Positions 1 through 64,000 of a DNA stretch of 64,000 bases are shown piece by piece. Every line of letters starts with the position of its first letter. Position 1 is the stretch's first letter. The translations under genes and the position numbers were made by a program. The stretch covers positions 1,364,001 through 1,428,000 of the forward strand of contig NC_019942.1 of the NCBI RefSeq assembly GCF_000327505.1, read 5' to 3'. The DNA is from Aciduliprofundum sp. MAR08-339. GTDB lineage: Archaea; Thermoplasmatota; Thermoplasmata; Thermoplasmatales; Aciduliprofundaceae. A model generated the notes under the pieces. The model had not been told where the DNA came from and ran no database searches. It was given only the letters and a program-made list of their open reading frames with translations.

Positions 1-2
1 TA

Positions 3-200
3 GAAAGGGTGTGTAGAGTAGAAGTAACCGATATGCCCTCATCCACCATAACTGCATCAGTATCCGGAGAGATGTGGATCGTCAGGTACAATTACGGGAT
101 GGGGTGCAGATCCCCAAGAAACAGGAAACTCATAACGCTTGAAATAGTTGCGGACATAATAGATGTACTTGCCAATTCAGACTCCCTAGTAAAAATTTGA
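3..200 (+). CDS. 3' end of an unidentified gene (partial)
   Basis: An open frame runs in from the left edge and ends with TGA at 198-200. There is no stop between the edge and the first possible internal start (GTG at 9), so this is probably the C-terminal part of a longer protein. The visible tail has an alternating hydrophobic pattern and ends in a helix-like stretch (ITLEIVADIIDVLANSDSL). I do not recognise a family. It converges on the AOR gene with 12 bases between stop codons. That it is coding is inferred from the frame and the absence of a better gene here. Confidence 0.35.
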   Translation, partial: ERVCRVEVTDMPSSTITASVSGEMWIVRYNYGMGCRSPRNRKLITLEIVADIIDVLANSDSLVKI

Positions 201-212
201 AAAATAGAGGAA

Positions 213-2030
213 TTAGAGGTACTCCTCCAGCCCAAGTTCCTTTATCTTATCCTCAGATATCGTGCCATCTTCGTTCCAACCCCTAAGGGCATAGTACCTT
301 GGAAGCATCTCCTTCAAGCGGACAACATGGCCCTTGTTTGGACCCTCTGGCATAGGCTCCTCAGTGAGCCGCTTAGGCAAGGTATCATCCTCCAGTGGAT
401 TGAGCCCAGCCTTCAAGTTGAAAAGACGCTCTGCGTTCCATATTCTCTCTCCGATCTTAAGCCAATCTTCCGTGCTGAGGTTATAACCGAAGGCAGCGTT
501 GAGCAGGTCTCTGTAATCATCACCACCCATTCCGAAGGTGGTGAACACACACATTCCTGCAGCGTCTATGACTGCGGTTAGATCCTGGAATAGAATGAGC
601 ATCTTCACCTTCTCATCGCTGATATCGTGCGGGTCCATCTTGAACGGATAACCGAGGATCTCAGGTGAGATGAGGTACGCCTTTATATGGTCTCCACCGC
701 GATTGTCCGTCGCGTATCCAAGTCCATGACCCTCTGCCCCCCTGGGATCATACGCAGGAAGCTCCTGCTTCTTCACTCCCATGAAGCAATCAACACATCC
801 GTACTTCTCAGCGAGTCTGTAACCACCTTCTGCGAGTATGGCACCAAACCCTTCACGTCTCGCAATTTTTGGTATGTAGTAATGCAGAACCTCGGTGTTT
901 CCCCATCTGAATGGAGGGGCATCTCCAAGATCCTCCTGTTTCAAATATCCCTGGTCGTAGAGTTCCATGGCCGTTGCCAGCGTGCCTCCTGTGGATATTG
1001 TGTCAAGCCCATACTCATCGCACATGTGGTTTGCTTCAATTATGCTGGCCAGATCATTTATGCCGAGATTGGCACCGAGGGCCCATGTGCTCTCATACTC
1101 AGGTCCCTCAGTTTCACCTACTGTATCCATATCGTTAACACGGCCACACCCTATGGGGCAGGCGTAGCATGGCTTGTTTCTCTTCAGGTACTTCTTTGCC
1201 ATGGCCTCTCCGCTCTGCTCCTCCGCATATTCAAACTGCCCGTAACGGAAATTGCGTGTTGGATACAGGCCATTCTGATTGATTATGTTCACCAGTACTG
1301 CGGTGCCGTAGGATGGCAAACCCTGTCCAGCGACCGGGTCCTTTTTGAGTATCTCCGTCTTCTCACGCACCACACTTATGAACTTGCTTCTGTCAATCAC
1401 CTCAACACGCTTATGCCCCCGTACCACGATGGCCTTGAGTTTCTTTGAGCCCATAACTGCACCCACTCCTCCCCTTGCAGCTGCCCTGTGGCCATTGTTC
1501 ATTATTGCAGAGAACTTAACAAGATTCTCCCCCGCAGGACCTATGGACGCAATCTGGACATGCTTGTCTCCAAACTCCTCCGTTAGAATCTTCTCCGTCT
1601 CACTCACCCTCTTTCCCCATACATGCGAGGCATCCCTTATCTCAACCTTCTCATCCTCAATGCGCAGATAAACGGGCTTGTCGCTCTTTCCTTCAATGAT
1701 CAACATATCCCATCCAGACATCTTAAGTTCCGCGCCAAAAAATCCTCCAGAGTTGGCCATTGCAATGAAGCCGGTAAGAGGACTCTTCGTTATAACCATG
1801 TACCTTCCGCCGGTGGGTGCAGTTGTGCCCGTGAGCGCTCCTGTGGAGAAAATAAGCTTGTTTTCCTCGCCCAGAGGGTCCGCTTTGGGATCCATCTCCT
1901 TTAGAAGATAGTGTATGCCGAAACCCCTCGTGCCGAGCCATTTTTTAACAAATTCCTCATTAAAACTCTCCGTTTTTATCTCTCCCGTGCTAAGGTTCAC
2001 TCTAAGTATCTTACCCCAATATCCATACAT
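213..2030 (-). CDS. aor: Tungsten-dependent aldehyde:ferredoxin oxidoreductase
   Basis: Oxidises aldehydes to carboxylic acids with ferredoxin as electron acceptor, using a tungstopterin and a [4Fe-4S] cluster; in anaerobic archaea it clears aldehydes formed from 2-keto acids. The protein is about 605 residues, the usual AOR length. It begins with the family-typical YGYWGKILRVNL segment. The cluster ligands are visible as CYACPIGC near residue 286-293, with a fourth Cys near 493 (GMCVF). The frame extends upstream to 2054, but ATG at 2030 has a good ribosome site (AGGTGA, four bases away) and matches the family N-terminus. The wtp-type transporter near 45 kb is the obvious metal supplier. It stands alone, divergent from nadE. 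Confidence 0.93.
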   Translation of the reverse strand: MYGYWGKILRVNLSTGEIKTESFNEEFVKKWLGTRGFGIHYLLKEMDPKADPLGEENKLIFSTGALTGTTAPTGGRYMVITKSPLTGFIAMANSGGFFGAELKMSGWDMLIIEGKSDKPVYLRIEDEKVEIRDASHVWGKRVSETEKILTEEFGDKHVQIASIGPAGENLVKFSAIMNNGHRAAARGGVGAVMGSKKLKAIVVRGHKRVEVIDRSKFISVVREKTEILKKDPVAGQGLPSYGTAVLVNIINQNGLYPTRNFRYGQFEYAEEQSGEAMAKKYLKRNKPCYACPIGCGRVNDMDTVGETEGPEYESTWALGANLGINDLASIIEANHMCDEYGLDTISTGGTLATAMELYDQGYLKQEDLGDAPPFRWGNTEVLHYYIPKIARREGFGAILAEGGYRLAEKYGCVDCFMGVKKQELPAYDPRGAEGHGLGYATDNRGGDHIKAYLISPEILGYPFKMDPHDISDEKVKMLILFQDLTAVIDAAGMCVFTTFGMGGDDYRDLLNAAFGYNLSTEDWLKIGERIWNAERLFNLKAGLNPLEDDTLPKRLTEEPMPEGPNKGHVVRLKEMLPRYYALRGWNEDGTISEDKIKELGLEEYL

Positions 2031-2134
2031 CAAATCACCTCTTTGACAAGCCATACCATGGCAGAAGACATTAATTTAATTTTCCACATGCTTGATAAAA
2101 CATAACGAATTTCACAGGTGGAAGAATATTCAAA

Positions 2135-2146
2135 AGATTTATAGGA
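2135..2146 (+). promoter_or_regulatory. TATA box of nadE
   Basis: An A/T stretch reading GATTTATA is centred about 27 bases before the ATG at 2167, the spacing expected when transcription starts at the start codon (leaderless mRNA). No ribosome site precedes that ATG, which fits. Confidence 0.5.
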
Positions 2147-2166
2147 ATGCAGGAAATACTGAGCAT

Positions 2167-2958
2167 ATGCTTGAAATAGAGCTTCCCTCTTACGCGCAGG
2201 AAACTATAATAAGGTTCATAAAAGAGTTTGTGCAGGACAGAAGGGTCGTTATTGGACTGAGTGGTGGACTCGACTCTTCTGTGGTGGCAAAACTCTGCGT
2301 CATGGCGCTTGGAAAGGATAGAGTTAAGGGCATACACATGCCCGAAGATGCCACGCCCTCAGAGGATTCAAGGGATGCGGAGACACTTGCAAAAACTCTT
2401 GAGATTGAATACGAGGTTATACCCATAGGAGAATTCGTGCATGCCATAGCGGGAAAATTGGGCCTAAAGGGAGATATGAGCATTGCAAACCTGAAGGCAA
2501 GAGTGAGAATGGCCATTCTCTACGCAATTGCCAACGAGGAGCGCAGGCTCGTTGCGGGCACAAGTAACAAGAGTGAGTTGCTTGTGGGATACTTCACAAA
2601 ATATGGGGACGGTGCCAGCGATTTTGCACCTATTGGGGACCTTTACAAGACACAGGTTAGAATTCTGGCAAAGAGGATAGGCATTCCCGAAGGGATAATA
2701 AACAAGGTTCCACGCGCTGGGCTCCTTCCCGGGCAGAGCGATGAGGTGGAGATGGGTATTAAATACGAAATACTTGATAAGATTCTCTACGGAATAGAAC
2801 TCGGATTGCCAAGGGAGAAAATCGTGGAAGAGTTGGGAATTTCGGATACCCTTGTGGATAAAGTGTATGAGATGCACAATAGAAGCAGGCACAAGAGGGT
2901 GATGCTTTACATACCAAAGATAGGAGCAAGGACCGTTAACACGGATTGGAGAGAGTGA
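2167..2958 (+). CDS. nadE: NAD synthetase, ammonia-type
   Basis: Adenylates nicotinic acid adenine dinucleotide and amidates it to NAD, the last step of NAD synthesis. At 263 residues it matches the ammonia-dependent form, with no glutaminase domain. The N-type ATP pyrophosphatase loop SGGLDSS sits near residue 30-36, and the family stretch GTSNKSE..GYFTKYGDG is present further on. The frame is open from 2092, but ATG at 2167 gives the normal family N-terminus and lies 27 bases downstream of a TATA box, so it is preferred. The stop abuts the end of the convergent DUF424 gene. Confidence 0.93.
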   Translation: MLEIELPSYAQETIIRFIKEFVQDRRVVIGLSGGLDSSVVAKLCVMALGKDRVKGIHMPEDATPSEDSRDAETLAKTLEIEYEVIPIGEFVHAIAGKLGLKGDMSIANLKARVRMAILYAIANEERRLVAGTSNKSELLVGYFTKYGDGASDFAPIGDLYKTQVRILAKRIGIPEGIINKVPRAGLLPGQSDEVEMGIKYEILDKILYGIELGLPREKIVEELGISDTLVDKVYEMHNRSRHKRVMLYIPKIGARTVNTDWRE

Positions 2959-3246
2959 TCAAAACAGAAGAGCCATCTGTGCGTGGGGCACTCCCTTTAT
3001 CCTTATCACATTTTCCTCGTCAATGTATCCCTCCCGTATGGCAAGGGAGATTACTCGCTCTCCAACAAGATTCGCTATTGTGGCTACCTTCATACTGTTA
3101 AGAAAGGTCTGCTCGGTAACGTAGGCCTCGTAATAAAAGCTTTTTTTAACGTCAAGCACAAGATCTCCCTCTTCAAATTTCATACCCAGAATATCGCGAT
3201 CGCAGGCGGCTACAACGGTTTCTCCCCGAACCCTGTACACCCTCAT
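2959..3246 (-). CDS. DUF424 family protein
   Basis: A small archaeal protein of about 95 residues with the DUF424 pattern: a beta-rich opening (MRVYRVRGETVVAACD), then G-x-x-F-E-E-G-D-L-V-L-D-V, and a closing stretch with ANLVGERVISLAIREGYID. The function of the family is not established. The frame extends to 3279; an ATG at 3267 is an alternative with GGAAGG upstream, but 3246 fits the family start. It is downstream of mcm on the same strand and, with the longer starts, overlaps the end of mcm (stop at 3254), so it is probably co-transcribed with the replicative helicase. Confidence 0.7.
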   Translation of the reverse strand: MRVYRVRGETVVAACDRDILGMKFEEGDLVLDVKKSFYYEAYVTEQTFLNSMKVATIANLVGERVISLAIREGYIDEENVIRIKGVPHAQMALLF

Positions 3247-3253
3247 TGCGATG

Positions 3254-5311
3254 TTATGGAGAGACATATCTGTAAACACCTTCCCTCTGCTGAACTATTA
3301 TGCCCTGCTGATGCATCTTCCTGAGTATGTTCCTGGCCCTTGATTCCTCTATTCCATCGGCAACAGCCTGAGCTATTATGGCCTTCTCCTCCGCCATACC
3401 GTTATTATCCCGGGCCAGGGCCCTTATTATGTCTTCCATCCTCTCCATCACGCTTCTCTGACGTGAACTTATGCCGCTGTAGAGAAGATCAGCATCGATT
3501 ATTCCCTCCTCAGAGGAGGCCTCCTTCAGGAAGTAATCAATAATCTTTATGGCCCTCTCCGCATCTTCCCTTGTGACTATGTCACTCAATCTAGCGCGGG
3601 CAGATGCCTCCGCAAGGCGAATCATCGCCTCCAGCTGCCTAGGGGTGATAGGTACCGCGCGGGTCTCTTCAAACTGCTTCCTCGTGTTAACGTACTTGTC
3701 AAGAATCAATTTCTTTGCCTCATCGCTCATCTTGGGCACAACATTTCTCTTCGCATAGGCAACGTATTTCCTTATGAAATCCGGACTCATACCCACATCA
3801 AATTGCTTCACCACAATGTTATCCTCCTCTTCAAGTTCAAGCATCTCCCCCGCCAGATGCGCCTCAAGTATGTGATTAGCCAAAGCACGGTCCCTCTCGG
3901 CATTGGGCTTATCTATTATCTTGAAAATAACATCAAATCTTGAGAGAAGGGGCGTGGGCAAATCAATCTGCTCCACAATGGGCTTGGAAATATCAAACCT
4001 TCCGTACTTGGGATTTGCAGCACCAAGAATAGAGCATCTCGCCATAAGCGTGGCATATATACCCGCCTTTGTCACTGCTATTATCTGCTGCTCCATGGCC
4101 TGATATATGCTGTCCCTATCTGTCGGGTTCATCTTATCAATCTCATCAATGGCCGCCAGACCAAGATCCGCAAGTACCAGGGCTCCAGCCTCCAGGGTCC
4201 ACCTTCCGGTCTCGTCACGAACAGCAGTGGCGGTCAAACCTGCAGCCGAAGAGCCCTTGCCGGATGTGTATATACCCCTGGGTGCAAGTTGGGCCATGTA
4301 CTGTAGCAACTGGGATTTTGCAGTACCCGGATCTCCAACCAGAAGTATGTGAATATCGCCCCTTATCCTCGTACCATCCTTCATCCTCTTTGTGACCCCT
4401 CCAAACATCTGCAGGAGCAACGCTTCCTTCTCAATGTCCATCCCGTAAATTGTCGGGGCAATGGCCCTCTTCATACGCTCAATTATATCTCCATTCCTAG
4501 CCTCCTCCCTTATGCGAATCTCATCTTCCTCCGTTATCTCAATGCTCTCAAGTTCCTTGCTCTCCTTATCAATGCTGACCACATCCAGGTATATATCAAA
4601 ATCCGTGGTGCGCACATTGCCCAGTCTCCTTTCAACTGTTCTGAGGATTCCGTTTAGCACGACCCTGTCTCCCGGCACAATCTCTCCCGCAATATCATCC
4701 TCAAGATAAGCCATTAGACGCTGGGGCTGTTCCCTGCCCCTGAGATTCTCAGGATTATCCTGAATCTCAGCACGCTGAGTGTCCACAAAGGTGGATTTTT
4801 CAATAATAAGTTTGAACTTTACCTTGGGCTTGGTCTTGTTACACTGGGAGCAGGCAAAGGGTTCCTGAAGTTTTGCACCTTCCTGCTCAACTTCCGTTAT
4901 TCCTCCGCAATCACTGCACCTGAACGCTCCAACCTTCAACTTGGGACGCACCTCACTTGCCCTTCTTATTATTCCCTCAATGCTCAGAAACTGCCCGATA
5001 TGCACAGCCCTGAGCTCTCTTATCTCCCTTTTCCTATCGCGGGGGAGTTGATTTATGCGCAGATGTATCTTCAAATTCGGGTCGTGAAGATACTCTCTTA
5101 TTGCCTTTTCACCCTCCCTCAAATAAACATCAGGGTTTTTGAGAAAATCTTCGGCCACGCTTGGATTGTAATTTTCAAGATCCTCAAACTGCACGTAGAG
5201 GCTTCGGGTATCTGGATACTCGTCTGCTATTTCAGATAAACGGGTGCCGTAATCAGTGTGTGAAAAGAAATCGTACCACATTGACCTGATCTCTTCCTCC
5301 AGATACTCCAT
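3254..5311 (-). CDS. mcm: Replicative DNA helicase MCM
   Basis: The hexameric 3'-5' helicase that unwinds DNA at archaeal forks. The 685-residue protein has the standard order: N-terminal A domain; a zinc ribbon with CSDC and CSQC around residues 130-157; OB/hairpin region; AAA+ core with Walker A GDPGTAKSQ near 324, Walker B ending DEID near 390 and arginine finger LSRFD near 457; and a winged helix at the C-terminus. There is no intein and nothing essential is missing. The start at 5311 lies about 27 bases from a TATA centre, so the mRNA is probably leaderless. The gene follows an unusual AAA+ gene on the same strand but has its own palindromic promoter. Confidence 0.96.
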   Translation of the reverse strand: MEYLEEEIRSMWYDFFSHTDYGTRLSEIADEYPDTRSLYVQFEDLENYNPSVAEDFLKNPDVYLREGEKAIREYLHDPNLKIHLRINQLPRDRKREIRELRAVHIGQFLSIEGIIRRASEVRPKLKVGAFRCSDCGGITEVEQEGAKLQEPFACSQCNKTKPKVKFKLIIEKSTFVDTQRAEIQDNPENLRGREQPQRLMAYLEDDIAGEIVPGDRVVLNGILRTVERRLGNVRTTDFDIYLDVVSIDKESKELESIEITEEDEIRIREEARNGDIIERMKRAIAPTIYGMDIEKEALLLQMFGGVTKRMKDGTRIRGDIHILLVGDPGTAKSQLLQYMAQLAPRGIYTSGKGSSAAGLTATAVRDETGRWTLEAGALVLADLGLAAIDEIDKMNPTDRDSIYQAMEQQIIAVTKAGIYATLMARCSILGAANPKYGRFDISKPIVEQIDLPTPLLSRFDVIFKIIDKPNAERDRALANHILEAHLAGEMLELEEEDNIVVKQFDVGMSPDFIRKYVAYAKRNVVPKMSDEAKKLILDKYVNTRKQFEETRAVPITPRQLEAMIRLAEASARARLSDIVTREDAERAIKIIDYFLKEASSEEGIIDADLLYSGISSRQRSVMERMEDIIRALARDNNGMAEEKAIIAQAVADGIEESRARNILRKMHQQGIIVQQREGVYRYVSP

Positions 5312-5331
5312 GCACCTTGGGCATATAACTC

Positions 5332-5348
5332 AAAGATTTAAAATCTTT
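5332..5348. promoter_or_regulatory. Perfect palindrome on the mcm TATA box
   Basis: AAAGATTT-A-AAATCTTT is a perfect 8+8 inverted repeat around one base. It ends two bases before the stop codon of the upstream ATPase gene and is centred about 29 bases from the mcm start, exactly where TATA should be. Possible readings are a TATA element that happens to be symmetric, an operator, or part of a terminator for the upstream gene. Confidence 0.45.
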
Positions 5349-5349
5349 C

Positions 5350-6762
5350 TCATAGCCTCCTTGCGCGGGAATCTATTTCTTCAAGGGCGAATTGCATTGC
5401 CAGTTCCATACTGTTCCTATCAATCCATATCTCATTCTCTTGTTCTTTTAAATATCTCACCAGGGATGAGGAGGCTGCTATTTGCAGTGCCCTATCCACT
5501 ATTCTCAAACTCATGCGCGGATGTTTCTTCTCCATTTCCTCCGCTATCCGATCACCCATTCTCATAAAATCATCCTCATCTACAATCACCCTCACATCCT
5601 CATTTGTGAGAAGATGATACGTATATGTAAGATGCCTCCTCAGCGTGGGAGCAAGATAATAGTCCACCTTTCCCGCTGCGATGCGTTTCATATTTTCCCA
5701 TATCATCCTTCTTCGTTCGGACGTGTTTAAAAACAATCTGCAGAGCATTCTATCCTCTATGGCGTTGAAATTCGGATCTTCTATGGTACTTTTCCACATG
5801 CCTCCCCTCACCTGCGTGTTATAATTGACTATGAAAAAACTCGTGACCTTGTATGGCCCTATCACACCCGTTCTTGTCTCATCCTGAACCTCTCTACGTT
5901 CCATTATCAGTTTGAGTTTCTCCACCATGCCGCGATATGTGAAGAAATCTTTGAACTCGGGCACAACCCAGTCCACGGGGTAATCCTGATAGGCCTCCAG
6001 TATGGCAATGAACATCTTTGGAGTCATTCCCTGGGCGTATCTCAGCCTTCCAATCATCCCATGGGGTGGAACCCCCTTCTCCTCCTTGCCCCGGAGGAGA
6101 TCATCAGTAGCGAATGTCTTACCCGTACCGGGCTCTCCAAAATAGGCAAGAGAGAAGCCCGTTTGATTTATTCTCCTATCCATATTTGCAGATGAGTATA
6201 TGGGAATGTGGGCCATGGAGTACTGCTGAATTATGGGCAAAAAGGCGTCCATGTACAATTTCTCTCCCATTATGCTCCTTGTGTACCTCAATATATCCTC
6301 AACGGAGGAAATCTTCTTGCTCCACTCTTCTACGTCCTCCTCCTTCACACTTTTCACGAAGCTATCATACTCCTTTTTCAGGTTAAGCACTATTCCTTCA
6401 TACTCACGCATGGCCTCATCCGTGCTAAAGTGCCCCGATTGGCCGTAATACCTCTGGATCCATCTCTCTATGCGCTCCAGGGCCACAAGCGAGTAGAGCT
6501 TGGAACCTCCCTCCTCCCCAACCTCAATCATTAGTCCTGTGTTTCGCAAACGTGCAAGAATGCTGTGCGTTCCAGTCTTTGCAATTAACCATTCCTTTGC
6601 ATTCTTCAATGTCCACACACGCTGCATCCTCTGCATGTACATCAGGGCACGAATCTGCTCAATGTCGCCACTGCTCTGAATAACGTAGCGAATCCAGTTG
6701 TTAAACTGATACTCTGGAATCTCGGGCTCCCTGGATATCTTCACGTATCTGCGTTTCTTCAT
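5350..6762 (-). CDS. Uncharacterised AAA+ ATPase upstream of mcm
   Basis: I do not recognise a named family. The 470-residue protein has a basic, helical N-terminal region of about 190 residues that could include a winged helix (residues ~35-80), then a P-loop GEPGTGKTFA near 206-215. A strand ending in an Asn-containing NYNTQ segment near 311 could be sensor 1, and DRMLCRLFL near 345 sits where an arginine finger would be expected. A helical lid with SLRIVDRALQIA follows. The order fits an AAA+ fold. It lies directly upstream of mcm on the same strand (38 bases apart), suggesting a replication or repair role, but that is inference. GGGAGGGG precedes the ATG. Confidence 0.75.
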   Translation of the reverse strand: MKKRRYVKISREPEIPEYQFNNWIRYVIQSSGDIEQIRALMYMQRMQRVWTLKNAKEWLIAKTGTHSILARLRNTGLMIEVGEEGGSKLYSLVALERIERWIQRYYGQSGHFSTDEAMREYEGIVLNLKKEYDSFVKSVKEEDVEEWSKKISSVEDILRYTRSIMGEKLYMDAFLPIIQQYSMAHIPIYSSANMDRRINQTGFSLAYFGEPGTGKTFATDDLLRGKEEKGVPPHGMIGRLRYAQGMTPKMFIAILEAYQDYPVDWVVPEFKDFFTYRGMVEKLKLIMERREVQDETRTGVIGPYKVTSFFIVNYNTQVRGGMWKSTIEDPNFNAIEDRMLCRLFLNTSERRRMIWENMKRIAAGKVDYYLAPTLRRHLTYTYHLLTNEDVRVIVDEDDFMRMGDRIAEEMEKKHPRMSLRIVDRALQIAASSSLVRYLKEQENEIWIDRNSMELAMQFALEEIDSRARRL

Positions 6763-6840
6763 CCCCTCCCAATTGCCATACTGGAATATTAAATTTTACA
6801 CGGAACTAATCCCTACGAAAAACAATTCAGAAGGCCCAAA

Positions 6841-6850
6841 TTTTTATATT
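6841..6850 (+). promoter_or_regulatory. TATA box of valS
   Basis: TTTTTATATT is centred 26-27 bases before the ATG at 6872. This supports leaderless transcription and the choice of that ATG over the upstream in-frame ATG at 6773. Confidence 0.6.
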
Positions 6851-6871
6851 CCCTCATCTTTTCACCCAACT

Positions 6872-9442
6872 ATGTACGATTTCAAAGCACGAGAGAGGCA
6901 TTGGCAGGATTTCTGGGAGAGGGAGAAAATTTACAGATTTGATCCCCATAGCGATAAACCGATTTTCAGCATAGATGTTCCTCCACGCTATGCATCGGGA
7001 AAACTGCACATAGGGCACGCAACACATTATGCACACATTGATTTCATAGCAAGATACAAAAGAATGCGCGGCTACAATGTCTTCTATCCCCTCTGCTTTG
7101 ATGTGAACGGCATGCCCATTGAGGTGAATGTGGAGAAGAAATACGGTATAAAAATGCGTGAAACCCCCAGGCATGAGTTTATAAAACTCTGCGAGGAGTT
7201 TGCCAATGCGAATATTGGCGAGATGATTAGACAGTTCAAGATTTTGGGCGAGGCAATGGATCCGAGCATATATTATCAAACAGATGCTCCATATTACAGG
7301 CGCATCACCCAACTATCCTTCATAAAGATGTTCGAGAAGGGTCTCGTTTATAAGGCTAAGCACCCGGTTAACTGGTGCCCCAGATGCGGAACCGCAATTG
7401 CGGATGCTGAAATTGAGTATCAGAAAAGGAAGACAAAACTCAACTACATCCGCTTCAAGGTGGAGGAGGGAGGAGAAACAATAATCGCAACAACAAGACC
7501 CGAACTGCTATGCACATGCCAGATGATAGCGGTGCATCCTGATGATGATAGGTACAAAAATTTGGTGGGCAACCACGCCATCGTGCCCATCTATGGACAG
7601 AGGGTAAAAATAGTGGCCGATGAAAAGGTTGATCCTGAGTTCGGCACAGGCGCGGTTATGATCTGCTCCGTTGGAGACAAGGATGATCTGGAGTGGATTT
7701 ACAAGTACAACCTGAAGTTTTTGGAGGGAATAAACGACAGGGGCGAGATGACCGAACTGGCGGGAAAATATGCAGGTATGCCCGTGGAGGAGGCAAGGAA
7801 GGCGATAATAGAGGACCTACGCAAGGATGGATTGCTAATAAAGCAGGAGGAGATAGAGCAGAATGTTGGCGTGTGCTGGAGATGCCATACCCCAATAGAG
7901 CTCATAAACAAGGAGCAGTGGTTCATAAAAATAAAGGATTTGAAAGATGAGATAAAGAAAACCGCAGATGAAATAGATTGGCATCCAGATTGGATGAAGA
8001 AGCGCCTCTATCAGTGGATAGACTCACTTGAATGGGACTGGGTTGTCTCTCGCCAGAGATACTTTGCAACGCCCATACCCATATGGGAATGCGAGAACGG
8101 CCACGCCTTCGTCCCAAAGTTTGAAGATCTTTTAAAAATGGACAGGCATGTTGATCCCACAATTGACCCGCCTCCATACGAGAAGTGCCCAATATGCGGT
8201 GCACCCCTCAAAGGCACGGAGGATGTATTTGATACCTGGGTTGATTCATCCATATCTCCTCTTTACAACACATTCTGGGCGAGGGATGATGAGAAGTTCA
8301 AAAAATTATACCCAATGAGTTTGAGGCCGCAGAGCCATGACATAATACGAACATGGGCATTCTACACCATTTTGAGATGCAAAACTGTGACTGGAGAGAA
8401 GCCATGGGAGGACATAATGATAGATGGTTTCATCCTCGCTCCAGATGGGAGGCCCATGCACACATCCTGGGGCAACGTGGTCGATCCCCTGGAAATCATA
8501 GAGGAATATGGTGCAGATGCCCTTCGCTTCTTCGCGGCCAAGTGCACTCCTGGAGAGGATACCCCGTTCCGCTACAAGGACACCATTCGGGGCAGGAAGG
8601 TGGCCATAAAGCTCTACAACCTCGGCAAGTTCGTGAAGAATGCCATAAGGGAAGGGTTTGAAGAGCCTGAGAAATTGCACCTTGCGGATAGGTGGATAAT
8701 AAGCAAGTACAGCGAAATCGTTAAAAATGTGACGGAGAGCATGGACAACTATCGCTACGACCGCGCCGTTAAGGACCTGGAAAATTTTATGTGGAACATC
8801 TTTGCAGATCACTATGTTGAAATGGTCAAGCACAGAATGGGCGAGGATGCAACAAAGTACACCCTGTACCATGTGCTTCTGGGCATTGTGAAGATGTTTG
8901 CCCCAATAATGCCGCATGTAACGGAGGAAGTGTACCAAGAGGTGTTCCGCGATAGAGAGGGAGAAAAGAGTGTGCATCTTACCTCCTGGCCCGAACCTAT
9001 GTTCTTCGATAAGGTTGCCCTTGAGAAGGGAGAGAAATTGAAAGATATCATATCGGAGATTCGCAGGTGGAAGAACGAGAATAAATCAAAAATTGAGGAA
9101 ATCATGGTGGAGGGCATAGATGAGGGCATGGAGGACATTGCTGGAACTTTCAAGTGCGGGGTATCCACTGAGATAAAGGGTAAGGTTGAAGAGAGGGTCG
9201 TCTCTCTCCAGCCAAACTTCGCAGTGATAGGTCCAAAGCTACGTGAGAGGGCAAAGGAGATAATAGAGTTCATAAAATCCTCAGATCCGGAGAAACTTTG
9301 GAGTGCAATAGAGAATGGCACCGCTGAGTACAAAGGGATAAAGATAACTGAGGATATGGTAAAGGTGCAGAGGGAGAAGGTGTATCAGGGAAGGAGAGTG
9401 CACTCGCTTTCAGTAGGAAACGTTCTTATCCTGTTATTTTAA
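6872..9442 (+). CDS. valS: Valyl-tRNA synthetase with a degenerate KMSKS loop
   Basis: Charges tRNA-Val. The 856-residue class Ia enzyme has the HIGH signature (HIGHATH) near residue 46, a zinc-type pair CPRCG near 170, an editing domain with the ATTRPELL segment near 210, and zinc-type CWRC and CPICG motifs further on. The anticodon-binding domain carries DRWI and FAPIMPHVTEEVYQ. The loop that normally reads KMSKS instead reads P-M-H-T-S (residues 528-532, in GRPMHTSWGN), lacking both lysines. The frame is open from 6773, but the TATA at 6841-6850 and the family alignment favour ATG 6872. It is divergent from the AAA+ gene. Confidence 0.94.
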   Translation: MYDFKARERHWQDFWEREKIYRFDPHSDKPIFSIDVPPRYASGKLHIGHATHYAHIDFIARYKRMRGYNVFYPLCFDVNGMPIEVNVEKKYGIKMRETPRHEFIKLCEEFANANIGEMIRQFKILGEAMDPSIYYQTDAPYYRRITQLSFIKMFEKGLVYKAKHPVNWCPRCGTAIADAEIEYQKRKTKLNYIRFKVEEGGETIIATTRPELLCTCQMIAVHPDDDRYKNLVGNHAIVPIYGQRVKIVADEKVDPEFGTGAVMICSVGDKDDLEWIYKYNLKFLEGINDRGEMTELAGKYAGMPVEEARKAIIEDLRKDGLLIKQEEIEQNVGVCWRCHTPIELINKEQWFIKIKDLKDEIKKTADEIDWHPDWMKKRLYQWIDSLEWDWVVSRQRYFATPIPIWECENGHAFVPKFEDLLKMDRHVDPTIDPPPYEKCPICGAPLKGTEDVFDTWVDSSISPLYNTFWARDDEKFKKLYPMSLRPQSHDIIRTWAFYTILRCKTVTGEKPWEDIMIDGFILAPDGRPMHTSWGNVVDPLEIIEEYGADALRFFAAKCTPGEDTPFRYKDTIRGRKVAIKLYNLGKFVKNAIREGFEEPEKLHLADRWIISKYSEIVKNVTESMDNYRYDRAVKDLENFMWNIFADHYVEMVKHRMGEDATKYTLYHVLLGIVKMFAPIMPHVTEEVYQEVFRDREGEKSVHLTSWPEPMFFDKVALEKGEKLKDIISEIRRWKNENKSKIEEIMVEGIDEGMEDIAGTFKCGVSTEIKGKVEERVVSLQPNFAVIGPKLRERAKEIIEFIKSSDPEKLWSAIENGTAEYKGIKITEDMVKVQREKVYQGRRVHSLSVGNVLILLF

Positions 9443-9472
9443 ATTATTTCTAACTTCCCATAAATCCAGCCG

Positions 9473-9622
9473 TCAATAGTACTCATCATCCCTTCCGTCT
9501 TCTATGAAATCAAATCCGCTGTGCCCACAATCTTTGCAACGATAGAACATATACTCGCTCCCTGCAATCCTAACAACCACCAGTTCCACATTATCGCTTC
9601 CGCACTTTGGGCATATTTTCAT
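9473..9622 (-). CDS. Small zinc-ribbon protein, 49 residues
   Basis: A short frame on the minus strand encodes 49 residues starting MKICPKCGSDN and ending in an acidic tail, EDGRDDEYY. Two CxxC(G) knuckles, CPKCG at residues 4-8 and CKDCG at 29-33, make a classic zinc ribbon, with aromatic and beta-type residues between them (VELVVVRIAG, EYMFYR). Such stand-alone ribbons are common in archaea and usually bind nucleic acid or protein partners; the specific role is unknown. A weak ribosome site (GTGAT) lies seven bases upstream of ATG 9622. It converges on valS and is followed upstream by an AT-rich spacer. Confidence 0.8.
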   Translation of the reverse strand: MKICPKCGSDNVELVVVRIAGSEYMFYRCKDCGHSGFDFIEDGRDDEYY

Positions 9623-9846
9623 CTATATCACAACCTTTCTATTTTCCCATTAACTCACAGAAATGAAGAAGCACAAAAGTATATACCAATTTTCACGTAC
9701 TTTTATAAGCAACATTACCAATATTATGTAAAAAAATTCTCAATTATAATCAAATCAGAAGTTTTCGAGAAATCGATTGTAAATCGGTTAAAAAATCACG
9801 CAACTTGATGGGGTAAAAAGGATTAAATAAAAATTCATCATCATAT

Positions 9847-10770
9847 ATGTTGATGAATAATGAATACAAGTTTGGATATCGTAAAGCTCTAGAGACATTT
9901 GCGATTTGTGTGGGGTTGAGCAAACCTGAGCTAACAACTCGAGAGTTTTGGGAGTGCTTAGTGAAGAATAACATACTTGCGGGGAAAAATATAGAGGAAC
10001 TTCCATCAAAGAAGCTAGTATCAAACGAGCTTAGAAGATTGTATCAGATGGGTTTGATGAATAGGAAAAAGGTTCCAAGAGTTGTTAGAACAAAAAAGGG
10101 AAATATAGGCAAAAAAGGATTTGAGTATAAGTATACTCTTTCCAAGCAAGGATGGCGATATATAGTTTACATTATAAAGATTAGAAATGATTACAACATA
10201 ACACATCTTACACCTGAAGAGGAGTTTTTGCTTGATAAATTTAGAGAATGGGAAATAATAGATAATGAGAAAGATGAGATGAGTATGAAACTCTTTATAA
10301 AACATTTGAAAAACACAGAATCGTTAGGTAAATGGGTGGGATTGTTCCACACAGATACTGAAAAAGAGGGGATAATTGATATTCTAAAAAAGTCAGGGCA
10401 TATCAAATCAATTAAAGGTGAAGGGATAATGATTAAAATATTGAATATAGAGAACAAACATAAATTTCAACCAAGGTGGAAAATAACGGAAGAGAGATAC
10501 AAAAGATCCTTAAGAGAGAAAGAGAGAGTTTTAAAGAAACTTCAATCTGAGATTAAAGAGAAGGATGAATTAATTAAAAATTTAAAGAAGCATTGCGAAG
10601 AACTGGAAAAGGAAAAAATGGATGCATATAGTGAAATTAAGGTCCTTAAGAACAAAATAGATTCTTTGAAAATAGAAATATTAAAATTAAAAGAAGAAGG
10701 AATAATAAAGGACTTCAAAATTAAAAAACTTCAAAGTGAGGTTAAGAAATGGCATAAAAAATACTTATAA
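9847..10770 (+). CDS. CRISPR-adjacent winged-helix/coiled-coil protein, unknown
   Basis: I do not recognise the family. The first ~110 residues look like a winged helix: helix-rich, with LVSNELRRLYQMGLMNRKKV as a possible recognition helix and a KKGFEYKYTLSKQGW beta-wing. From about residue 205 to the end the protein is a nearly unbroken Lys/Glu heptad coiled coil (ERYKRSLREKERVLKKLQSE and onward). Codon use is strongly A/T-rich compared with valS and the genes after 20 kb, but like cas3/5/7/8, suggesting the same foreign origin. It ends 26 bases before the first CRISPR repeat on the leader-distal side. It may be an accessory defence gene, a regulator or a leftover viral gene; none is demonstrated. 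Confidence 0.75.
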   Translation: MLMNNEYKFGYRKALETFAICVGLSKPELTTREFWECLVKNNILAGKNIEELPSKKLVSNELRRLYQMGLMNRKKVPRVVRTKKGNIGKKGFEYKYTLSKQGWRYIVYIIKIRNDYNITHLTPEEEFLLDKFREWEIIDNEKDEMSMKLFIKHLKNTESLGKWVGLFHTDTEKEGIIDILKKSGHIKSIKGEGIMIKILNIENKHKFQPRWKITEERYKRSLREKERVLKKLQSEIKEKDELIKNLKKHCEELEKEKMDAYSEIKVLKNKIDSLKIEILKLKEEGIIKDFKIKKLQSEVKKWHKKYL

Positions 10771-10796
10771 AACCGCCCTAAAATTTAGAGGAAAAA

Positions 10797-11450
10797 CTTT
10801 CAATCCCAACATGGTCTGATTCTAACTATCGTCCAGGGTGAGGCTCTTCTCCTTCCTGGATAGCTCTTTCAATCCCAACATGGTCTGATTCTAACGATCC
10901 AGGCTCCAGCAAACGTTCAGAGTTCTTACACAATCTTTCAATCCCAACATGGTCTGATTCTAACTACTGCGCAGACTGGCACGATAATTTCAGGTGTTAC
11001 AACCTTTCAATCCCAACATGGTCTGATTCTAACCGAGGAATCATCGTATTGCCCGACAGAGGAATAAAAGGCACTTTCAATCCCAACATGGTCTGATTCT
11101 AACCTCATCCGCTATCTTTTTCAGTATCCACGCCGCCTCCCTCTTTCAATCCCAACATGGTCTGATTCTAACCTCACCTTCCTTAACCACCCTTTCCAGT
11201 TCCTCTGCAACACCTTTCAATCCCAACATGGTCTGATTCTAACCTCGTGCTCATCGGTATTTCCTGGGCTCTCACGAATTTCTTTCAATCCCAACATGGT
11301 CTGATTCTAACTTTCGTGAACCTTTAGTTTGAAATACTGTGAAATCCTACCCACTTTCAATCCCAACATGGTCTGATTCTAACTTGAGGGGAGAGATATA
11401 CCCGCAGATGCGGAGAAATTCTTTCAATCCCAACATGGTCTGATTCTAAC
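10797..11450 (-). CRISPR. CRISPR array, 10 repeats and 9 spacers
   Basis: Ten identical 30-base repeats start at 10797, 10866, 10935, 11004, 11074, 11143, 11214, 11282, 11354 and 11421. Read on the minus strand the repeat begins GTTAGAATC and ends GGGATTGAAAG; an ATTGAAAG end is the usual 5' handle of type I crRNAs, so transcription is right to left, from the leader beside cas2. Spacers, starting at the leader, are 37, 42, 38, 41, 39, 40, 39, 39 and 39 bases. No repeat, including the last, has any mismatch. I saw no spacer matching other parts of the window by eye, but no search was possible. Confidence 0.98.
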
Positions 11451-11590
11451 CAAGGAATATAATGTATGGGCTATATTTTAAATTTCCTCTGTAGAATTGG
11501 ATTATATTGTCTCATATATTAAAACGCTCAGATTGGATTTTGTGACAGATTCCCGGTAAGGGGGTTCATTTATAAAGATTCGTTGCAAAA
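11451..11590 (-). promoter_or_regulatory. CRISPR leader
   Basis: This 140-base A/T-rich stretch lies between the cas2 stop codon and the first repeat, on the side expected from repeat orientation. On the minus strand it holds TATA-like CTTTATAAAT near 11571-11580 and a second A/T run, TTTTAATATATGAG, near 11510-11523, either of which could drive pre-crRNA transcription. The repeat-proximal end should contain the docking site for Cas1-Cas2 integration. The assignment as leader is inference from position and composition. Confidence 0.7.
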
Positions 11591-11854
11591 TCATATTACA
11601 TTATCCACATCAACCTTCGGCTCCCCCATCTCAAATCTCTTCAACTGCTTCTCATCTCTCAGAATGTAGAAAATTACATAATCCTGCGATATATCAATCA
11701 TATCCCTAACATCCATCTTTACCCTCTCAAACTCTGCCCTTGTCAATTCTCCCTCAAACACCGAGTTCTGCTTCCAGAACAGGTATTTTTTGAGATATTT
11801 ACGAACAGCATCAATTCTCTCCACCGCTATATCATAAACAACAATCACATACAT
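11591..11854 (-). CDS. cas2: CRISPR adaptation protein Cas2
   Basis: The small structural subunit of the Cas1-Cas2 integrase. It is 87 residues and begins MYVIVVYDI, the family's first strand with its Asp, followed by a helix with RKYLKKYLFWKQNSVFEGEL, typical of Cas2. The frame is open further upstream (to 11893), but ATG 11854 is preceded by GGTGGT and gives the correct N-terminus; the cas1 stop is two bases upstream, so translation is probably coupled. It is last in the cas operon and followed by the leader. Confidence 0.93.
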   Translation of the reverse strand: MYVIVVYDIAVERIDAVRKYLKKYLFWKQNSVFEGELTRAEFERVKMDVRDMIDISQDYVIFYILRDEKQLKRFEMGEPKVDVDNVI

Positions 11855-11855
11855 A

Positions 11856-12827
11856 TTACCACCACGCCACCAGGGGTCTGTATCTCTCCGCACCTATCAA
11901 ATGCTTTATCAGTTTATAGCACTCAATTCTTATGAACCTTCTAATGGATATTTTCCTTCCCAGACCGAGATGCATTATTGTGGAATGCAATCTCTCATCG
12001 TATTCTTTCAGGAACTTTCTCCTTCCCTTATCGCTGAGAAGAACGGCGTTGAGGTCCTTTCTGAAATCATCGTCATCAAGCATCCCCTTGCGAACAAGTT
12101 TCATTATGAGCCTATCTACGATTATGGGTTTGAATATCTCGCTTATATCAAGTGAGAGCGAAAATCTCCTCTCTGAAGGCTCGTGTAAATAGGATATGGT
12201 TGGATTCAGCTGAGTGTTGTAAATCTCGCTCAGCACTGTTGAGTAAAGTAACGAGTTTCCGAAACTAATTAAAGCGTTCATTTTATTTGTTGGCGGCATT
12301 CTCTCCCTCCTTATCATCTTATAATCCTCAGGAACAAGAGAGTCCATAATGGAGTAATACCTCTCTCTAATCTTACCCTCAATCTCCATTATCCGAGGTA
12401 TGCTATCCTGCTCTTCAATTCTCTCCCTTAATCTCTCTATCTCTCCCGCGTCTCTTTTCCACCTTTTCAAATTTCTTATGATGTTCCCAGCGGAGCCATC
12501 CACAAACCTCTTTGCAAGGTAGAGCCTCTTCTTCATATCAAGATAATGCTCTGCCTGCTTTACAAGCACAGTACCAGAAACCAGGGATTCTCTGGGATAG
12601 AGAGATGCCTGATAGAATCCGTACTTGTTGAAGAAGTGCACAACTATTCCCTTTTGGGAGAAATATGATATGACCTGCGATGTGAGTGTAACCTTGCCAT
12701 ACACATAGATATCTTCAATTTTCTCTACGGGTAATAGATGCTTCTCACCACCAGCCTCTATGAAGTACACGGTGTTCTCATCCCTGACGAGTTTTCCATG
12801 CTTCGTGATGTATATACTATTCCTCAT
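11856..12827 (-). CDS. cas1: CRISPR integrase Cas1
   Basis: The metal-dependent integrase that inserts new spacers at the leader end of the array. It is 324 residues: an N-terminal beta domain (MRNSIYITKHGKLVRDENTV), then the helical catalytic domain. The catalytic region is visible as SFGNSLLYST near 187, LHEPSE near 211 and LDISEIFKP near 225, matching the Glu/His/Asp constellation of the family. Start 12827 is preceded by GGTGGTGAG and overlaps the end of cas4 by 11 bases, while the frame itself is open to 12905. The composition is less A/T-rich than cas3/5/7/8. Confidence 0.95.
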   Translation of the reverse strand: MRNSIYITKHGKLVRDENTVYFIEAGGEKHLLPVEKIEDIYVYGKVTLTSQVISYFSQKGIVVHFFNKYGFYQASLYPRESLVSGTVLVKQAEHYLDMKKRLYLAKRFVDGSAGNIIRNLKRWKRDAGEIERLRERIEEQDSIPRIMEIEGKIRERYYSIMDSLVPEDYKMIRRERMPPTNKMNALISFGNSLLYSTVLSEIYNTQLNPTISYLHEPSERRFSLSLDISEIFKPIIVDRLIMKLVRKGMLDDDDFRKDLNAVLLSDKGRRKFLKEYDERLHSTIMHLGLGRKISIRRFIRIECYKLIKHLIGAERYRPLVAWW

Positions 12828-13323
12828 TCTCACCACCAAAACAGAATTCATAATACGCGCATTTCCTGCATATGCCCCTCCTCTTGGGTTTGGGCATAGG
12901 ACCACTCACTATTCTTTTAATATCCTCAAGAGCCCTTTCAATCTCCTCCTCATCCTCCGGGCCAAGTTCAACATGCTCCCTCCTTCTCGCCCTGGGATAA
13001 TCAATCACACCGATGGCTTCGATTCCTCTCTTTTTGAGATAGTAAAGATAATAGAGAATCTGCATCCTGTGCGCCCTCTCCATCTTCTTTGTCTTCTTTA
13101 TCTCGTGCACCTCTATTTTCTCGCCCCTTCTTATGAAATCTATGGCTATATCTCCAATCTGCACCTCCCTGTGCTCCCTGTATGATTTCTCGTGCAGCAA
13201 CTTGCCCAAGGATACCAGTTCATTCTCCCTCTCCATACCTATGTCATGCGAGAATAACCAGAGCTTGGTATGGCAGATGTAATAATACGCAACCTTAACC
13301 CCTGTGATGTGCATCTCTTTCAT
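12817..13323 (-). CDS. cas4: CRISPR-associated exonuclease Cas4
   Basis: A RecB-family iron-sulfur nuclease that trims prespacers and helps select PAM-containing spacers. The protein of about 168 residues has the expected cluster cysteines, one near the N-terminus (YYICHTKLW) and three at the C-terminus (CRKCAYYEFC), plus the nuclease core with the D-x-x-R and E-I-K-K-T-K-K segments (IAIDFIRR; VHEIKKTKK). An internal ATG at 13314 is also possible and lies 27 bases from a TATA-like GACATAAATA, favouring a leaderless start there. It heads the cas4-cas1-cas2 group after a 322-base gap, so the adaptation genes may have their own promoter. Confidence 0.92.
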   Translation of the reverse strand: MKEMHITGVKVAYYYICHTKLWLFSHDIGMERENELVSLGKLLHEKSYREHREVQIGDIAIDFIRRGEKIEVHEIKKTKKMERAHRMQILYYLYYLKKRGIEAIGVIDYPRARRREHVELGPEDEEEIERALEDIKRIVSGPMPKPKRRGICRKCAYYEFCFGGENEE

Positions 13324-13645
13324 AGCATTCCCAATGTATTTATGTCCAAAAGGTAGATTAAACTTTTCTACTAAGATTTTTGGAGTTATTTCCTTTTAAA
13401 TAGGGAAATTTTTGATTGTTATTTCCTATCATATAAGACCATATGTTCATATGTCAGAAAGAGGAATTTCGTCGTTCCTAGAGATGATACCTTAAAATTG
13501 GAAACTAAACAAAAATAGAAAAATTCCTCCTCACTCAAACTCTTTGAAAAATAGATGCGATGCTCTGCTGGTCATAACCTATAAATGAGAATCATCTATC
13601 CTACTGACCGTGTGAAGGTTAGTGTTGTATAAATAGAAATAGTTG
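13324..13645. other. 322-base A/T-rich gap between effector and adaptation cas genes
   Basis: No convincing coding frame on either strand. It contains two copies of GTTATTTCCT (13385-13394 and 13418-13427) with the inverted core GGAAAT between them (13404-13409). An imperfect palindrome built from two CATATG units lies near 13438-13456. A TATA-like element for cas4 is near 13337-13346. The region could be an operator/promoter for cas4-cas1-cas2 or the scar of a module exchange. Confidence 0.5.
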
Positions 13646-15847
13646 TTAATACAGAAAAACATAATCTTCACATGTCTCCACGTCTGAGGGCGATGATATT
13701 TTTTCAGAGTTATAATATCCTAATGTTGGAGAATACAAATATTTTTTACTTTCAAATACAGGTATGCGTGTTGTCTCTAAGTTATGAATTTTATCTCTTT
13801 CTTCCCCTATCCACCTAAGTGGAACGGGAACCAAAAGATTTTTTATTAAAGTGTTTTTAATCTTATTGTCTGAGGAGAGTATATCTAAAGCCACTTTTTC
13901 CAAGCATCTTGGAATAACTAATGTTGTATGTGTATCTCTAATTTTAAGAATTTTATTTATATCTTCATCCCAGAGATCTACCGTGTAGATGTATCTGGTA
14001 TTTTCTTCCCATTTCTTGAAATATAAATTTATTTGTGATATTAGTCCCTCTTCTTCATTGATTTGTTCTCTTAAAATATGATCTAAAAGGTCATACTCAT
14101 TTTTTATTCCTATCTTAGACAACTCCTTTAAAAGTTTAATTTTTTTCTCTATTTCTTTTTGATCCCACCCATAAGGAGAACAAGAATCTTCGGTATTTGT
14201 CGCAAGAAATACATTTAAATTATCAGTATAGACACCATATCTATTAACTCTTCCAAATCTCTGAATTAAAGATGTGAGAGGTGCAATTTCTGTAAACAGA
14301 TAATCAAAGGACATATCTAAGCTAACTTCTGCTACTTGTGTAGAAATTAATATCATTGGCTTATCGCTTTTGCTCAGAGATTCCAGAGTATTTTCTTTTT
14401 TTCTACGATCCTCATAAGTAAAACGTGAATGAAGAAGAATAACGTTGGTTGGTAATGATCTTAAACGCAAATACATTTTTATTGCTTTATTAACGCAGTT
14501 TACAATAACTAAAATTTTTCGTCTTTCAAAGTGTTCCTCTATTAGTTTGACAATCTTCTCATCAAGAATATCTACATTAAGAAGTTTATAATTATACCTT
14601 TTCAATTTCTTGTATTCGCTAAGAAAACGATATTCTTTTATGTTGGAAATATGCTTTTTAATAATAGATGTATATAAAACATCTTCCGTAGCAGACATGA
14701 AAATAAATTTCATATTGTATCCAAATTTATTGTTAAAGTTAGTAAGAATTTTCAGTAAAAGAATCAATCCAGATAGGGGATATAAATGATACTCGTCAAA
14801 TATTAGAAATGAGTTTCTAAAATGATATCTCTTTAAATGGTATTTGCCTACATTTAAAAAGCTCATCAGCATCTGATCTAGGGTAGTAATGGTGATAGGG
14901 GCCATAAAAGATTTGGCCACAAAAAGTTCAGTAAATAGTGTTTCATCTATATTATTTGATTCTTTACTTATCATTTCTGTATCTGCAAAGAAGTAGTTTT
15001 CCTCGATGTCAATATCCTCAAACAACTGTTTTAAAGATTCTCTCATTTTTCTTATTGCAGTAATTGTTGGCAGGATGTATATGATATGGGATGGTTTGTG
15101 TGCGAGCGCAATTCTTATGGACGCAAATGTTTTACCCCATCCAGTGGGCGCCAAAAGTAAAATGTTAGAATTTTCTGCCATATTATCCCAACATTTCCAT
15201 TTTGATTCATTGAATTTTATCCCCTTAGACTTAACATATTCTTTGAATCTCGCTTTTACAATCGCCTCATCAAAATTTAAATTTTCTTTTAGGACCTTTA
15301 AATCAACTTGAAATTTGGCTGATAAAATGTCGGCTGTTTTAAAAATTCCAAATAAATCCGAATATAGAACATTTTTGTAATAATCTCTTGTACTCCTATG
15401 AAGATCGTCCTTTACTAATCTATATATCTTTACAACCATGCTCTTGTTAATATTTATATCCGGATGTTTTAGATATCTCAAAAAATTTGTTTTTATCCAC
15501 CCAGGAGAATATTGAGGTGCTTTTAAAGATCCATGATGTCTCCATATCAAGTAAAAAATAAGAGGATCATAATCTCCACTCTCCAAATAAAAATATGCTG
15601 ACAATATGGAATGTGGAGGATTTCTTTTATTATATATATTCCACTCTGGGTTTAATTTACCAACATCATGCATTGCAGCTAAAATATTTATTATTCTTTG
15701 ACACTCTTCACAATCTCCCAAATGTTTTCCCAAAATCTCTGAGGATACCTCCATTATTTCTTGAATGTGTTTTGAAAGAACTTTTTGTTTACCATCATTG
15801 GATATATGACTTATCTTTCTCTCTGGCACATCCAATCTAATATTCAT
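13646..15847 (-). CDS. cas3: CRISPR helicase-nuclease Cas3 with N-terminal HD domain
   Basis: Degrades target DNA after Cascade recognition. It is 733 residues in the fused HD-helicase arrangement. The HD nuclease has AAMHDVGK near residue 58 and WRHHG near 103; the superfamily 2 helicase has Walker A APTGWGKT near 230, a DEAD-box variant FDEYH near 348, an SAT-like motif (FMSATED) and motif VI QRFGRVNRYG near 526. All key residues appear intact. It begins with an ATGA overlap with cas5, so translation is coupled. Codon use is very A/T-rich compared with cas1 and cas4. Confidence 0.94.
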   Translation of the reverse strand: MNIRLDVPERKISHISNDGKQKVLSKHIQEIMEVSSEILGKHLGDCEECQRIINILAAMHDVGKLNPEWNIYNKRNPPHSILSAYFYLESGDYDPLIFYLIWRHHGSLKAPQYSPGWIKTNFLRYLKHPDININKSMVVKIYRLVKDDLHRSTRDYYKNVLYSDLFGIFKTADILSAKFQVDLKVLKENLNFDEAIVKARFKEYVKSKGIKFNESKWKCWDNMAENSNILLLAPTGWGKTFASIRIALAHKPSHIIYILPTITAIRKMRESLKQLFEDIDIEENYFFADTEMISKESNNIDETLFTELFVAKSFMAPITITTLDQMLMSFLNVGKYHLKRYHFRNSFLIFDEYHLYPLSGLILLLKILTNFNNKFGYNMKFIFMSATEDVLYTSIIKKHISNIKEYRFLSEYKKLKRYNYKLLNVDILDEKIVKLIEEHFERRKILVIVNCVNKAIKMYLRLRSLPTNVILLHSRFTYEDRRKKENTLESLSKSDKPMILISTQVAEVSLDMSFDYLFTEIAPLTSLIQRFGRVNRYGVYTDNLNVFLATNTEDSCSPYGWDQKEIEKKIKLLKELSKIGIKNEYDLLDHILREQINEEEGLISQINLYFKKWEENTRYIYTVDLWDEDINKILKIRDTHTTLVIPRCLEKVALDILSSDNKIKNTLIKNLLVPVPLRWIGEERDKIHNLETTRIPVFESKKYLYSPTLGYYNSEKISSPSDVETCEDYVFLY

Positions 15848-16512
15848 TTGATAACTACCTCCAATGGAGGTTTATACATTGGCACACCTTCTAAAGTAGG
15901 CACCTCTCTTGATAAATTTAATGGAATTTTATATGACATAACTACTTTTTTAATTTCCCCATAGGATAGATATGGGAGAGAATACAATATACCATGCGCA
16001 TCTAACTCTGGAGAAGAAAGTATTTCAAGTGGTGCATATGAACTTTCCACCTCTCGCTCTAATAAATATTTATTGTGGATTTCAGGATCCTTAACGTCCC
16101 AAAATATAAAATCACTGATTCCTCCATAAGGTACAAAATGAAAATCATAGGAAAGCATTCGTTCATAGATCTTCTCTATAATTTTCCTTTCACCCCACAA
16201 AGCGAATTTATATTTTGGTTTTAATAAAATCATAATTTCCTCGGCAGTTTTTGATTCTTTATTTGGTTTCAATTTTAGAAGTTGTGCATTTTCTCTAGAT
16301 ATCCCCTTGAAATCCAAAATTTTTGCACCTGCAAGAAAGTTCTCTCTCTCCTCTATGAACTCTTCTCTTGATTTTCCCAATATAGAATAGAAAAAGCCAA
16401 TAATAGTTGTGGGTAAGGGAAGTAAATAGGTAGTTCTCCCCTTCATTGTGATATGTACTCGGAAATGGGCTACATCAAACTCTACTATAGCAGTTAATCC
16501 CCTTTCTTCCAT
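15844..16512 (-). CDS. cas5: Cascade subunit Cas5
   Basis: Binds the 5' handle of the crRNA in Cascade. It is about 222 residues. After a short start the sequence reads TAIVEFDVAHFRVHITMKGR..LPLPTTIIGFFYSILG, the N-terminal RAMP strand and the proline-rich turn plus helix typical of Cas5 proteins of the Cas5t/Cas5h kind. ATG 16512 is preceded by GGTGAG; the frame reaches to a TTG at 16530. It overlaps cas7 upstream by 19 bases and cas3 downstream by four. Confidence 0.9.
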   Translation of the reverse strand: MEERGLTAIVEFDVAHFRVHITMKGRTTYLLPLPTTIIGFFYSILGKSREEFIEERENFLAGAKILDFKGISRENAQLLKLKPNKESKTAEEIMILLKPKYKFALWGERKIIEKIYERMLSYDFHFVPYGGISDFIFWDVKDPEIHNKYLLEREVESSYAPLEILSSPELDAHGILYSLPYLSYGEIKKVVMSYKIPLNLSREVPTLEGVPMYKPPLEVVIK

Positions 16513-17381
16513 GTTCCACTCACCAACCAAGTTGCTAATGTCTCAATGTCTTCTTCAGATATCTCCTCCTCTGGATAATTATACACTTTCAACAGTTTTT
16601 TGGTATCATCGCTGAACTCTGGGACTTTGAAAGTGTAATTCTCTTTATCTATCAGTTTCCAAACGGGATATAACTTAGATCCTGCATATATTATCACGGA
16701 GTTGTGTTCTGCCATTGCTAAATTATTTGTCCTCCTCGGATATGCCCACCCCTCTTTTAGAAGAATTTTCAAAAATGCCTTTACTCTGTATATTCTTTCG
16801 TCATCAGGTAGTTTGAATGTATCTTCTTCTATCTGCTCTAATAAACCTTCCTTGTAATACTCTTTCCAACTTCTCTCTTTGTCTGTTTTTTCAGAGGAAA
16901 TAAAAATTCCGCTTCTCTCAGTAATTACTACTTTCAATAACCCTACGAAATCTGCGACCTCAATCTCAAATGGTGTAGGATTACTTTCACCTGGCGTTTT
17001 TGGAAATCTCCCGCCAAAATCGGTTTTAATAGGTGTGTGTTCCACAGCTATCAATGGAGACATAGAAATAGGTGCTACTCGAGGGATCTGCTTATTTCCT
17101 TTTATATAAAGATATCCAAATAGATCGTTATCTACATATTTTATCGGATCCCCTGAATCTGCCAATTTGTTGCCTTCGCCACTTCTGAATGGATCCACCT
17201 CAAACCCATATTCTGATAATTTCTCCCTAATTCCCCTCTTTATCGCCCTTGCTGAGACAAATGGATAGACCTCACCACTTGTTGACACCATTTTTTTTAT
17301 TCTTATTCTGTCACCGTCCACTTCATTTGCGTTCACATTTCCCGAGACTCTACTCAGGATGCCTATGGTTATTTTTCTCAT
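16494..17381 (-). CDS. cas7: Cascade backbone subunit Cas7 (DevR/Cst2-like)
   Basis: Forms the helical backbone along the crRNA. It is 295 residues. The N-terminus (ITIGILSRVSGNVNANEV) and the segment VYPFVSARAIKRGIREKL are characteristic of the Cst2/DevR branch of Cas7, which goes with type I-B (Tneap-like) systems. ATG 17381 lies behind a strong GGAGGTG site and overlaps the cas8 stop as ATGA; the frame continues upstream to 17411. The neighbouring effector genes are A/T-rich in the same way. Confidence 0.9.
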   Translation of the reverse strand: MRKITIGILSRVSGNVNANEVDGDRIRIKKMVSTSGEVYPFVSARAIKRGIREKLSEYGFEVDPFRSGEGNKLADSGDPIKYVDNDLFGYLYIKGNKQIPRVAPISMSPLIAVEHTPIKTDFGGRFPKTPGESNPTPFEIEVADFVGLLKVVITERSGIFISSEKTDKERSWKEYYKEGLLEQIEEDTFKLPDDERIYRVKAFLKILLKEGWAYPRRTNNLAMAEHNSVIIYAGSKLYPVWKLIDKENYTFKVPEFSDDTKKLLKVYNYPEEEISEEDIETLATWLVSGTWKKGD

Positions 17382-18742
17382 TCTTTTCCACCTCCTATGT
17401 ATTGGTTCCACAAATTGGAAATAAATTCGTTCTTTATTATTAAGAATTCCCTCATTGGAAGAGTACTTATTTGAGATGGTAGCGATACTCTTATGCCTTC
17501 CCTTTCAAGCCTAGGCAAATAGTTCAAGAGAGCAGAGACAAATCCTGGAGGCAAATCTTCGGATTTTATGTCCATAATTATTCTTTTCAGCAAGCTTTTT
17601 TGCGTATCTCCTTTTTTAGATAGTTGTCCTATTGTAAATGCTATAGCACGCATTTGTTTTCTTAAACTTTCAAATTCTTCCCTCATACTATCACCTCCCA
17701 ACATTTTATGTTGCACGTAATCCACAAATAAAACAGGACCAAAACGATGAGCTTTATTTTCTCTTTTTGCTCTAAACTCTAAGGATATCTTTTCACTTAG
17801 TATTTCCGATAATTTTTCTACGTTCAGATAACCTTCTATTAGAAGAGAGTATGAGAAAGATGCGAGGTCTGAGTAATAGGACTCATTAACATTCTGATTA
17901 GCCAACCTAGGAGGATTAAGCGTGCTTAGAAAAACCCAAAACTTTGCATTTAAATCTTTGGCGTAATCCTCATCTTTTTCAAAAAATAGCTTATACAAAC
18001 GGCCTATATTTACTGTAGGATGATAAATAACATTCCATTTGTTGCCACCGCTATTTTTAAGCAGAATGATTTCTACATCTAAATCCATAATATCTGGAGT
18101 TTTTCCTTCTAAACTCAATATCTCAAACAGAGCAGAGAACAAGATTAAAAGGGCAAAATATGATGATGATGGAGAGTATGGAATAAAATAAGATCTTTCA
18201 CTTTCACCAATATTAGCAGCCAACTTGCCTTTGCTTAATTCAAAATGATATTTTCCTCCCTTTACAACAAAATTATCTCTAAGTGTCTCTATCATTATAT
18301 CATCGTCAGACCTAATGGCAACAATGCTTCTTCTCTTATTATCCCTCAAATCCAAATAATAGAAAGATAAAATCCATTTGAGAATCTCTTTTCTTCTCGA
18401 ATTGTCTATAAAGGAATAATCAGTAGTGTGGTAGTTAGGAGCTTCCTTTCTTTTTAATACGGTGGGCATGTGAGACGAACTTATATCCTTAGAGAGTAAG
18501 TAATCTATAATCACTTCAATACTCTTGTCTTTTGTGTTAGCACCTTTAAATTTTGTTGTCAAATTAGGAATTGCCCCCCCTAAAATAGCATTAAGAAAAC
18601 CGTCAAAATCCACCGGAATCTTTCTCTTCTTGCCTCCTGATGACTCAAAACCCACATACCAAATCCTTTTTTCTAACAGATCCTTGACCTCTTGCAGATT
18701 TTCCTTTTGCGTTTCATCAACGTAGGTGGATCTCTCTGTCAT
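17378..18742 (-). CDS. cas8: Cascade large subunit Cas8, main frame (lacks the usual N-terminus)
   Basis: Position between cas6 and cas7 and size (454 residues) point to the large subunit that recognises the PAM. The sequence is divergent, and I can name only general features: helical stretches, a C-terminal small-subunit-like helical region from about 330, and no zinc cysteines. The expected N-terminal strand/turn with FVDAG is not in this frame but in an overlapping short frame just upstream (18739-18861). The start here is ATG 18742, after GGTGGTG, overlapping that frame's stop as ATGA. It may be made as two chains, by frameshifting, or be a damaged gene. Confidence 0.8.
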   Translation of the reverse strand: MTERSTYVDETQKENLQEVKDLLEKRIWYVGFESSGGKKRKIPVDFDGFLNAILGGAIPNLTTKFKGANTKDKSIEVIIDYLLSKDISSSHMPTVLKRKEAPNYHTTDYSFIDNSRRKEILKWILSFYYLDLRDNKRRSIVAIRSDDDIMIETLRDNFVVKGGKYHFELSKGKLAANIGESERSYFIPYSPSSSYFALLILFSALFEILSLEGKTPDIMDLDVEIILLKNSGGNKWNVIYHPTVNIGRLYKLFFEKDEDYAKDLNAKFWVFLSTLNPPRLANQNVNESYYSDLASFSYSLLIEGYLNVEKLSEILSEKISLEFRAKRENKAHRFGPVLFVDYVQHKMLGGDSMREEFESLRKQMRAIAFTIGQLSKKGDTQKSLLKRIIMDIKSEDLPPGFVSALLNYLPRLEREGIRVSLPSQISTLPMREFLIIKNEFISNLWNQYIGGGKE

Positions 18743-18861
18743 CTTTTCACCACCCCCTCCAACCCAAAAATCCCAGCATCCACGAACCAGTTTCTCGTGA
18801 ACTCCAATGATGGGGAAAAATTGAGATGCGCTGGAGATCCGAGCACCTTGCTCTCAATCAC
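18739..18861 (-). CDS. Short frame with the N-terminal Cas8/Cst1 motif
   Basis: A 40-codon frame from GTG 18861 to TGA 18739 encodes a peptide with LNFSPSLEFTRNWFVDAG near its middle. As I recall, Cst1-type Cas8 proteins open with a sequence like FTGNPFVDAG, so this looks like the missing start of cas8. Its stop overlaps the ATG of the main cas8 frame. A single -1 shift at the A-run in GAAAAG would fuse the two. The frame is open further upstream towards cas6, with a TTTAAATA element about 20 bases before the GTG. It could be a separate small protein, the product of a programmed shift, or the result of a mutation or sequence error. Confidence 0.6.
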   Translation of the reverse strand: MIESKVLGSPAHLNFSPSLEFTRNWFVDAGIFGLEGVVKR

Positions 18862-18887
18862 GATTGAATTGAACTTATTTAAAGTAT

Positions 18888-19637
18888 TTAATCTTTTGCA
18901 CGTAATATTCTTGAGGGTTTTTTAACGATCTCAACACATCCAAATCCCTGGCCTGTACGCTCGCCGAATCCGGATTGATACCCTATTTTTATCAATTTTG
19001 TGGGAGCAGAGATCTCAAATACGACCTTTGAACCTCGCACGTAGCCACCGGCAATCTTATACCTCTTTGGTTTCTTTGACTCCAGAACCCTTATTTTCAT
19101 CGAACCATAATACTCCTCCCCATCAAACAGCATAAGTCTTCGTTTGATATTTTTTTCCAGATAGACATACCACTCAACCTCGTTGGGATACAGAAACCAG
19201 TGTCTATACCTGCCATTTTTATCCCTCACAGGCTTGGAAACCACAATGGGTGATATTGTTTTGAACACCATTTTCTTGGAAAATTCAGGCTCCTCAAGAA
19301 CCTCTATGGATGTTATTGGAAAGGATACGTCCTTTATTTTTAACTCACCCTCCATAAGGGCTCCTTTAACCACTGCCTCAACAACATCGTTGAAGCATGA
19401 AGAGAATATGAGAGAGCCCAATGATTCTTTAATTTGAAGCAAATTATCAATCTGTCTAGCTCCAACCTTGATCTCAGAGAATGTAAAGGGTTTGAGATCC
19501 TTTGAATAATGGTACCTTGTTGCAAGTTCCTCGTTGCCCATTCGCATCCAAGAGTAGACGGCGGAGAATAGGTAGTAATGGTAGTCTATGGGAATGATCT
19601 TATCGGCCATCTCTCCAAACTCTATCCTGATACGCAC
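18888..19637 (-). CDS. cas6: crRNA-processing endonuclease Cas6
   Basis: Cuts the pre-crRNA within each repeat to leave the 8-base handle. The 249-residue RAMP protein begins VRIRIEF (first strand) and ends with the family's glycine-rich loop, GYQSGFGERTGQGFG, near residues 218-232. I chose GTG 19637 because it starts exactly at the conserved first strand and lies 25 bases from a good TATA (TTATATA, 19659-19665). The frame is open to ATG 19736, which would add 33 atypical residues. This is the first gene of the cas operon. Confidence 0.9.
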   Translation of the reverse strand: MRIRIEFGEMADKIIPIDYHYYLFSAVYSWMRMGNEELATRYHYSKDLKPFTFSEIKVGARQIDNLLQIKESLGSLIFSSCFNDVVEAVVKGALMEGELKIKDVSFPITSIEVLEEPEFSKKMVFKTISPIVVSKPVRDKNGRYRHWFLYPNEVEWYVYLEKNIKRRLMLFDGEEYYGSMKIRVLESKKPKRYKIAGGYVRGSKVVFEISAPTKLIKIGYQSGFGERTGQGFGCVEIVKKPSRILRAKD

Positions 19638-20009
19638 AGGTATGAAGGGTTTTGAGAGTATATAATCGTTTTCACAGAGCATACCCCTTTGATCCTGCCC
19701 ATCAGAAATTGGGGGAAAATGCATGTGTGAATTCACACAACTTAACAGGCACAGGTTCCACTAAGCTTTACCTCATATACGATCATAACCAAGCCCATCC
19801 TCACAAGCAAGGAGTTTTTAAAATGAGTTCTGAAATACCCGATTCTTCTGTACAATGAAAATATGCACGCACTCAGGAGACTGTACATAATGGGAGTTTA
19901 TTGAGAAAAATATAGCAAGATGAAAGGCTCACTACTGCTCCGTAATACGTGTGAGGTTACCAAATACAGAGTTACTGTTATACCAGGGATATCGATGTGT
20001 ACCGGATAA
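19638..20009. other. Spacer between the cas operon and the next gene
   Basis: Apart from the cas6 TATA box I see no gene here. Frames in it are short, lack ribosome sites and have no recognisable motif. The part near 19737-19860 has mixed composition, and 19860-20009 holds the end of the convergent neighbourhood. It marks the right-hand border of the A/T-rich defence region: composition returns to that of the rest of the window after 20.0 kb. Confidence 0.4.
19659..19665 (-). promoter_or_regulatory. TATA box of the cas operon
   Basis: On the minus strand this reads TTATATA, preceded by an A/C-rich stretch, and is centred 25 bases from the proposed GTG start of cas6. It would drive a leaderless cas6-cas8-cas7-cas5-cas3 transcript. 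Confidence 0.55.
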
Positions 20010-20714
20010 CTATACCTTACCTTTGAGCAGAATGCTCTTAAGTCTCTCCAAGTAATCCCTTCTCTCCACCAGATTTTCAAGTTTTCTAACAACGCGATCC
20101 ACAGGATACTTTATTCTTCTCAAATGAAACTCGCCATCGTATATGCCGTAGGAGGCCCGGGGATCACCATCCCTGGGCTGTCCCACCGATCCGGGATTGA
20201 AATACTCCACGTTCTCTTTTATTCCCCTAACAGGGAAGTGTGTGTGGCCAAAGAGAAGAATGTCCGTATGGATCATGCCCCCAATCTCGTTGCGCATGCA
20301 TTCGGGCATGAAATCGAACATATACCCGTACAAAGGATCAGCCGGGCATCCGTGTACAAAATAAAAATCCCGTGCATCCATCCTGATCTCCCGGTACAGA
20401 GGAATGCTTTTCAGAAACTCCAGATCCTCCTTGGTGAGCAGTTTTTGGGTGATATTCTCCCTTGTGTAAACGCTCAGATCATGGGTTTTCTCGCCGCAGC
20501 CACAATCAACGCCGTGGGCATTGGCATAGTCGTGGTTGCCCATCACCCATACCTCGGGTCTGAGATCCCTGAGCGTGTCAAGCACCATATGCGGCTCTGG
20601 ACCGTAGTCCGTGAGATCTCCCAGAAACCAGACTGCGTCGTATCTCTCACTATCCAGAATCGTTTTGAGGGCATCCAGATTTCCGTGTATGTCGCTGAGT
20701 ATTAGGATTCGCAT
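20010..20714 (-). CDS. Calcineurin-type metallophosphoesterase (YfcE/MJ0936-like)
   Basis: A 234-residue metal-dependent phosphodiesterase/phosphatase. All signature blocks are present: DIHGN at residues 8-12, GDLTDYG near 32, GNHDY near 60, a histidine in FVHGCPADP near 120 and GHTHFP near 157. Family members hydrolyse phosphodiesters such as cyclic nucleotides or nucleotide cofactors; the substrate here is unknown. The protein has an extra ~25 C-terminal residues rich in Arg/Leu. It follows an unknown gene on the same strand with one base between stop and start, so the two form an operon. Confidence 0.88.
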   Translation of the reverse strand: MRILILSDIHGNLDALKTILDSERYDAVWFLGDLTDYGPEPHMVLDTLRDLRPEVWVMGNHDYANAHGVDCGCGEKTHDLSVYTRENITQKLLTKEDLEFLKSIPLYREIRMDARDFYFVHGCPADPLYGYMFDFMPECMRNEIGGMIHTDILLFGHTHFPVRGIKENVEYFNPGSVGQPRDGDPRASYGIYDGEFHLRRIKYPVDRVVRKLENLVERRDYLERLKSILLKGKV

Positions 20715-20715
20715 C

Positions 20716-21321
20716 TCACTCCTCCTCGAATTTTATGATCCTTCCCTTCAATCCCTGATTGAATATGCGGGTGTGCCTGAATGATATGGGGTATTCCTCC
20801 ACAACTTCACTGTATATCTCATTCTCAAGGATGTACACATCGCGCAATTCAACAAGACCTTCGTCAAAATTCGCCGTATAAGCCATCAGTCTCTTATCCG
20901 CTAGGTAGTTGCGTATTTTCTCATCCTCGCGCAGAGCATCAAGCCCAACCTTCTTGAATGTGTAGAGGTGGAAGAGATAATCTGCATCAATCTCCCTATC
21001 TGCAAGGGCGGAGAACAGGGTATGCAGAGTGCTGCGAAGAGAGTCAAATTCCTTTGAACCTCCAACGAAAACCGCAACAAGATTTGGTCCGTACTCGGCA
21101 ATTTCATTGGCCACCGTGTCAATATCCTCCATGGCAAAGTACCTGCACTCACCTCCCGTGGCGGATATGTAGGCCGATTCCATGGAGGAGGCTATGGCTG
21201 TGCAAAGAATGTTCTTCATTCCCACAAATGCGATCCTGCTGTATCCAAAAAGTGCTCTGTAGCCAACAACCTGACCTGTCAAGATTCTCAACTCCACTAT
21301 TTCTTCAAATTTCAAGGGCAT
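20716..21321 (-). CDS. Conserved-looking protein of unknown function
   Basis: I do not recognise the 201-residue product. It reads as an alpha/beta protein: strands at the start (IVELRILTGQVVGYRALFG, RIAFVGM), a central NLVAVFVGGSKEFDSL that looks like a strand-turn-helix, and a C-terminal beta-rich part with VVEEYPISFRHTRIFNQ. No membrane segments or metal motifs are visible. It sits immediately upstream of the phosphoesterase in a two-gene operon. The divergent neighbour is a HAD phosphatase, which may hint at a shared phosphate-ester theme, but nothing specific can be claimed. Confidence 0.65.
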   Translation of the reverse strand: MPLKFEEIVELRILTGQVVGYRALFGYSRIAFVGMKNILCTAIASSMESAYISATGGECRYFAMEDIDTVANEIAEYGPNLVAVFVGGSKEFDSLRSTLHTLFSALADREIDADYLFHLYTFKKVGLDALREDEKIRNYLADKRLMAYTANFDEGLVELRDVYILENEIYSEVVEEYPISFRHTRIFNQGLKGRIIKFEEE

Positions 21322-21407
21322 ATTATCACCACAGAGGCATGGCAGTAATTGGATTTATTTCTTTTCATAAATGCCAAGTATTTAATCCCAATTTGCCATC
21401 ACCAAAT

Positions 21408-22166
21408 ATGCAATTCATCATTGATATGGACGGTGTGCTTTACAGGGGTAACAAAAAAATTGAGGGTGCAGACAGGTTTATCCAGTTTCTGCAGGAGAAC
21501 AACATTCCATTCATTCTTGCCACCAATAATTCCACGAAAACGAGAAAAATGTTCTCGGAAAAACTTGAAAAAATGGGAATGCATGTTGAACCGGAGAGGA
21601 TAATAACATCCTCATACGTAACCGCCGAGATTCTGAGAGGAGAGAGGAAAAAATCCAGGGCATTCGTAATAGGTGGCGCCGGGATATACGACGAACTTGA
21701 GAGAATTGGCTGGAAAATCGTGGAGATGAAGGAATGGAGAGAGGCGGAGTACGTGATAGTGGGTATGGATCTTGAATTGACCTATGAGAAATTAAAATAC
21801 GGATGTCTAGCAATAAACAACGGTGCAAGGTTTGTAGCAACCAATGATGATAAAAATTTTCCATCGGAGGAAGGCCTGATTCCGGGGGCGGGAAGCATGG
21901 TTGCTGCCCTTGAGACGGCCACAGGCAAAAAAGCCAAGGTGATGGGCAAGCCCAACGATCCCTACGTGAGGATAATAAAGAAGGTACTCCCAAGTGGAGA
22001 TTACTATGTGGTTGGCGATAGGGTAGAGACGGACATGCTTCTCGCCGAAAAATTAGGTGCAAAGAAAATTCTCGTGCTCAGTGGAGTGAGCAGGGAAGGC
22101 AGGGCGGATATGGTGGTAGAGAGCGTTGCTGAGTTACCAGATATCCTCAGCGGGTATCTCTCCTGA
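21408..22166 (+). CDS. HAD-superfamily phosphatase, NagD-like
   Basis: A 252-residue phosphatase of the NagD/p-nitrophenylphosphatase branch. Motif I is DMDGVLYRG at residues 6-14, motif II is LATNNST near 44, the cap region follows, and motif IV appears as GDRVETDM near 203, with KPND before it as motif III. Members act on small phosphate esters such as UMP, sugar phosphates or 2-phosphoglycolate; the substrate cannot be told here. A longer frame begins at 20958, but ATG 21408 fits the family and is 26 bases from a TATA (TATTTAAT near 21379). The 3' end overlaps the convergent FAH gene by 20 bases. Confidence 0.9.
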   Translation: MQFIIDMDGVLYRGNKKIEGADRFIQFLQENNIPFILATNNSTKTRKMFSEKLEKMGMHVEPERIITSSYVTAEILRGERKKSRAFVIGGAGIYDELERIGWKIVEMKEWREAEYVIVGMDLELTYEKLKYGCLAINNGARFVATNDDKNFPSEEGLIPGAGSMVAALETATGKKAKVMGKPNDPYVRIIKKVLPSGDYYVVGDRVETDMLLAEKLGAKKILVLSGVSREGRADMVVESVAELPDILSGYLS

Positions 22167-22815
22167 CCCTCTCCCTGAGCACGCCAATTCCCTCAATCCA
22201 CGCCTCAATCACATCCCCATCCTTTATCTCACCCACACCCTCGGGAGTGCCTGTGGCAATTATATCCCCGGGCTCAAGGGTCATTATTTTGGAGATGTAA
22301 GAAATGACCTCTGGCACCTTGAATATCATATCCTCAGTGCTTCCCTTCTGCCGGATCTCTCCGTTCACCTTAAGGCCGATTTCAAGGTGATGTGGATCGA
22401 TTGACTCCGCGGGAACTATCCTGGGTCCGATGGGGGCAAATGTATCAAATCCCTTGGCAACGCTCCAAGGTAGCCCTTTTTTCTTTGCCTCTGCCTGCAG
22501 ATCTCTTGCAGTTATGTCAAGCAAGATTGTGTAACCGAGCACATGAGAGGTGGCGTCTTTTACCCCTATGTTTTTACCTCCTTTACCAATAACCACAGCA
22601 AGTTCGACCTCGTGGTGAACCGTTTTGCTCGGAGGGGGCAGAAGAATGATAGAATCTGGGCCGACAAGCGAGGATGGTGGTTTCAAAAATATAACGGGCT
22701 CCTTTGGCACCTCACTCTTCATCTCCCTCGCATGCTTAACATAATTCCTGCCAAGGCATAAAATCTTTGATGGCTTAACTCGGTACTCTCCATCCATAAA
22801 GGGTAATTTCAGCAT
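22147..22815 (-). CDS. Fumarylacetoacetate hydrolase family protein
   Basis: A 222-residue single-domain FAH fold enzyme. The metal site is visible as HEVELAVVIG (the E-x-E pair) plus a downstream Asp in YTILLDITARD; SVAKGFDTFAPIGP and GDIIATGTPEGVG are family signatures. Relatives decarboxylate oxaloacetate or hydrate/hydrolyse C-C bonds in 2-oxo acids; the substrate here is not determined. ATG 22815 is chosen over 22833 because it gives the family start and lies 27 bases from an A/T element (GATTTATT). It is convergent with the HAD gene. Confidence 0.9.
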   Translation of the reverse strand: MLKLPFMDGEYRVKPSKILCLGRNYVKHAREMKSEVPKEPVIFLKPPSSLVGPDSIILLPPPSKTVHHEVELAVVIGKGGKNIGVKDATSHVLGYTILLDITARDLQAEAKKKGLPWSVAKGFDTFAPIGPRIVPAESIDPHHLEIGLKVNGEIRQKGSTEDMIFKVPEVISYISKIMTLEPGDIIATGTPEGVGEIKDGDVIEAWIEGIGVLRERVRRDTR

Positions 22816-22889
22816 GGGGTGAGAATGATTCAAAAGAATAAATCATTTTCCACAAAAAGTTTAATATAAATCCAAGTTCATTAAGATTT

Positions 22890-24071
22890 GTGACCACCCT
22901 CATTTTATGTGTGGACAGGGACGATGACCTTGGGCGCAAGGCAGGGGTGAAGGGGCCGGTTATTGGAAGAAATAAGAATTTGCATGCGGCCACTGCTCTG
23001 GCCCTTGCAGACCCGGAGGATTCTGATGCAAATTCAATTTTTGCCGCCGTTTCCCTTTACGATAGGCTCAAGAAGGAGGGAAAGGATGTTGAGGTTGCAA
23101 CTCTCACGGGGCATGAGGATGTGGGCCTTAAAAGTGATGAAATCATAGCAAAACAACTTGATAAGGTACTCAAGAAGGTCAAGCCCGAAAACGCCATATT
23201 TGTGAGCGATGGAAGTGAGGACGAGTACATAATTCCCCTCATAACATCAAAGGTACCCATTACGCACATGAGGAAGGTCATAGTAAGGCAATCAAAGAAC
23301 ATAGAAAGCACCTACTATTTCATAGTTAAGGCCATGAAAGATAAGAAGATTGCCAAGAAGATTCTAGTTCCCGTGGCCCTTATTTTTCTGGCGTATGCCG
23401 TGGCAGCAATTCTTATAGCATTCATAAGAGCCATATTTCCAGGATGGAACCTCATGAGCCCGGGCACCCTGGCACTCACGGTGATAACTCTAACCCTCGG
23501 GCTTTACTTCCTAGACAGAGTTTACAGCATAAGGAAGAAAACCAAACAAATCATAGCACATATTCGTGCCTCAATGGCCCAGGCAAAGATAACAATTGTC
23601 GCAGATACTCTGGCAATTCTGGTGTTCCTTGTGGGTCTCGATTTCGGCTACAACGATGCCGTAAATGGAAAGGATTTCATAGTCCAGATAATACTTTTCC
23701 TGCACACATTCATAGTTTGGTTTGTGTTCTCGGTTTTAATAAGGGAGGGGGGCAAGACATTCGATATATGGGTACACAAAGGCACATACACAAAATCGTT
23801 CTGGATCGCCTTGCTCTCCACCATAGCAATGGGCGTGATCATATACTCAGCCCTTGATTATCTTCTAATCATTCTGAAGGCAAAGAGCGAATCATCCATT
23901 GTACCCATAACCGTTATGGCCGTGAGTGGAGTCATTCTAGCAATAACAGCAGCGTTCCTTCAAAGGCAGTTGAAGGAAGAGGGTTTAATTGAAGAAGAAG
24001 AAAAAAAGCAGGATAAGGAGAAAGAGGAAGATGTACTGGAGGAACTGGAGGAGGTTGTACAGGGAGATTGA
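22890..24071 (+). CDS. DUF373 membrane protein
   Basis: A 393-residue archaeal protein of the DUF373 family. The soluble first half (LILCVDRDDDLGRKAGVKGPVIGR) is very characteristic and includes DPEDSDANSIFAA and VSDGSEDE..IIPLITSKVPI. The second half has about six hydrophobic segments between residues 155 and 365, followed by a Lys/Glu tail. The function is unknown. The start is GTG 22890, 25 bases from TTTAATATAAAT, so the mRNA is probably leaderless. Its 3' end overlaps the next gene by about 40 bases, pointing to co-transcription with the pterin enzyme. Confidence 0.9.
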   Translation: MTTLILCVDRDDDLGRKAGVKGPVIGRNKNLHAATALALADPEDSDANSIFAAVSLYDRLKKEGKDVEVATLTGHEDVGLKSDEIIAKQLDKVLKKVKPENAIFVSDGSEDEYIIPLITSKVPITHMRKVIVRQSKNIESTYYFIVKAMKDKKIAKKILVPVALIFLAYAVAAILIAFIRAIFPGWNLMSPGTLALTVITLTLGLYFLDRVYSIRKKTKQIIAHIRASMAQAKITIVADTLAILVFLVGLDFGYNDAVNGKDFIVQIILFLHTFIVWFVFSVLIREGGKTFDIWVHKGTYTKSFWIALLSTIAMGVIIYSALDYLLIILKAKSESSIVPITVMAVSGVILAITAAFLQRQLKEEGLIEEEEKKQDKEKEEDVLEELEEVVQGD

Positions 24072-24693
24072 AGTAGATTTTAATTTTTCTTACGAAAAAG
24101 AAATTCGAGCAAGGAACACGCTATCTAAAATTCTTGGAGATAGGCATCTTGAGGAGAACGAAATAAAAAATATTTTGGGCGATGAGGTTTACATCACGGG
24201 ATTCTCCCCCTCTTTAGAAAGAGAGATTGAACTTATACCCGATGGAGCATGCATAATAGCTGCAGATGATTCTGCATCTGTGCTTCATGAATTTGGCATC
24301 GAACCAGGGATCGTGATCACGGATCTGGACGGAGATGTTTCAAAATTACTGGAACTAAGAAACTCGGTGTTTGGAATCCATGCCCATGGGGACAATATGC
24401 ACCTTCTGAACTACGCTGACTTCTTTCAGAAAAGATTTGGTACCACCCAGATTGAGCCCATTGCAAATGTGTACAATTTTGGGGGATTCACAGATGGGGA
24501 TAGGGCAGTATTTCTAGCCTGGCATTTTGGAGCAAAAATTCACCTTGTTGGGTTTGATTTTGAGCATCCGCGGATAAAGGAGGGAAAGAACATAGTTATG
24601 AAGAGAAAAAAACTCAGATGGGCGAGGTATCTAATTGATTACGCTTCAAATTCAGGGGCGACAATAATCTGGGAAAGTTTAAATTCAAAATGA
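24031..24693 (+). CDS. MptE-like 6-hydroxymethyl-7,8-dihydropterin pyrophosphokinase (DUF115)
   Basis: Members of this family, first defined as MptE in methanogens, activate 6-hydroxymethyl-dihydropterin with ATP for folate-like cofactor synthesis. The roughly 220-residue protein has the DUF115 pattern: ITGFSPSLERE, IIAADDSASVL, PGIVITDLDGD near residue 105, IHAHGDN, a GGFTDGDRAVFLA stretch and LVGFDFEHPR. The start is uncertain: ATG 24031 lies within the end of DUF373, behind AAGGAGAAAGAGG; a TTG at 24054 is also possible. A tetrahydropterin pathway fits an anaerobic archaeon, but the exact pterin is not shown. Confidence 0.85.
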   Translation: MYWRNWRRLYREIEVDFNFSYEKEIRARNTLSKILGDRHLEENEIKNILGDEVYITGFSPSLEREIELIPDGACIIAADDSASVLHEFGIEPGIVITDLDGDVSKLLELRNSVFGIHAHGDNMHLLNYADFFQKRFGTTQIEPIANVYNFGGFTDGDRAVFLAWHFGAKIHLVGFDFEHPRIKEGKNIVMKRKKLRWARYLIDYASNSGATIIWESLNSK

Positions 24694-24708
24694 ATATTGT
24701 GAGTTGAG

Positions 24709-25131
24709 ATGATAATACTCAATCCAAAGATTGCCACAATTCTCAGCGCCGTTTTGCTTATCTACATAGGTATAGTGGTGGAGAAGTACTATGTGAGTTG
24801 GAGCAGCGTTTACGCCAACACCCTGAGTTTTCTGATACTCCTCGGCTCAATTGACATAAATCAGTACGTTTTTCTATTCCTGCTTGCATACACTATCCTT
24901 GGGTATGTATCCGTCAAACTCAGATGGAAACGCATATTTCCACTGTTTGGGTGTAAAACTTATGGTTCTCTCGTGCTTGTGCTGACCCTGGGATCGGAAG
25001 GTTATTTATTCGGTATATACACAATCACATCGGTGCTCATATCATGGATCATAGTGGCAACTCTCGTGCATCTGATCGGGTATGTGTATGTAAAGCATTC
25101 CCGAAGGTCCAGGAGGCGCCAAAGATGGTGA
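24709..25131 (+). CDS. Small membrane protein, unknown
   Basis: A 140-residue protein with four or five predicted hydrophobic helices (roughly residues 8-24, 36-50, 51-72, 82-98 and 102-127) and a very basic C-terminus (KHSRRSRRRQRW). I know no family. It begins 16 bases after the MptE-like gene and overlaps the next start by a few bases, so it belongs to the DUF373-mptE run. The positive-inside rule would put the basic tail in the cytoplasm. Confidence 0.65.
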   Translation: MIILNPKIATILSAVLLIYIGIVVEKYYVSWSSVYANTLSFLILLGSIDINQYVFLFLLAYTILGYVSVKLRWKRIFPLFGCKTYGSLVLVLTLGSEGYLFGIYTITSVLISWIIVATLVHLIGYVYVKHSRRSRRRQRW

Positions 25132-25385
25132 GAAAAACGTTGAACGAATATAAGTGGCGTAGAGACCGGGATTTCAACCTCATAGAGGTGCATTACATTG
25201 ACAGGCTGAGTTCCAGAGGATACTCCATCCTGCACGGTAGCGATATCGTGGATATGGGTGATAAATTTATATTTACCAAAAACGGAATGATACCCTACCA
25301 CAGGGTAATAAGAATCCTCTACGATGGACAGATCATCTTTGAGAGATTTCACGGGAATCGTAATAAATATAGTAAAAAACCATAG
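25125..25385 (+). CDS. MJ1316/DUF504 RNA cyclic-end recognition domain
   Basis: An 86-residue stand-alone domain of the MJ1316 (DUF504) family, proposed to recognise 2',3'-cyclic phosphate RNA ends and often linked to RNA repair or 2H phosphoesterase proteins. Visible signatures are RDRDFNLIEVHYIDR, then a G-x-x-I..GSDI..MGDKFI strand region and the closing IPYHRVIRI block. ATG 25125 is preceded by AGGAGG eight bases away; the frame extends to 25044. The last 53 bases overlap the convergent DUF2085 gene. RNA repair is family-level knowledge; the partner here is unknown. Confidence 0.85.
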   Translation: MVRKTLNEYKWRRDRDFNLIEVHYIDRLSSRGYSILHGSDIVDMGDKFIFTKNGMIPYHRVIRILYDGQIIFERFHGNRNKYSKKP

Positions 25386-25905
25386 ATGTGAAGGTACCCA
25401 CAAGCATGCCTGTTATGATTCTTATTAAATTTGTACTCTCATAGGGTGTGAGAAGCTGTAAAACACCATCAATACCCATGGGAAGTATGATCAATATGTA
25501 CAGTCCAAGTCCAACTCTGACCCTAAAAATGCTCCCAATAAATGCCCCAAATGCCAGACCCAAAAATATTCCGGTGCATCTTGCACAGAAGGGCATCTGA
25601 TTCCCGTTTATGAAGAATGAGCGATCGGCATGCTGATGGCACATGAAGTCGCCTGCAATGTAAACCGCCCGAAACAATGGATTATGGATATGAGAATTTA
25701 TATAGGGCGCGTTATCCATTACGCTTACCTTTCCATTATTTCCAAGATAGATGGAATTTGGGGGCATAAGTGCGGGAGATAAAAATAGAAGAATTGCCCA
25801 TATTAGCAACAAGATTGCCGGTATGAAAAGCAGCCAGTTTACCCTCTCATTTTTCCTGAGATCAATGGTGAAGGTTTCCAATAACCGTGCCCGGGCATCT
25901 TCCAT
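25333..25905 (-). CDS. DUF2085 membrane protein
   Basis: A 190-residue membrane protein of the DUF2085 family. The conserved motif is plain: FMCHQHADRSFFINGNQMP then FCARCTGI, i.e. a CHQ, RSF and CARCTG arrangement that could bind metal. Hydrophobic helices lie near residues 24-45, 110-130, 133-150 and 160-180. Function unknown. It overlaps the upstream pyrH gene by 44 bases on the same strand and the MJ1316-type gene convergently. Confidence 0.85.
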   Translation of the reverse strand: MEDARARLLETFTIDLRKNERVNWLLFIPAILLLIWAILLFLSPALMPPNSIYLGNNGKVSVMDNAPYINSHIHNPLFRAVYIAGDFMCHQHADRSFFINGNQMPFCARCTGIFLGLAFGAFIGSIFRVRVGLGLYILIILPMGIDGVLQLLTPYESTNLIRIITGMLVGTFTSMVFYYIYYDSREISQR

Positions 25906-26536
25906 CGGCCATCACCATTTTCAGGCTCTCTATATCCTTACCAATGATGCATATTTTTATCCTGCTTCTCTCGGCGATCTTCAGGGAGATGAGATCAAAT
26001 GGTATATTGAGCCCGGCATTCATCTTCAACTCAAAAAACATCTTTTCTGCGTCTTCATAACTCAAATGCTCTATTTTATTTGCATCCTCATAAACCCTCG
26101 GGTCTCTGTCGTAAAGTGCACCCACAGAGGTCATGTTCACAACCAAATTTTCACCCAGTCTCTCAGCAAGAAGCAAAGAGACCCCGTCTGTTGTATGCCC
26201 AGGCTCTGTACCCCCCATAAGAACAACATTGTAGGAGGAGGACGCAATTACCGCCTCTTCTATATCCATTGCAACCCGGGGATAGGAATACTCTCCAAGA
26301 AACAGGGCTGCATTCATTCTGCTTGCATTTATGCCCAGCATATCCATTGTGTACTGGTCCATCCCAAGATTCTCAGCAGCATGTATGTATTCTCTCGCAA
26401 CTCTTCCTCCGCCAACCACAAGGAATATTTTGTGCTTTTTTGAAAACTCAGTCAGAAATTTCCTGAATTTGGATATATATTCAATATTTAGTTTTTCACC
26501 GCACACAATTGAGCCACCCAGCGAGATCACAACCAT
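25862..26536 (-). CDS. pyrH: UMP kinase
   Basis: Phosphorylates UMP to UDP in pyrimidine nucleotide synthesis. The 224-residue protein is of the archaeal amino-acid-kinase-fold type: SLGGSIV at residues 5-11, VVGGGRVAREY near 40, VVLMGGTEPGHTTDGVSLLLAE near 105-125 and VNMTSVGALYDRDPR near 133-147. Length and motifs match the archaeal enzymes. The start ATG is 27 bases from TTTTTTAATA, consistent with a leaderless mRNA. It overlaps the DUF2085 gene downstream. Confidence 0.93.
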   Translation of the reverse strand: MVVISLGGSIVCGEKLNIEYISKFRKFLTEFSKKHKIFLVVGGGRVAREYIHAAENLGMDQYTMDMLGINASRMNAALFLGEYSYPRVAMDIEEAVIASSSYNVVLMGGTEPGHTTDGVSLLLAERLGENLVVNMTSVGALYDRDPRVYEDANKIEHLSYEDAEKMFFELKMNAGLNIPFDLISLKIAERSRIKICIIGKDIESLKMVMADGRCPGTVIGNLHH

Positions 26537-26624
26537 AAATGATTATCGGCATGCACTATTAAAAAATTGTCATAGGAAATAGGCACAGCGAAAGATTAAT
26601 ATGCCTTACCAATATTTTAAACCT

Positions 26625-28001
26625 ATGAAAAACTGGCCCCAGGAAATAAAGAACTTCATGAAGAAGAAGGGTGTGGTGCTTCTCATCAGAGGGTTGCCGG
26701 GCACTGGAAAGACCATATTTACACTCACACTTATGAAGGATCTCAAGAACTCCGTGTTCATCGCTCCCAAGAAGGTTTATGATGATATTATGAGAAATTA
26801 CAGATGGCTTGATAAGAGTACCAAGAGCAGGATTCTCGTGATAGATGAAAAGTACGACCACAATCCATCGGATAGTTTTGGTAATGTTTTCTTCCTACTT
26901 CCAGAATCATTTCGCCGGGCATTGAACATGGTGGAGAGGGGCGAGATAGACACAATAATACTCGACAGTTGGCATACAATAGTTGAGGAGTTGAAGTACA
27001 AGACCCTGGAAGAAAGGGAGAGAAGGGATATTTACGATCCCCAGAGATTCTTTCTGAACATAATAAAACTCTCAGATTTCGGAGTTAACATAGTGATAAA
27101 CAAAGAGGGTGATGAGGACGATGAACTATCCTACGTGGCTGATGGAGTCATAACACTAAGAAAGATGGTGGACTACGGTAGAGTGAACAGATGGCTGAGT
27201 TTTGAAAAACTCAGGGGCGTGGAGATAAGGAGGTCTGAGTACGCGTTCACTCTGAAAAATGGCAAGGTGAAAATCTTGCAAACTACGGTATTTAAACATC
27301 CAAAGAGTATAGTTGAATCTCCAAAAAAAGACATAAAAATGGGATCGCCCATACCATCCGTTATCCTGGACGATGTGGTGAATTTTTACCGTGGCAACAC
27401 CGTTCTTTACGATTTTGAAGAGAACATTCCCAAGGAGTACCATCTAACCCTCTTCATGTCCACAGTTGCCAATTTCCTGAAAAACGGGCTAAAAACCATA
27501 ATCATACCCCCAAATGATATGGACATAAACGAGATCAAGTACCAGATTTACCTCTTTCGGCTTGAAAAATACCTTGGAAAACTGAAAATCATATACCCTG
27601 AGGAGGAGATGGAAGAATTCGTAAAGCCCACTGATTTCTACAATTTGAAAGATATCATTGAAAGTTCTGAGAAAGTCATAGAGGAGGGAGATATGAATCC
27701 TCTGGTTATCATAGGCTACGACAGACTTTTCAGTTTCCTTGAAAAATCTGAAATAATGCAGTTCCTAGATTACATGCGCAATTTCATAAGAAAGAGGGGG
27801 GGAATCCTGATTATAACGGGAAAAATCTCGGATAAAACAATCAAGAATTTCAGTGGTGGCGTGGCGGACATATATATCAAGTTCAAAAACTACAACGGGG
27901 ATGTGCTGATGTACGGCATAAAACCCTGGACTCACGCATATCTTTTAAGCCTATCCTCCAGAAAAGGTTATCCTGAAATAATAAAGGAGGAGATAATATG
28001 A
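26625..28001 (+). CDS. RecA-fold P-loop ATPase (KaiC/GvpD-like)
   Basis: A 458-residue ATPase with Walker A LPGTGKT near residue 24 and a hydrophobic strand ending in Asp (IDTIILDSWHT) near 115 as Walker B. A second, less conserved half (from about residue 250) has PLVIIGYDRLFSF and GGILIITGKI, like the duplicated domains of KaiC/GvpD-type proteins. It overlaps a CheY-like receiver by ATGA, so the pair is probably a signalling unit. ATG 26625 is about 27 bases from GATTAATATG; an ATG at 26601 is in frame. The output is unknown. Confidence 0.8.
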   Translation: MKNWPQEIKNFMKKKGVVLLIRGLPGTGKTIFTLTLMKDLKNSVFIAPKKVYDDIMRNYRWLDKSTKSRILVIDEKYDHNPSDSFGNVFFLLPESFRRALNMVERGEIDTIILDSWHTIVEELKYKTLEERERRDIYDPQRFFLNIIKLSDFGVNIVINKEGDEDDELSYVADGVITLRKMVDYGRVNRWLSFEKLRGVEIRRSEYAFTLKNGKVKILQTTVFKHPKSIVESPKKDIKMGSPIPSVILDDVVNFYRGNTVLYDFEENIPKEYHLTLFMSTVANFLKNGLKTIIIPPNDMDINEIKYQIYLFRLEKYLGKLKIIYPEEEMEEFVKPTDFYNLKDIIESSEKVIEEGDMNPLVIIGYDRLFSFLEKSEIMQFLDYMRNFIRKRGGILIITGKISDKTIKNFSGGVADIYIKFKNYNGDVLMYGIKPWTHAYLLSLSSRKGYPEIIKEEII

Positions 28002-28354
28002 AAAGGATTCTCCTTGTTGATGACTCAAAATTGTTCTACAGATTCGTTAAGGATGTATTCAAAAATGATGATGTGGAGATACTCTGGGCCAAGAACGGTG
28101 AGGAGGCAATAAAGAAATTCAACGAATTTAATCCGGACCTGACAATGGTGGATATTATACTTTCGGACTCAAACGGTGTGGAAATAATAAAGAGACTCCG
28201 GGAGATAAAACCCGAGGCAAACATAATGGTCATAAGCGGGCTTGATAAGGAATCCGTGATAAAGGATGCGTTGGAAGCGGGTGCCAAGGACTATCTGGTG
28301 AAGAATGTGAGCATTTCCTATTTCAGGCAGAAAATCATGGACAATATAGATTAA
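27998..28354 (+). CDS. CheY-like receiver domain protein
   Basis: A 118-residue single-domain response regulator. The acidic pocket VDDSK near residues 7-11, phospho-acceptor VDII near 52, a Ser in VISGLD near 80 and the Lys of AKDYLVKN near 99-102 are all present. There is no output domain. It is translationally coupled to the preceding RecA-fold ATPase and no histidine kinase is visible in the window. The stop overlaps the stop of the convergent PAPS-reductase-like gene by four bases. Confidence 0.92.
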   Translation: MKRILLVDDSKLFYRFVKDVFKNDDVEILWAKNGEEAIKKFNEFNPDLTMVDIILSDSNGVEIIKRLREIKPEANIMVISGLDKESVIKDALEAGAKDYLVKNVSISYFRQKIMDNID

Positions 28355-30096
28355 AACTCCTCCACCGGACATTTTCCAAGGCAGTCAAGACAGTGAATGC
28401 ATCTATCTTCCATCAATTTTATTTTTCCGTTATGTAGATGAAGTGCCGACACGGGACAGCGGGCAAGGCATATCCCACATCCAATGCACTCCTGAGACCT
28501 CACAATTAGAGATCTAGCCTCCCTTTCGTATTTCTCAGAAACTTCTATTTCCCCATCCCTCTCTCTCCAAGAACCCTCGGGAAGTGCATAGAGCATATTG
28601 AGCATGGAATCAATGTCCACCTCTTTATTGAAACGGATACTTTTCCAAGACTCACCTTCAAATTCAACCTTCAACTTCTCCCTTTCAACCCTCACACCGC
28701 CTGCCCATCCTGGGGGATTTTTCCATCTCCAAGCGGAAATGCTCCACTGCTCAGGTATGCTCCGATCTCTGGCGTAAATCTTCAGGTAGGAGAACCAGTC
28801 ATCGATGCCCTCAAAATACTCTCTAACTATGCTGAAATCAGCAAGATCAGAGGATGGACATAGATAACAGCCTATCCTGGTCAATCCCCTTTTATACCAG
28901 ATGTTGATGGGTGCCTTTTTCCAGAGGATATACAACCATACCTCAAATGATGTCCAGTTCTGAATGGGACTCACCGATAGTTGATTTGGAATCCATTCGT
29001 TTCTCCAAACACTCCCCTTTCTCATTCTCTCAAAGCTCTCATACCTTCTCTGCCCTATCAGTGTGAGGAGTCCCTTCGGGTATCTTTCAAGTATGTACCG
29101 CGTGGTAGGTCCAAGTTTACATGCCTTGCAACACCATCTGTAATCCCTACCAGGTGGCCCAAAGTGCTCAAGAGAGTCGAAAAATGCATTTCCTGCATCA
29201 ATTCTATCAATCTTTATACCGTAAGCCTTCTCCACCTCGTCCACGTACTCAACGGTTTCTGGCAGTTCAATCCCTGTATTAAGGAAAAACACGGAAAAAT
29301 CAATACCCGATTCCATGGCAAGCAATAGCACCGCAAGAGAATCCTTTCCTCCGCTGAAAGATACAGCAAGTGGCAAATCGTACTTGGCACTTATATCCTT
29401 GATAAATTTAACTCCTCTCTGTTCAATTTTTTTGAGATGTTCCTCATTGGCACGTATAATATCTTCAATTCTTGGCTGCCTTCTACGCACCCATTTTCCG
29501 TATCCACTGTGTCTTATTTTTACAGCCACGCCTCTACTGGCATTTTCCATATCTTCACTTGACATCTTTGCAATTCCCACTGCAACGGCCCTGCCAGAAG
29601 AATCCCGAACTATTATCTCATCTCCAATTTTTATATCCTCGGCAAATGACGTAACTCCAGGAACCATGAGGTTCTTACCGCTCAAAATGGGCGCTATGGC
29701 ACCATCATCAACCACCACCCAGCCCCTTTTAATATGTGAATTCAAAAAATAGGCCCCGTCCATCCTAAGGGCCATTTTAAATTCTCCCTCATTTATGTCA
29801 TATCTCAGGTTACCAATAACCTTCCCATCCACGATGATCTCGTCCATCCTGTCGTAGTGGGGCACACGATTGAATAGTACAAGATGATCCCTTATAACAG
29901 TTCCAAACTGTTTTTCAAGGGCCCTGTTCAGTAATTTCAGGTCACCCTCAAAGCCAATCCTCACCTCTCCCGGGGGAGTTATTTCAACCCTCCTACCTTC
30001 ATTCCCGCAAATCCCGCACCCCTTACTCACCAGTGGAACGTTGCATTCATCACACCAGTAAAGTTTGATTTTTCCCAGATAAACAGGCCTTCCCAT
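28351..30096 (-). CDS. PUA / PAPS-reductase-like / ferredoxin fusion
   Basis: A 581-residue multi-domain protein. Order: zinc-ribbon start (CDEC..CGICG, residues 15-30); a beta region; a PUA domain near 130-190 (PILSGKNLMVPGV, IGDEIIV); an ATP-pyrophosphatase/PAPS-reductase domain with SFSGGKDSLAV near 248, a WCCKACK pair near 323 and CYLC near 416; and a C-terminal two-cluster ferredoxin (CIGCGICLARCP, CIHCLDCLGKCP). PUA suggests RNA binding, and the pyrophosphatase may activate sulfur or a base. Related archaeal proteins are annotated as phosphoadenosine phosphosulfate reductase, but sulfate assimilation is unproven. It follows a small HTH gene whose stop touches this start. Confidence 0.85.
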   Translation of the reverse strand: MGRPVYLGKIKLYWCDECNVPLVSKGCGICGNEGRRVEITPPGEVRIGFEGDLKLLNRALEKQFGTVIRDHLVLFNRVPHYDRMDEIIVDGKVIGNLRYDINEGEFKMALRMDGAYFLNSHIKRGWVVVDDGAIAPILSGKNLMVPGVTSFAEDIKIGDEIIVRDSSGRAVAVGIAKMSSEDMENASRGVAVKIRHSGYGKWVRRRQPRIEDIIRANEEHLKKIEQRGVKFIKDISAKYDLPLAVSFSGGKDSLAVLLLAMESGIDFSVFFLNTGIELPETVEYVDEVEKAYGIKIDRIDAGNAFFDSLEHFGPPGRDYRWCCKACKLGPTTRYILERYPKGLLTLIGQRRYESFERMRKGSVWRNEWIPNQLSVSPIQNWTSFEVWLYILWKKAPINIWYKRGLTRIGCYLCPSSDLADFSIVREYFEGIDDWFSYLKIYARDRSIPEQWSISAWRWKNPPGWAGGVRVEREKLKVEFEGESWKSIRFNKEVDIDSMLNMLYALPEGSWRERDGEIEVSEKYEREARSLIVRSQECIGCGICLARCPVSALHLHNGKIKLMEDRCIHCLDCLGKCPVEEF

Positions 30097-30411
30097 CTAA
30101 ACCACGAGTTTCAACGTCTGATTTTTAAGAATTTTCACAATATTTTCAATATCTCCAAGCTGTTCTGCAAGTTCTAACAATTCGCTTTTTAATTTAGAAT
30201 TAACTACTGCCCCATTTGGAGTTGGTCTTATAAATCCGTTTTCTTCAAGGGTGGATAGTGAGTTGCGGACCTCATGCTCCCCTATTCCAAGTATCTGGGA
30301 TATGCGAATTATCCCAACCGGTTGCTTTTTTATCACAACCTCAAGTACCCGAATATGCCTTGAGAGAAGTTCCAGTTCGTTATAAATTCTCTTCGTGAGC
30401 ACATTTCTCAC
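30097..30411 (-). CDS. Small helix-turn-helix regulator
   Basis: A 104-residue protein with a winged-helix pattern: helix 1 around IYNELELLSRHIRVLEVV, then VGIIRISQILGIGEHEVRNSLSTLEENGFIRPT near residues 33-65 (HTH plus wing), and a C-terminal amphipathic helix (ELLELAEQLGDIENIVKIL) for dimerisation. The stop codon abuts the start of the PAPS-reductase-like gene, so it heads that two-gene operon and may regulate it. I know no specific target. Confidence 0.75.
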   Translation of the reverse strand: MRNVLTKRIYNELELLSRHIRVLEVVIKKQPVGIIRISQILGIGEHEVRNSLSTLEENGFIRPTPNGAVVNSKLKSELLELAEQLGDIENIVKILKNQTLKLVV

Positions 30412-30502
30412 CTAAAGGAGTATTGGCCAGCACTATAAAAATTTTCTACACATAAAAAATTTTATATGCCCAGTGCCTATACGCCTTAACGGGCAACTGC
30501 AT

Positions 30503-30853
<351 letters not shown>

Positions 30854-32125
30854 ATGCCCTTGAAACTACAAAATTTAATATCTTTATCAAGCATTACCCC
30901 ACCCATGGTTGAATGGGTTTATGCCAACCTGACCGATATAGAAGGTAGGATACACACCATTGCACTGAGGAGAGATTACGATTCATTCTTCAAAAATGGG
31001 ATAGGCATTGATGGCTCCTCCATTCCCGGCTTCGCTGCGGTGAACAGATCTGATCTTGTGGCCAAGCCAGATATGGATACATTCATAAAAATTCCCTGGA
31101 GGGAGAAGGAATATCTCGTGCTTTTAAAAACCTACTATGAGGATATGCCCTTTGAGAAAGATCCCAAAAATCTTGCCGAAAAGGTTGATAGAATTCTGGG
31201 GGATATGGGCTATATTGCAGTTATGCGTCCAGAACTCGAGTTCTTCGTTCTGGACGAGAAGAGTAATGGAAATACACACTATTTTGAGCCCCCCTATTCA
31301 GATGACACCTTTGAATACAGAAAGAGGGTGAGTGAGGCTGTGCAAGAGATGGGCATACCAATAAGGTACCACCATCACGAAAACGCTGCAGGTCAAATTG
31401 AAGTGGAGCTTCTATGGATAGATGGGGTGGAACGCACCTGCGATTACACGACATACACGAAGATAGCCTCAAAGTGGATAGCGAAGGATATGGGTTTGAA
31501 GGTTTCATACATGCCAAAAATAGCTCAGGATATGGCAGGCAACGGTATGCACATCCATGTGTTTTTGAAGAGGGATGGAGAGAACATCTTCAGAGGAGAG
31601 GGCGAAATATCTCAGGAGGCAAGGTATTTCATCGGAGGAATTCTGGAGCATATAAGGTATATGGCAGCAGTGACCAATCCAACGATAAATTCATACAAGC
31701 GCTTATCTGGCGGGCTGGAAGCACCCAGATATCTGGCATGGGGATACAGGAACAGAAGCACCCTCATTCGCGTGCCAGCAAGGATGAAGGATATTGAGAT
31801 AAGAAACTCTGACTCCTCGGCCAATCCTTACCTAGCATTCTCCCTGATTATCCTCGCAGGAATTGAGGGAATGAAGAAAAAGATAGAGCCTCCGGACCCG
31901 GTGGATTACGATCTCTACTCTCTATCTCCTGAGAAATTGAAAGAATATCCATCGTTGCCCGCGTCCCTGGATGAGGCCATTGAACTCATGGAGAGCGATA
32001 CCTTTGTGCGTTCAAGTTTGGGCTCTGAATTATTTGACACATTCGTGGAAATGAAGAGAAAAGAAATTGAAGAGTTCAACAGAGCTGTTACAGATTGGGA
32101 AATAAAAAGGTACAGAGATATTTAA
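30854..32125 (+). CDS. glnA: Glutamine synthetase, type I
   Basis: Makes glutamine from glutamate, ammonia and ATP. About 423 residues from ATG 30854. Signatures: IDGSSIPGF near 56, RPELEFFV near 126 (metal-binding Glu), HHENAAGQIEVE near 180, the MAGNGMHIHVF block near 231, NSYKRLSGGLEAPRY near 283 and RVPARMKDIEIRNSDSSANPYL near 313. There is no adenylylation-site NLYDLP tail, as in many archaeal forms. An ATG at 30905 lies 28 bases from TTTAATATC and is a serious leaderless alternative that would remove 17 residues. The stop nearly abuts the convergent DUF1015 gene. Confidence 0.93.
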   Translation: MPLKLQNLISLSSITPPMVEWVYANLTDIEGRIHTIALRRDYDSFFKNGIGIDGSSIPGFAAVNRSDLVAKPDMDTFIKIPWREKEYLVLLKTYYEDMPFEKDPKNLAEKVDRILGDMGYIAVMRPELEFFVLDEKSNGNTHYFEPPYSDDTFEYRKRVSEAVQEMGIPIRYHHHENAAGQIEVELLWIDGVERTCDYTTYTKIASKWIAKDMGLKVSYMPKIAQDMAGNGMHIHVFLKRDGENIFRGEGEISQEARYFIGGILEHIRYMAAVTNPTINSYKRLSGGLEAPRYLAWGYRNRSTLIRVPARMKDIEIRNSDSSANPYLAFSLIILAGIEGMKKKIEPPDPVDYDLYSLSPEKLKEYPSLPASLDEAIELMESDTFVRSSLGSELFDTFVEMKRKEIEEFNRAVTDWEIKRYRDI

Positions 32126-32129
32126 AAAA

Positions 32130-33398
32130 TCAGAGAAACTCGCTCTCATTCACGGGCATCATGGTGAATCCTGAAATCACCTTGGGATAGAAATCCGTGG
32201 TTTTCTGTGGCATACGCTCCAGATGTCTTGCAACCTCCAGAACCTTCTCTGGCGGTGTGGGATTGAGCATAAATGCAACCTTGGCTATGCCCTTGTCCAC
32301 CTTTGAAACGGCATCCTCGATCCAGCGCTCGTAAATTATGTCCTCGTCTATTTTTGGATCCTTAACACCGAGGATCTTGAATATAACCTCTCGAAGGACA
32401 ACTGCATCCAAGGATCTGTATGCATCGCTCCATTCTGGATTCATAAATTCAGAAACATCGCTTTTTAATTCAAGACCGTAGGCTTTTCCATCCTGATACA
32501 CAACGAAAACATTTTTATCTTTTCTTTCAGATAGATACTTCTCCGCGTCTTTTATGTCTATTTCCTCCACGGTGAAATATTTTCTGATATTTTCCCATTC
32601 GCTGCTCTCTATTTTGCGTTTCAGCAGAAGTCTGTGCGTGGGAAGCACTATGAGCCCGGGATCGTCCAGACTCACCATATAGGTCATGCGGTAATTGAAG
32701 GCATGGTTTTCCTTCCAATCTTTTACCATATTTCTCATCTCATCTCTAAAATGCACAGCCGTCTCATATCTGTGATGCCCGTCTGCAATCACCACCTGCT
32801 CGTTGCGAAGCACATCCTGCACGATCTTTATCTTCTCCTCGTCGTCTATCCTGTAAAGCCTGGTTACCGTGCCAAAATCATCCACACCGTAAAAATCTTC
32901 CTTACCCCTTATCGCCTCATCTATGATGTCGCGAACTCTCCCATCATCCTTGTAGAGAACGAAGCCAGCCTCAAGGTTCGTTTTTGTGGCGTGGAGCATC
33001 CTGAGACGATCCTCCTTTGGACCCCTATGAGTTTTCTCGTGGGGAAGAACTATGCGTTCTTCAAATGGATGGAGGCGCATGGCTGCTATGAATCCTCGCC
33101 TTGTGTATTTTTTGCCCCTGATCTCAAATTCCTGGGTATAGATGTATATGGCTGGCTTCTCATCCCTCGTTATGATGCCCTTTTCCTGCCACTCTTTGAG
33201 CCTCTTGGCAGCCATCTCGTACCTGTTATCTTCCCGTGGGAGAATGAGCCTCACAAAGTTGTACTGGTGTCTATCGTAATACCTTTTCTGCATATCCTCC
33301 TCTATTTTATCGTAGGGCTGAGTTATCACCTTGCTCAAATCCCTTCCAATGGTTTCATCGCTGTAATGCATTGCTCTGAAGGGCCTTATTTCAACCAT
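32130..33398 (-). CDS. DUF1015 family protein
   Basis: A 422-residue protein of the DUF1015 family, clear from IRPFRAMHYS at the start, VITQPYDKI, the RGFIAAMRL..I..HEKTHRGPKEDRLRML block near 105-135, and VIADGHHRYETA near 205. The conserved Glu/His and Asp/His residues suggest a catalytic site resembling ParB/Srx-fold kinases, but no activity is established. The family often neighbours serA-type genes, and here it is the third gene of an aminotransferase-SerA-DUF1015 operon, suggesting a part in serine metabolism (inference). Confidence 0.9.
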   Translation of the reverse strand: MVEIRPFRAMHYSDETIGRDLSKVITQPYDKIEEDMQKRYYDRHQYNFVRLILPREDNRYEMAAKRLKEWQEKGIITRDEKPAIYIYTQEFEIRGKKYTRRGFIAAMRLHPFEERIVLPHEKTHRGPKEDRLRMLHATKTNLEAGFVLYKDDGRVRDIIDEAIRGKEDFYGVDDFGTVTRLYRIDDEEKIKIVQDVLRNEQVVIADGHHRYETAVHFRDEMRNMVKDWKENHAFNYRMTYMVSLDDPGLIVLPTHRLLLKRKIESSEWENIRKYFTVEEIDIKDAEKYLSERKDKNVFVVYQDGKAYGLELKSDVSEFMNPEWSDAYRSLDAVVLREVIFKILGVKDPKIDEDIIYERWIEDAVSKVDKGIAKVAFMLNPTPPEKVLEVARHLERMPQKTTDFYPKVISGFTMMPVNESEFL

Positions 33399-33408
33399 AA
33401 TCCCACCC

Positions 33409-34323
33409 CTAAGATCTCAGAACTTCTGCTATCTTCTTTGCCACTTCCAGACCCGCCCGCGTCTGACCTTCCTTGGCCTGTGCCCCTATGTGGGGTGTGA
33501 GAACCACATTGTCCAGTTCAAACAGCTTGCTCTCCTTGAGGGGCTCGTTCTCGTAAACATCAAGGGCCGCACCATAAAGCTTTCCGGATTTAAGGGCATC
33601 GTACAGGGCATCTTCATCCACAATGCCACCGCGGGCTGCGTTTATGATTATGGCTCCATCCTTCATCTTTGAAATCCTCTCCGCATTTATCAAATGTTTT
33701 GTCTCTGGTACAAGGGGAACATGCAGGGTTATCACGTCCGCCTCGGAGATCAGCGTGTCCAAATCCCTGTATTCCAGACCCAGCTCCTTCTCCGTGTTCT
33801 CATCCGGACGGTAAACATCGTAGTAAACTATACGCATTCCAAATGCCTTCGCTCGCTTTGCCACCTCTCTGCCTATTCTACCTATTCCAATTATTCCCAG
33901 TGTTTTGCCGTACATCTCTATGCCCTTGCACTTCTTCTTGGGCCATGAACCCCTGCGCATTTCCCTGTCTGCATAGGCTATTTTGCGCATAACCGCGAGA
34001 ATGAGCCCGATTGTCAGTTCGGCCACACTTATGCTCGTGGCGCCAGGGGTGTTTATAACCTTTATACCCTTGCTTTTTGCATATTCAACATCCACATTGT
34101 CAAGGCCCACACCTGCGCGACCAATGGCCTTCAAATTCTTAGCAGCGTCTATCATATCCTTGCGCACCTTTGTTGCACTTCTTATTATGATCGCATCTAA
34201 ATCTCCCACATGCTTGGACAGTTCATCCTTGGGCACAGAGGTTAGATCAACAACCTCAAAGCCTTCATTTTTCAGGTACTCCACACCTTCCTGGGCTATG
34301 GGATCGCATATGCCCACCTTCAT
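33409..34323 (-). CDS. serA: D-3-phosphoglycerate dehydrogenase-like, short form without ACT domain
   Basis: An NAD-dependent 2-hydroxyacid dehydrogenase of 304 residues. The Rossmann motif GIIGIGRIG is near 144; the catalytic set appears as NAARGGIVDEDAL (Arg near 230), the Glu in DVYENEP near 260 and the His in LTPHIGAQ near 283. N-terminal AIGRAGVGLDNVDV..SKGI is typical of SerA. There is no C-terminal regulatory ACT domain, so serine feedback through ACT is absent. It overlaps the aminotransferase gene by one base, fitting a phosphorylated serine pathway; glyoxylate/hydroxypyruvate reduction is an alternative. Confidence 0.88.
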   Translation of the reverse strand: MKVGICDPIAQEGVEYLKNEGFEVVDLTSVPKDELSKHVGDLDAIIIRSATKVRKDMIDAAKNLKAIGRAGVGLDNVDVEYAKSKGIKVINTPGATSISVAELTIGLILAVMRKIAYADREMRRGSWPKKKCKGIEMYGKTLGIIGIGRIGREVAKRAKAFGMRIVYYDVYRPDENTEKELGLEYRDLDTLISEADVITLHVPLVPETKHLINAERISKMKDGAIIINAARGGIVDEDALYDALKSGKLYGAALDVYENEPLKESKLFELDNVVLTPHIGAQAKEGQTRAGLEVAKKIAEVLRS

Positions 34324-35405
34324 CAGTACACCCCCTCGGCCTCAAGAATCTCATCAATGGTATCAAGAAGACCCATTATATCCGAAGGCGTGAGTTGGCC
34401 CATGTGCGCAATCCTGAATGTCTTTTCCTTCAACTCACCATAACCGTTGGATATGCGCATTCCCCTCTTGACAAGTTCGTTGTTGAGTTCCTTTATTGAT
34501 ATGCCATGGGTGTTTTTTATGGTTGTAACTGTCACGCTCTCATATCCCTTTTCTGCAAATAACTCAAATCCTCTCTTTTTCACCCAATTGTGCACGATTT
34601 CCCTCATTTTGAGGTGTCTCTCATAGCGGGCCTGCATACCCTCCTTGAGCATGATATCTAACTGAACATCCATGGCGTACAGAAGCGGTACTGAAGGCGT
34701 GGTTGGATGCTGCTTGCTCTTCTCAAACCTCTTGAGCATGCGAACGAAATCAAAATAATAACCCTTGTTTTTCGTGTTTCTGCTCTTCTCCATTGCCTCC
34801 TCGCTCACTATAGCCACAGCGAGTCCCGGTGGCAAGGCAAGTGCCTTCTGCGATGAGGCTATAACAACATCGTACTTGTTCACATCTATCATATCTCCAC
34901 CCAAAGAAGACACAGTGTCTATGGCTATTAGCGTGTCATTCTCATGGGCTATTTTTGCAATCTCATCGGTGGGATTCCTCACGCCTGTGCTTGTCTCGTT
35001 ATGGATCTGAGCGAGAAGTTCGTATTTCTTCTTGCCCATCGCCTCGGCAATCATATCAGGCTTGACAGCCAAGCCCCAATCGGCCCAGACAAGATCCGCC
35101 TCCTTCTCATTGGCAAGGCTCATCTCGTACCATCTCTTACTGAATGCACCGCAGGCTCCGTGCAACACATATCGATCCGCTAGATTTCTTATGGTCCCTT
35201 CCATAACAGCCGAGCCGCTGGATGTGAAAACAAACACATGATGCTCCGTGTTGAACAGTTTCTGCATCTTCTCCACTATTCCTCCATAAAGGTCTGTCAT
35301 CTCCTGCGTACGATGTCCAATAACCCTCTGGGCCATGGCAAGGCGCACCCTATCATCCACCTCAGTTGGTCCCGGAATGAATAACTTCGGAGTATTTTCC
35401 ATCAT
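34323..35405 (-). CDS. Class V aminotransferase (alanine-glyoxylate/phosphoserine type)
   Basis: A PLP-dependent aminotransferase of 360 residues. Fold-type I class V features: IPGPTEV near 10, GHRTQEM, TSSGSAVMEGTIRNL near 63, HNETSTGVRNP near 135, IDTVSSLGGDMID near 158 and the Schiff-base lysine in ASSQKALALPPG near 183. The closest relatives are serine-glyoxylate/alanine-glyoxylate aminotransferases, which archaea often use as SerC substitutes next to serA. GGTGAT lies just before ATG 35405 (35402 also possible). It is first of the three-gene operon with serA and DUF1015. Confidence 0.9.
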   Translation of the reverse strand: MMENTPKLFIPGPTEVDDRVRLAMAQRVIGHRTQEMTDLYGGIVEKMQKLFNTEHHVFVFTSSGSAVMEGTIRNLADRYVLHGACGAFSKRWYEMSLANEKEADLVWADWGLAVKPDMIAEAMGKKKYELLAQIHNETSTGVRNPTDEIAKIAHENDTLIAIDTVSSLGGDMIDVNKYDVVIASSQKALALPPGLAVAIVSEEAMEKSRNTKNKGYYFDFVRMLKRFEKSKQHPTTPSVPLLYAMDVQLDIMLKEGMQARYERHLKMREIVHNWVKKRGFELFAEKGYESVTVTTIKNTHGISIKELNNELVKRGMRISNGYGELKEKTFRIAHMGQLTPSDIMGLLDTIDEILEAEGVY

Positions 35406-35527
35406 TTTATCACCAAGGGGATATCACAATGAGGAATATTAAGTTTTCATAAAAGGGTTCAGAATCCGAACCTTCAAGCCCCGGGACAAAAATATATATT
35501 GGAAAGGCATGGAGAAGTGGTGATTCT

Positions 35528-36013
35528 ATGATTTGCGAACTATGCGGCAAGGATGTACCCCGATTACACAAGGTGGTTATTGAAGGAGTTATTATGAACG
35601 TTTGTGACGATTGTGCAAGGTTCGGGAAAGAGATCAAGGGCAATGAGATTCCCAAAGAAGTTAAGTATCTGCCCCCGGAGGTTGTTCGCGAGAGGCTGGA
35701 AAGAAAAAAACGTAGGAGAAAAGATTATCTGGACGAGGAGGAGGTTCTAATTGAGGATTACCCAGAGGTCATAAGAAAGGCAAGGGAGAAAATGGGGCTG
35801 ACGCAGGATGAACTCGCCAAACGCATACTTGAGAAAAAAACGGTCATATCAAAGATTGAGCGTGGGGAGATGCACCCGGATGAGAAATTGATAAAAAAAC
35901 TGGAGAAGGCACTGAACATAAAATTGAAGGAGAAGGTGAGTGTGACCTACAGAAAAGAATCAAAAAACACAGGGTCGTTGACGTTGGGAGATCTGATCAA
36001 GGGTGCGTTGTAA
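35528..36013 (+). CDS. Multiprotein bridging factor MBF1-like transcription factor
   Basis: A 161-residue archaeal MBF1. The N-terminal zinc ribbon has CELC at residues 3-6 and CDDC near 26-29; after a basic linker the Cro-type HTH runs from about 85 to 135, with REKMGLTQDELAKRI and VISKIERGEMHP. aMBF1 proteins associate with ribosomes and/or transcription. ATG 35528 has GGTGAT upstream. It ends immediately before a small membrane-protein gene (TAA then ATG), so the two are co-transcribed. Confidence 0.93.
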   Translation: MICELCGKDVPRLHKVVIEGVIMNVCDDCARFGKEIKGNEIPKEVKYLPPEVVRERLERKKRRRKDYLDEEEVLIEDYPEVIRKAREKMGLTQDELAKRILEKKTVISKIERGEMHPDEKLIKKLEKALNIKLKEKVSVTYRKESKNTGSLTLGDLIKGAL

Positions 36014-36214
36014 ATGGATCTCGCCACTGCAATAGTTTGGGTGATAATAATCGTCCTTGGAAGCATAGTCGTGCAGTACCTCTTCAACCCATATTTTCAC
36101 AGATTTGGACTGCCCAAAAATGAGAGCTCTGAAGAAAATGAAAAAACGGAGGAAGAGAGAAAAAAGGAGGAGGAATTTTACAGACAGATCTGGAAAGGAA
36201 GAAAAAAATCATAG
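36014..36214 (+). CDS. Small single-pass membrane protein
   Basis: A 66-residue protein with one hydrophobic helix at residues 4-24 (IVWVIIIVLGSIVVQYLF) followed by a highly charged tail rich in Glu and Lys (EENEKTEEERKKEEEF). No family recognised. It starts directly after the MBF1 stop codon and overlaps the end of the convergent PRTase gene by six bases. Confidence 0.7.
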   Translation: MDLATAIVWVIIIVLGSIVVQYLFNPYFHRFGLPKNESSEENEKTEEERKKEEEFYRQIWKGRKKS

Positions 36215-36793
36215 GGTTCTTGCGCGTATGAGTCCCCTCAGGGGCACCCCTTCTATCTCATCCCATGGAGTTTTGTTTACAAGGACCATGCATAGAACCG
36301 GTTCTCCTCCTGATCTGCGAATATCTTGGATAGCCTTGCGGAGTGTTTCGCCCGTGCTTATAACATCGTCCACAATTACAACCTTTTTACCCTCTATATG
36401 GGCATAATTGCTAGAGAATGCTCCCTCTTCCATCTTTGGATGCGGCCGGTATATTATCATCTCAACGTTGAGTTCCTCGGCTATGAAGGTGGCAAAGGGC
36501 ACCCCGTTTATGAGCACTCCCACTATGGAATCAACATCAAACTGCCTTTTTTCCATCTCTTCAAGAATTATATCGCTCATTATCTCAGCAATTTTTGATA
36601 TTCTGTAAGGATAGATTCCTATGCTTCTCCAGCCAATTTTAACGTCCTTGGGAGCCTCCCCTCCAATACCTCTGGTGAGAAGCCATTCAACGGTATTTGT
36701 TGAAAGATGCAACTCGGTTGCGATCTCCTTGGTATCCAATCCCTTTTCTTTAAGCTCTCTTGCCCTTCTGGCAAGTTCCTCAATACTCTTCAT
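36209..36793 (-). CDS. PyrE-like phosphoribosyltransferase with N-terminal HTH (GfcR-like)
   Basis: A 194-residue protein joining an HTH (residues ~1-40; LKEKGLDTKEIATELHLSTNTVEWLLTRG) to a type I PRTase fold with the PRPP loop VVIVDDVISTGETLRKAI near 132. This architecture is annotated as orotate phosphoribosyltransferase-like; in haloarchaea the homologue GfcR is a DNA-binding regulator of sugar catabolism. A regulatory role is more likely than orotate conversion, but not proven. AGGTGATG precedes the start. Confidence 0.85.
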   Translation of the reverse strand: MKSIEELARRARELKEKGLDTKEIATELHLSTNTVEWLLTRGIGGEAPKDVKIGWRSIGIYPYRISKIAEIMSDIILEEMEKRQFDVDSIVGVLINGVPFATFIAEELNVEMIIYRPHPKMEEGAFSSNYAHIEGKKVVIVDDVISTGETLRKAIQDIRRSGGEPVLCMVLVNKTPWDEIEGVPLRGLIRARTL

Positions 36794-36928
36794 AACATCA
36801 CCTCTAAATCAGCACTCATAGGGCTCATCATCCTATCAGCTGACCCTCTTTTCATCACAATTTAGGAATTCATTGGCAATATTTAATCTTTTAGCCAAAT
36901 TTTTTATCCTGAAATACAATTTAAGCAC

Positions 36929-37480
36929 ATGATCCTACGAAAATGGAGAGTTGTAGGAACCGAGGTGCAGGTGGCCCTCTGCGATGTGACAAAAGAAGAT
37001 GCTGATGCCATAGTTAACGCTGCAAATTCAAGTTTGAAACATGGAGGAGGAGTGGCCTGGGCAATAGTGAATGAGGGAGGTATGGAAATACAGAAAGAGA
37101 GCGATGAATACGTGCAAAAACACGGGCCCGTGCCAACCGGAAACGTAGCGGTAACGGGAGCGGGAAGTTTGAAGGCAAAGTACGTAATACATGCCGTTGG
37201 ACCAATATGGAGAGGGGGAAACAATAACGAGGATGCTCTGCTCTACAATGCCGTTTTTAACACCATGAAAAAGGCTGATGAGTTGAATGTGGAGAGGATA
37301 GCCATGCCCGCCATAAGCACAGGAATATACGGATTCCCAAAGGACAGGGCAGCGAGAATATTCGCCCGGGCAATCAGAGATTTTCTACAGAGCCGAGAAA
37401 AAACAAGAATAAGGGTGATAAGGATATGCCACATTGATGAGAGAAGTGCAAGGATCTTTGCGGAGAACATGAGATTCTGA
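36929..37480 (+). CDS. Macro domain protein (ADP-ribose binding)
   Basis: A 183-residue single macro domain of the MacroD/AF1521 kind. Signatures: VTKEDADAIVNAANSSLKHGGGVAWAI near 19-45 (ADP-ribose loop), YVIHAVGPIW near 85, and MPAISTGIYGFPKDRAA near 125-140. Family members bind or remove ADP-ribose or hydrolyse O-acetyl-ADP-ribose. It stands alone with a TATA-like TTTTTATC about 24 bases upstream of the ATG. Confidence 0.93.
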   Translation: MILRKWRVVGTEVQVALCDVTKEDADAIVNAANSSLKHGGGVAWAIVNEGGMEIQKESDEYVQKHGPVPTGNVAVTGAGSLKAKYVIHAVGPIWRGGNNNEDALLYNAVFNTMKKADELNVERIAMPAISTGIYGFPKDRAARIFARAIRDFLQSREKTRIRVIRICHIDERSARIFAENMRF

Positions 37481-37519
37481 GGAAAAATTATTTATTTCTT
37501 TTTCCAATGGGGTATTGAT

Positions 37520-37825
37520 ATGAACGAAAAAACAACATACGGAATTCGCCGATTGGTGCTTGACGTGATGAAACCACACAGACCAAGCATAGTGGATGTG
37601 GCCCTAAAACTCAGCAAGGTTGAGGGCGTAAACGGGGTTAACTGCATTCTCAATGAAGTAGATCAGGAAACGGAAAGCATAAAAGTGGTGATTGAAGGCC
37701 CCAACATAGACTTTGAGGAAGTTCAGGAAACCCTTGAATCTCTGGGTGCAGTTATACACTCCATAGATGTGGCCGTTGCCGGAAAGAAGATAGTTGAAGA
37801 TGTGGAAACCCCTCAGGACAGGTAA
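37520..37825 (+). CDS. DUF211 family protein
   Basis: A 101-residue archaeal protein with the DUF211 pattern: RRLVLDVMKPHRPSIVDVALKLSKVEGVNGVNC, then strands with ESIKVVIEGPNIDFEEVQE and SLGAVIHSIDVAVAGKKI. The ferredoxin-like alpha/beta sandwich with an N-terminal VLDVMKPH motif is well conserved; the function is unknown, with a metal or small-molecule sensor suggested for relatives. An A/T run near 37488-37495 is suitably placed as TATA. Confidence 0.85.
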   Translation: MNEKTTYGIRRLVLDVMKPHRPSIVDVALKLSKVEGVNGVNCILNEVDQETESIKVVIEGPNIDFEEVQETLESLGAVIHSIDVAVAGKKIVEDVETPQDR

Positions 37826-38089
37826 TCAAAGGTTTCTGATTTTTCTGGCTATTTTCCTTATGACCTCGTTTTTTGGTTCATCGGACTCCACAATTATTCG
37901 ACCCTTATCCGACCACCAGAACCGTGGATACCTTTTATCTTGTTCTATTTCCACGGAGTATCCGAGATCCCTCGCAGCCCTGGCAATGGTCTCAAGTTTG
38001 GGCTCAAAAGCAAGGTTCTTGGGGACCCTTCTCCCCTCCCTTCGGGAATAATGCAAATTAAAATATGCAGGATAGATGATTATTTTCAT
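37826..38089 (-). CDS. srp19: Signal recognition particle 19 kDa subunit
   Basis: An 87-residue SRP19 that binds helices 6 and 8 of 7S RNA during SRP assembly. The start ([24 protein letters not shown]) and the second block ([25 protein letters not shown]) are typical. The length matches archaeal SRP19. The ATG overlaps the end of rps8e by four bases. The stop is next to that of the convergent DUF211 gene. Confidence 0.93.
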
Positions 38090-38466
38090 TCTATGAGCAC
38101 TCCGTTGAGCACTCCATGCTGTCCCGGCCTGGATGTTACCTTCACCTTACCCAGGGATGTTTCCACGATGGCGCCCTTGGTTATTATGTTTCTCTGAGCA
38201 AAATGAGGATTTGACGGATTTTCAAGCACAGTGGTGATTTTGACCTTCTGAGTCTTACCACTCTTTGGATCGTAAACATTTATTTCCTCAGCCCTCAGCA
38301 ATTTCACCTTGTAATTTCCGCCCCTAACCCGAATTATCTTCTTCCTCTCAACATCAACATGGGTTAGAACAGGCTCTCTGCCCAACTCGTACTTCCTCTT
38401 TTTCCTTGGCAAACGAATTCTGCCACCGCTTGGTTTTCTCAGAGATCTTCCCTGCCATATGGCCAT
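38086..38466 (-). CDS. rps8e: Small ribosomal subunit protein eS8
   Basis: 126 residues, the usual archaeal S8e size. N-terminal [16 protein letters not shown] with basic [24 protein letters not shown] and [14 protein letters not shown] blocks identify it. It binds 16S rRNA. A ribosome site (GGTGAT) lies upstream of ATG 38466, and the gene is co-transcribed with srp19. Confidence 0.96.
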
Positions 38467-38497
38467 CCTATCACCTGAGCACGCATATATGTAATTC

Positions 38498-39166
38498 TTA
38501 TTTAAACATTCTCATCATAAATGTTAGAACGTACAGGGCAAGAGATATGAATATCTGGTTTGAAAAATTATCGTTGGGAGGCACGTTATAAAGCTCCACA
38601 AGAGCGCCAACAATGGAGCCAATAATCGCGGCCAAAATCACATACTCAATAGGATAGTGAGAAAATAAAACTAGAAGCAAAACGATGAAAGAAGTTATGA
38701 AAAATGCAGTGCTACCCTCCCAACTCTTACCATTTCTGAATCTGTGCTTTCCGTATTTCTTGCCTATTACTGCAGCCAGTGCATCTCCAAGCGTTGCAAC
38801 AGCTATGGCACCTATAACAATCCACTTGGGAAAAAGAATTATGACAATCAGTGATGCTACAGCAAAATATATGTGGGCTCCTATGCACAGACGTTCCTCC
38901 TCACGCTCTATCTCCTTTATGCTCTTGGTCAATTTATCAATCCTTTCATTTAGAAATCTGTACATTTCTTCAGTCACGTATGGACGCATTCTCTCAACTA
39001 TTTTCTTGCTCTCAAGAGAGTAGACCCTGAGCGGTTCGATCATGAAAAATACTATGAGGGCAATGCTTATGACCACTATTGACCACTCCTTTCCCACAAT
39101 AACGTAAAGCAGGGGAACAAGCAATCCTGAAAGATGCAGCAGTTTTCTCTTCATCTCTATTTCCAT
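38498..39166 (-). CDS. CTP-dependent polyprenol/dolichol kinase-like membrane protein
   Basis: A 222-residue membrane protein of the dolichol kinase/DGK1/phosphatidate cytidylyltransferase group, with about six hydrophobic helices. The nucleotide-binding signature [31 protein letters not shown] near 140-170 is clear. Members phosphorylate isoprenoid alcohols, needed for glycan carriers or for salvage of geranylgeraniol in archaeal lipids; the substrate here is unknown. It lies upstream of rps8e on the same strand, about 30 bases away. Confidence 0.85.
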
Positions 39167-39217
39167 GCTCAGAGTATCACCAGAGTATAATCTCCTTGCT
39201 CTAATTAAAGATTTTGA

Positions 39218-40336
<1,119 letters not shown>

Positions 40337-40338
40337 GT

Positions 40339-40764
40339 TTACCTGTGCAGATGCAGCATGGCCGAGTTTTCAAAAAATGCATCACATTCTTTGCCGGGTA
40401 CAAGGGCATCAATCCCCAGATACTCTATTTTTTTATCCTTGCATTCAAGAACCGAATCGTCCCTTTCAAGATTCAAATCAAAGTCCTTTTCTGAGATGGC
40501 TGCAATTTCCTCTGCTCCATCTATCCCTGCAAGCCTCAGAGCATCTTTGATTTGCCTTCTTCCAGTGAGAATCAGCATTATCTCAATGTGCATCTTGCTT
40601 GCAATATTCTCTCCCCTTTCAAAATACCCTTTTGCCTTTCTGTACGCGTAAATCAAATGCTCACTACAACCCACAGCAAGGGCATTGAAAACGTAAATTC
40701 CCCTATCCGCAAGGGTTATTGCTTCATCCACGCTTATTTTTCCCCTATAGCCCTTCACAATCAT
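40339..40764 (-). CDS. cgi121: KEOPS complex subunit Cgi121
   Basis: The KEOPS subunit that helps bind tRNA for threonylcarbamoyl-adenosine (t6A) synthesis. The 141-residue protein has the Cgi121 pattern: FNALAVGCSEHLIYAYRKAKGYFERGENIASKMHIEIMLILTGRRQIKDAL, near residues 25-75. Its start codon overlaps the stop of lonB by one base, so it is the second gene of a two-gene operon. The other KEOPS genes are not in the window. Confidence 0.9.
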   Translation of the reverse strand: MIVKGYRGKISVDEAITLADRGIYVFNALAVGCSEHLIYAYRKAKGYFERGENIASKMHIEIMLILTGRRQIKDALRLAGIDGAEEIAAISEKDFDLNLERDDSVLECKDKKIEYLGIDALVPGKECDAFFENSAMLHLHR

Positions 40765-42662
40765 TATTCATACACCGGAGCGGATTCCCTCATCTTTTGA
40801 AGCAACTCTCTCTTCTTCCCGCAATCAACAAGCGCATGCTCAATCACATCCTCAATGGTCTTTGCAGGTACTATCTCTATTTTCCCCTCATGCTCCTCGT
40901 CAAGGATCACATCCTGAAGATTCGCATAGGGAATTATGACCTTTTCAAACCCAGCATCTATGGCTGCCTCCACCTTCGCAGTAACTCCACCCACGGGAAG
41001 CACATGACCTCTGATGCTTAGGGATCCTGTCATAGCAACGCTCTGATCCACCGGTATGCGCTCCAGGGCAGAGAGAACTGCGGTGGCAACGCTTATGCTT
41101 GCACTATCTCCCTCAACCCCCTCGTAGGTACCAATAAACTGTATGTGCACATCGTAATTCGTTATGTGCTTTCCAAAGTACTTTTTGATTATAGCAGATA
41201 CATTCTCCACAGCCTCCTTGGCTATCTCTCCCAGTTTGCCGGTGGCGATCATCCTTCCCTGATCCCTGGATTGGGCCGGTGTAACCTCAGCCATTATGGG
41301 CAAAACAATACCCGAGTATTCAGCCATACCGCTTCCGGCAGAGTACACAGCAAGACCATTCACTATGCCAACCGCCTCACCCCTATTTAGGAATGTCTTG
41401 TAATCCTTTTTAACCTCGATCAATCTATCTGCCACCTGCTGCTCCAGAGGCTTGGCAAGTTTCTTTGCACGAAGAACATGCTCCACATCCACATACTTTG
41501 CCCTGTTCTCTCTTGCAATATCACCTGCCACACGCACGAGACCTCCAAGTTCTCTCAAGCGCAATGTGAGTTTTCCCTTTCTTCCGGCTCTTTTCTGCGC
41601 CTCTTTTATCACCTCGGCCACAGCACCCTTGGTAAAGTGAGGAATCTTACCGTCCTTGGCAACCTCCTGGGCCACAAACCTGATCAATTTCTTCCTGTTT
41701 TCCTCGGTATCATCCATAACAGATTTCATGTATACCTCGTAGCCATAGCCCCGGATTCTTGATCGTAGGGCCGGATGCATGCCCTGAAGAGCGTCCAGAT
41801 TACCTGCAGCCACAAGTATGAAATCACAGGGCACAGGCTCTGTGTGCACCATTGCTCCGGCAGAATGCTCACTCTGACCAGATATGGGAAACTTCTTTTC
41901 CTGCATAGCGGTCAGAAGGCTCTGCTGTGACTCTATGCGCAACATATTTATCTCATCTATGAAGAGCACACCCTTATGGGCCTTGTGGATGGCCCCTGCT
42001 TCAACGCGAAGGTGAGGAGGTGTCTCAAGACCACCGCTCTGAAATGGATCGTGCCTAACATCCCCAAGAAGAGCACCTGCATGGCTTCCTGTGGCATCCA
42101 CAAATGGAGGCTTATCTTTTGGGGAATGTGATACTAGCAATTTGGGCACAAGTGCCTTCTCCTCCTTCTGAATGCCCGTGCCCATAAACATGTAGAGAAA
42201 TATGGCTATGAATATGGACCAGAACAGGAAAGAATAATTTCCCGTGACTATAACTGCAATACCACCAATCATGAGAAGAAGGAAAAGAACAGACATCATG
42301 GTGTTCTTCTTCTCATTTTTTCTTTTTTTTGCCTCCTGCTGATACTGCTTCACTATGTACTTTCCCTGCCCTGCCGGAACGGTTTTTATTATGGGCCTAT
42401 TTGGATCTTCCTCGTTGGGAAAAACGAGGATGTCCTCAAGTTCCTCTCTCGGAAGAAAATCAACCATACTCTGAGCAAGCATGCTCTTTCCCGTTCCAGG
42501 ATCCCCTATGAGAATAACATGCCTCTTCTGTTTGGCAGCCTTTTTTATAACTTCAACTGCTTCATCCTGCCCAATGACCTGGTCCACAAGTTTGGGAGGA
42601 ATCTTAATATCTGCAGTGGTCTCGAAATTCTGCTTTTTGATCCATTCATCAACGCTTTCCAC
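40764..42662 (-). CDS. lonB: Membrane-anchored archaeal Lon protease
   Basis: ATP-dependent membrane protease. The 632 residues are ordered as AAA+ N-part with Walker A GDPGTGKSM near 49; an insert with two membrane helices near 120-165 (SVLFLLLMIGGIAVIV, FLFWSIFIAIFLYMFM); the rest of the AAA+ core with Walker B GVLFIDEI; and a protease domain with the Ser-Lys dyad at S520 (EGDSASISVA) and K563 (GGVTAKVEAA), 43 residues apart as in known archaeal enzymes. Degrades misfolded membrane and soluble proteins. It is upstream of cgi121. Confidence 0.95.
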   Translation of the reverse strand: MESVDEWIKKQNFETTADIKIPPKLVDQVIGQDEAVEVIKKAAKQKRHVILIGDPGTGKSMLAQSMVDFLPREELEDILVFPNEEDPNRPIIKTVPAGQGKYIVKQYQQEAKKRKNEKKNTMMSVLFLLLMIGGIAVIVTGNYSFLFWSIFIAIFLYMFMGTGIQKEEKALVPKLLVSHSPKDKPPFVDATGSHAGALLGDVRHDPFQSGGLETPPHLRVEAGAIHKAHKGVLFIDEINMLRIESQQSLLTAMQEKKFPISGQSEHSAGAMVHTEPVPCDFILVAAGNLDALQGMHPALRSRIRGYGYEVYMKSVMDDTEENRKKLIRFVAQEVAKDGKIPHFTKGAVAEVIKEAQKRAGRKGKLTLRLRELGGLVRVAGDIARENRAKYVDVEHVLRAKKLAKPLEQQVADRLIEVKKDYKTFLNRGEAVGIVNGLAVYSAGSGMAEYSGIVLPIMAEVTPAQSRDQGRMIATGKLGEIAKEAVENVSAIIKKYFGKHITNYDVHIQFIGTYEGVEGDSASISVATAVLSALERIPVDQSVAMTGSLSIRGHVLPVGGVTAKVEAAIDAGFEKVIIPYANLQDVILDEEHEGKIEIVPAKTIEDVIEHALVDCGKKRELLQKMRESAPVYE

Positions 42663-42742
42663 AGAGATGAGAATATAATTTCATAGATAAAACTTTTGAA
42701 AATTTTGAAAAACTTCTTATGCTATTTTTCCTAATATCCCCT

Positions 42743-43522
42743 ATGCTTTCCCTGGCAGCCGTTGTGCCACATGGCGATGAGATCCTCGTTCCAGATGAAG
42801 GTGCGGAAAAATTGCACAAAGCGATGCTCTTACTCCGAGATGAGATAGTAAAGAGAGAAATCGAAGAGTACGTGTTTATAAGCCCGCACAATTTGAGGAT
42901 AGATACACACATTTCAATCCTTCTAACCGAATACCTTGAGGGTTCATGGAGATACAGAAATATAAGGTTCAGAAGAAAAATAAAGAGCGACAGGAGCCTT
43001 GCCTTTGAGATATACAACAGAGCAAGAGAGCTACGCCTGCCCATTGTGGGTGTGAACTACGGAGCTTTGGAGGGCCCTTTATCAAAATTTGTGCTGGATT
43101 GGGGCACTCTAATACCCCTTTATTTTCTTCCAAAACGAAGAATGACACTCATAACCCCCGCAAGGGGCATAAAAAAAGAAGAACTTGTGAAATTTGGAGA
43201 GTTTCTTGCAAAAGTTCTAGAGAGGAGAAATGAAAGATTTGCCCTGATTGTGAGTGCTGATCACGCCCACGCTCACAGTGAATGTGGGCCATATGGATAT
43301 CATAAGGACGCGGAGAAATATGACAGAATCATAATGCAATCTCTGGAGACTCCAGAAAGTATACTTTCCATAGATGAGGATTTGATTGAGAATGCAAAGC
43401 CGGACAGTTACTGGCAACTTCTAATGCTCCTTGGTGCTCTAAGAATGAAAAAATTAAGGCTCCGATACAAAGTTTACCAGAGACCCACATACTTTGGAAT
43501 GGGAGTTGCATGGTACGGATAA
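42743..43522 (+). CDS. LigB-type extradiol dioxygenase family protein (MEMO-like)
   Basis: A 259-residue protein related to the catalytic subunit of class III extradiol dioxygenases. The N-terminal VVPHGDEILVP His/Asp, FISPHNLRID near 52 and SADHAHAH near 173 provide the expected His-rich site. In archaea and eukaryotes such proteins (MEMO/AMMECR1-linked) have uncertain roles and may not be dioxygenases. ATG 42743 is chosen because residues before it are atypical; the frame is open from 42719. It ends one base before tRNA-Phe. Confidence 0.75.
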   Translation: MLSLAAVVPHGDEILVPDEGAEKLHKAMLLLRDEIVKREIEEYVFISPHNLRIDTHISILLTEYLEGSWRYRNIRFRRKIKSDRSLAFEIYNRARELRLPIVGVNYGALEGPLSKFVLDWGTLIPLYFLPKRRMTLITPARGIKKEELVKFGEFLAKVLERRNERFALIVSADHAHAHSECGPYGYHKDAEKYDRIIMQSLETPESILSIDEDLIENAKPDSYWQLLMLLGALRMKKLRLRYKVYQRPTYFGMGVAWYG

Positions 43523-43523
43523 G

Positions 43524-43596
<73 letters not shown>

Positions 43597-43652
43597 CCAA
43601 AGCCATGAAGGAAAAGGTGGATTTAAAATTTACGATGGCCGAAAGATTTATT

Positions 43653-43674
43653 TTACCCTTCAGTATAAGGGTAA
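43653..43674. promoter_or_regulatory. Perfect inverted repeat between TATA and tRNA-iMet
   Basis: TTACCCTT-N6-AAGGGTAA is a perfect 8-bp inverted repeat lying just after the TATA box (GATTTATT, ~43645-43652) and ending nine bases before the tRNA 5' end, i.e. where polymerase contacts the promoter. It could be an operator or, if transcribed, a leader hairpin. Confidence 0.5.
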
Positions 43675-43683
43675 GATAGGCAT

Positions 43684-43802
43684 AGCGGGGTGGGGTAGCC
43701 AGGAAATCCCGCCGGGCTCATAAAGCCCCTTTGGAAAAGGTGATTTACCCCAAAGGGGCCTGTGAGACCCGGAGATCGGTGGTTCAAATCCACCCCCCGC
43801 TA
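43684..43802 (+). tRNA. Initiator tRNA-Met (CAU) with a 44-base intron
   Basis: Exon 1 is 43684-43722, intron 43723-43766, exon 2 43767-43802; mature length 75. Initiator features are the A1-T72 acceptor end (AGCGGGG/CCCCGCT) and three G-C pairs beneath the anticodon loop (CCGGG-CTCATAA-CCCGG). Anticodon CAT is at 43719-43721. T-arm GGTGG-TTCAAAT-CCACC. The intron follows position 37 and carries the hairpin shared with tRNA-Glu. Confidence 0.95.
43723..43766 (+). other. Initiator tRNA intron with shared hairpin
   Basis: The 44-base intron contains the 9-bp stem CCCCTTTGG/CCAAAGGGG and loop AAAAGGTGATTTACC, the same as in tRNA-Glu except for two loop bases. A further G-C pair extends the stem to 10 bp. 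Within the loop GGT can pair with ACC. Sequence outside the hairpin is unrelated between the two introns. Confidence 0.85.
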
Positions 43803-43974
43803 CTTTTATCACCGTTCATATGTTGCATTTTTCCCTGTTAGAGAAACATTTGCACACCACCATTTTATTACGAGATGATAAAACCCTGGGTTTAGGTCAC
43901 CCAGAAAGTTCAAGATTATACACTCCCCCCCTCTCATGTGCAGAGAGGGTTCATTGATACTTTGGTATACTTCC
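43803..43974. other. Spacer after tRNA-iMet with two hairpins
   Basis: No gene seen. CTGGGT/ACCCAG (43886-43904) forms a 6-bp hairpin. CCCTCTC/GAGAGGG (43929-43949) forms a perfect 7-bp hairpin beside a C run; on the minus strand this would lie 26 bases after the EamA gene stop and be followed by G residues, a possible 3' processing or termination element. Confidence 0.45.
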
Positions 43975-44409
43975 TCACAACAGGGTCATAACAGCTATAC
44001 CTGCAAATATCAGAAGCATGCCAAGGATCTTGGTAGTGGATAATTTCTCACCTATCAAAAAGTATGCAAAAAGAGCAACTATGAAGGCGTTGGATGCAGA
44101 TATCGCAACCGTTGGCCCTGCAGGACCCTTGCTAAGGGCAATCTTTATTGAGTACATACCAATGGCAAGCGCAAATCCGGCAAATATGGGTAGGAGAAGA
44201 TAAAGTGGAGGTGTGGCTCTCAAATTGCTCTGAAAAGTTCCCTGATACCAGAAATACCCAAGAAATGCAAGCCCCATCAGCCCAACGGCTAGCCATAGAA
44301 TTACTGATGTGAATATACTGTCCATATTATAATATCCGGCCATCTTTACCAGAAAATTCGTCAAACCGAACATCAACATGGTTATGAGCGCATATACCCA
44401 CCACTGCAT
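43975..44409 (-). CDS. EamA/DMT-family small transporter
   Basis: 144 residues with five hydrophobic helices (about 3-24, 32-55, 70-90, 96-118 and 122-142), forming a single EamA repeat. The C-terminal FLIGEKLSTTKILGMLLIFAGIAVM is typical of the family, and GPAGPTVAISASNAFIVALFAYF is the paired helix motif. Single-repeat members dimerise; the substrate is unknown. It is divergent from the tungstate/molybdate operon across a 78-base region holding the ModE-like site. Confidence 0.85.
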   Translation of the reverse strand: MQWWVYALITMLMFGLTNFLVKMAGYYNMDSIFTSVILWLAVGLMGLAFLGYFWYQGTFQSNLRATPPLYLLLPIFAGFALAIGMYSIKIALSKGPAGPTVAISASNAFIVALFAYFLIGEKLSTTKILGMLLIFAGIAVMTLL

Positions 44410-44452
44410 AGAACCCGTATCGGGAAGTAGGATAAAAATTTAAGTAGAGTTT

Positions 44453-44476
44453 CGTTATATCCAATTGAACATAACG
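44453..44476. promoter_or_regulatory. ModE-like operator upstream of the tungstate/molybdate ABC operon
   Basis: The sequence is CGTTATAT-N10-ATAACG. Its outer CGTTAT/ATAACG arms are a perfect inverted repeat, and the form and spacing match the bacterial ModE operator as I remember it from E. coli modABC. It ends 11 bases before the wtpA start and lies just downstream of A/T elements (ATAAAAATTTAAG, 44432-44444), so bound protein should block transcription. No modE gene is in the window. Confidence 0.7.
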
Positions 44477-44487
44477 GAGGTATGAAC

Positions 44488-45477
44488 ATGAGAAGAATGG
44501 TGGGTGTGATTGCAATAGTGATACTCCTGCTGGGGGTGGCCATAGGGTATTACTACATTTCTGTACAGAATTCATCGGAGAAAAGCATAAGAATTCTCGC
44601 AGCAGGAAGTCTGGCCGTACCCCTAAAGGATATGGCCTCAAAATTTGAGAAGGAATACGGAATCAAGGTATACATAGAAACTGCTGGAAGCATACAGACA
44701 GTTAAGAAGGTTAGTGAACTTGGAGTTAGAGCGGATATCGTGGCTGTAGCGGACTACATGGCCATAAAATCCTATCTCATTCCCAAATACACGAACTGGT
44801 ACATAAAATTCGCAAAAAACGAACTTGTTATAGTCTATACAAACCACAGCAGGTACTCATCCATAATAAATTCCACAAACTGGATGAGCATACTCCAGAA
44901 AAGGGATGTTCGCATAGGATTCTCATCACCCAACGACGATCCATGCGGATACCGGGCTGTGATGCTTTTCTATCTGGCCCAGTTAAAGTACGACACGGGA
45001 GTTTTCAATAACATCATACTCAACAACACAGGCATGAGAGTAGAAAACGGGACAATAATAGTGCCCCCGGATTCTTCCCTTCTGAAATCCACAGGGAAAA
45101 TATTCATAAAACAGAAATCTGTGGATCTGCTTGCTGATGTTGAAAGCGGAAACATAGATTACGCCATTGAGTACCTCTCTGTGGCAAAACAGCACCACCT
45201 AAACTACGTACGCCTATCAGATTACGTGAATCTGGCAAATTCATCCCTGACTTCATGGTACCAACATGCCAAGGTTAAACTGGCAGATGGCAGGATCATG
45301 CAGGGAAGACCTATAAATTACGCACTTACCGTGCCATTCAACGCTCCGCACAAGGATTACGCCTACAAGTTCGTGAATTTCCTTCTTGGAAATGAGGGAA
45401 AGAATATATTGGAAAAGTGCGGACAGGAGCCCATATACGAAGAATACGGAAACGTTCCACAGGAGGTCAAGCGTTGA
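44488..45477 (+). CDS. wtpA: Tungstate/molybdate-binding protein (WtpA/ModA)
   Basis: Extracellular lipid- or membrane-anchored receptor that hands tungstate/molybdate to the transporter. About 329 residues: N-terminal hydrophobic signal/anchor (MVGVIAIVILLLGVAIGYYY), then the periplasmic-binding fold with ILAAGSLAVPLKDMASKFEKEYG near 34 and IGFSSPNDDPCGYRA near 148, typical of WtpA. Start: ATG 44488 sits six bases after GGAGGT, while the upstream in-frame ATG at 44482 directly abuts it. First gene of a three-gene operon with a ModE-like operator. Confidence 0.9.
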   Translation: MRRMVGVIAIVILLLGVAIGYYYISVQNSSEKSIRILAAGSLAVPLKDMASKFEKEYGIKVYIETAGSIQTVKKVSELGVRADIVAVADYMAIKSYLIPKYTNWYIKFAKNELVIVYTNHSRYSSIINSTNWMSILQKRDVRIGFSSPNDDPCGYRAVMLFYLAQLKYDTGVFNNIILNNTGMRVENGTIIVPPDSSLLKSTGKIFIKQKSVDLLADVESGNIDYAIEYLSVAKQHHLNYVRLSDYVNLANSSLTSWYQHAKVKLADGRIMQGRPINYALTVPFNAPHKDYAYKFVNFLLGNEGKNILEKCGQEPIYEEYGNVPQEVKR

Positions 45478-46451
45478 AAAACTATGCATTTCCCCTTCTC
45501 ATTATTCTTTTAACCGCCATGTTCTTTGGCTCTATCCCATTTCTCGCAGTGCTATTTTTATCCACATTTCTTTTGATCTTGAAATCCAGAGACTGGAGAT
45601 ACATCATAGCCATAGCCCTTGGATTTCTGTGCATTATAAACCCCATACTTGGGCTGGTCTCAATACTGGCACTTATCCTTTTCTTGGAGCAGGATAATTT
45701 CTACCGTGCCGCATATCTCGCTGGCTCATTTTTCATCGTATTTATTTTGTTCCCAATACTCAATTTGCTCCTTTATTTCTCTCCATCTTCCATATACGAT
45801 TCCTCACTCATAAACTCCATAATGGTGAGTTTTGTTGCATCCACCGCCTCAACTCTCATAGCGCTCGTCTTTGCCCTTCCTCTGGGCTACGTACTTGCAA
45901 GAAAAAAATTCCCGGGAAAGAGTGTTGTTGAAAGCATAATAGACCTACCAATTGTGATCCCTCACACCGTTGCGGGTATAATTCTGCTGCTTGTGTTTGG
46001 CCTCTCGGGGATATGGGGCGCACCCCTTGAGGAACTTGGGGTAAGATTTTACTACGCCATGCCGGGTATAATTGTGGCGATGTTGTTCGTAAGCGCCCCC
46101 TTTCTCATAAATCAGGTGAAAGAAGGTGTCAAAAAAATAGATGAGAGGTACGAGTTCATAGCCATGAATCTGGGTGCCTCCCGGGCAAGGGCCTTCATGG
46201 ATGTGATCATACCTCAAATAAAGGGCAACATAATGACGGGCGCGGTAAACACCTGGGCTAGGGCCATAAGCGAGTTTGGTGCCGTTATGATGATCGCCTT
46301 CTATCCCATGGTGGCTCCCACTTACATCTATTTCCTGTACACAAATTACGGGCTTAGCAGGGCACTCCCAGCCACGGCATTTCTGCTGCTTCTAACCCTT
46401 GGGGTATTTCTGGGTATGCGCTTTGCATCGGAGAGGATGAAAAATGCTTGA
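45474..46451 (+). CDS. wtpB: Tungstate/molybdate ABC transporter permease
   Basis: 325-residue inner-membrane component. The first ~90 residues add three hydrophobic helices, before the core permease of about six helices. The EAA-type loop that contacts the ATPase reads EFIAMNLGASRARAFMDVIIPQIKG near 245-265. The likely start is TTG 45474 with AGGAGG seven bases upstream, overlapping the wtpA stop (TTGA); the open frame goes back to 45417. It overlaps wtpC by eight bases. Confidence 0.9.
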   Translation: MKNYAFPLLIILLTAMFFGSIPFLAVLFLSTFLLILKSRDWRYIIAIALGFLCIINPILGLVSILALILFLEQDNFYRAAYLAGSFFIVFILFPILNLLLYFSPSSIYDSSLINSIMVSFVASTASTLIALVFALPLGYVLARKKFPGKSVVESIIDLPIVIPHTVAGIILLLVFGLSGIWGAPLEELGVRFYYAMPGIIVAMLFVSAPFLINQVKEGVKKIDERYEFIAMNLGASRARAFMDVIIPQIKGNIMTGAVNTWARAISEFGAVMMIAFYPMVAPTYIYFLYTNYGLSRALPATAFLLLLTLGVFLGMRFASERMKNA

Positions 46452-47490
46452 GATAAAAGACCTGAAGGTGAAGGTGGGCGAGTTCAATATTGATGTGAAA
46501 AAACTGAAACTTGAAGATAGGGATTATCTCATCATTGTTGGTCCTACTGGAGCGGGAAAGACAGTGCTTCTGGAAACCATTGCAGGATTTTACACTCCAA
46601 TTAAGGGCAAGATCATATTGAACGGAAAGGATATAACAGCTTCACCACCCAACAGGAGGGAGATATCCATAGTTTATCAGGATTACATGCTCTTTCCCCA
46701 TATGACCGTGAGGGAGAACATAGAGTACCCTCTGAAATTGAGAAAGATAAATGGGAATGTGGAAGAACTTGCCAGAAAACTTGGAATAGAGAAACTTTTG
46801 GATAGATACCCTCCCACCTTGAGTGGCGGGGAGTTACAGCGTGCAGCAATTGCCAGAGCGGTTATCCTAAAGCCCAAACTTCTGCTTCTTGACGAGCCAT
46901 TCAGCGCTTTGGATCCAAAGATGCGTGATTCTGCCCGAGCACTTGTAAGGGATTTCATAGCAGAACTTGGAATTGATACCATTCATGTGACCCATGATTT
47001 CTCGGATGCATGGGTCATAGGAAATAAACTGGCAGTTATGAGAGATGGGCAAATAGTAAGATACGGCCCTGTTGATGAAGTATTTGCAGATCCACGGAAC
47101 GATTTTGTTGCATCTTTCCTTGGCTCTACAAACATTCTCAACGGAAGAGTGGTGGAAAATGATGACCTGACAAAAATAAAAATAAACGGAATAGCAGTAT
47201 TCACGGTGGATTCTGCACAGATTGGAAGGAGGGTGCTCTTATCCGTAAGACCTGAAAACATCGTACTATCAAAGGAAGAACCCCGCGGATCACAGAGAAA
47301 TGTGCTCTTGCTTGAAATCAAAGGTATGAGAAAGGAGGGTCACATAGTTTGGATAGATCTGGGAAATGAGAATCTGAACCTTAAGGCCATTCTAACTCCG
47401 AATGCCGTGGAAAGCATGGGTCTCACCGTGGGAATGCGAGTATACACATCGTTCAAGGCATCTGCCACAAGGATAGTGAGGGTACTATAG
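46444..47490 (+). CDS. wtpC: Tungstate/molybdate ABC transporter ATPase
   Basis: 348 residues. Walker A GPTGAGKT near 34, Q-loop YQDYMLFPHM near 78, signature LSGGELQRAAIARA near 123-136, Walker B LLLLDEPFSALD near 143-155, H-loop THVTHDFSD near 178. The C-terminus has an OB-like TOBE/MOP region, usual in ModC/WtpC, which can bind oxyanions. Together with wtpA and wtpB it imports the metal for enzymes such as AOR. Confidence 0.93.
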   Translation: MLEIKDLKVKVGEFNIDVKKLKLEDRDYLIIVGPTGAGKTVLLETIAGFYTPIKGKIILNGKDITASPPNRREISIVYQDYMLFPHMTVRENIEYPLKLRKINGNVEELARKLGIEKLLDRYPPTLSGGELQRAAIARAVILKPKLLLLDEPFSALDPKMRDSARALVRDFIAELGIDTIHVTHDFSDAWVIGNKLAVMRDGQIVRYGPVDEVFADPRNDFVASFLGSTNILNGRVVENDDLTKIKINGIAVFTVDSAQIGRRVLLSVRPENIVLSKEEPRGSQRNVLLLEIKGMRKEGHIVWIDLGNENLNLKAILTPNAVESMGLTVGMRVYTSFKASATRIVRVL

Positions 47491-47540
47491 CCCGTCTCCG
47501 GGTAATCCTATCATTTTTCAAGGATTACCAGCCAGGCGGG
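47491..47540 (+). terminator. Large inverted repeat after the wtp operon
   Basis: Begins directly after the wtpC stop. GGTAATCC (47501-47508) pairs perfectly with GGATTACC (47522-47529) around a 13-base T-rich loop; the outer CCCG (47491-47494) and CGGG (47537-47540) can extend the stem. Position suggests a 3' end or RNA-stability element; binding by a regulator of the next gene is the alternative. Confidence 0.5.
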
Positions 47541-47592
47541 CAAAAAGTCCATGGGTGGAGAAAACTTAAATTTTTTGCAGCCATGGGGAAGT

Positions 47593-48132
47593 ATGAAGTA
47601 TCTTGCTCTGGACATAATAACACTAATCCTGGCAATTTTGGGATTTGCCTACTTTTATGGAGATCTCATCTCTGGAAACTTCAACACTCTCGCCCTCATA
47701 TATTTCGTTATCCTAGCAATTGGATACTTTGGCGCCATCCACATGCTCCACATAGGCACAAAAAGATTGATTGAAAAACTTGCAGAAGATATGAACTGCC
47801 AGTTCATAGATTCTGGGAAATATGCATTGAGCCACCGCATAAAATGCAAGGATATGATCATAGAATTCAATCTGAGGGGAAGTTACACCCCGGCCTCTAT
47901 TCACATCTCCATGTTCGGAAAGTTTCATGAGGCAGATATAAGGGGTGGTGATAAAAAATCCAGAAAATTTGCAGAAAAACTTCAGAGATTGCAGAAAAAG
48001 TGGAGAGTTCGCGTTAATGATGCATACGTTTCGGAAGAGAAGGCAGAGGCAATAATAACCAAGTTTCCCTACGATGAAGAAAAATTGAAGGGCATAATTG
48101 AAGAATTCAGGCAAATCGTGATCAGGGTATGA
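47593..48132 (+). CDS. Two-helix membrane protein, unknown
   Basis: About 179 residues: two hydrophobic helices near 4-21 (LALDIITLILAILGFAYF) and 34-52, followed by a cytoplasmic alpha/beta part of about 120 residues with many Lys/Arg and an HRIKCKDMIIEFNLRGSYTPASIHISMF beta region. I know no family. ATG 47593 is 25 bases from CTTAAATTTT, so the leaderless start is preferred over 47551. It overlaps the convergent radical SAM gene by 11 bases. Confidence 0.7.
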   Translation: MKYLALDIITLILAILGFAYFYGDLISGNFNTLALIYFVILAIGYFGAIHMLHIGTKRLIEKLAEDMNCQFIDSGKYALSHRIKCKDMIIEFNLRGSYTPASIHISMFGKFHEADIRGGDKKSRKFAEKLQRLQKKWRVRVNDAYVSEEKAEAIITKFPYDEEKLKGIIEEFRQIVIRV

Positions 48133-49192
48133 TCTCCGTGGTGTTGTTGAAGGCCGGGTAATAAAAATCCTCCTTTTTGTACATTCCCTCCTCAATCAAG
48201 TTCTCTATGACCTCTCTTGCCCTTTTCATTTCCCCCACAAGATGCCTCACTGTGCCGCATATTTTATTGAAACCCTCCATACCCCAGTATCTCTCCTTGT
48301 TGGCAAATAGACATCTACCCCCACAGATTGGGTATATATCGCAGGACTTGCACGGTTCATCCACATCCACCGAGTTTCTTAGCTCCTTCGGTGTTTTATT
48401 CCATATATCACCCAGGTTATTCCACTCGTACTCGCCTCCTATGGGGCAGGCTAAAATTCTCCCATCCGTTGTTATGGCAAATGCATCCCTTCCCGCACCA
48501 CATGGTAAACCATCCTCTTGAAACAGCATTCTCTTTATCACGCCCTGAAAAGGCACAATACCAGGAATATTGCTCCTTTCAATCTCTCCAATCCACCAAT
48601 CCGTAAGGCGCGTTATTCCGGGATTGTATGAATTGCGAACCCATGCGTCAAAATCGTGCCACGAATCATCGGGTGCCCACACCACGTTGAGTTGCCAGTG
48701 CACATGGTCAAATGGAAGGGTTAGAAGATGCATAACATCCCTGTATATGTCACTCTCCTCGCTCACAGCCATTCGGGCTATTAAATCTCCGCCGTAGTAT
48801 GGACGAATTCTTCTCACCCTGTCCACAACCATATCGTAAACCCCACTACCACGGTAGAAATCGGTGACCTCACGTGGACCATCAATTGAAACGAGAATTG
48901 CATCAAGGCGATTTAGGTAATCCTCCGGTATTTTATGCAAAAAAAAGCCGTTTGTCTGCACCACGAATCTCTTAGCAGGAACCGAGTCCATAATCTCCAT
49001 CATCACCTTCAAGCGCAGGGTGGGCTCACCACCGTAAAAGGCCACAATTGCATCGGGATCCTCCATAATAAAATTCTTTAAATTATCAATACTGTACTGT
49101 ATCTCGTGGGGCATCACCTCTTCTGGAATGGTGCCTCCACAGTACCTGCAATGCAGATTACAAACCCCGGTAAGGAACACTATGTAAAGCAT
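48122..49192 (-). CDS. Radical SAM/SPASM protein, AF1577-like peptide-modifying family
   Basis: 356 residues. The radical SAM cluster motif is CNLHCRYC at residues 11-18; GGEPTL near 53 and VSIDGPREV near 106 follow. The C-terminal SPASM region has ICGGRC near 294 with several further cysteines (CGAGRD, CPIGGEY, CKSC). This arrangement matches the family annotated as putative peptide-modifying maturase in archaea. The substrate is unknown and no Cys-rich small peptide gene was found beside it. A TATA-like AATAATTAAT lies about 25 bases upstream of ATG 49192. Confidence 0.85.
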   Translation of the reverse strand: MLYIVFLTGVCNLHCRYCGGTIPEEVMPHEIQYSIDNLKNFIMEDPDAIVAFYGGEPTLRLKVMMEIMDSVPAKRFVVQTNGFFLHKIPEDYLNRLDAILVSIDGPREVTDFYRGSGVYDMVVDRVRRIRPYYGGDLIARMAVSEESDIYRDVMHLLTLPFDHVHWQLNVVWAPDDSWHDFDAWVRNSYNPGITRLTDWWIGEIERSNIPGIVPFQGVIKRMLFQEDGLPCGAGRDAFAITTDGRILACPIGGEYEWNNLGDIWNKTPKELRNSVDVDEPCKSCDIYPICGGRCLFANKERYWGMEGFNKICGTVRHLVGEMKRAREVIENLIEEGMYKKEDFYYPAFNNTTEIIP

Positions 49193-49222
49193 CGGGGTAG
49201 AATGGAAAAAGGTATTAATTAT

Positions 49223-50044
49223 TTATCCCAGTGCCGCATGCTCACGCAGAAGTGCAAACCTCTTTTTAAGTCGCTTTATTGCATACTCAAGGGTATCAAT
49301 TGCAGTCAAACTTCCATCGGTCTCAAACTCGAAGATGAAGTGGGAGTCATCCTCAATTATCTCGGGCTCTTCAAAGGAAAGCAATTCAGCCATGGCCTTG
49401 CATGGAATGTCATCTGTGAAAACTATGTACTCCTCATCCTCCTTTATCACATTCTTGGGACAGGAATCCTTTACCTTCTGCCACAACTCGCTATCCTTCT
49501 TGCTCACCCTTATCTCCCTGTGGTACTTGTAGGTCACGCCGCTTGTCACCTGCCACTTGGCATGCTCCTTGGCGGTGCCCATTATTGCCTCGGCCTCCAG
49601 AAGTATGGCCTGATGTTCCTTGAGCTTGACAATTGGAATTAGAGGATCCACAGGCCTAAATTTATCATCACCCACAGGAATGAGGTCACCTGAATAAACG
49701 GTTGCAGGCCCATGTTTGTTGAGTGTGTATGTCACCGTGCAAAGAGGACAGCCCTCATCTGGAGGATGGTCGCATTCATCTCTGAACTTCATATTCAAAT
49801 CAGTGGGCAGAGGAATAAGACCCAGACGATGGGCAATAATCTCATCAAATAGAGGCGTGGATGAGTCGTAAACCTTGCCCTCCATGTCCCTGATCTGGCC
49901 ATGGTGAAATATCACTTTGTGAATCGCCAGTTTTGGTATATCGTTTATGAGAGTTCTGCGCAATGCATTTGCCATGGCAGGAGTTATACCCCTAATTTCA
50001 AACCTTATGTACCTGTCCTGAACATCAAGGATGTTAAATTCCAT
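49223..50044 (-). CDS. rpoD: DNA-directed RNA polymerase subunit D (Rpo3)
   Basis: Assembly subunit of archaeal RNA polymerase, partner of subunit L. 273 residues: [30 protein letters not shown] at 16-45 is the alpha-like dimerisation signature; [14 protein letters not shown] near 88-101 has cysteines in the position of the insert seen in D subunits. There is no full ferredoxin-like cluster set. Last gene of the rps13-rps4-rps11 operon, starting right after rps11. Confidence 0.95.
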
Positions 50045-50431
50045 TTAAACCCTCCTACCCCTCTTTCCGCCGGGCTTTCTCGTGCTATCATGCGGGATAG
50101 GTGTAACATCCTCAATGCGCAGAATTTTCATACCTGCCCTTGCCAGGGCCCTTATTGCCGCCTGAGCTCCCGGACCTGGACTCATACTCCTATTTCCACC
50201 AGGAGCACGAACTTTAACGATAATCTCCTCGATTTCCTTTTCCTTGAGTTGCTCGGCCACCATCTCAGCCGCCTTCATGGCGGCGTAGGGAGATGCTTCC
50301 TCGCGATCAGCCTTAACAACCATCCCACCAGATGCCTTGGCAAATGTCTCAGCACCTGTTATGTCCGTGGCCGTTATGATGGTATCATTATGGGAGGAAT
50401 AAATGTGCACAACACTAACTCTGCTTGCCAT
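50045..50431 (-). CDS. rps11: Small ribosomal subunit protein uS11
   Basis: 128 residues. Archaeal uS11: [22 protein letters not shown] near 9-30, [40 protein letters not shown] near 80-110, and [11 protein letters not shown] at the end. It lies in the platform of the 30S subunit. It overlaps the rps4 stop by one base and abuts rpoD. Confidence 0.97.
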
Positions 50432-51018
50432 TACTGTTCACCTCCCTCCTGAGTGGTTTCCCCCACACCCTCTGTTTCAACTCCGCCTTCTATAACCTGA
50501 GGACGCATAGGATGCATCTCATCTGCAAGAGGGGAGAACTTGTAGTAATCAATGAGTTCCTCCTCTTCAACCCTAACAAGATAACCGGGTATTGTAACCT
50601 TCCTATCACCTATGGCAATGTGACCGTGCACTATGAACTGCCTTGCCTGCTTTGGAGTGCGGGCAAGACCCTTCAGATACACAACAGTTTGCAACCTTCT
50701 GCGGAGAATATCCTCCACCGTCAGAGACAACACGGCATCAAGGGTTGCATTTGCCTCATTCAGGATACCCAGCTTTGTTAATTTCTCAAAAAGCAATTTC
50801 TGCTGCTTCTCAGCCTGAGGATCCCCGTATCTCAACTTGGCCTGAAGCTCTCTCGCCTGACCGCGGAAGTTGCGAAGTATGGATTTTGCCTTCCATATCT
50901 CTCTCTTGTTCTTTAACCCGTACTTCTTCTGAAGTTCCCATTCTTCCTTGATACGATCCGCTTCCCACGGATGCTTTGGGGTCTCGTACTTCTTCCTGTT
51001 GAACCTTGGATCACCCAT
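50431..51018 (-). CDS. rps4: Small ribosomal subunit protein uS4
   Basis: 195 residues, binds 16S rRNA early in 30S assembly. The N-terminus ([22 protein letters not shown]) is typical of archaeal uS4, and the S4 RNA-binding domain is near 105-155 ([41 protein letters not shown]). A Glu/Gly/Thr-rich tail ([19 protein letters not shown]) is longer than usual. It sits four bases after rps13 in the operon. Confidence 0.96.
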
Positions 51019-51022
51019 CCAC

Positions 51023-51475
51023 TCACCTCTTCTTCCTGCTAACTCCCACGGTTAGACCACTACGCCCATTTGAGCGGGTTCTCTGACCACGCACAGGCAG
51101 GCCCCTCTCGTGCCTAACTCCACGGTAGCATTTAATTCTCTTAAGTCTGTTAATATCATCCTGCTTCTGCAAATCAAGTTCCGTGGAGAGTACATGCCTG
51201 TCCTCTCCGGTAAAATAATCCTTACGGTGATTCATCATCCACCCGGGCAAGATCTCCTCCAGTTTCTCCTCAATTATGACCCTTATTTCCTCAATCTGCT
51301 CATCACTGAGTTCTCCAATTTTCTGCCTCGGGTTCATACTGAGGTCCTTCACTATGCCCTCGGCTACCCTGTATCCTATGCCCTTTATTCCCTGAATGGC
51401 ATATATGATCGGCCTATTTCCATCCAGATCCGTATCGGCAATCCTGACGATATACTTGAATTCTGCCATATCCAT
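51023..51475 (-). CDS. rps13: Small ribosomal subunit protein uS13
   Basis: 150 residues: FKYIVRIADTDLDGNRPIIYAIQGIKGIG near 6-33, the YRVAEGI helix, and the basic C-terminus RGVRHERGLPVRGQRTRSNGRSG, which contacts rRNA at the subunit head. ATG 51475 and ATG 51469 are both possible. A TATA-like GATATATATG (about 51517-51526 on the minus strand) puts the operon transcript start some 20 bases upstream. Confidence 0.96.
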   Translation of the reverse strand: MDMAEFKYIVRIADTDLDGNRPIIYAIQGIKGIGYRVAEGIVKDLSMNPRQKIGELSDEQIEEIRVIIEEKLEEILPGWMMNHRKDYFTGEDRHVLSTELDLQKQDDINRLKRIKCYRGVRHERGLPVRGQRTRSNGRSGLTVGVSRKKR

Positions 51476-51514
51476 CGCCCTTTATATGCGTGATATTGCC
51501 CCTAAACACCTTCA

Positions 51515-51568
51515 CATATATATCAATTTTCCTTGCCCATTGGGGCATAATAACAAAGTTTATAAACC
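51515..51568. promoter_or_regulatory. Divergent promoters of rps13 operon and dnaG
   Basis: On the minus strand ATATATATG near 51517-51526 suits rps13. On the plus strand GTTTATAAAC at 51559-51568 suits dnaG and would give a leader of more than 70 bases, unusual in a window where most first genes seem leaderless. Confidence 0.5.
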
Positions 51569-51703
51569 CTGCTTCCATAAACCTATGGGGAAAATGGTCA
51601 TCCTCACCTCATCACATATCACGCTCACACACCTCACAAACTCATTGCGTAACCCAAAGGGGGAGCGATGGCTATTTTCCCGAAGAACAAGGAGGTGAAG
51701 AAA

Positions 51704-52915
51704 TTGAATACGGACCCCTACGCAGCAAAATATCTGATAAGGGCAAGCATTGAAACAGATGGAATTGTGGAAAGACCAGATGTTGTTGGAGCAATTTTTG
51801 GACAGACTGAAGGTCTTTTGGGCGATGAACTGGACCTTAGAGATCTGCAGAAAAGCGGAAGAATAGGAAGAATTGAGGTTGATATAAAATCCGAGAAGGG
51901 AAAATCTGTCGGTGAGATTCTCATTCCCTCAAGTCTGGATCAGGTTGAAACCGCCATACTTGCCGCCGCTCTGGAGACCATTGACCGTGTTGGCCCATGC
52001 CGCTCCCGTGTTAAGGTCATATCCATAGAGGACATTAGGGCCACAAAGAGGCAGAGGGTTGTGGATCGTGCAAAGGAACTTTTGCAGATGCTTCTCAAGC
52101 AGGGTAAGCAGGTTAGCGAGGACCTCGTGAAATCTGTAAGAGAGGCTGTGGAAATTGAAGAGGTTGTGATCTATGGTGAGGATCATCTCCCTGCAGGACC
52201 AAATGTGGAGAAGAGCGAGGCAATAATCGTGGTTGAGGGGAGGAGTGATGTTATCAACCTCCTAAATTACGGGATAAAGAATGCCATAGCCGTAAACGGC
52301 ACAAACGTGCCAAAAACGATAATTGAGTTGAGCAAGAAGAAGATTGTAACCGCTTTCCTTGACGGAGATCATGGTGGAGACCTGATACTCAAGGAACTTT
52401 TGCAGGTTGCAGACATAGATTTCATTGCAAGAGCCCCTCCCGGATACGAGGTTGAAGAACTTACATACAAGCAAATAGTCAAAGCCCTGAGAAACAAGGT
52501 ACCTGTGGAGCAGTACATAGCCACTCACAATCTGGGCGATATAAAGAAGGAAGAGAAGGAAGGGAAGAAAGAGGATAAAAAGGAAAAAGAGCCAAAAAAG
52601 GAGGAGAAAAAAGAAGAAAAGAAGGAAGGTGAGGATCTAGTCTCACTTTTCAAGGATCTAAATTCAAAGAAGGAGGCTGCGCTGCTCAAGGATAATAAGG
52701 TAATTTTGCGAATACCCCTCAATGAATTAATTGAAAAATTGAAGAGTGCCAAGGAGAAGGGAGATACCCTGGTCACAGGCGGGATAATATCCCAGAGACT
52801 CGTTGATGTGGCCCACGAAAAAGGCATAGGCAGGATAATAGGATACAAGATAGGAAACGTGACGAAGAGACCCCTAAATATGAAATTGCTCACGAAAGAT
52901 ATGGTGAAGAAATGA
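51704..52915 (+). CDS. dnaG: DnaG-type primase (TOPRIM)
   Basis: Archaeal DnaG associates with the exosome and can make primers. About 403 residues: N-terminal [17 protein letters not shown], a TOPRIM domain near 170-260 with [14 protein letters not shown] (catalytic Glu) and FLDGDHGGD (Asp pair), and a Lys/Glu-rich linker (about 280-320) before a C-terminal helical part. I favour TTG 51704 because GGAGGTGA lies seven bases away and the protein starts at the conserved segment; ATG 51668 with GGGGGAG is the alternative. It overlaps the next gene by ATGA. Confidence 0.93.
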
Positions 52916-54402
52916 TAGATCCGAAAAAAGGTTTATCCCTGAATGATTTTGAAACGACGAAAGAAATAATCATACCGAGAGATCCACTTGAGCGAGTAAT
53001 AGGCCAGGACGAGGCAATAAAAATTGCGAAGATTGCAGCAATGCAGCACAGACACCTGCTCCTTGTTGGCCCACCCGGAACCGGCAAGTCGATGATAGCC
53101 CAAGCCCTGGCACTGCACCTCAAGCCCCCCACAGAGGAGATCAGAGTTGTGCACAATCCCCAGAATCCAGAAAGGCCCTTCGTGGAAGTTAAGAACGCTA
53201 GGGAGGTTGAGGCAGAAAGTATGGAACTGAGATCGGCAGAGGGAAAACTGATAGACCCAAGGGAAGCACCTGAGCATGTGGCCATAAAACTTGGATTCAA
53301 ATGCGCGAAGTGTGGGACATATTCCTCACCATCGGAACTCGTGTGTCCAAAGTGTGGAACTCCCAAGGTTTCACAGACCACGCAGGGGCCATTTGCCGAT
53401 ATTTTTGGAGCCCTGGGGGCTGCATTTGGAATAGCCGCACTTCCACCAAGGGTCACCACCACGGTTTACGAGGGCGGTGTGGAGAAGGTAATCGTTTACG
53501 AGAGAGATGGTGATAAGATCAGAGTTTTCGATGAGAAAGCACTTGAAAAAAGGAGGGCCCTTGAAAAGAAGAAGCCCTACAAGGTGATAGTACCTCTCAA
53601 GAGAAACCCATTTGTCATGGCAACGGGCGCAAGCGAGACGGAACTTCTTGGAGATGTGAAACACGATCCCTATGGCGGGCATCCGCAGCTTGGCACCCCT
53701 CCCTACAAGAGAGTTGTCGCAGGAGCAATACACGAAGCCCATCAGGGTGTGCTCTTTGTGGATGAGATCACGCACCTTGGTCCACTGCAGAGAAACATTC
53801 TAACTGCAATGCAGGAGAAGAAGTTCTCAATAGCGGGGAGAAATCCTCAGAGCGCAGGGGCAAGTGTACGTGTGGACGATGTGCCCTGCGATTTCATACT
53901 TGTGGCTGCCTGCAACATTCAGGATGTCCCCAACATTCTCTCACCTCTCCGCTCAAGAATAATAGGAGAGGGCTACGAGGTTCTTGTGAATACAACAATG
54001 CCGGATACTGAGGAAAATAGGGCAAAATACGTTCAGTTTGTAGCCCAGGAAATTGCCTCTGACGGGCGCATACCACATGCCACCAGAGATGCTGTTCTTG
54101 CGATAATTGAGGAGGGTAGGAGGAGAGCCAAGGCAATAGACAATGAAACGGGTTTGACCCTCAGGCTCAGAGAAATGGGAGGACTCATCAGGGCCGCCGG
54201 AGACCTTGCAGTGTACAATGGCGATAGGTACATAGAGAGAAAGCACGTGGAAGCGGCCATTAAACTTTCAAAACCTGTGGAAGAGCAGATAAGGGATAGA
54301 TACGGGGCCTATGAGGCGGGAGTGGCCAGAGATGTGAGTGCATCCCAAAGAACAGCCATATATAACTACTGGAATGAAAGTGATATTGATGGATACCAAT
54401 AA
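52912..54402 (+). CDS. Lon-like AAA+ ATPase without a protease domain
   Basis: 496 residues, clearly homologous to the ATPase part of archaeal LonB: VIGQDEAI, Walker [10 protein letters not shown] near 53, the [31 protein letters not shown] block, GVLFVDEI near 281, [20 protein letters not shown] and [17 protein letters not shown]. It ends there: no Ser-Lys peptidase domain, and no membrane helices. A zinc ribbon (CAKC near 131, CPKC near 146) is inserted between Walker A and B. Possibly a chaperone/remodeller. It overlaps dnaG and cdd, so it may work with nucleic acids. Confidence 0.88.
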
Positions 54403-54772
54403 CCTCATTGAGATGGCAAAAAAGGCCAGGGAGAAAGCATATGCCCCATACTCAAATTTCAGAGTTGGTGCAGCAGTTGTTGCCTGCGGAAAAGTATTTA
54501 CCGGCTGCAATGTGGAAAATGCATCCTACGGACTCACAATATGCGCTGAGCGGGTGGCCATTTTCAAGGCCATAAGTGAGGGATGCAGGAATATTGAGAG
54601 GATCGCAATATACGCAGAAAACATGCCCTATCCCTGCGGTGCATGCCTCCAGGTGATGGACGAGTTTTGCAAGGATAATTGCCAGATAATAATATCTGAT
54701 GGGAAGAGGGTGGAGGAGTACTCCTTTAGGGACCTTCTTCCCAGAAGATTCTCCCTTCAGCAAAACGATTAA
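54389..54772 (+). CDS. cdd: Cytidine deaminase
   Basis: Converts cytidine to uridine in pyrimidine salvage. The 127-residue protein has the zinc site: FTGCNVENASYGLTICAERVAIF with catalytic Glu near 53, and MPYPCGACLQVM near 85-90. Length fits tetrameric small cytidine deaminases. ATG 54389 overlaps the end of the Lon-like gene by 14 bases with AGTGAT upstream; the frame extends to 54338. Third gene in the dnaG operon. Confidence 0.92.
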   Translation: MDTNNLIEMAKKAREKAYAPYSNFRVGAAVVACGKVFTGCNVENASYGLTICAERVAIFKAISEGCRNIERIAIYAENMPYPCGACLQVMDEFCKDNCQIIISDGKRVEEYSFRDLLPRRFSLQQND

Positions 54773-54797
54773 ATTCTTTGCATCAATATACAATTGA

Positions 54798-55937
54798 ATG
54801 CGCAGATGGAGAATCTACGGTTCCATTCTCATAATCCCCATATTTGGGGGGCTGGCAGCCAGGTTATTACGCATAGTTCTGGCCTTCACCCTTCGCAATA
54901 TGGGACTGAGTGTTCTTGAAATCACAATTCTATCAAGCACTTTCATGCTTACCAGGGGTCTAAGTGCACCCATTATTGGAAAACTAGCAGACAAGAGCAT
55001 CAGCAGATTGGTAATAATACTAATCGGATTCGTCGGGCTGGGGATTGATTCAATACTCTACCTGGTTGTACCCTACCCCTATATGATTGCCCTGAGAGCT
55101 CTGGATGGACTCTACGGTGCAATGGCATGGACCACAATGCAGGCCCTTGTACATCTATCTTCACCCATCAAATTCCGAGGCAGGCTTATGAGCTCCTACT
55201 TTATGATGGGAGGGCTGGGCGCTTCAATAGGCTACATATTTTACAATCTCCTGCTTGGGAACGAATACTGGGCCATAATAACCGTGACAATGTTCTATCT
55301 CATCAGTGTATTTTTTGCAATACCGCTTAGAGATGTGAAGGATAAGAAGGTAAAAAAGGAAGAAATGAGTAGGATGAAAAGAGATTTTCCCTCTTCACTT
55401 TACACCCTGAATTTCTTCTACGGTATGTTCCTATCCCTTGGAGCGGAGGTGCTCTGGTTCTATCTGGCAGAAAACATGGGATTTGGAAAATACAATACAA
55501 CACTTTACCTCTCCATCTTCACATTCGTGGCCATATTCGGCACATTTTTCATGGGTCACATGGCGGATAAGAAAAGTTACTCCTACACACTATGGCTTCT
55601 CGCTCTTCTCTCCCTGATCTCAGGAACTCTCCTGATGTTGAACTCAAAAATCGTTGTGCTCATCGCCACACTGGTATTTTACATAAGTGGCAGGGGATTT
55701 CTACCAGTAGCCAGGAGTTTTGCCGCATCGAAGACCAAGACCCTAGGAACATCCTTGGGACTCGTGAATATGAGTTCAAACATAGGCTCTGTTCTCGCCC
55801 CCCTAATCGGAGGTGCAATGTACGATTCACTGCACCCCTATCGTGTATTCAACCTGAATATGGGTGCTGCAATATTTTTCATCATGGGCCTTCTCATAAC
55901 GATAAACACCTACATTCTCCTTCATGCAAAAAATTAG
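54798..55937 (+). CDS. Major facilitator superfamily transporter
   Basis: 379 residues with about 12 predicted helices. The MFS loop 2-3 appears as GKLADKSISRLVII near 57 and again as GHMADKKSYSYTL near 252; the RALDGLYGAMAWTTMQALV helix is typical. Substrate cannot be told. ATG 54798 is 27 bases from GATTAAATTC, so it appears to have its own leaderless transcript. Confidence 0.88.
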   Translation: MRRWRIYGSILIIPIFGGLAARLLRIVLAFTLRNMGLSVLEITILSSTFMLTRGLSAPIIGKLADKSISRLVIILIGFVGLGIDSILYLVVPYPYMIALRALDGLYGAMAWTTMQALVHLSSPIKFRGRLMSSYFMMGGLGASIGYIFYNLLLGNEYWAIITVTMFYLISVFFAIPLRDVKDKKVKKEEMSRMKRDFPSSLYTLNFFYGMFLSLGAEVLWFYLAENMGFGKYNTTLYLSIFTFVAIFGTFFMGHMADKKSYSYTLWLLALLSLISGTLLMLNSKIVVLIATLVFYISGRGFLPVARSFAASKTKTLGTSLGLVNMSSNIGSVLAPLIGGAMYDSLHPYRVFNLNMGAAIFFIMGLLITINTYILLHAKN

Positions 55938-55967
55938 ATCGAGTTGAAAAATTCTTAAATTTTTTAA

Positions 55968-56052
55968 TGCGGGGGGCCGGATTCGAACCGGCGAACCCCT
56001 ACGGGAGTGGATCTTGAGTCCACCGCCTTTGACCTGGCTCGGCAACCCCCGC
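55968..56052 (-). tRNA. tRNA-Leu (CAA)
   Basis: 85 bases with the long variable arm of class II tRNA. Acceptor GCGGGGG/CCCCCGC region with discriminator A at 55968; anticodon stem GTGGA/TCCAC with loop CTCAAGA, anticodon CAA; variable arm TCCCGTAGGGG; T-arm GCCGG-TTCGAAT-CCGGC. No intron. Confidence 0.95.
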
Positions 56053-56061
56053 TCAATATGT

Positions 56062-56078
56062 CACAATCCGTGATTGTG
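56062..56078. promoter_or_regulatory. Inverted repeat between TATA and tRNA-Leu
   Basis: CACAATC-CGT-GATTGTG, a perfect 7-bp inverted repeat, lies between the tRNA-Leu 5' end (56052) and its TATA (ATTAAATCC on the minus strand, about 56084-56092). Same placement as the different repeat upstream of tRNA-iMet. Confidence 0.45.
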
Positions 56079-56146
56079 GTTTAGGATTTAATTTTTTCTG
56101 GAATTGAGCGTAAGTTATATATTAGAAATAGGCATTAGCCGCCCTA

Positions 56147-56971
56147 ATGAAAGCATCCACCTACGCACTTATGATAACAATTCTGGTTGTTGTAGCCGCT
56201 GTTACTGGCACGTATTTCCTAACAGGTCAGGGTAACAGCCAGCAGAGCGTACCCATAGTAAAGCCTGGAGATACAATATCCGTTAAGTACTACGGTTACA
56301 TTTATTATGGCGGCGAGAGAAGAATTTTCGATACAAACATTAAACAGGTCGCGGAAGATAACATAACATATCCAAAGACTGTAAGTTACAAATGGACAGG
56401 AAATTTTGATCCCCTGACTTTTAAAGTTGGAAGTCACACAATGATCCCAGGCTTTGAAAAGGGAGTAATAGGGATGAAACTAAACGAGACAAAGACCATC
56501 GTTGTGCCACCCAGCGAAGGGTATCCATTTGATTGGAGCAAGGTTAAAAACTATTCACTTGTACAGACAATACCAGTTGTGCAGAACCTTTCTCTTGAGC
56601 AATTCAACAAGAGGTTTGGAAAGGTAAATCCACTGGATAATGCGGTGTACAGGGATAAAGAGCATGGATGGAATTGCCTAATTCTCAAAATAGATGCAAC
56701 AAATAACATAGTTACGATAATGAACAACCCATCTGTTGGAAATTACTACCAGCCCTACAAGAACATAAGCGCCCTGCAGATATACGTGGAGAAAATCTCA
56801 AATGGGGTAATAACCTTCAAATACGTGATAGAACAAACGCCCATCCTGCTCCCCAACGGAGGAATCATCGACTGGCAAAATAACACAATGTTCCGCATAA
56901 ATTTCAACAAGGAAGTTGCAGGTAAAACGCTCTACTTCGTTGTGACTGTGATAAAAATAAAGGAAGACTAA
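56147..56971 (+). CDS. Membrane-anchored FKBP-type peptidyl-prolyl isomerase
   Basis: 274 residues. N-terminal anchor/signal (YALMITILVVVAAVTGTYFL), then an extracytoplasmic FKBP domain: GDTISVKYYGYIYYGGE near 42, FDTN, LTFKVGSHTMIPGFEKGVIGMKLNETKTIVVPPSEGYPF near 93-130. An inserted region follows the first FKBP half, as in slow archaeal FKBPs (insert-in-flap), and the C-terminal half is divergent. It probably helps fold exported proteins. A TATA-like ATATATTAGAAA lies about 30 bases upstream. Confidence 0.88.
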   Translation: MKASTYALMITILVVVAAVTGTYFLTGQGNSQQSVPIVKPGDTISVKYYGYIYYGGERRIFDTNIKQVAEDNITYPKTVSYKWTGNFDPLTFKVGSHTMIPGFEKGVIGMKLNETKTIVVPPSEGYPFDWSKVKNYSLVQTIPVVQNLSLEQFNKRFGKVNPLDNAVYRDKEHGWNCLILKIDATNNIVTIMNNPSVGNYYQPYKNISALQIYVEKISNGVITFKYVIEQTPILLPNGGIIDWQNNTMFRINFNKEVAGKTLYFVVTVIKIKED

Positions 56972-57387
56972 ATCCCCTCCACATATTTTTTGAAATTCTC
57001 AATGGCCCTGTCCTTCTTCATAGGATAGCTCTCTATCTTTGCGTGCATGGCTATGGCATCTCCGCCTGTGGTCAATGCGGCCTTTTCCAGGTATGCCTGC
57101 TGCTTATCAAATCTCAAATAGAGCATTCCATGCTCGTCCACAAGTTCATCCAAGATAGGCAGGATTTCATCCACGATTCCCATATCCTTCATCCTTCTCC
57201 AGAAACGCAAAATCTCAGATTTCTTCTTTATTTGAAGCTGCAATATCACGATCCTGTTCCCATAATAGCCCTTTTCCTCAGATTCATCGAACCTATCATG
57301 ACCAGTTATAAAGCCCATGGCCTTGCGAACCTTGTCAATATCCTCCGTGGCATGGACAAAGCAGCGGAAATAAATGTACTTGATCAT
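56968..57387 (-). CDS. RNA-binding protein, DUF54/COG1325-like
   Basis: About 139 residues beginning MIKYIYFRCFVHATEDIDKVRKAMGFI, like the archaeal RNA-binding (exosome-linked, L5-like fold) proteins of COG1325. A LQLQIKKKSEILRFWRRM helix and LYLRFDKQQAYLEKAAL block follow. The frame extends to 57432; ATG 57387 fits the family and the TATA spacing. Divergent from the TrmB-like gene with a shared TATA region. Confidence 0.8.
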   Translation of the reverse strand: MIKYIYFRCFVHATEDIDKVRKAMGFITGHDRFDESEEKGYYGNRIVILQLQIKKKSEILRFWRRMKDMGIVDEILPILDELVDEHGMLYLRFDKQQAYLEKAALTTGGDAIAMHAKIESYPMKKDRAIENFKKYVEGI

Positions 57388-57404
57388 GGTAGGTGAATGG
57401 AAGA

Positions 57405-57420
57405 ACACAAATATATGTTT
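57405..57420. promoter_or_regulatory. Shared TATA of divergent promoters
   Basis: CACAAATATATGTTTG is nearly symmetric. Its centre is about 22 bases from ATG 57435 and 26 from ATG 57387, so one TATA could serve both directions, with only 47 bases between the two starts. Confidence 0.5.
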
Positions 57421-57434
57421 GCCCATACACAAAT

Positions 57435-58145
57435 ATGGATCCCAACAACGCCATAGAGGAGTACAACAAAATTGTCAGCACCCTTCAAAAACTCGGACTA
57501 TCCCAGTACGAAATTCGGGCATTTCTTGCCCTTCTAATGCTTGGAGTGGGCTCTGCAGATGTCATAGCTAAAAATGCGGATATTCCACGGACATCAGCAT
57601 ACAAGGTTCTGGATTCGCTTGAGGAGAAGGGATTTGTGATATCCTCAAAGGGAAGACCAAAGATGTACAAGCCCGAGGATCTTGAGGTTATAAGGAGAAA
57701 TATAATGAACGAGATAGACGAGTTGTTTAAAAAACTTGAATTTGTGGAGAGCATATTTATGGAGAAGGGAGAGCCACAACTCGTTTACACAATATACGGA
57801 ACAGATAAGGTAATGAAAAAGATTGCTGAGATGATAGACATGGCTGAGAGAGAGATAATCATATCAACTCCAAAAATCTCTGAAATTCGAAGAAAGCTGG
57901 AAAAAAACATAGAAAGGGCAATAAACAGGGGCGTAAAAATAATAGTTGTTACCCAGCCAAACCAACGGGCTCCACCTGGCACACAGGTTTACAGAAAAAC
58001 AGGACTCATGGCCACAGATATTGTGTGCGACAACAAGAGGGCTCTGCTGGCAAGCCCTGAACTAAATGCTTGCGGTTACACGGACAACCCGGCACTGGCC
58101 CAGCATCTGACGCACTTCATAAACATACTGATAGAGAAGGAGTGA
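57435..58145 (+). CDS. TrmB-family transcriptional regulator
   Basis: 236 residues. N-terminal winged helix (STLQKLGLSQYEIRAFLALLMLG..ADVIAKNADIPRTSAYKVLDSLEEKGFV, residues ~15-65) typical of TrmB; the second half resembles the phospholipase-D-like TrmB C-domain (REIIISTPKISEIRRKLEKNI; VKIIVVTQ). The ligand is unknown; TrmB-like proteins usually respond to sugars. A receiver-domain gene starts 36 bases downstream. Confidence 0.88.
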   Translation: MDPNNAIEEYNKIVSTLQKLGLSQYEIRAFLALLMLGVGSADVIAKNADIPRTSAYKVLDSLEEKGFVISSKGRPKMYKPEDLEVIRRNIMNEIDELFKKLEFVESIFMEKGEPQLVYTIYGTDKVMKKIAEMIDMAEREIIISTPKISEIRRKLEKNIERAINRGVKIIVVTQPNQRAPPGTQVYRKTGLMATDIVCDNKRALLASPELNACGYTDNPALAQHLTHFINILIEKE

Positions 58146-58180
58146 AAGTTTTAAATCTTTTAACTTCATTAGTTCCACCA

Positions 58181-58528
58181 GTGGGGATAAAAATATTGCT
58201 TGTGGATGATAACGAAGAACTGCTGAAACTCTACAGCATATTTCTCAGGAGATACGATGTTCTCCTGGCAAAGAATGGCAGGGAGGCCGTTGAAATCTAC
58301 AAGAAAGAATCTCCAAATCTCGTGATCATGGACATAAAAATGCCGGTTATGGACGGAATAGAAGCAACAAAACTCATCAAGGAATTTGATTCTGAGGCAA
58401 AAATAATAGGAGCAACGGCGTACCATGACAAATATGTGGAGGAGATGGTGAGCGCCGGAGCACTGGAAGTTCTCAAAAAACCATTCAAGTACAGGGACTT
58501 ACTGAACATCATTGAGAAGTATACATGA
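58181..58528 (+). CDS. CheY-like receiver domain protein
   Basis: 115 residues: LLVDDNEE (acidic pair), LVIMDIKMPVMDG with phospho-acceptor Asp near 50, GATAYHD (Thr) and VLKKPFKY (Lys). Start GTG 58181 is 28 bases from TTTTAAATC, so leaderless; the open frame begins at 58070 inside the TrmB-like gene. A single domain, no output. Its end overlaps the convergent amidohydrolase by 20 bases. Confidence 0.9.
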   Translation: MGIKILLVDDNEELLKLYSIFLRRYDVLLAKNGREAVEIYKKESPNLVIMDIKMPVMDGIEATKLIKEFDSEAKIIGATAYHDKYVEEMVSAGALEVLKKPFKYRDLLNIIEKYT

Positions 58529-59885
58529 CCCTTCCTCCCACCAAGGTCATTTTGATCCTCATCTCCCGCATTTTGTCAAACTCGCCATCCAACACCACCA
58601 AATCCGCCACATAACCCTCCCGTATTTCCCCAAATTGAGGGCCAAAATACCTGGACCCCCGTGTGTAAGCTATTACAGCATCCTTTAAACCTATTTTCTG
58701 GGCATCGTACTCGCTCTCAACAGCCAGGCGTATCCCAAATAACGGGTCCATGGGCATACAGTCTGACCCAAACAGGAGGGTTTTTCCATAATTCAAAATT
58801 ATTCTGTAAGGATTGTTTATTTTAAGCCACTGCTCACCGAGCATTTTCTCGTACAATCCACCCTTCTTTGCCCATTTAAGAAAATTCGGCTGCATACTCA
58901 CCTCCTCGGGAAGCGTGGAAATGAAATCCTCATAGGCCAGTTCAAAGTGCTCAATTCTGTTCATTTTCTCCCCACCGTAGGCCCTAATAACATTCTCAAT
59001 GGCATAATTCCCTATGGCATGGGTGAATATCCTTATCCCGTTTCTGTTTGCATCCTCAACAAATTTCTTCAACTTTCGCACAGAAAGCATTGGTTTTACT
59101 TCCTCACCATCCACGTATCTCGTTGCTGCCGTTTTGGCCCCTATGGAGCCATCTGCAAAAAGTTTAAAGGCACCGATTCTGAGATACTCGTCTCCAAATC
59201 CGCTTTTAATTCCCAGGGAACGAAGGTACCTGTAGGAAGATTCGTAGAAATTGGCATATATCCTGATTTTGAGCCTGCCCTCAGCGTGCATTGCCATGTA
59301 CCTTCTCAAAGTATCCCCATCTGCAAAGTCGTGTACGCAGGTAACACCCTTTGAGAGAGCATAATCCTGAGCGTAGTCAAAATCAAGGGTTTTGCCAATA
59401 TCAAGTTTCCTCAGCAATTTTTCAAGTTGCCCCTCCCTGACTATGCCTCCCTCACTCTCAACTCCAAACTGCCTCTCGGCCATGGTATTTATGGATGCCA
59501 GATGTCCATCTTCCCTTATAAGCACAACAGGTCTGCCGGGGCAGGCATTGTCCAGTTCATCCCTTTCCAAATATTTTTTATTTCTCCAAAAACTCTCATC
59601 CCAGCCACGACCCAACACTATTCTCCTGTTGCAACTCCTAGCCACAAGGGAAAGTACCGCATCACGGCTCAGGTTGGTTAGGTCGAGCTCGCTATGCATA
59701 AGCGCAATGTTACTCAGATGAGTGTGAGAATCGCAGAAACCGGGAAGAAGCCACGAGTCATGGAGATTTATTTTTCTGGCAGCATCTGGCAAATTTCCCT
59801 TTCCCACTTTCTCTATTCTGCCCTTTCGTATGAGCACATACTCGGCATCCTCATTATCAAATACCCTGACATTGTAGAGGAGCAT
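58509..59885 (-). CDS. Amidohydrolase family protein (YtcJ-like)
   Basis: 458 residues of the metal-dependent amidohydrolase superfamily: N-terminal beta sandwich (LLYNVRVFDNEDAEYVLIRKGRIEKVG), metal motif GFCDSHTHL near 51-58, GRGWDESFW near 93, HAIGNYAIENVI near 290, and SDCMPMDPLFGIRLAV near 380, followed by a C-terminal ADLVVLDGEF strand. The substrate is unknown. It is divergent from the phosphohexomutase gene. Confidence 0.88.
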   Translation of the reverse strand: MLLYNVRVFDNEDAEYVLIRKGRIEKVGKGNLPDAARKINLHDSWLLPGFCDSHTHLSNIALMHSELDLTNLSRDAVLSLVARSCNRRIVLGRGWDESFWRNKKYLERDELDNACPGRPVVLIREDGHLASINTMAERQFGVESEGGIVREGQLEKLLRKLDIGKTLDFDYAQDYALSKGVTCVHDFADGDTLRRYMAMHAEGRLKIRIYANFYESSYRYLRSLGIKSGFGDEYLRIGAFKLFADGSIGAKTAATRYVDGEEVKPMLSVRKLKKFVEDANRNGIRIFTHAIGNYAIENVIRAYGGEKMNRIEHFELAYEDFISTLPEEVSMQPNFLKWAKKGGLYEKMLGEQWLKINNPYRIILNYGKTLLFGSDCMPMDPLFGIRLAVESEYDAQKIGLKDAVIAYTRGSRYFGPQFGEIREGYVADLVVLDGEFDKMREMRIKMTLVGGRVMYTSQ

Positions 59886-59953
59886 GAATGGTAATCCACC
59901 AAGGAATATAAAAATATGAGTAAAGTTTATCTATCTGGGCTCTATGCTTCACT

Positions 59954-61306
59954 ATGCGTCTATTTGGCACCAATGGAATTCGCGGAAGGGTGGGTGAGGA
60001 TTTCACCCCAGAATTTTTGACAAAGATAGGGCTGGCAATAGGCTCGTACCTTCCAAGGAGTGCGAATGTGATACTCGGCACAGATACGAGGATATCTGGA
60101 GATATGGTTAAATTCGCCGTAATCTCGGGGCTCCTTGCCTCCGGAGTTAACGTTGTGGACATTGAAATTGCACCCACTCCTGCCATACAACTCTACACGA
60201 GAGAGCATGGAGATTTTGGAATCGCCATAACTGCAAGCCACAACCCCCCAGAGTTCAACGGGGTAAAATGCATTGCGGGAGATGGCACAGAACTGCCACG
60301 CGAGGAGGAGGAGAGGATTGAGAAAATATTCTTCTCGGAAAAATTCAGGATTGTGAATTGGGAGGATGTGGGAGATTATACAAAGGGAGGAAATGCAAGG
60401 GAAGAGTACATACGCTCCATACTTCAAAGGATTGACGTGGAGAGCATAAAAAATAAAAATTTCAAGGTGGTGCTCGATTGTGCCAACGGAGCATCCTGTT
60501 TCACATCCCCATATCTCCTGGAAACATTGGGATGTAAGGTAATAACCCTAAACTGCCAGCCAGATGGCAGATTTCCAGGTCACGAAAGCGAGCCAAAACC
60601 TGAGAATCTCAGGAACCTCGTGTCCATGGTAAAGGCCACAGGCGCAGATCTGGGTATAGCCCACGACGGAGATGCTGACCGGGCGATTTTCGTTGATGAT
60701 AGGGGCAGGTATCTATACGGGGACAAAACACTCACCCTTGTTGCAGAATACGTAGTAAGGAATAAAAGCGGAATTGTTGTTACGCCTGTGAGTTCGTCCC
60801 TATCTCTTGAGGAGGTCGTGAAAAAACACGGGAGCAGGGTGCTGTACACCAAGGTGGGTGCACCGATTGTGGCAAGAAAAATGATTGAGGTAAAGGCCAT
60901 TTTTGGTGGCGAGGAGAACGGTGGGCTCATATTTCCAGAGCATTTGGTTGCGAGGGACGGTGCCATGGCTCTGGCAAAGGTGCTTGAAATTCTGGCGAAG
61001 AGCGGAAAGAAACTGAGTCAGTTGATTGATTCCCTGCCACAATATTATCAGAAAAAAATAAGCGTGAGATGCGCCAACGAGAAAAAAGAGAGGGCCCTTG
61101 ATATTCTCAAAGAAAAATTGAAAGGAGAGAGAATAAACACGATAGACGGAGTGAAGATAATGGGGGAGAGTTGGTGGGTGCTCATACGTCCATCGGGCAC
61201 AGAACCCATCTACAGGATATACGCAGAAGCAAAGAGTGAGGAAGAACTTAACACTATTGTGGAAAGATACAAAAAAATTCTGGAGGATGCCGTGAGAGAG
61301 GCATGA
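59954..61306 (+). CDS. Phosphohexomutase (phosphoglucosamine/phosphomannomutase)
   Basis: 450 residues of the alpha-D-phosphohexomutase superfamily: LFGTNGIRG at 3-11, phosphoserine loop ITASHNPPEFNG with S95, metal loop AHDGDADRA near 236, sugar-binding GGEENGG near 318 and phosphate-binding RPSGTEPIYRIYAEA near 413. It interconverts 6- and 1-phosphosugars for nucleotide-sugar synthesis; the exact sugar (glucosamine, mannose or glucose) cannot be told. TATA GTTTATCTA is 27 bases upstream. Confidence 0.92.
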   Translation: MRLFGTNGIRGRVGEDFTPEFLTKIGLAIGSYLPRSANVILGTDTRISGDMVKFAVISGLLASGVNVVDIEIAPTPAIQLYTREHGDFGIAITASHNPPEFNGVKCIAGDGTELPREEEERIEKIFFSEKFRIVNWEDVGDYTKGGNAREEYIRSILQRIDVESIKNKNFKVVLDCANGASCFTSPYLLETLGCKVITLNCQPDGRFPGHESEPKPENLRNLVSMVKATGADLGIAHDGDADRAIFVDDRGRYLYGDKTLTLVAEYVVRNKSGIVVTPVSSSLSLEEVVKKHGSRVLYTKVGAPIVARKMIEVKAIFGGEENGGLIFPEHLVARDGAMALAKVLEILAKSGKKLSQLIDSLPQYYQKKISVRCANEKKERALDILKEKLKGERINTIDGVKIMGESWWVLIRPSGTEPIYRIYAEAKSEEELNTIVERYKKILEDAVREA

Positions 61307-61349
61307 GGCACAAATCTTATTTAGATAAAAAATAATATCCTCCACTACC

Positions 61350-62543
61350 ATGCTGCTCAACAACATCACAGGTGGACAAGGTTCCATATACCTCGTAGTC
61401 AGTCTTCTGATGATTCTGGGCCTTCTGTTCGGATTCTTCTTCAGAAAAATTCGCCTAACAGATGTGCTTGCCTACCTTTTTGCAGGACTTCTTCTTTCAA
61501 TTATAGGATTTAAGGCATCTAACGCATTCTTCAACATTGTCACGGGGGCAACCCTATCCCTTGTGGGGTACATTGTGGGTTTGAGTTTCTCAAGGAGATT
61601 CCTGAAGATGATGGGCAAAAAGGTCATGATCATCCTGGTGGTGGAGGTCATAGTGACCTCCTTCACCGTTATGCTATTCGTTTACGCATTCACGAGAGAT
61701 CTCGCTCTTGCAGTGCTTCTGGGCTCCTTGGCACCTGCAACTGCTCCCGCAGGCACCATAGCAGTGTTTCGCTCCTTATCCTCCCATGGAGTGCTAACCG
61801 ATGTGGCCACCGCTGTTGTAGGCTTGGATGATGCTGCAGGCATTATAATGTACGTCGTGGGCATAATCTGGACAAAGGGACTTCTCGGGTATCACGTTAC
61901 AATAGGAGCTGCCATTGTACATGCTCTCTGGGAAATATTTGGAGCATTTCTACTAGGGGGTACCTTAGGATTGATTTTCAGTTATGCCGGCAAAAAAAGA
62001 TCCTTCACCCCAGACCATCAACTTGTTCTGGGTGTTGCGGTGGCACTGCTTGGTTGGGGAATAGCATACGTGATTGGCGTATCAAACATCCTAACAGCAA
62101 TGGCTGTCGGTATGACCGTAATAAATATGAACCAGGAGCTGGGTGTTAGCAGTTACAAATCCATAGACTCCATAATGACTCCAGTGTACATCCTCTTCTT
62201 CGGGGCAATAGGCATGGAGATCAACTTTGCACTTCTTGAGGCACTCTGGGCAGTGGCTCTTGTTTACTGCCTTGGGAGAACAGTTGGAAAGGTTATAGGT
62301 TGCGGATTTGGCTCATGGATAGCCAGGGCAGAGAAAAAACTCCAAAAATATCTCGGAATTGCCCTTTTAAATCAGGCAGGGGTGGCAGTGGGTCTTGCGG
62401 CCCATGCAGCTCAGGAAATTTCAAGTTCACATCTTGGAGCCATAATCATAACGCTCATTGCAGTGACCACTGCAATATTCCAAATAGCCTCGCCATTGGG
62501 CACACAGTTTGCAGTGAAAAAAGCCGGAGAGGCTATGATTTAG
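61350..62543 (+). CDS. Monovalent cation/proton antiporter (CPA2/Kef-type)
   Basis: 397 residues with about 12 membrane helices. LLGSLAPATAPAGTIAVFRSL near 123 and VGLDDAAGIIMYVVGIIW near 161, with an Asp pair, resemble the NhaA/Kef unwound-helix region; IGMEINFALLEAL near 287 is also typical. No C-terminal TrkA-N domain. The exchanged ion is not known. Overlaps the convergent mtnA by 11 bases. Confidence 0.87.
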   Translation: MLLNNITGGQGSIYLVVSLLMILGLLFGFFFRKIRLTDVLAYLFAGLLLSIIGFKASNAFFNIVTGATLSLVGYIVGLSFSRRFLKMMGKKVMIILVVEVIVTSFTVMLFVYAFTRDLALAVLLGSLAPATAPAGTIAVFRSLSSHGVLTDVATAVVGLDDAAGIIMYVVGIIWTKGLLGYHVTIGAAIVHALWEIFGAFLLGGTLGLIFSYAGKKRSFTPDHQLVLGVAVALLGWGIAYVIGVSNILTAMAVGMTVINMNQELGVSSYKSIDSIMTPVYILFFGAIGMEINFALLEALWAVALVYCLGRTVGKVIGCGFGSWIARAEKKLQKYLGIALLNQAGVAVGLAAHAAQEISSSHLGAIIITLIAVTTAIFQIASPLGTQFAVKKAGEAMI

Positions 62544-63546
62544 CCTGCCTCTCCAATTTCCATATTTCATCCGGCTTGAATATACCCTTCTCCGTGATTA
62601 TTCCTGTGATGTATCTCGCAGGAGTAACATCAAAGGCAGGATTCCTCGCCCTGCTTTCCTGTGGTGCAATGCGACATTCTCTACAAAACAGAACCTCATC
62701 TTCGCGACGCTCTTCAATGGGTATCTCATCCCCCGTGTTCAAAGAGAAGTCAAATGTGCTTATGGGTGCGGCCACATAGAATGGTATGCCATTCTCATGG
62801 GCCACAACCGCTTTTTCGTATGTGCCTATTTTATTGGCAACATCTCCATTCGCGGTGATTCTGTCCGCACCGACAATTACCATATCAACCTCCCCCTTTC
62901 TCATGAAATACCCCGCCGCATTATCCGCTATGACGGCATGCTCTATTCCTTCCTGAACCATCTCCCATGCAGTTAACCTGGCTCCTTGCAATCTTGGACG
63001 GGTCTCATCAACCCACACGAAAATTCTCTTACCCTTGCGATGCGCCTTGCGAATTGGAGCAGTAGCCGTGCCCCAGTCCCCCACAGCCAGAGCTCCAGCG
63101 TTGCAGTGCGTCAGAATGCGATACCCATTTTGAATCAGTTTTTCTCCATGTTCACCAATCTTCTCGCACCTGCCAATTATATCCTCCGCATATTCATTCG
63201 CCTTCTTAACTGCATCCTCGCCAGACTCAATGGCCTCCTTCATTCTTTTAAGCGCAAAGAATAAATCATGGGCCGTGGGCCTTGTATTGCGCAATTTCTC
63301 AAAGACCTCCTCTATATCCCATTTGTTGAGCCATGCTTGGGCCATTCCATAGGCCGCCGTAATGCCTATGGCCGGAGCTCCGCGAACCACCATTTCTTTT
63401 ATCGCATACGCCACATCCTCCGTGCTCTTCGCCTCGTAAATTTCAAATTTGGCCGGCAGCATTCTCTGATCTATAAGCTTCACGATTCCATCCTCAAACC
63501 AAACTGCACGCATCTCCTTAGTCTTACCATTCACATTTATTCTCAT
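62533..63546 (-). CDS. mtnA: S-methyl-5-thioribose-1-phosphate isomerase
   Basis: 337 residues of the eIF2B-alpha-related isomerase family; methionine salvage. VVRGAPAIGITAAYGMA near 52-68, ILTHCNAGALAVGDWGTATAPI near 143-165 (catalytic Cys) and VIVGADRITANGDVANKIGTY near 222-245 (catalytic Asp) are signatures of MtnA. The related ribose-1,5-bisphosphate isomerase is possible, but the NAGALA and GDVANKIGTY blocks fit MtnA better. GGTGAT precedes the ATG. Confidence 0.9.
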   Translation of the reverse strand: MRINVNGKTKEMRAVWFEDGIVKLIDQRMLPAKFEIYEAKSTEDVAYAIKEMVVRGAPAIGITAAYGMAQAWLNKWDIEEVFEKLRNTRPTAHDLFFALKRMKEAIESGEDAVKKANEYAEDIIGRCEKIGEHGEKLIQNGYRILTHCNAGALAVGDWGTATAPIRKAHRKGKRIFVWVDETRPRLQGARLTAWEMVQEGIEHAVIADNAAGYFMRKGEVDMVIVGADRITANGDVANKIGTYEKAVVAHENGIPFYVAAPISTFDFSLNTGDEIPIEERREDEVLFCRECRIAPQESRARNPAFDVTPARYITGIITEKGIFKPDEIWKLERQAKS

Positions 63547-63637
63547 AAAATCACCAAGGGGTTAAAAGATTAAAAAGATTTATAGGTTTGGCACGGGCAC
63601 ATAAATTTTATATACATTCGCTCACTTATATCAATCA

Positions 63638-63886
63638 ATGGATTCCAAGGATATTATAGATTTGAAAATCGAAAAGACCCTGTACCCTTTATTTGGAAAT
63701 TTAAGTGAGATTATTGTGGAAACCAACAGGAGGAAAATTGACAAAAATGGACTCGATGAAAAAGAGTACGCCCGAGCCATAAGCGAAGAGATAAGAAAGT
63801 TCATAAAGAAATTTGCTGGGGAGGAGCTGGCAAATAAAACATACCAAGAATTGGCAAAATCTCTCAAATTTGAAATGGGTGAGTGA
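63638..63886 (+). CDS. Small helical protein upstream of a KaiC-like gene
   Basis: 82 residues, acidic and helical (IIDLKIEKTLYPLFGNLSEIIV; KEYARAISEEIRKFIKKFAG). No family recognised. TATA AATTTTATATAC is about 27 bases upstream of the ATG (leaderless). It is one base before the KaiC-like gene, so is probably its operon partner. Confidence 0.7.
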   Translation: MDSKDIIDLKIEKTLYPLFGNLSEIIVETNRRKIDKNGLDEKEYARAISEEIRKFIKKFAGEELANKTYQELAKSLKFEMGE

Positions 63887-63887
63887 A

Positions 63888-64000
63888 ATGGAGTTTGTGA
63901 AAACATATGTTGGGGGTCTTGATGATAAAATAGATGGTGGGATACCCAAGGGCTCAGTAATCCTCATATCCGGGCCAACGGGAAGTATGAAATCCAGTTT
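63888..64000 (+). CDS. RecA/KaiC-like ATPase (partial, runs off window)
   Basis: The first 37 codons are visible: VGGLDDKIDGGIPKGSVILISGPTGS..KSS, the family-typical G-L-D-x-x-I-x-G-G-I-P-x-G start of archaeal KaiC/FlaH/RAD55-like ATPases with Walker A GPTGSMKSS. ATG 63888 lies behind GGTGAG, one base after the preceding stop. The rest is outside the window. Confidence 0.8.
   Translation, partial: MEFVKTYVGGLDDKIDGGIPKGSVILISGPTGSMKSS

Follow-up and report, generated by a model that had tools for sequence, protein, structure and literature searches.

A ModE-type operator at wtpABC in Aciduliprofundum and a ModE-Nudix fusion protein as its likely regulator

Introduction

The promoter of a tungstate/molybdate transporter operon in the archaeon Aciduliprofundum sp. 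MAR08-339 contains a palindrome resembling the ModE operator of Escherichia coli, raising the questions of whether the element is a true ModE-type operator, which genes share it, which protein binds it, and what signal that protein reads. Bacterial ModE reads molybdate directly. The window analyzed here is a stretch of 64,000 nucleotides (positions 1,364,001 to 1,428,000 of NC_019942.1), for which an initial annotation, made from the sequence alone, had described a "bacterial-type" ModE operator in front of wtpABC. It had also predicted a ModE-like regulator, to be sought as an HTH protein with MOP domains, and had raised possible co-regulation of a divergent EamA transporter gene.

Results

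Operator and promoter of wtpABC

The pattern CGTTATAT-N10-ATAACG is matched without mismatch in the wtpA promoter, and the genome scan called for by the initial annotation found no second exact match in the single-contig genome of 1,437,090 bp (Table 1). Matches with two to three mismatches occur genome-wide at or below chance (49/36, versus 86/82 for a reversed-pattern control); those with two mismatches that were examined are mostly intragenic, and one with three mismatches is the moaA site described below. The 5′ end of the operator lies shortly past the TATA-like box and its 3′ end falls at the wtpA Shine-Dalgarno sequence. The element covers the transcription start region, which is where archaeal repressors usually act.

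The likeness to the E. coli modABC site was examined by reading the modA operator from NC_000913.3 (CGTTATATTGTCGCCTACATAACG, ending ~20 bp before modA). This operator matches the same pattern with no mismatches and in the same 24-bp frame, so the spacing given by the initial annotation is correct; a weight matrix derived from wtpA sites gives the E. coli operator and the window site the same score, 21.8 bits. The term "bacterial-type" overstates the novelty of the site, since a conserved ModE DNA element in archaea was reportedly described by Studholme and Pau in 2003, as the title of their paper indicates.

Table 1. Features of the wtpABC and aldehyde:ferredoxin oxidoreductase (AOR) loci, in window coordinates
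Feature	Position	Strand	Evidence and remarks
Paralogue a of AOR, a tungsten enzyme family; putative member of the regulon	213..2054	-	PF02730 and PF01314 far above cut-off; likely start ~2030
Second predicted operator, CGTTATGTTTTATCAAGCATGTGG, before AOR gene	2084..2107	-	13.5 bits, second-best matrix match in the window; 5′ of its putative TATA box, an activator position
Divergent gene for a single-domain EamA transporter; candidate regulon member	43975..44409	-	PF00892
TATA-like box of wtpABC promoter (ATTTAAGTA; AAATTTAAGTA)	44436..44446	+	Sequence; position relative to operator conserved in relatives
ModE-type operator of wtpABC, CGTTATATCCAATTGAACATAACG	44453..44476	.	Exact match; follows the TATA box and precedes the Shine-Dalgarno sequence, a repressor position
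wtpA-like tungstate/molybdate-binding protein	44482..45477	+	TIGR03730, 314.8 bits (cut-off 242.75; above)
wtpB-like permease	45474..46451	+	PF00528; NF040839 at 258.2 bits, under its cut-off of 340
wtpC-like ATPase	46444..47490	+	PF03459 TOBE, sole TOBE domain of the genome; NF040840 at 355.7 bits, under its cut-off of 440

The assignment of the downstream operon holds for WtpA, which exceeds its family cut-off; the permease and ATPase score below theirs and are designated WtpB-like and WtpC-like only. A gene for a TIGR04084-family radical SAM/SPASM protein (window positions 48122-49192) adjoins the operon on the opposite strand.

Co-regulation of the EamA gene is not supported: the gene is adjacent to wtpA only in the genus itself and in one further genome (G005), and the operator is conserved without it. 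An AT-rich box common to the EamA gene and wtpA could nevertheless serve both directions. In another genome (G011, L149:2022-2045), only a decayed remnant of wtpA is left, with wtpB and wtpC apparently lost, and the operator persists as an orphan with the divergent EamA gene beside it. This arrangement is suggestive of EamA membership, but may also reflect recent decay.

Conservation and predicted regulon

A wtpA gene was identified in 13 family genomes, that of Aciduliprofundum sp. MAR08-339 included, and the palindrome is located just upstream in all of them, with zero to four mismatches; two genomes from another family of the order (G027 and G030) have it with two mismatches. The position of the operator within the family's wtpA promoters is nearly invariant, with its center 22.5 bp downstream of the TATA center in 12 of 13 cases, the window site among them, and 21.5 bp downstream in the other.

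A pattern search in relatives gave further sites, located before moaA, AOR genes, and a second, ModA-like transporter. As an independent test, the weight matrix, trained on nine wtpA sites only, was run over the sequences preceding moaA and every AOR gene retrieved, with shuffled upstream regions as a control (0.18% of 3,900 reach 12 bits). Sites of 12-22 bits, ending at or near the start codon, precede moaA in 13/13 genomes of the family; the site in Aciduliprofundum sp. MAR08-339 is CGTTATGCTCTATTAGGTACATCG. All ten family promoters tested for AOR paralogue a have a site (12.6-19.8 bits), as do the four loci scored for paralogue c (12.9-23.6 bits), for which a pattern search added sites in G004, G010, and G015. 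The remaining AOR paralogues of the family, which serve as internal controls, score below 8 bits, and no site was found by the matrix upstream of moaA in family f4. Based on these scores, four sites are assigned to the Aciduliprofundum genome, at wtpABC, moaA, and two AOR genes, and at the level of sequence these sites constitute a predicted molybdenum/tungsten regulon.

The element combines a palindrome of E. coli modA spacing with a location in promoters of molybdenum/tungsten transport and cofactor genes that is conserved in orthologues, and comparative sequence data confirm the wtpA palindrome as a ModE-type operator present beyond chance. That it is a fortuitous match, as the chance-level frequency of looser matches might be taken to imply, is ruled out by its conservation in relatives, together with its exactness and its recurrence at moaA and AOR genes. 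In four genomes (G007, G008, G010, and G012; L144, L147, L150, and L152), the second, ModA-like ABC transporter is likewise preceded by a ModE-type operator of its own.

To propose a direction of regulation, operator positions were compared with candidate promoter elements. At wtpABC and moaA, the operator follows the TATA box and precedes the start codon, where a bound regulator would block transcription. At AOR genes, a TATA-like box mostly follows 20-33 bp downstream of the operator center, an arrangement in which the regulator would activate the two AOR genes; these boxes are of uneven quality, and the activator position depends on them. Site position thus suggests that a single regulator may repress metal uptake and cofactor synthesis and activate the metal enzymes.

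The ModE-Nudix fusion protein

Only one PF00126 (HTH_1) match in the genome is above the cut-off, all others being sub-threshold fragments of 20-26 residues. It belongs to a protein of 235 residues (genome C1:1272290-1272994) in which a ModE-type helix-turn-helix (HTH) domain (residues ~1-100; ModE_repress, TIGR00637, E=1.4e-22) is followed by a Nudix domain (residues ~105-230; NUDIX, 9e-22). The HTH scores 79.6 bits, below the NCBIfam curated cut-off of 98.5. Its recognition helix (SYRHAW, versus SYKSAW in E. coli) is conserved along with the glycine-rich wing. Sequence relatives in the PDB include ModE (1b9m and 2ijl), which aligns with the N-terminal half, and Nudix proteins, which align with the C-terminal half. 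Structure prediction gives high confidence for each domain (mean pLDDT 88) but not for the domain arrangement (pTM 0.57), and the best PDB matches of the model are Nudix proteins, including 3gz8, an NrtR Nudix domain with ADP-ribose.

The regulator foreseen by the initial annotation was therefore recovered in its DNA-binding part, as the sole ModE-type HTH of the genome, with a conserved recognition helix, but not in its sensor part: a Nudix domain stands where the C-terminal MOP (TOBE) domains of ModE would be. The proposed scan for an HTH protein with MOP domains returned no such protein; no TOBE/MOP domain was found in the genome outside WtpC, nor, in the family and in f4, outside genes of transporter-ATPase size or contig fragments. 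The initial annotation had stated that its reading would fail if the genome lacked a ModE homologue and the palindrome were not conserved; a ModE-type HTH is present, and the palindrome is conserved upstream of orthologous transporters.

Of 17 aligned orthologues, 16 retain an intact Nudix motif, some with serine in place of the final glycine; the motif is also intact in all 13 proteins from other families, one of which has alanine at that position. An invariant proline follows 15 residues past the motif. The Nudix half shares ~60% identity with unfused homologues from DPANN archaea and other Thermoplasmata. The fused gene is located beside rpoA2/nusA-type genes and adjoins no regulon gene; the 14 upstream regions scored for it, a further internal control, all stay below 2 bits in the weight matrix, with no site that would indicate autoregulation.

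Several known systems share part of this architecture. Archaeal ADP-ribose pyrophosphatase-like hydrolases have the Nudix domain, which here is fused to a DNA-binding domain. In the NrtR family, including AraR of Bacteroides, a Nudix domain, presumably the ligand sensor, is likewise joined to a winged HTH, but there the Nudix domain is N-terminal to the HTH and its motif is impaired (PMC4666351), whereas the fusion protein has the reverse order, a ModE-type HTH, and an intact catalytic motif. Single-HTH ModE proteins of Desulfovibrio also lack MOP domains and are predicted to control molybdenum transport; in that case the HTH stands alone and no sites of the E. coli type were found (Rodionov et al. 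2004, PMC545781).

In the open-access literature, only unrelated papers were retrieved for a ModE-Nudix protein, and no mention was found of the Nudix fusion or of a wtp/moaA/AOR regulon in the Aciduliprofundum group; the modABC genes of Methanosarcinales have been described as under ModE control (PMC9765008). ModE boxes in archaea have been published before, and the Nudix-fused regulator is what is new.

Distribution in the phylum

Within the family and in f4, every genome in which a ModE-type HTH was detected has exactly one, always as the Nudix fusion. No ModE HTH was detected in two draft genomes of the family (71% and 79% complete); in the 71% complete assembly of G017, the operator is present and the fusion was not detected. 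In the phylum as a whole, the ModE-type HTH was found in 79 of 391 sampled genomes, in none of them above the curated cut-off.

A wider search allowing one mismatch covered 16 genomes that encode a ModE protein and 14 that do not. Sites were found in G283 before tupA and moaA, in G317 before moaA, and in G061, which has the MOP type, before tupA. Two distant families pair the fusion with operators at moaA or tupA. In genomes without ModE, no molybdenum/tungsten gene was found downstream of the pattern matches whose surroundings were inspected; one match, in G361, lies near a secreted-protein gene. In several fusion genomes no one-mismatch site was found, which suggests that the operator may have drifted there.

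Reading of the proteins places the Nudix fusion in no fewer than 12 of the phylum's families. In G061 the HTH is joined to MOP domains, and in other genomes it stands alone or has an unassigned C-terminal domain, so that operator and regulon type appear constant as the sensor changes, a clear natural example of sensor swapping at a constant DNA site. At L229, L236, and L238, in distant members of the phylum, the ModE-type HTH is combined with a third, unassigned C-terminal domain, by eye neither MOP nor Nudix. In families f2, f3, and f5 of the order (L036-L040), in which no WtpA was found, the Nudix half is kept and the N-terminal HTH is degenerate or unrecognizable, possibly signifying loss of the regulatory role.

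Discussion

The operator and its regulon, with the ModE-Nudix fusion protein as their regulator, form a reading that is considered likely, leaving the ligand aside. Such a system would have much in common with E. coli ModE/modABC, namely the 24-bp palindrome layout, the ModE-type winged HTH, targets comprising a molybdenum/tungsten transporter, moaA, and molybdenum/tungsten enzymes, and the occurrence of repressor and activator positions within one regulon. It would differ in the replacement of the MOP domains by a C-terminal Nudix domain, in the archaeal promoter, and in the presence of tungsten AOR genes among the targets. In the proposed mechanism, the fused protein would bind CGTTAT-N12-ATAACG as a dimer, block transcription from the interval between TATA box and start codon at wtpABC and moaA, and activate the two AOR genes from upstream of their TATA-like boxes. 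With the sensor part exchanged for a Nudix domain, the cell may sense metal supply indirectly, and the metal signal would probably be read through a ligand of this domain. Counting against this reading are the HTH score below the cut-off, the unlinked position of the fused gene and its lack of an operator of its own, the operator without a detected fusion in G017, the fusion genomes with no one-mismatch site, the lack of a moaA site in f4, and the uneven quality of the TATA-like boxes at the AOR genes.

An ADP-X type nucleotide, either ADP-ribose or an adenylylated molybdopterin intermediate, is a plausible ligand, given the intact Nudix motif and the invariant proline near the ADP-ribose indicator position. 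The first option, in which the fusion protein binds the operator and responds, like bacterial NrtR, to ADP-ribose or to some other nucleotide derived from NAD, would tie the molybdenum/tungsten genes to NAD/redox status instead of metal. The fold search ranks the ADP-ribose-bound NrtR Nudix domain and NadM ADP-ribose pyrophosphatases among the best matches, and the protein has a weak match to an ADPR-responsive repressor model. The proline, 15 residues past the motif, is close to position 16, the reported mark of ADP-ribose enzymes (PMC10311068), but one residue off the rule. Moreover, the Nudix motif, impaired in NrtR-type regulators (PMC4666351), is intact here, the regulon consists of molybdenum/tungsten genes, and the shared sites yielded no NAD genes. 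This option is regarded as possible, if somewhat unlikely.

The second nucleotide, adenylylated molybdopterin (MPT-AMP), is made by MoaB and consumed on metal insertion (PMC3896444). It is an ADP-X compound and, by hypothesis, should accumulate when molybdenum or tungsten is scarce. A ModE protein with its MOP domains replaced by an intact Nudix domain could then read metal supply through MPT-AMP and hydrolyze its own signal, resetting itself; this specific scheme is proposed with low confidence.

Oxyanions mimic phosphate, which would favor a third option, direct binding of tungstate or molybdate by the fused protein, perhaps at the pyrophosphate/metal site of the Nudix domain, making it a metal sensor like ModE with a different pocket. 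The operator and the type of regulon are the same as those of ModE, as such a sensor would imply, but the fused protein has no MOP/TOBE domain, and a standard catalytic Nudix motif would be an unusual oxyanion receptor. Direct binding is considered unlikely.

A different reading leaves the operator to another, unrecognized regulator and gives ModE-Nudix a separate role, as might be expected from a gene unlinked to the regulon and from G017, where the operator is present and the fusion was not detected. It is quite improbable, in that the element matches the ModE site of E. coli, the fusion is the sole ModE-type HTH in every operator-bearing genome in which one was detected, the same fusion-operator pairing recurs in two distant families, and the remaining HTH_1 matches of the Aciduliprofundum genome are short sub-threshold fragments.

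The tungsten regulon of Aciduliprofundum (wtpABC, moaA, and two AOR genes) becomes predictable, and the system offers a direct way to ask if a nucleotide reports metal status to the cell. At the second operator of the window, an NAD synthetase-like gene (NadE, assigned by eye; positions 2092-2958) and the AOR gene diverge from a common operator region, which may be relevant should the Nudix domain respond to nucleotides related to NAD.
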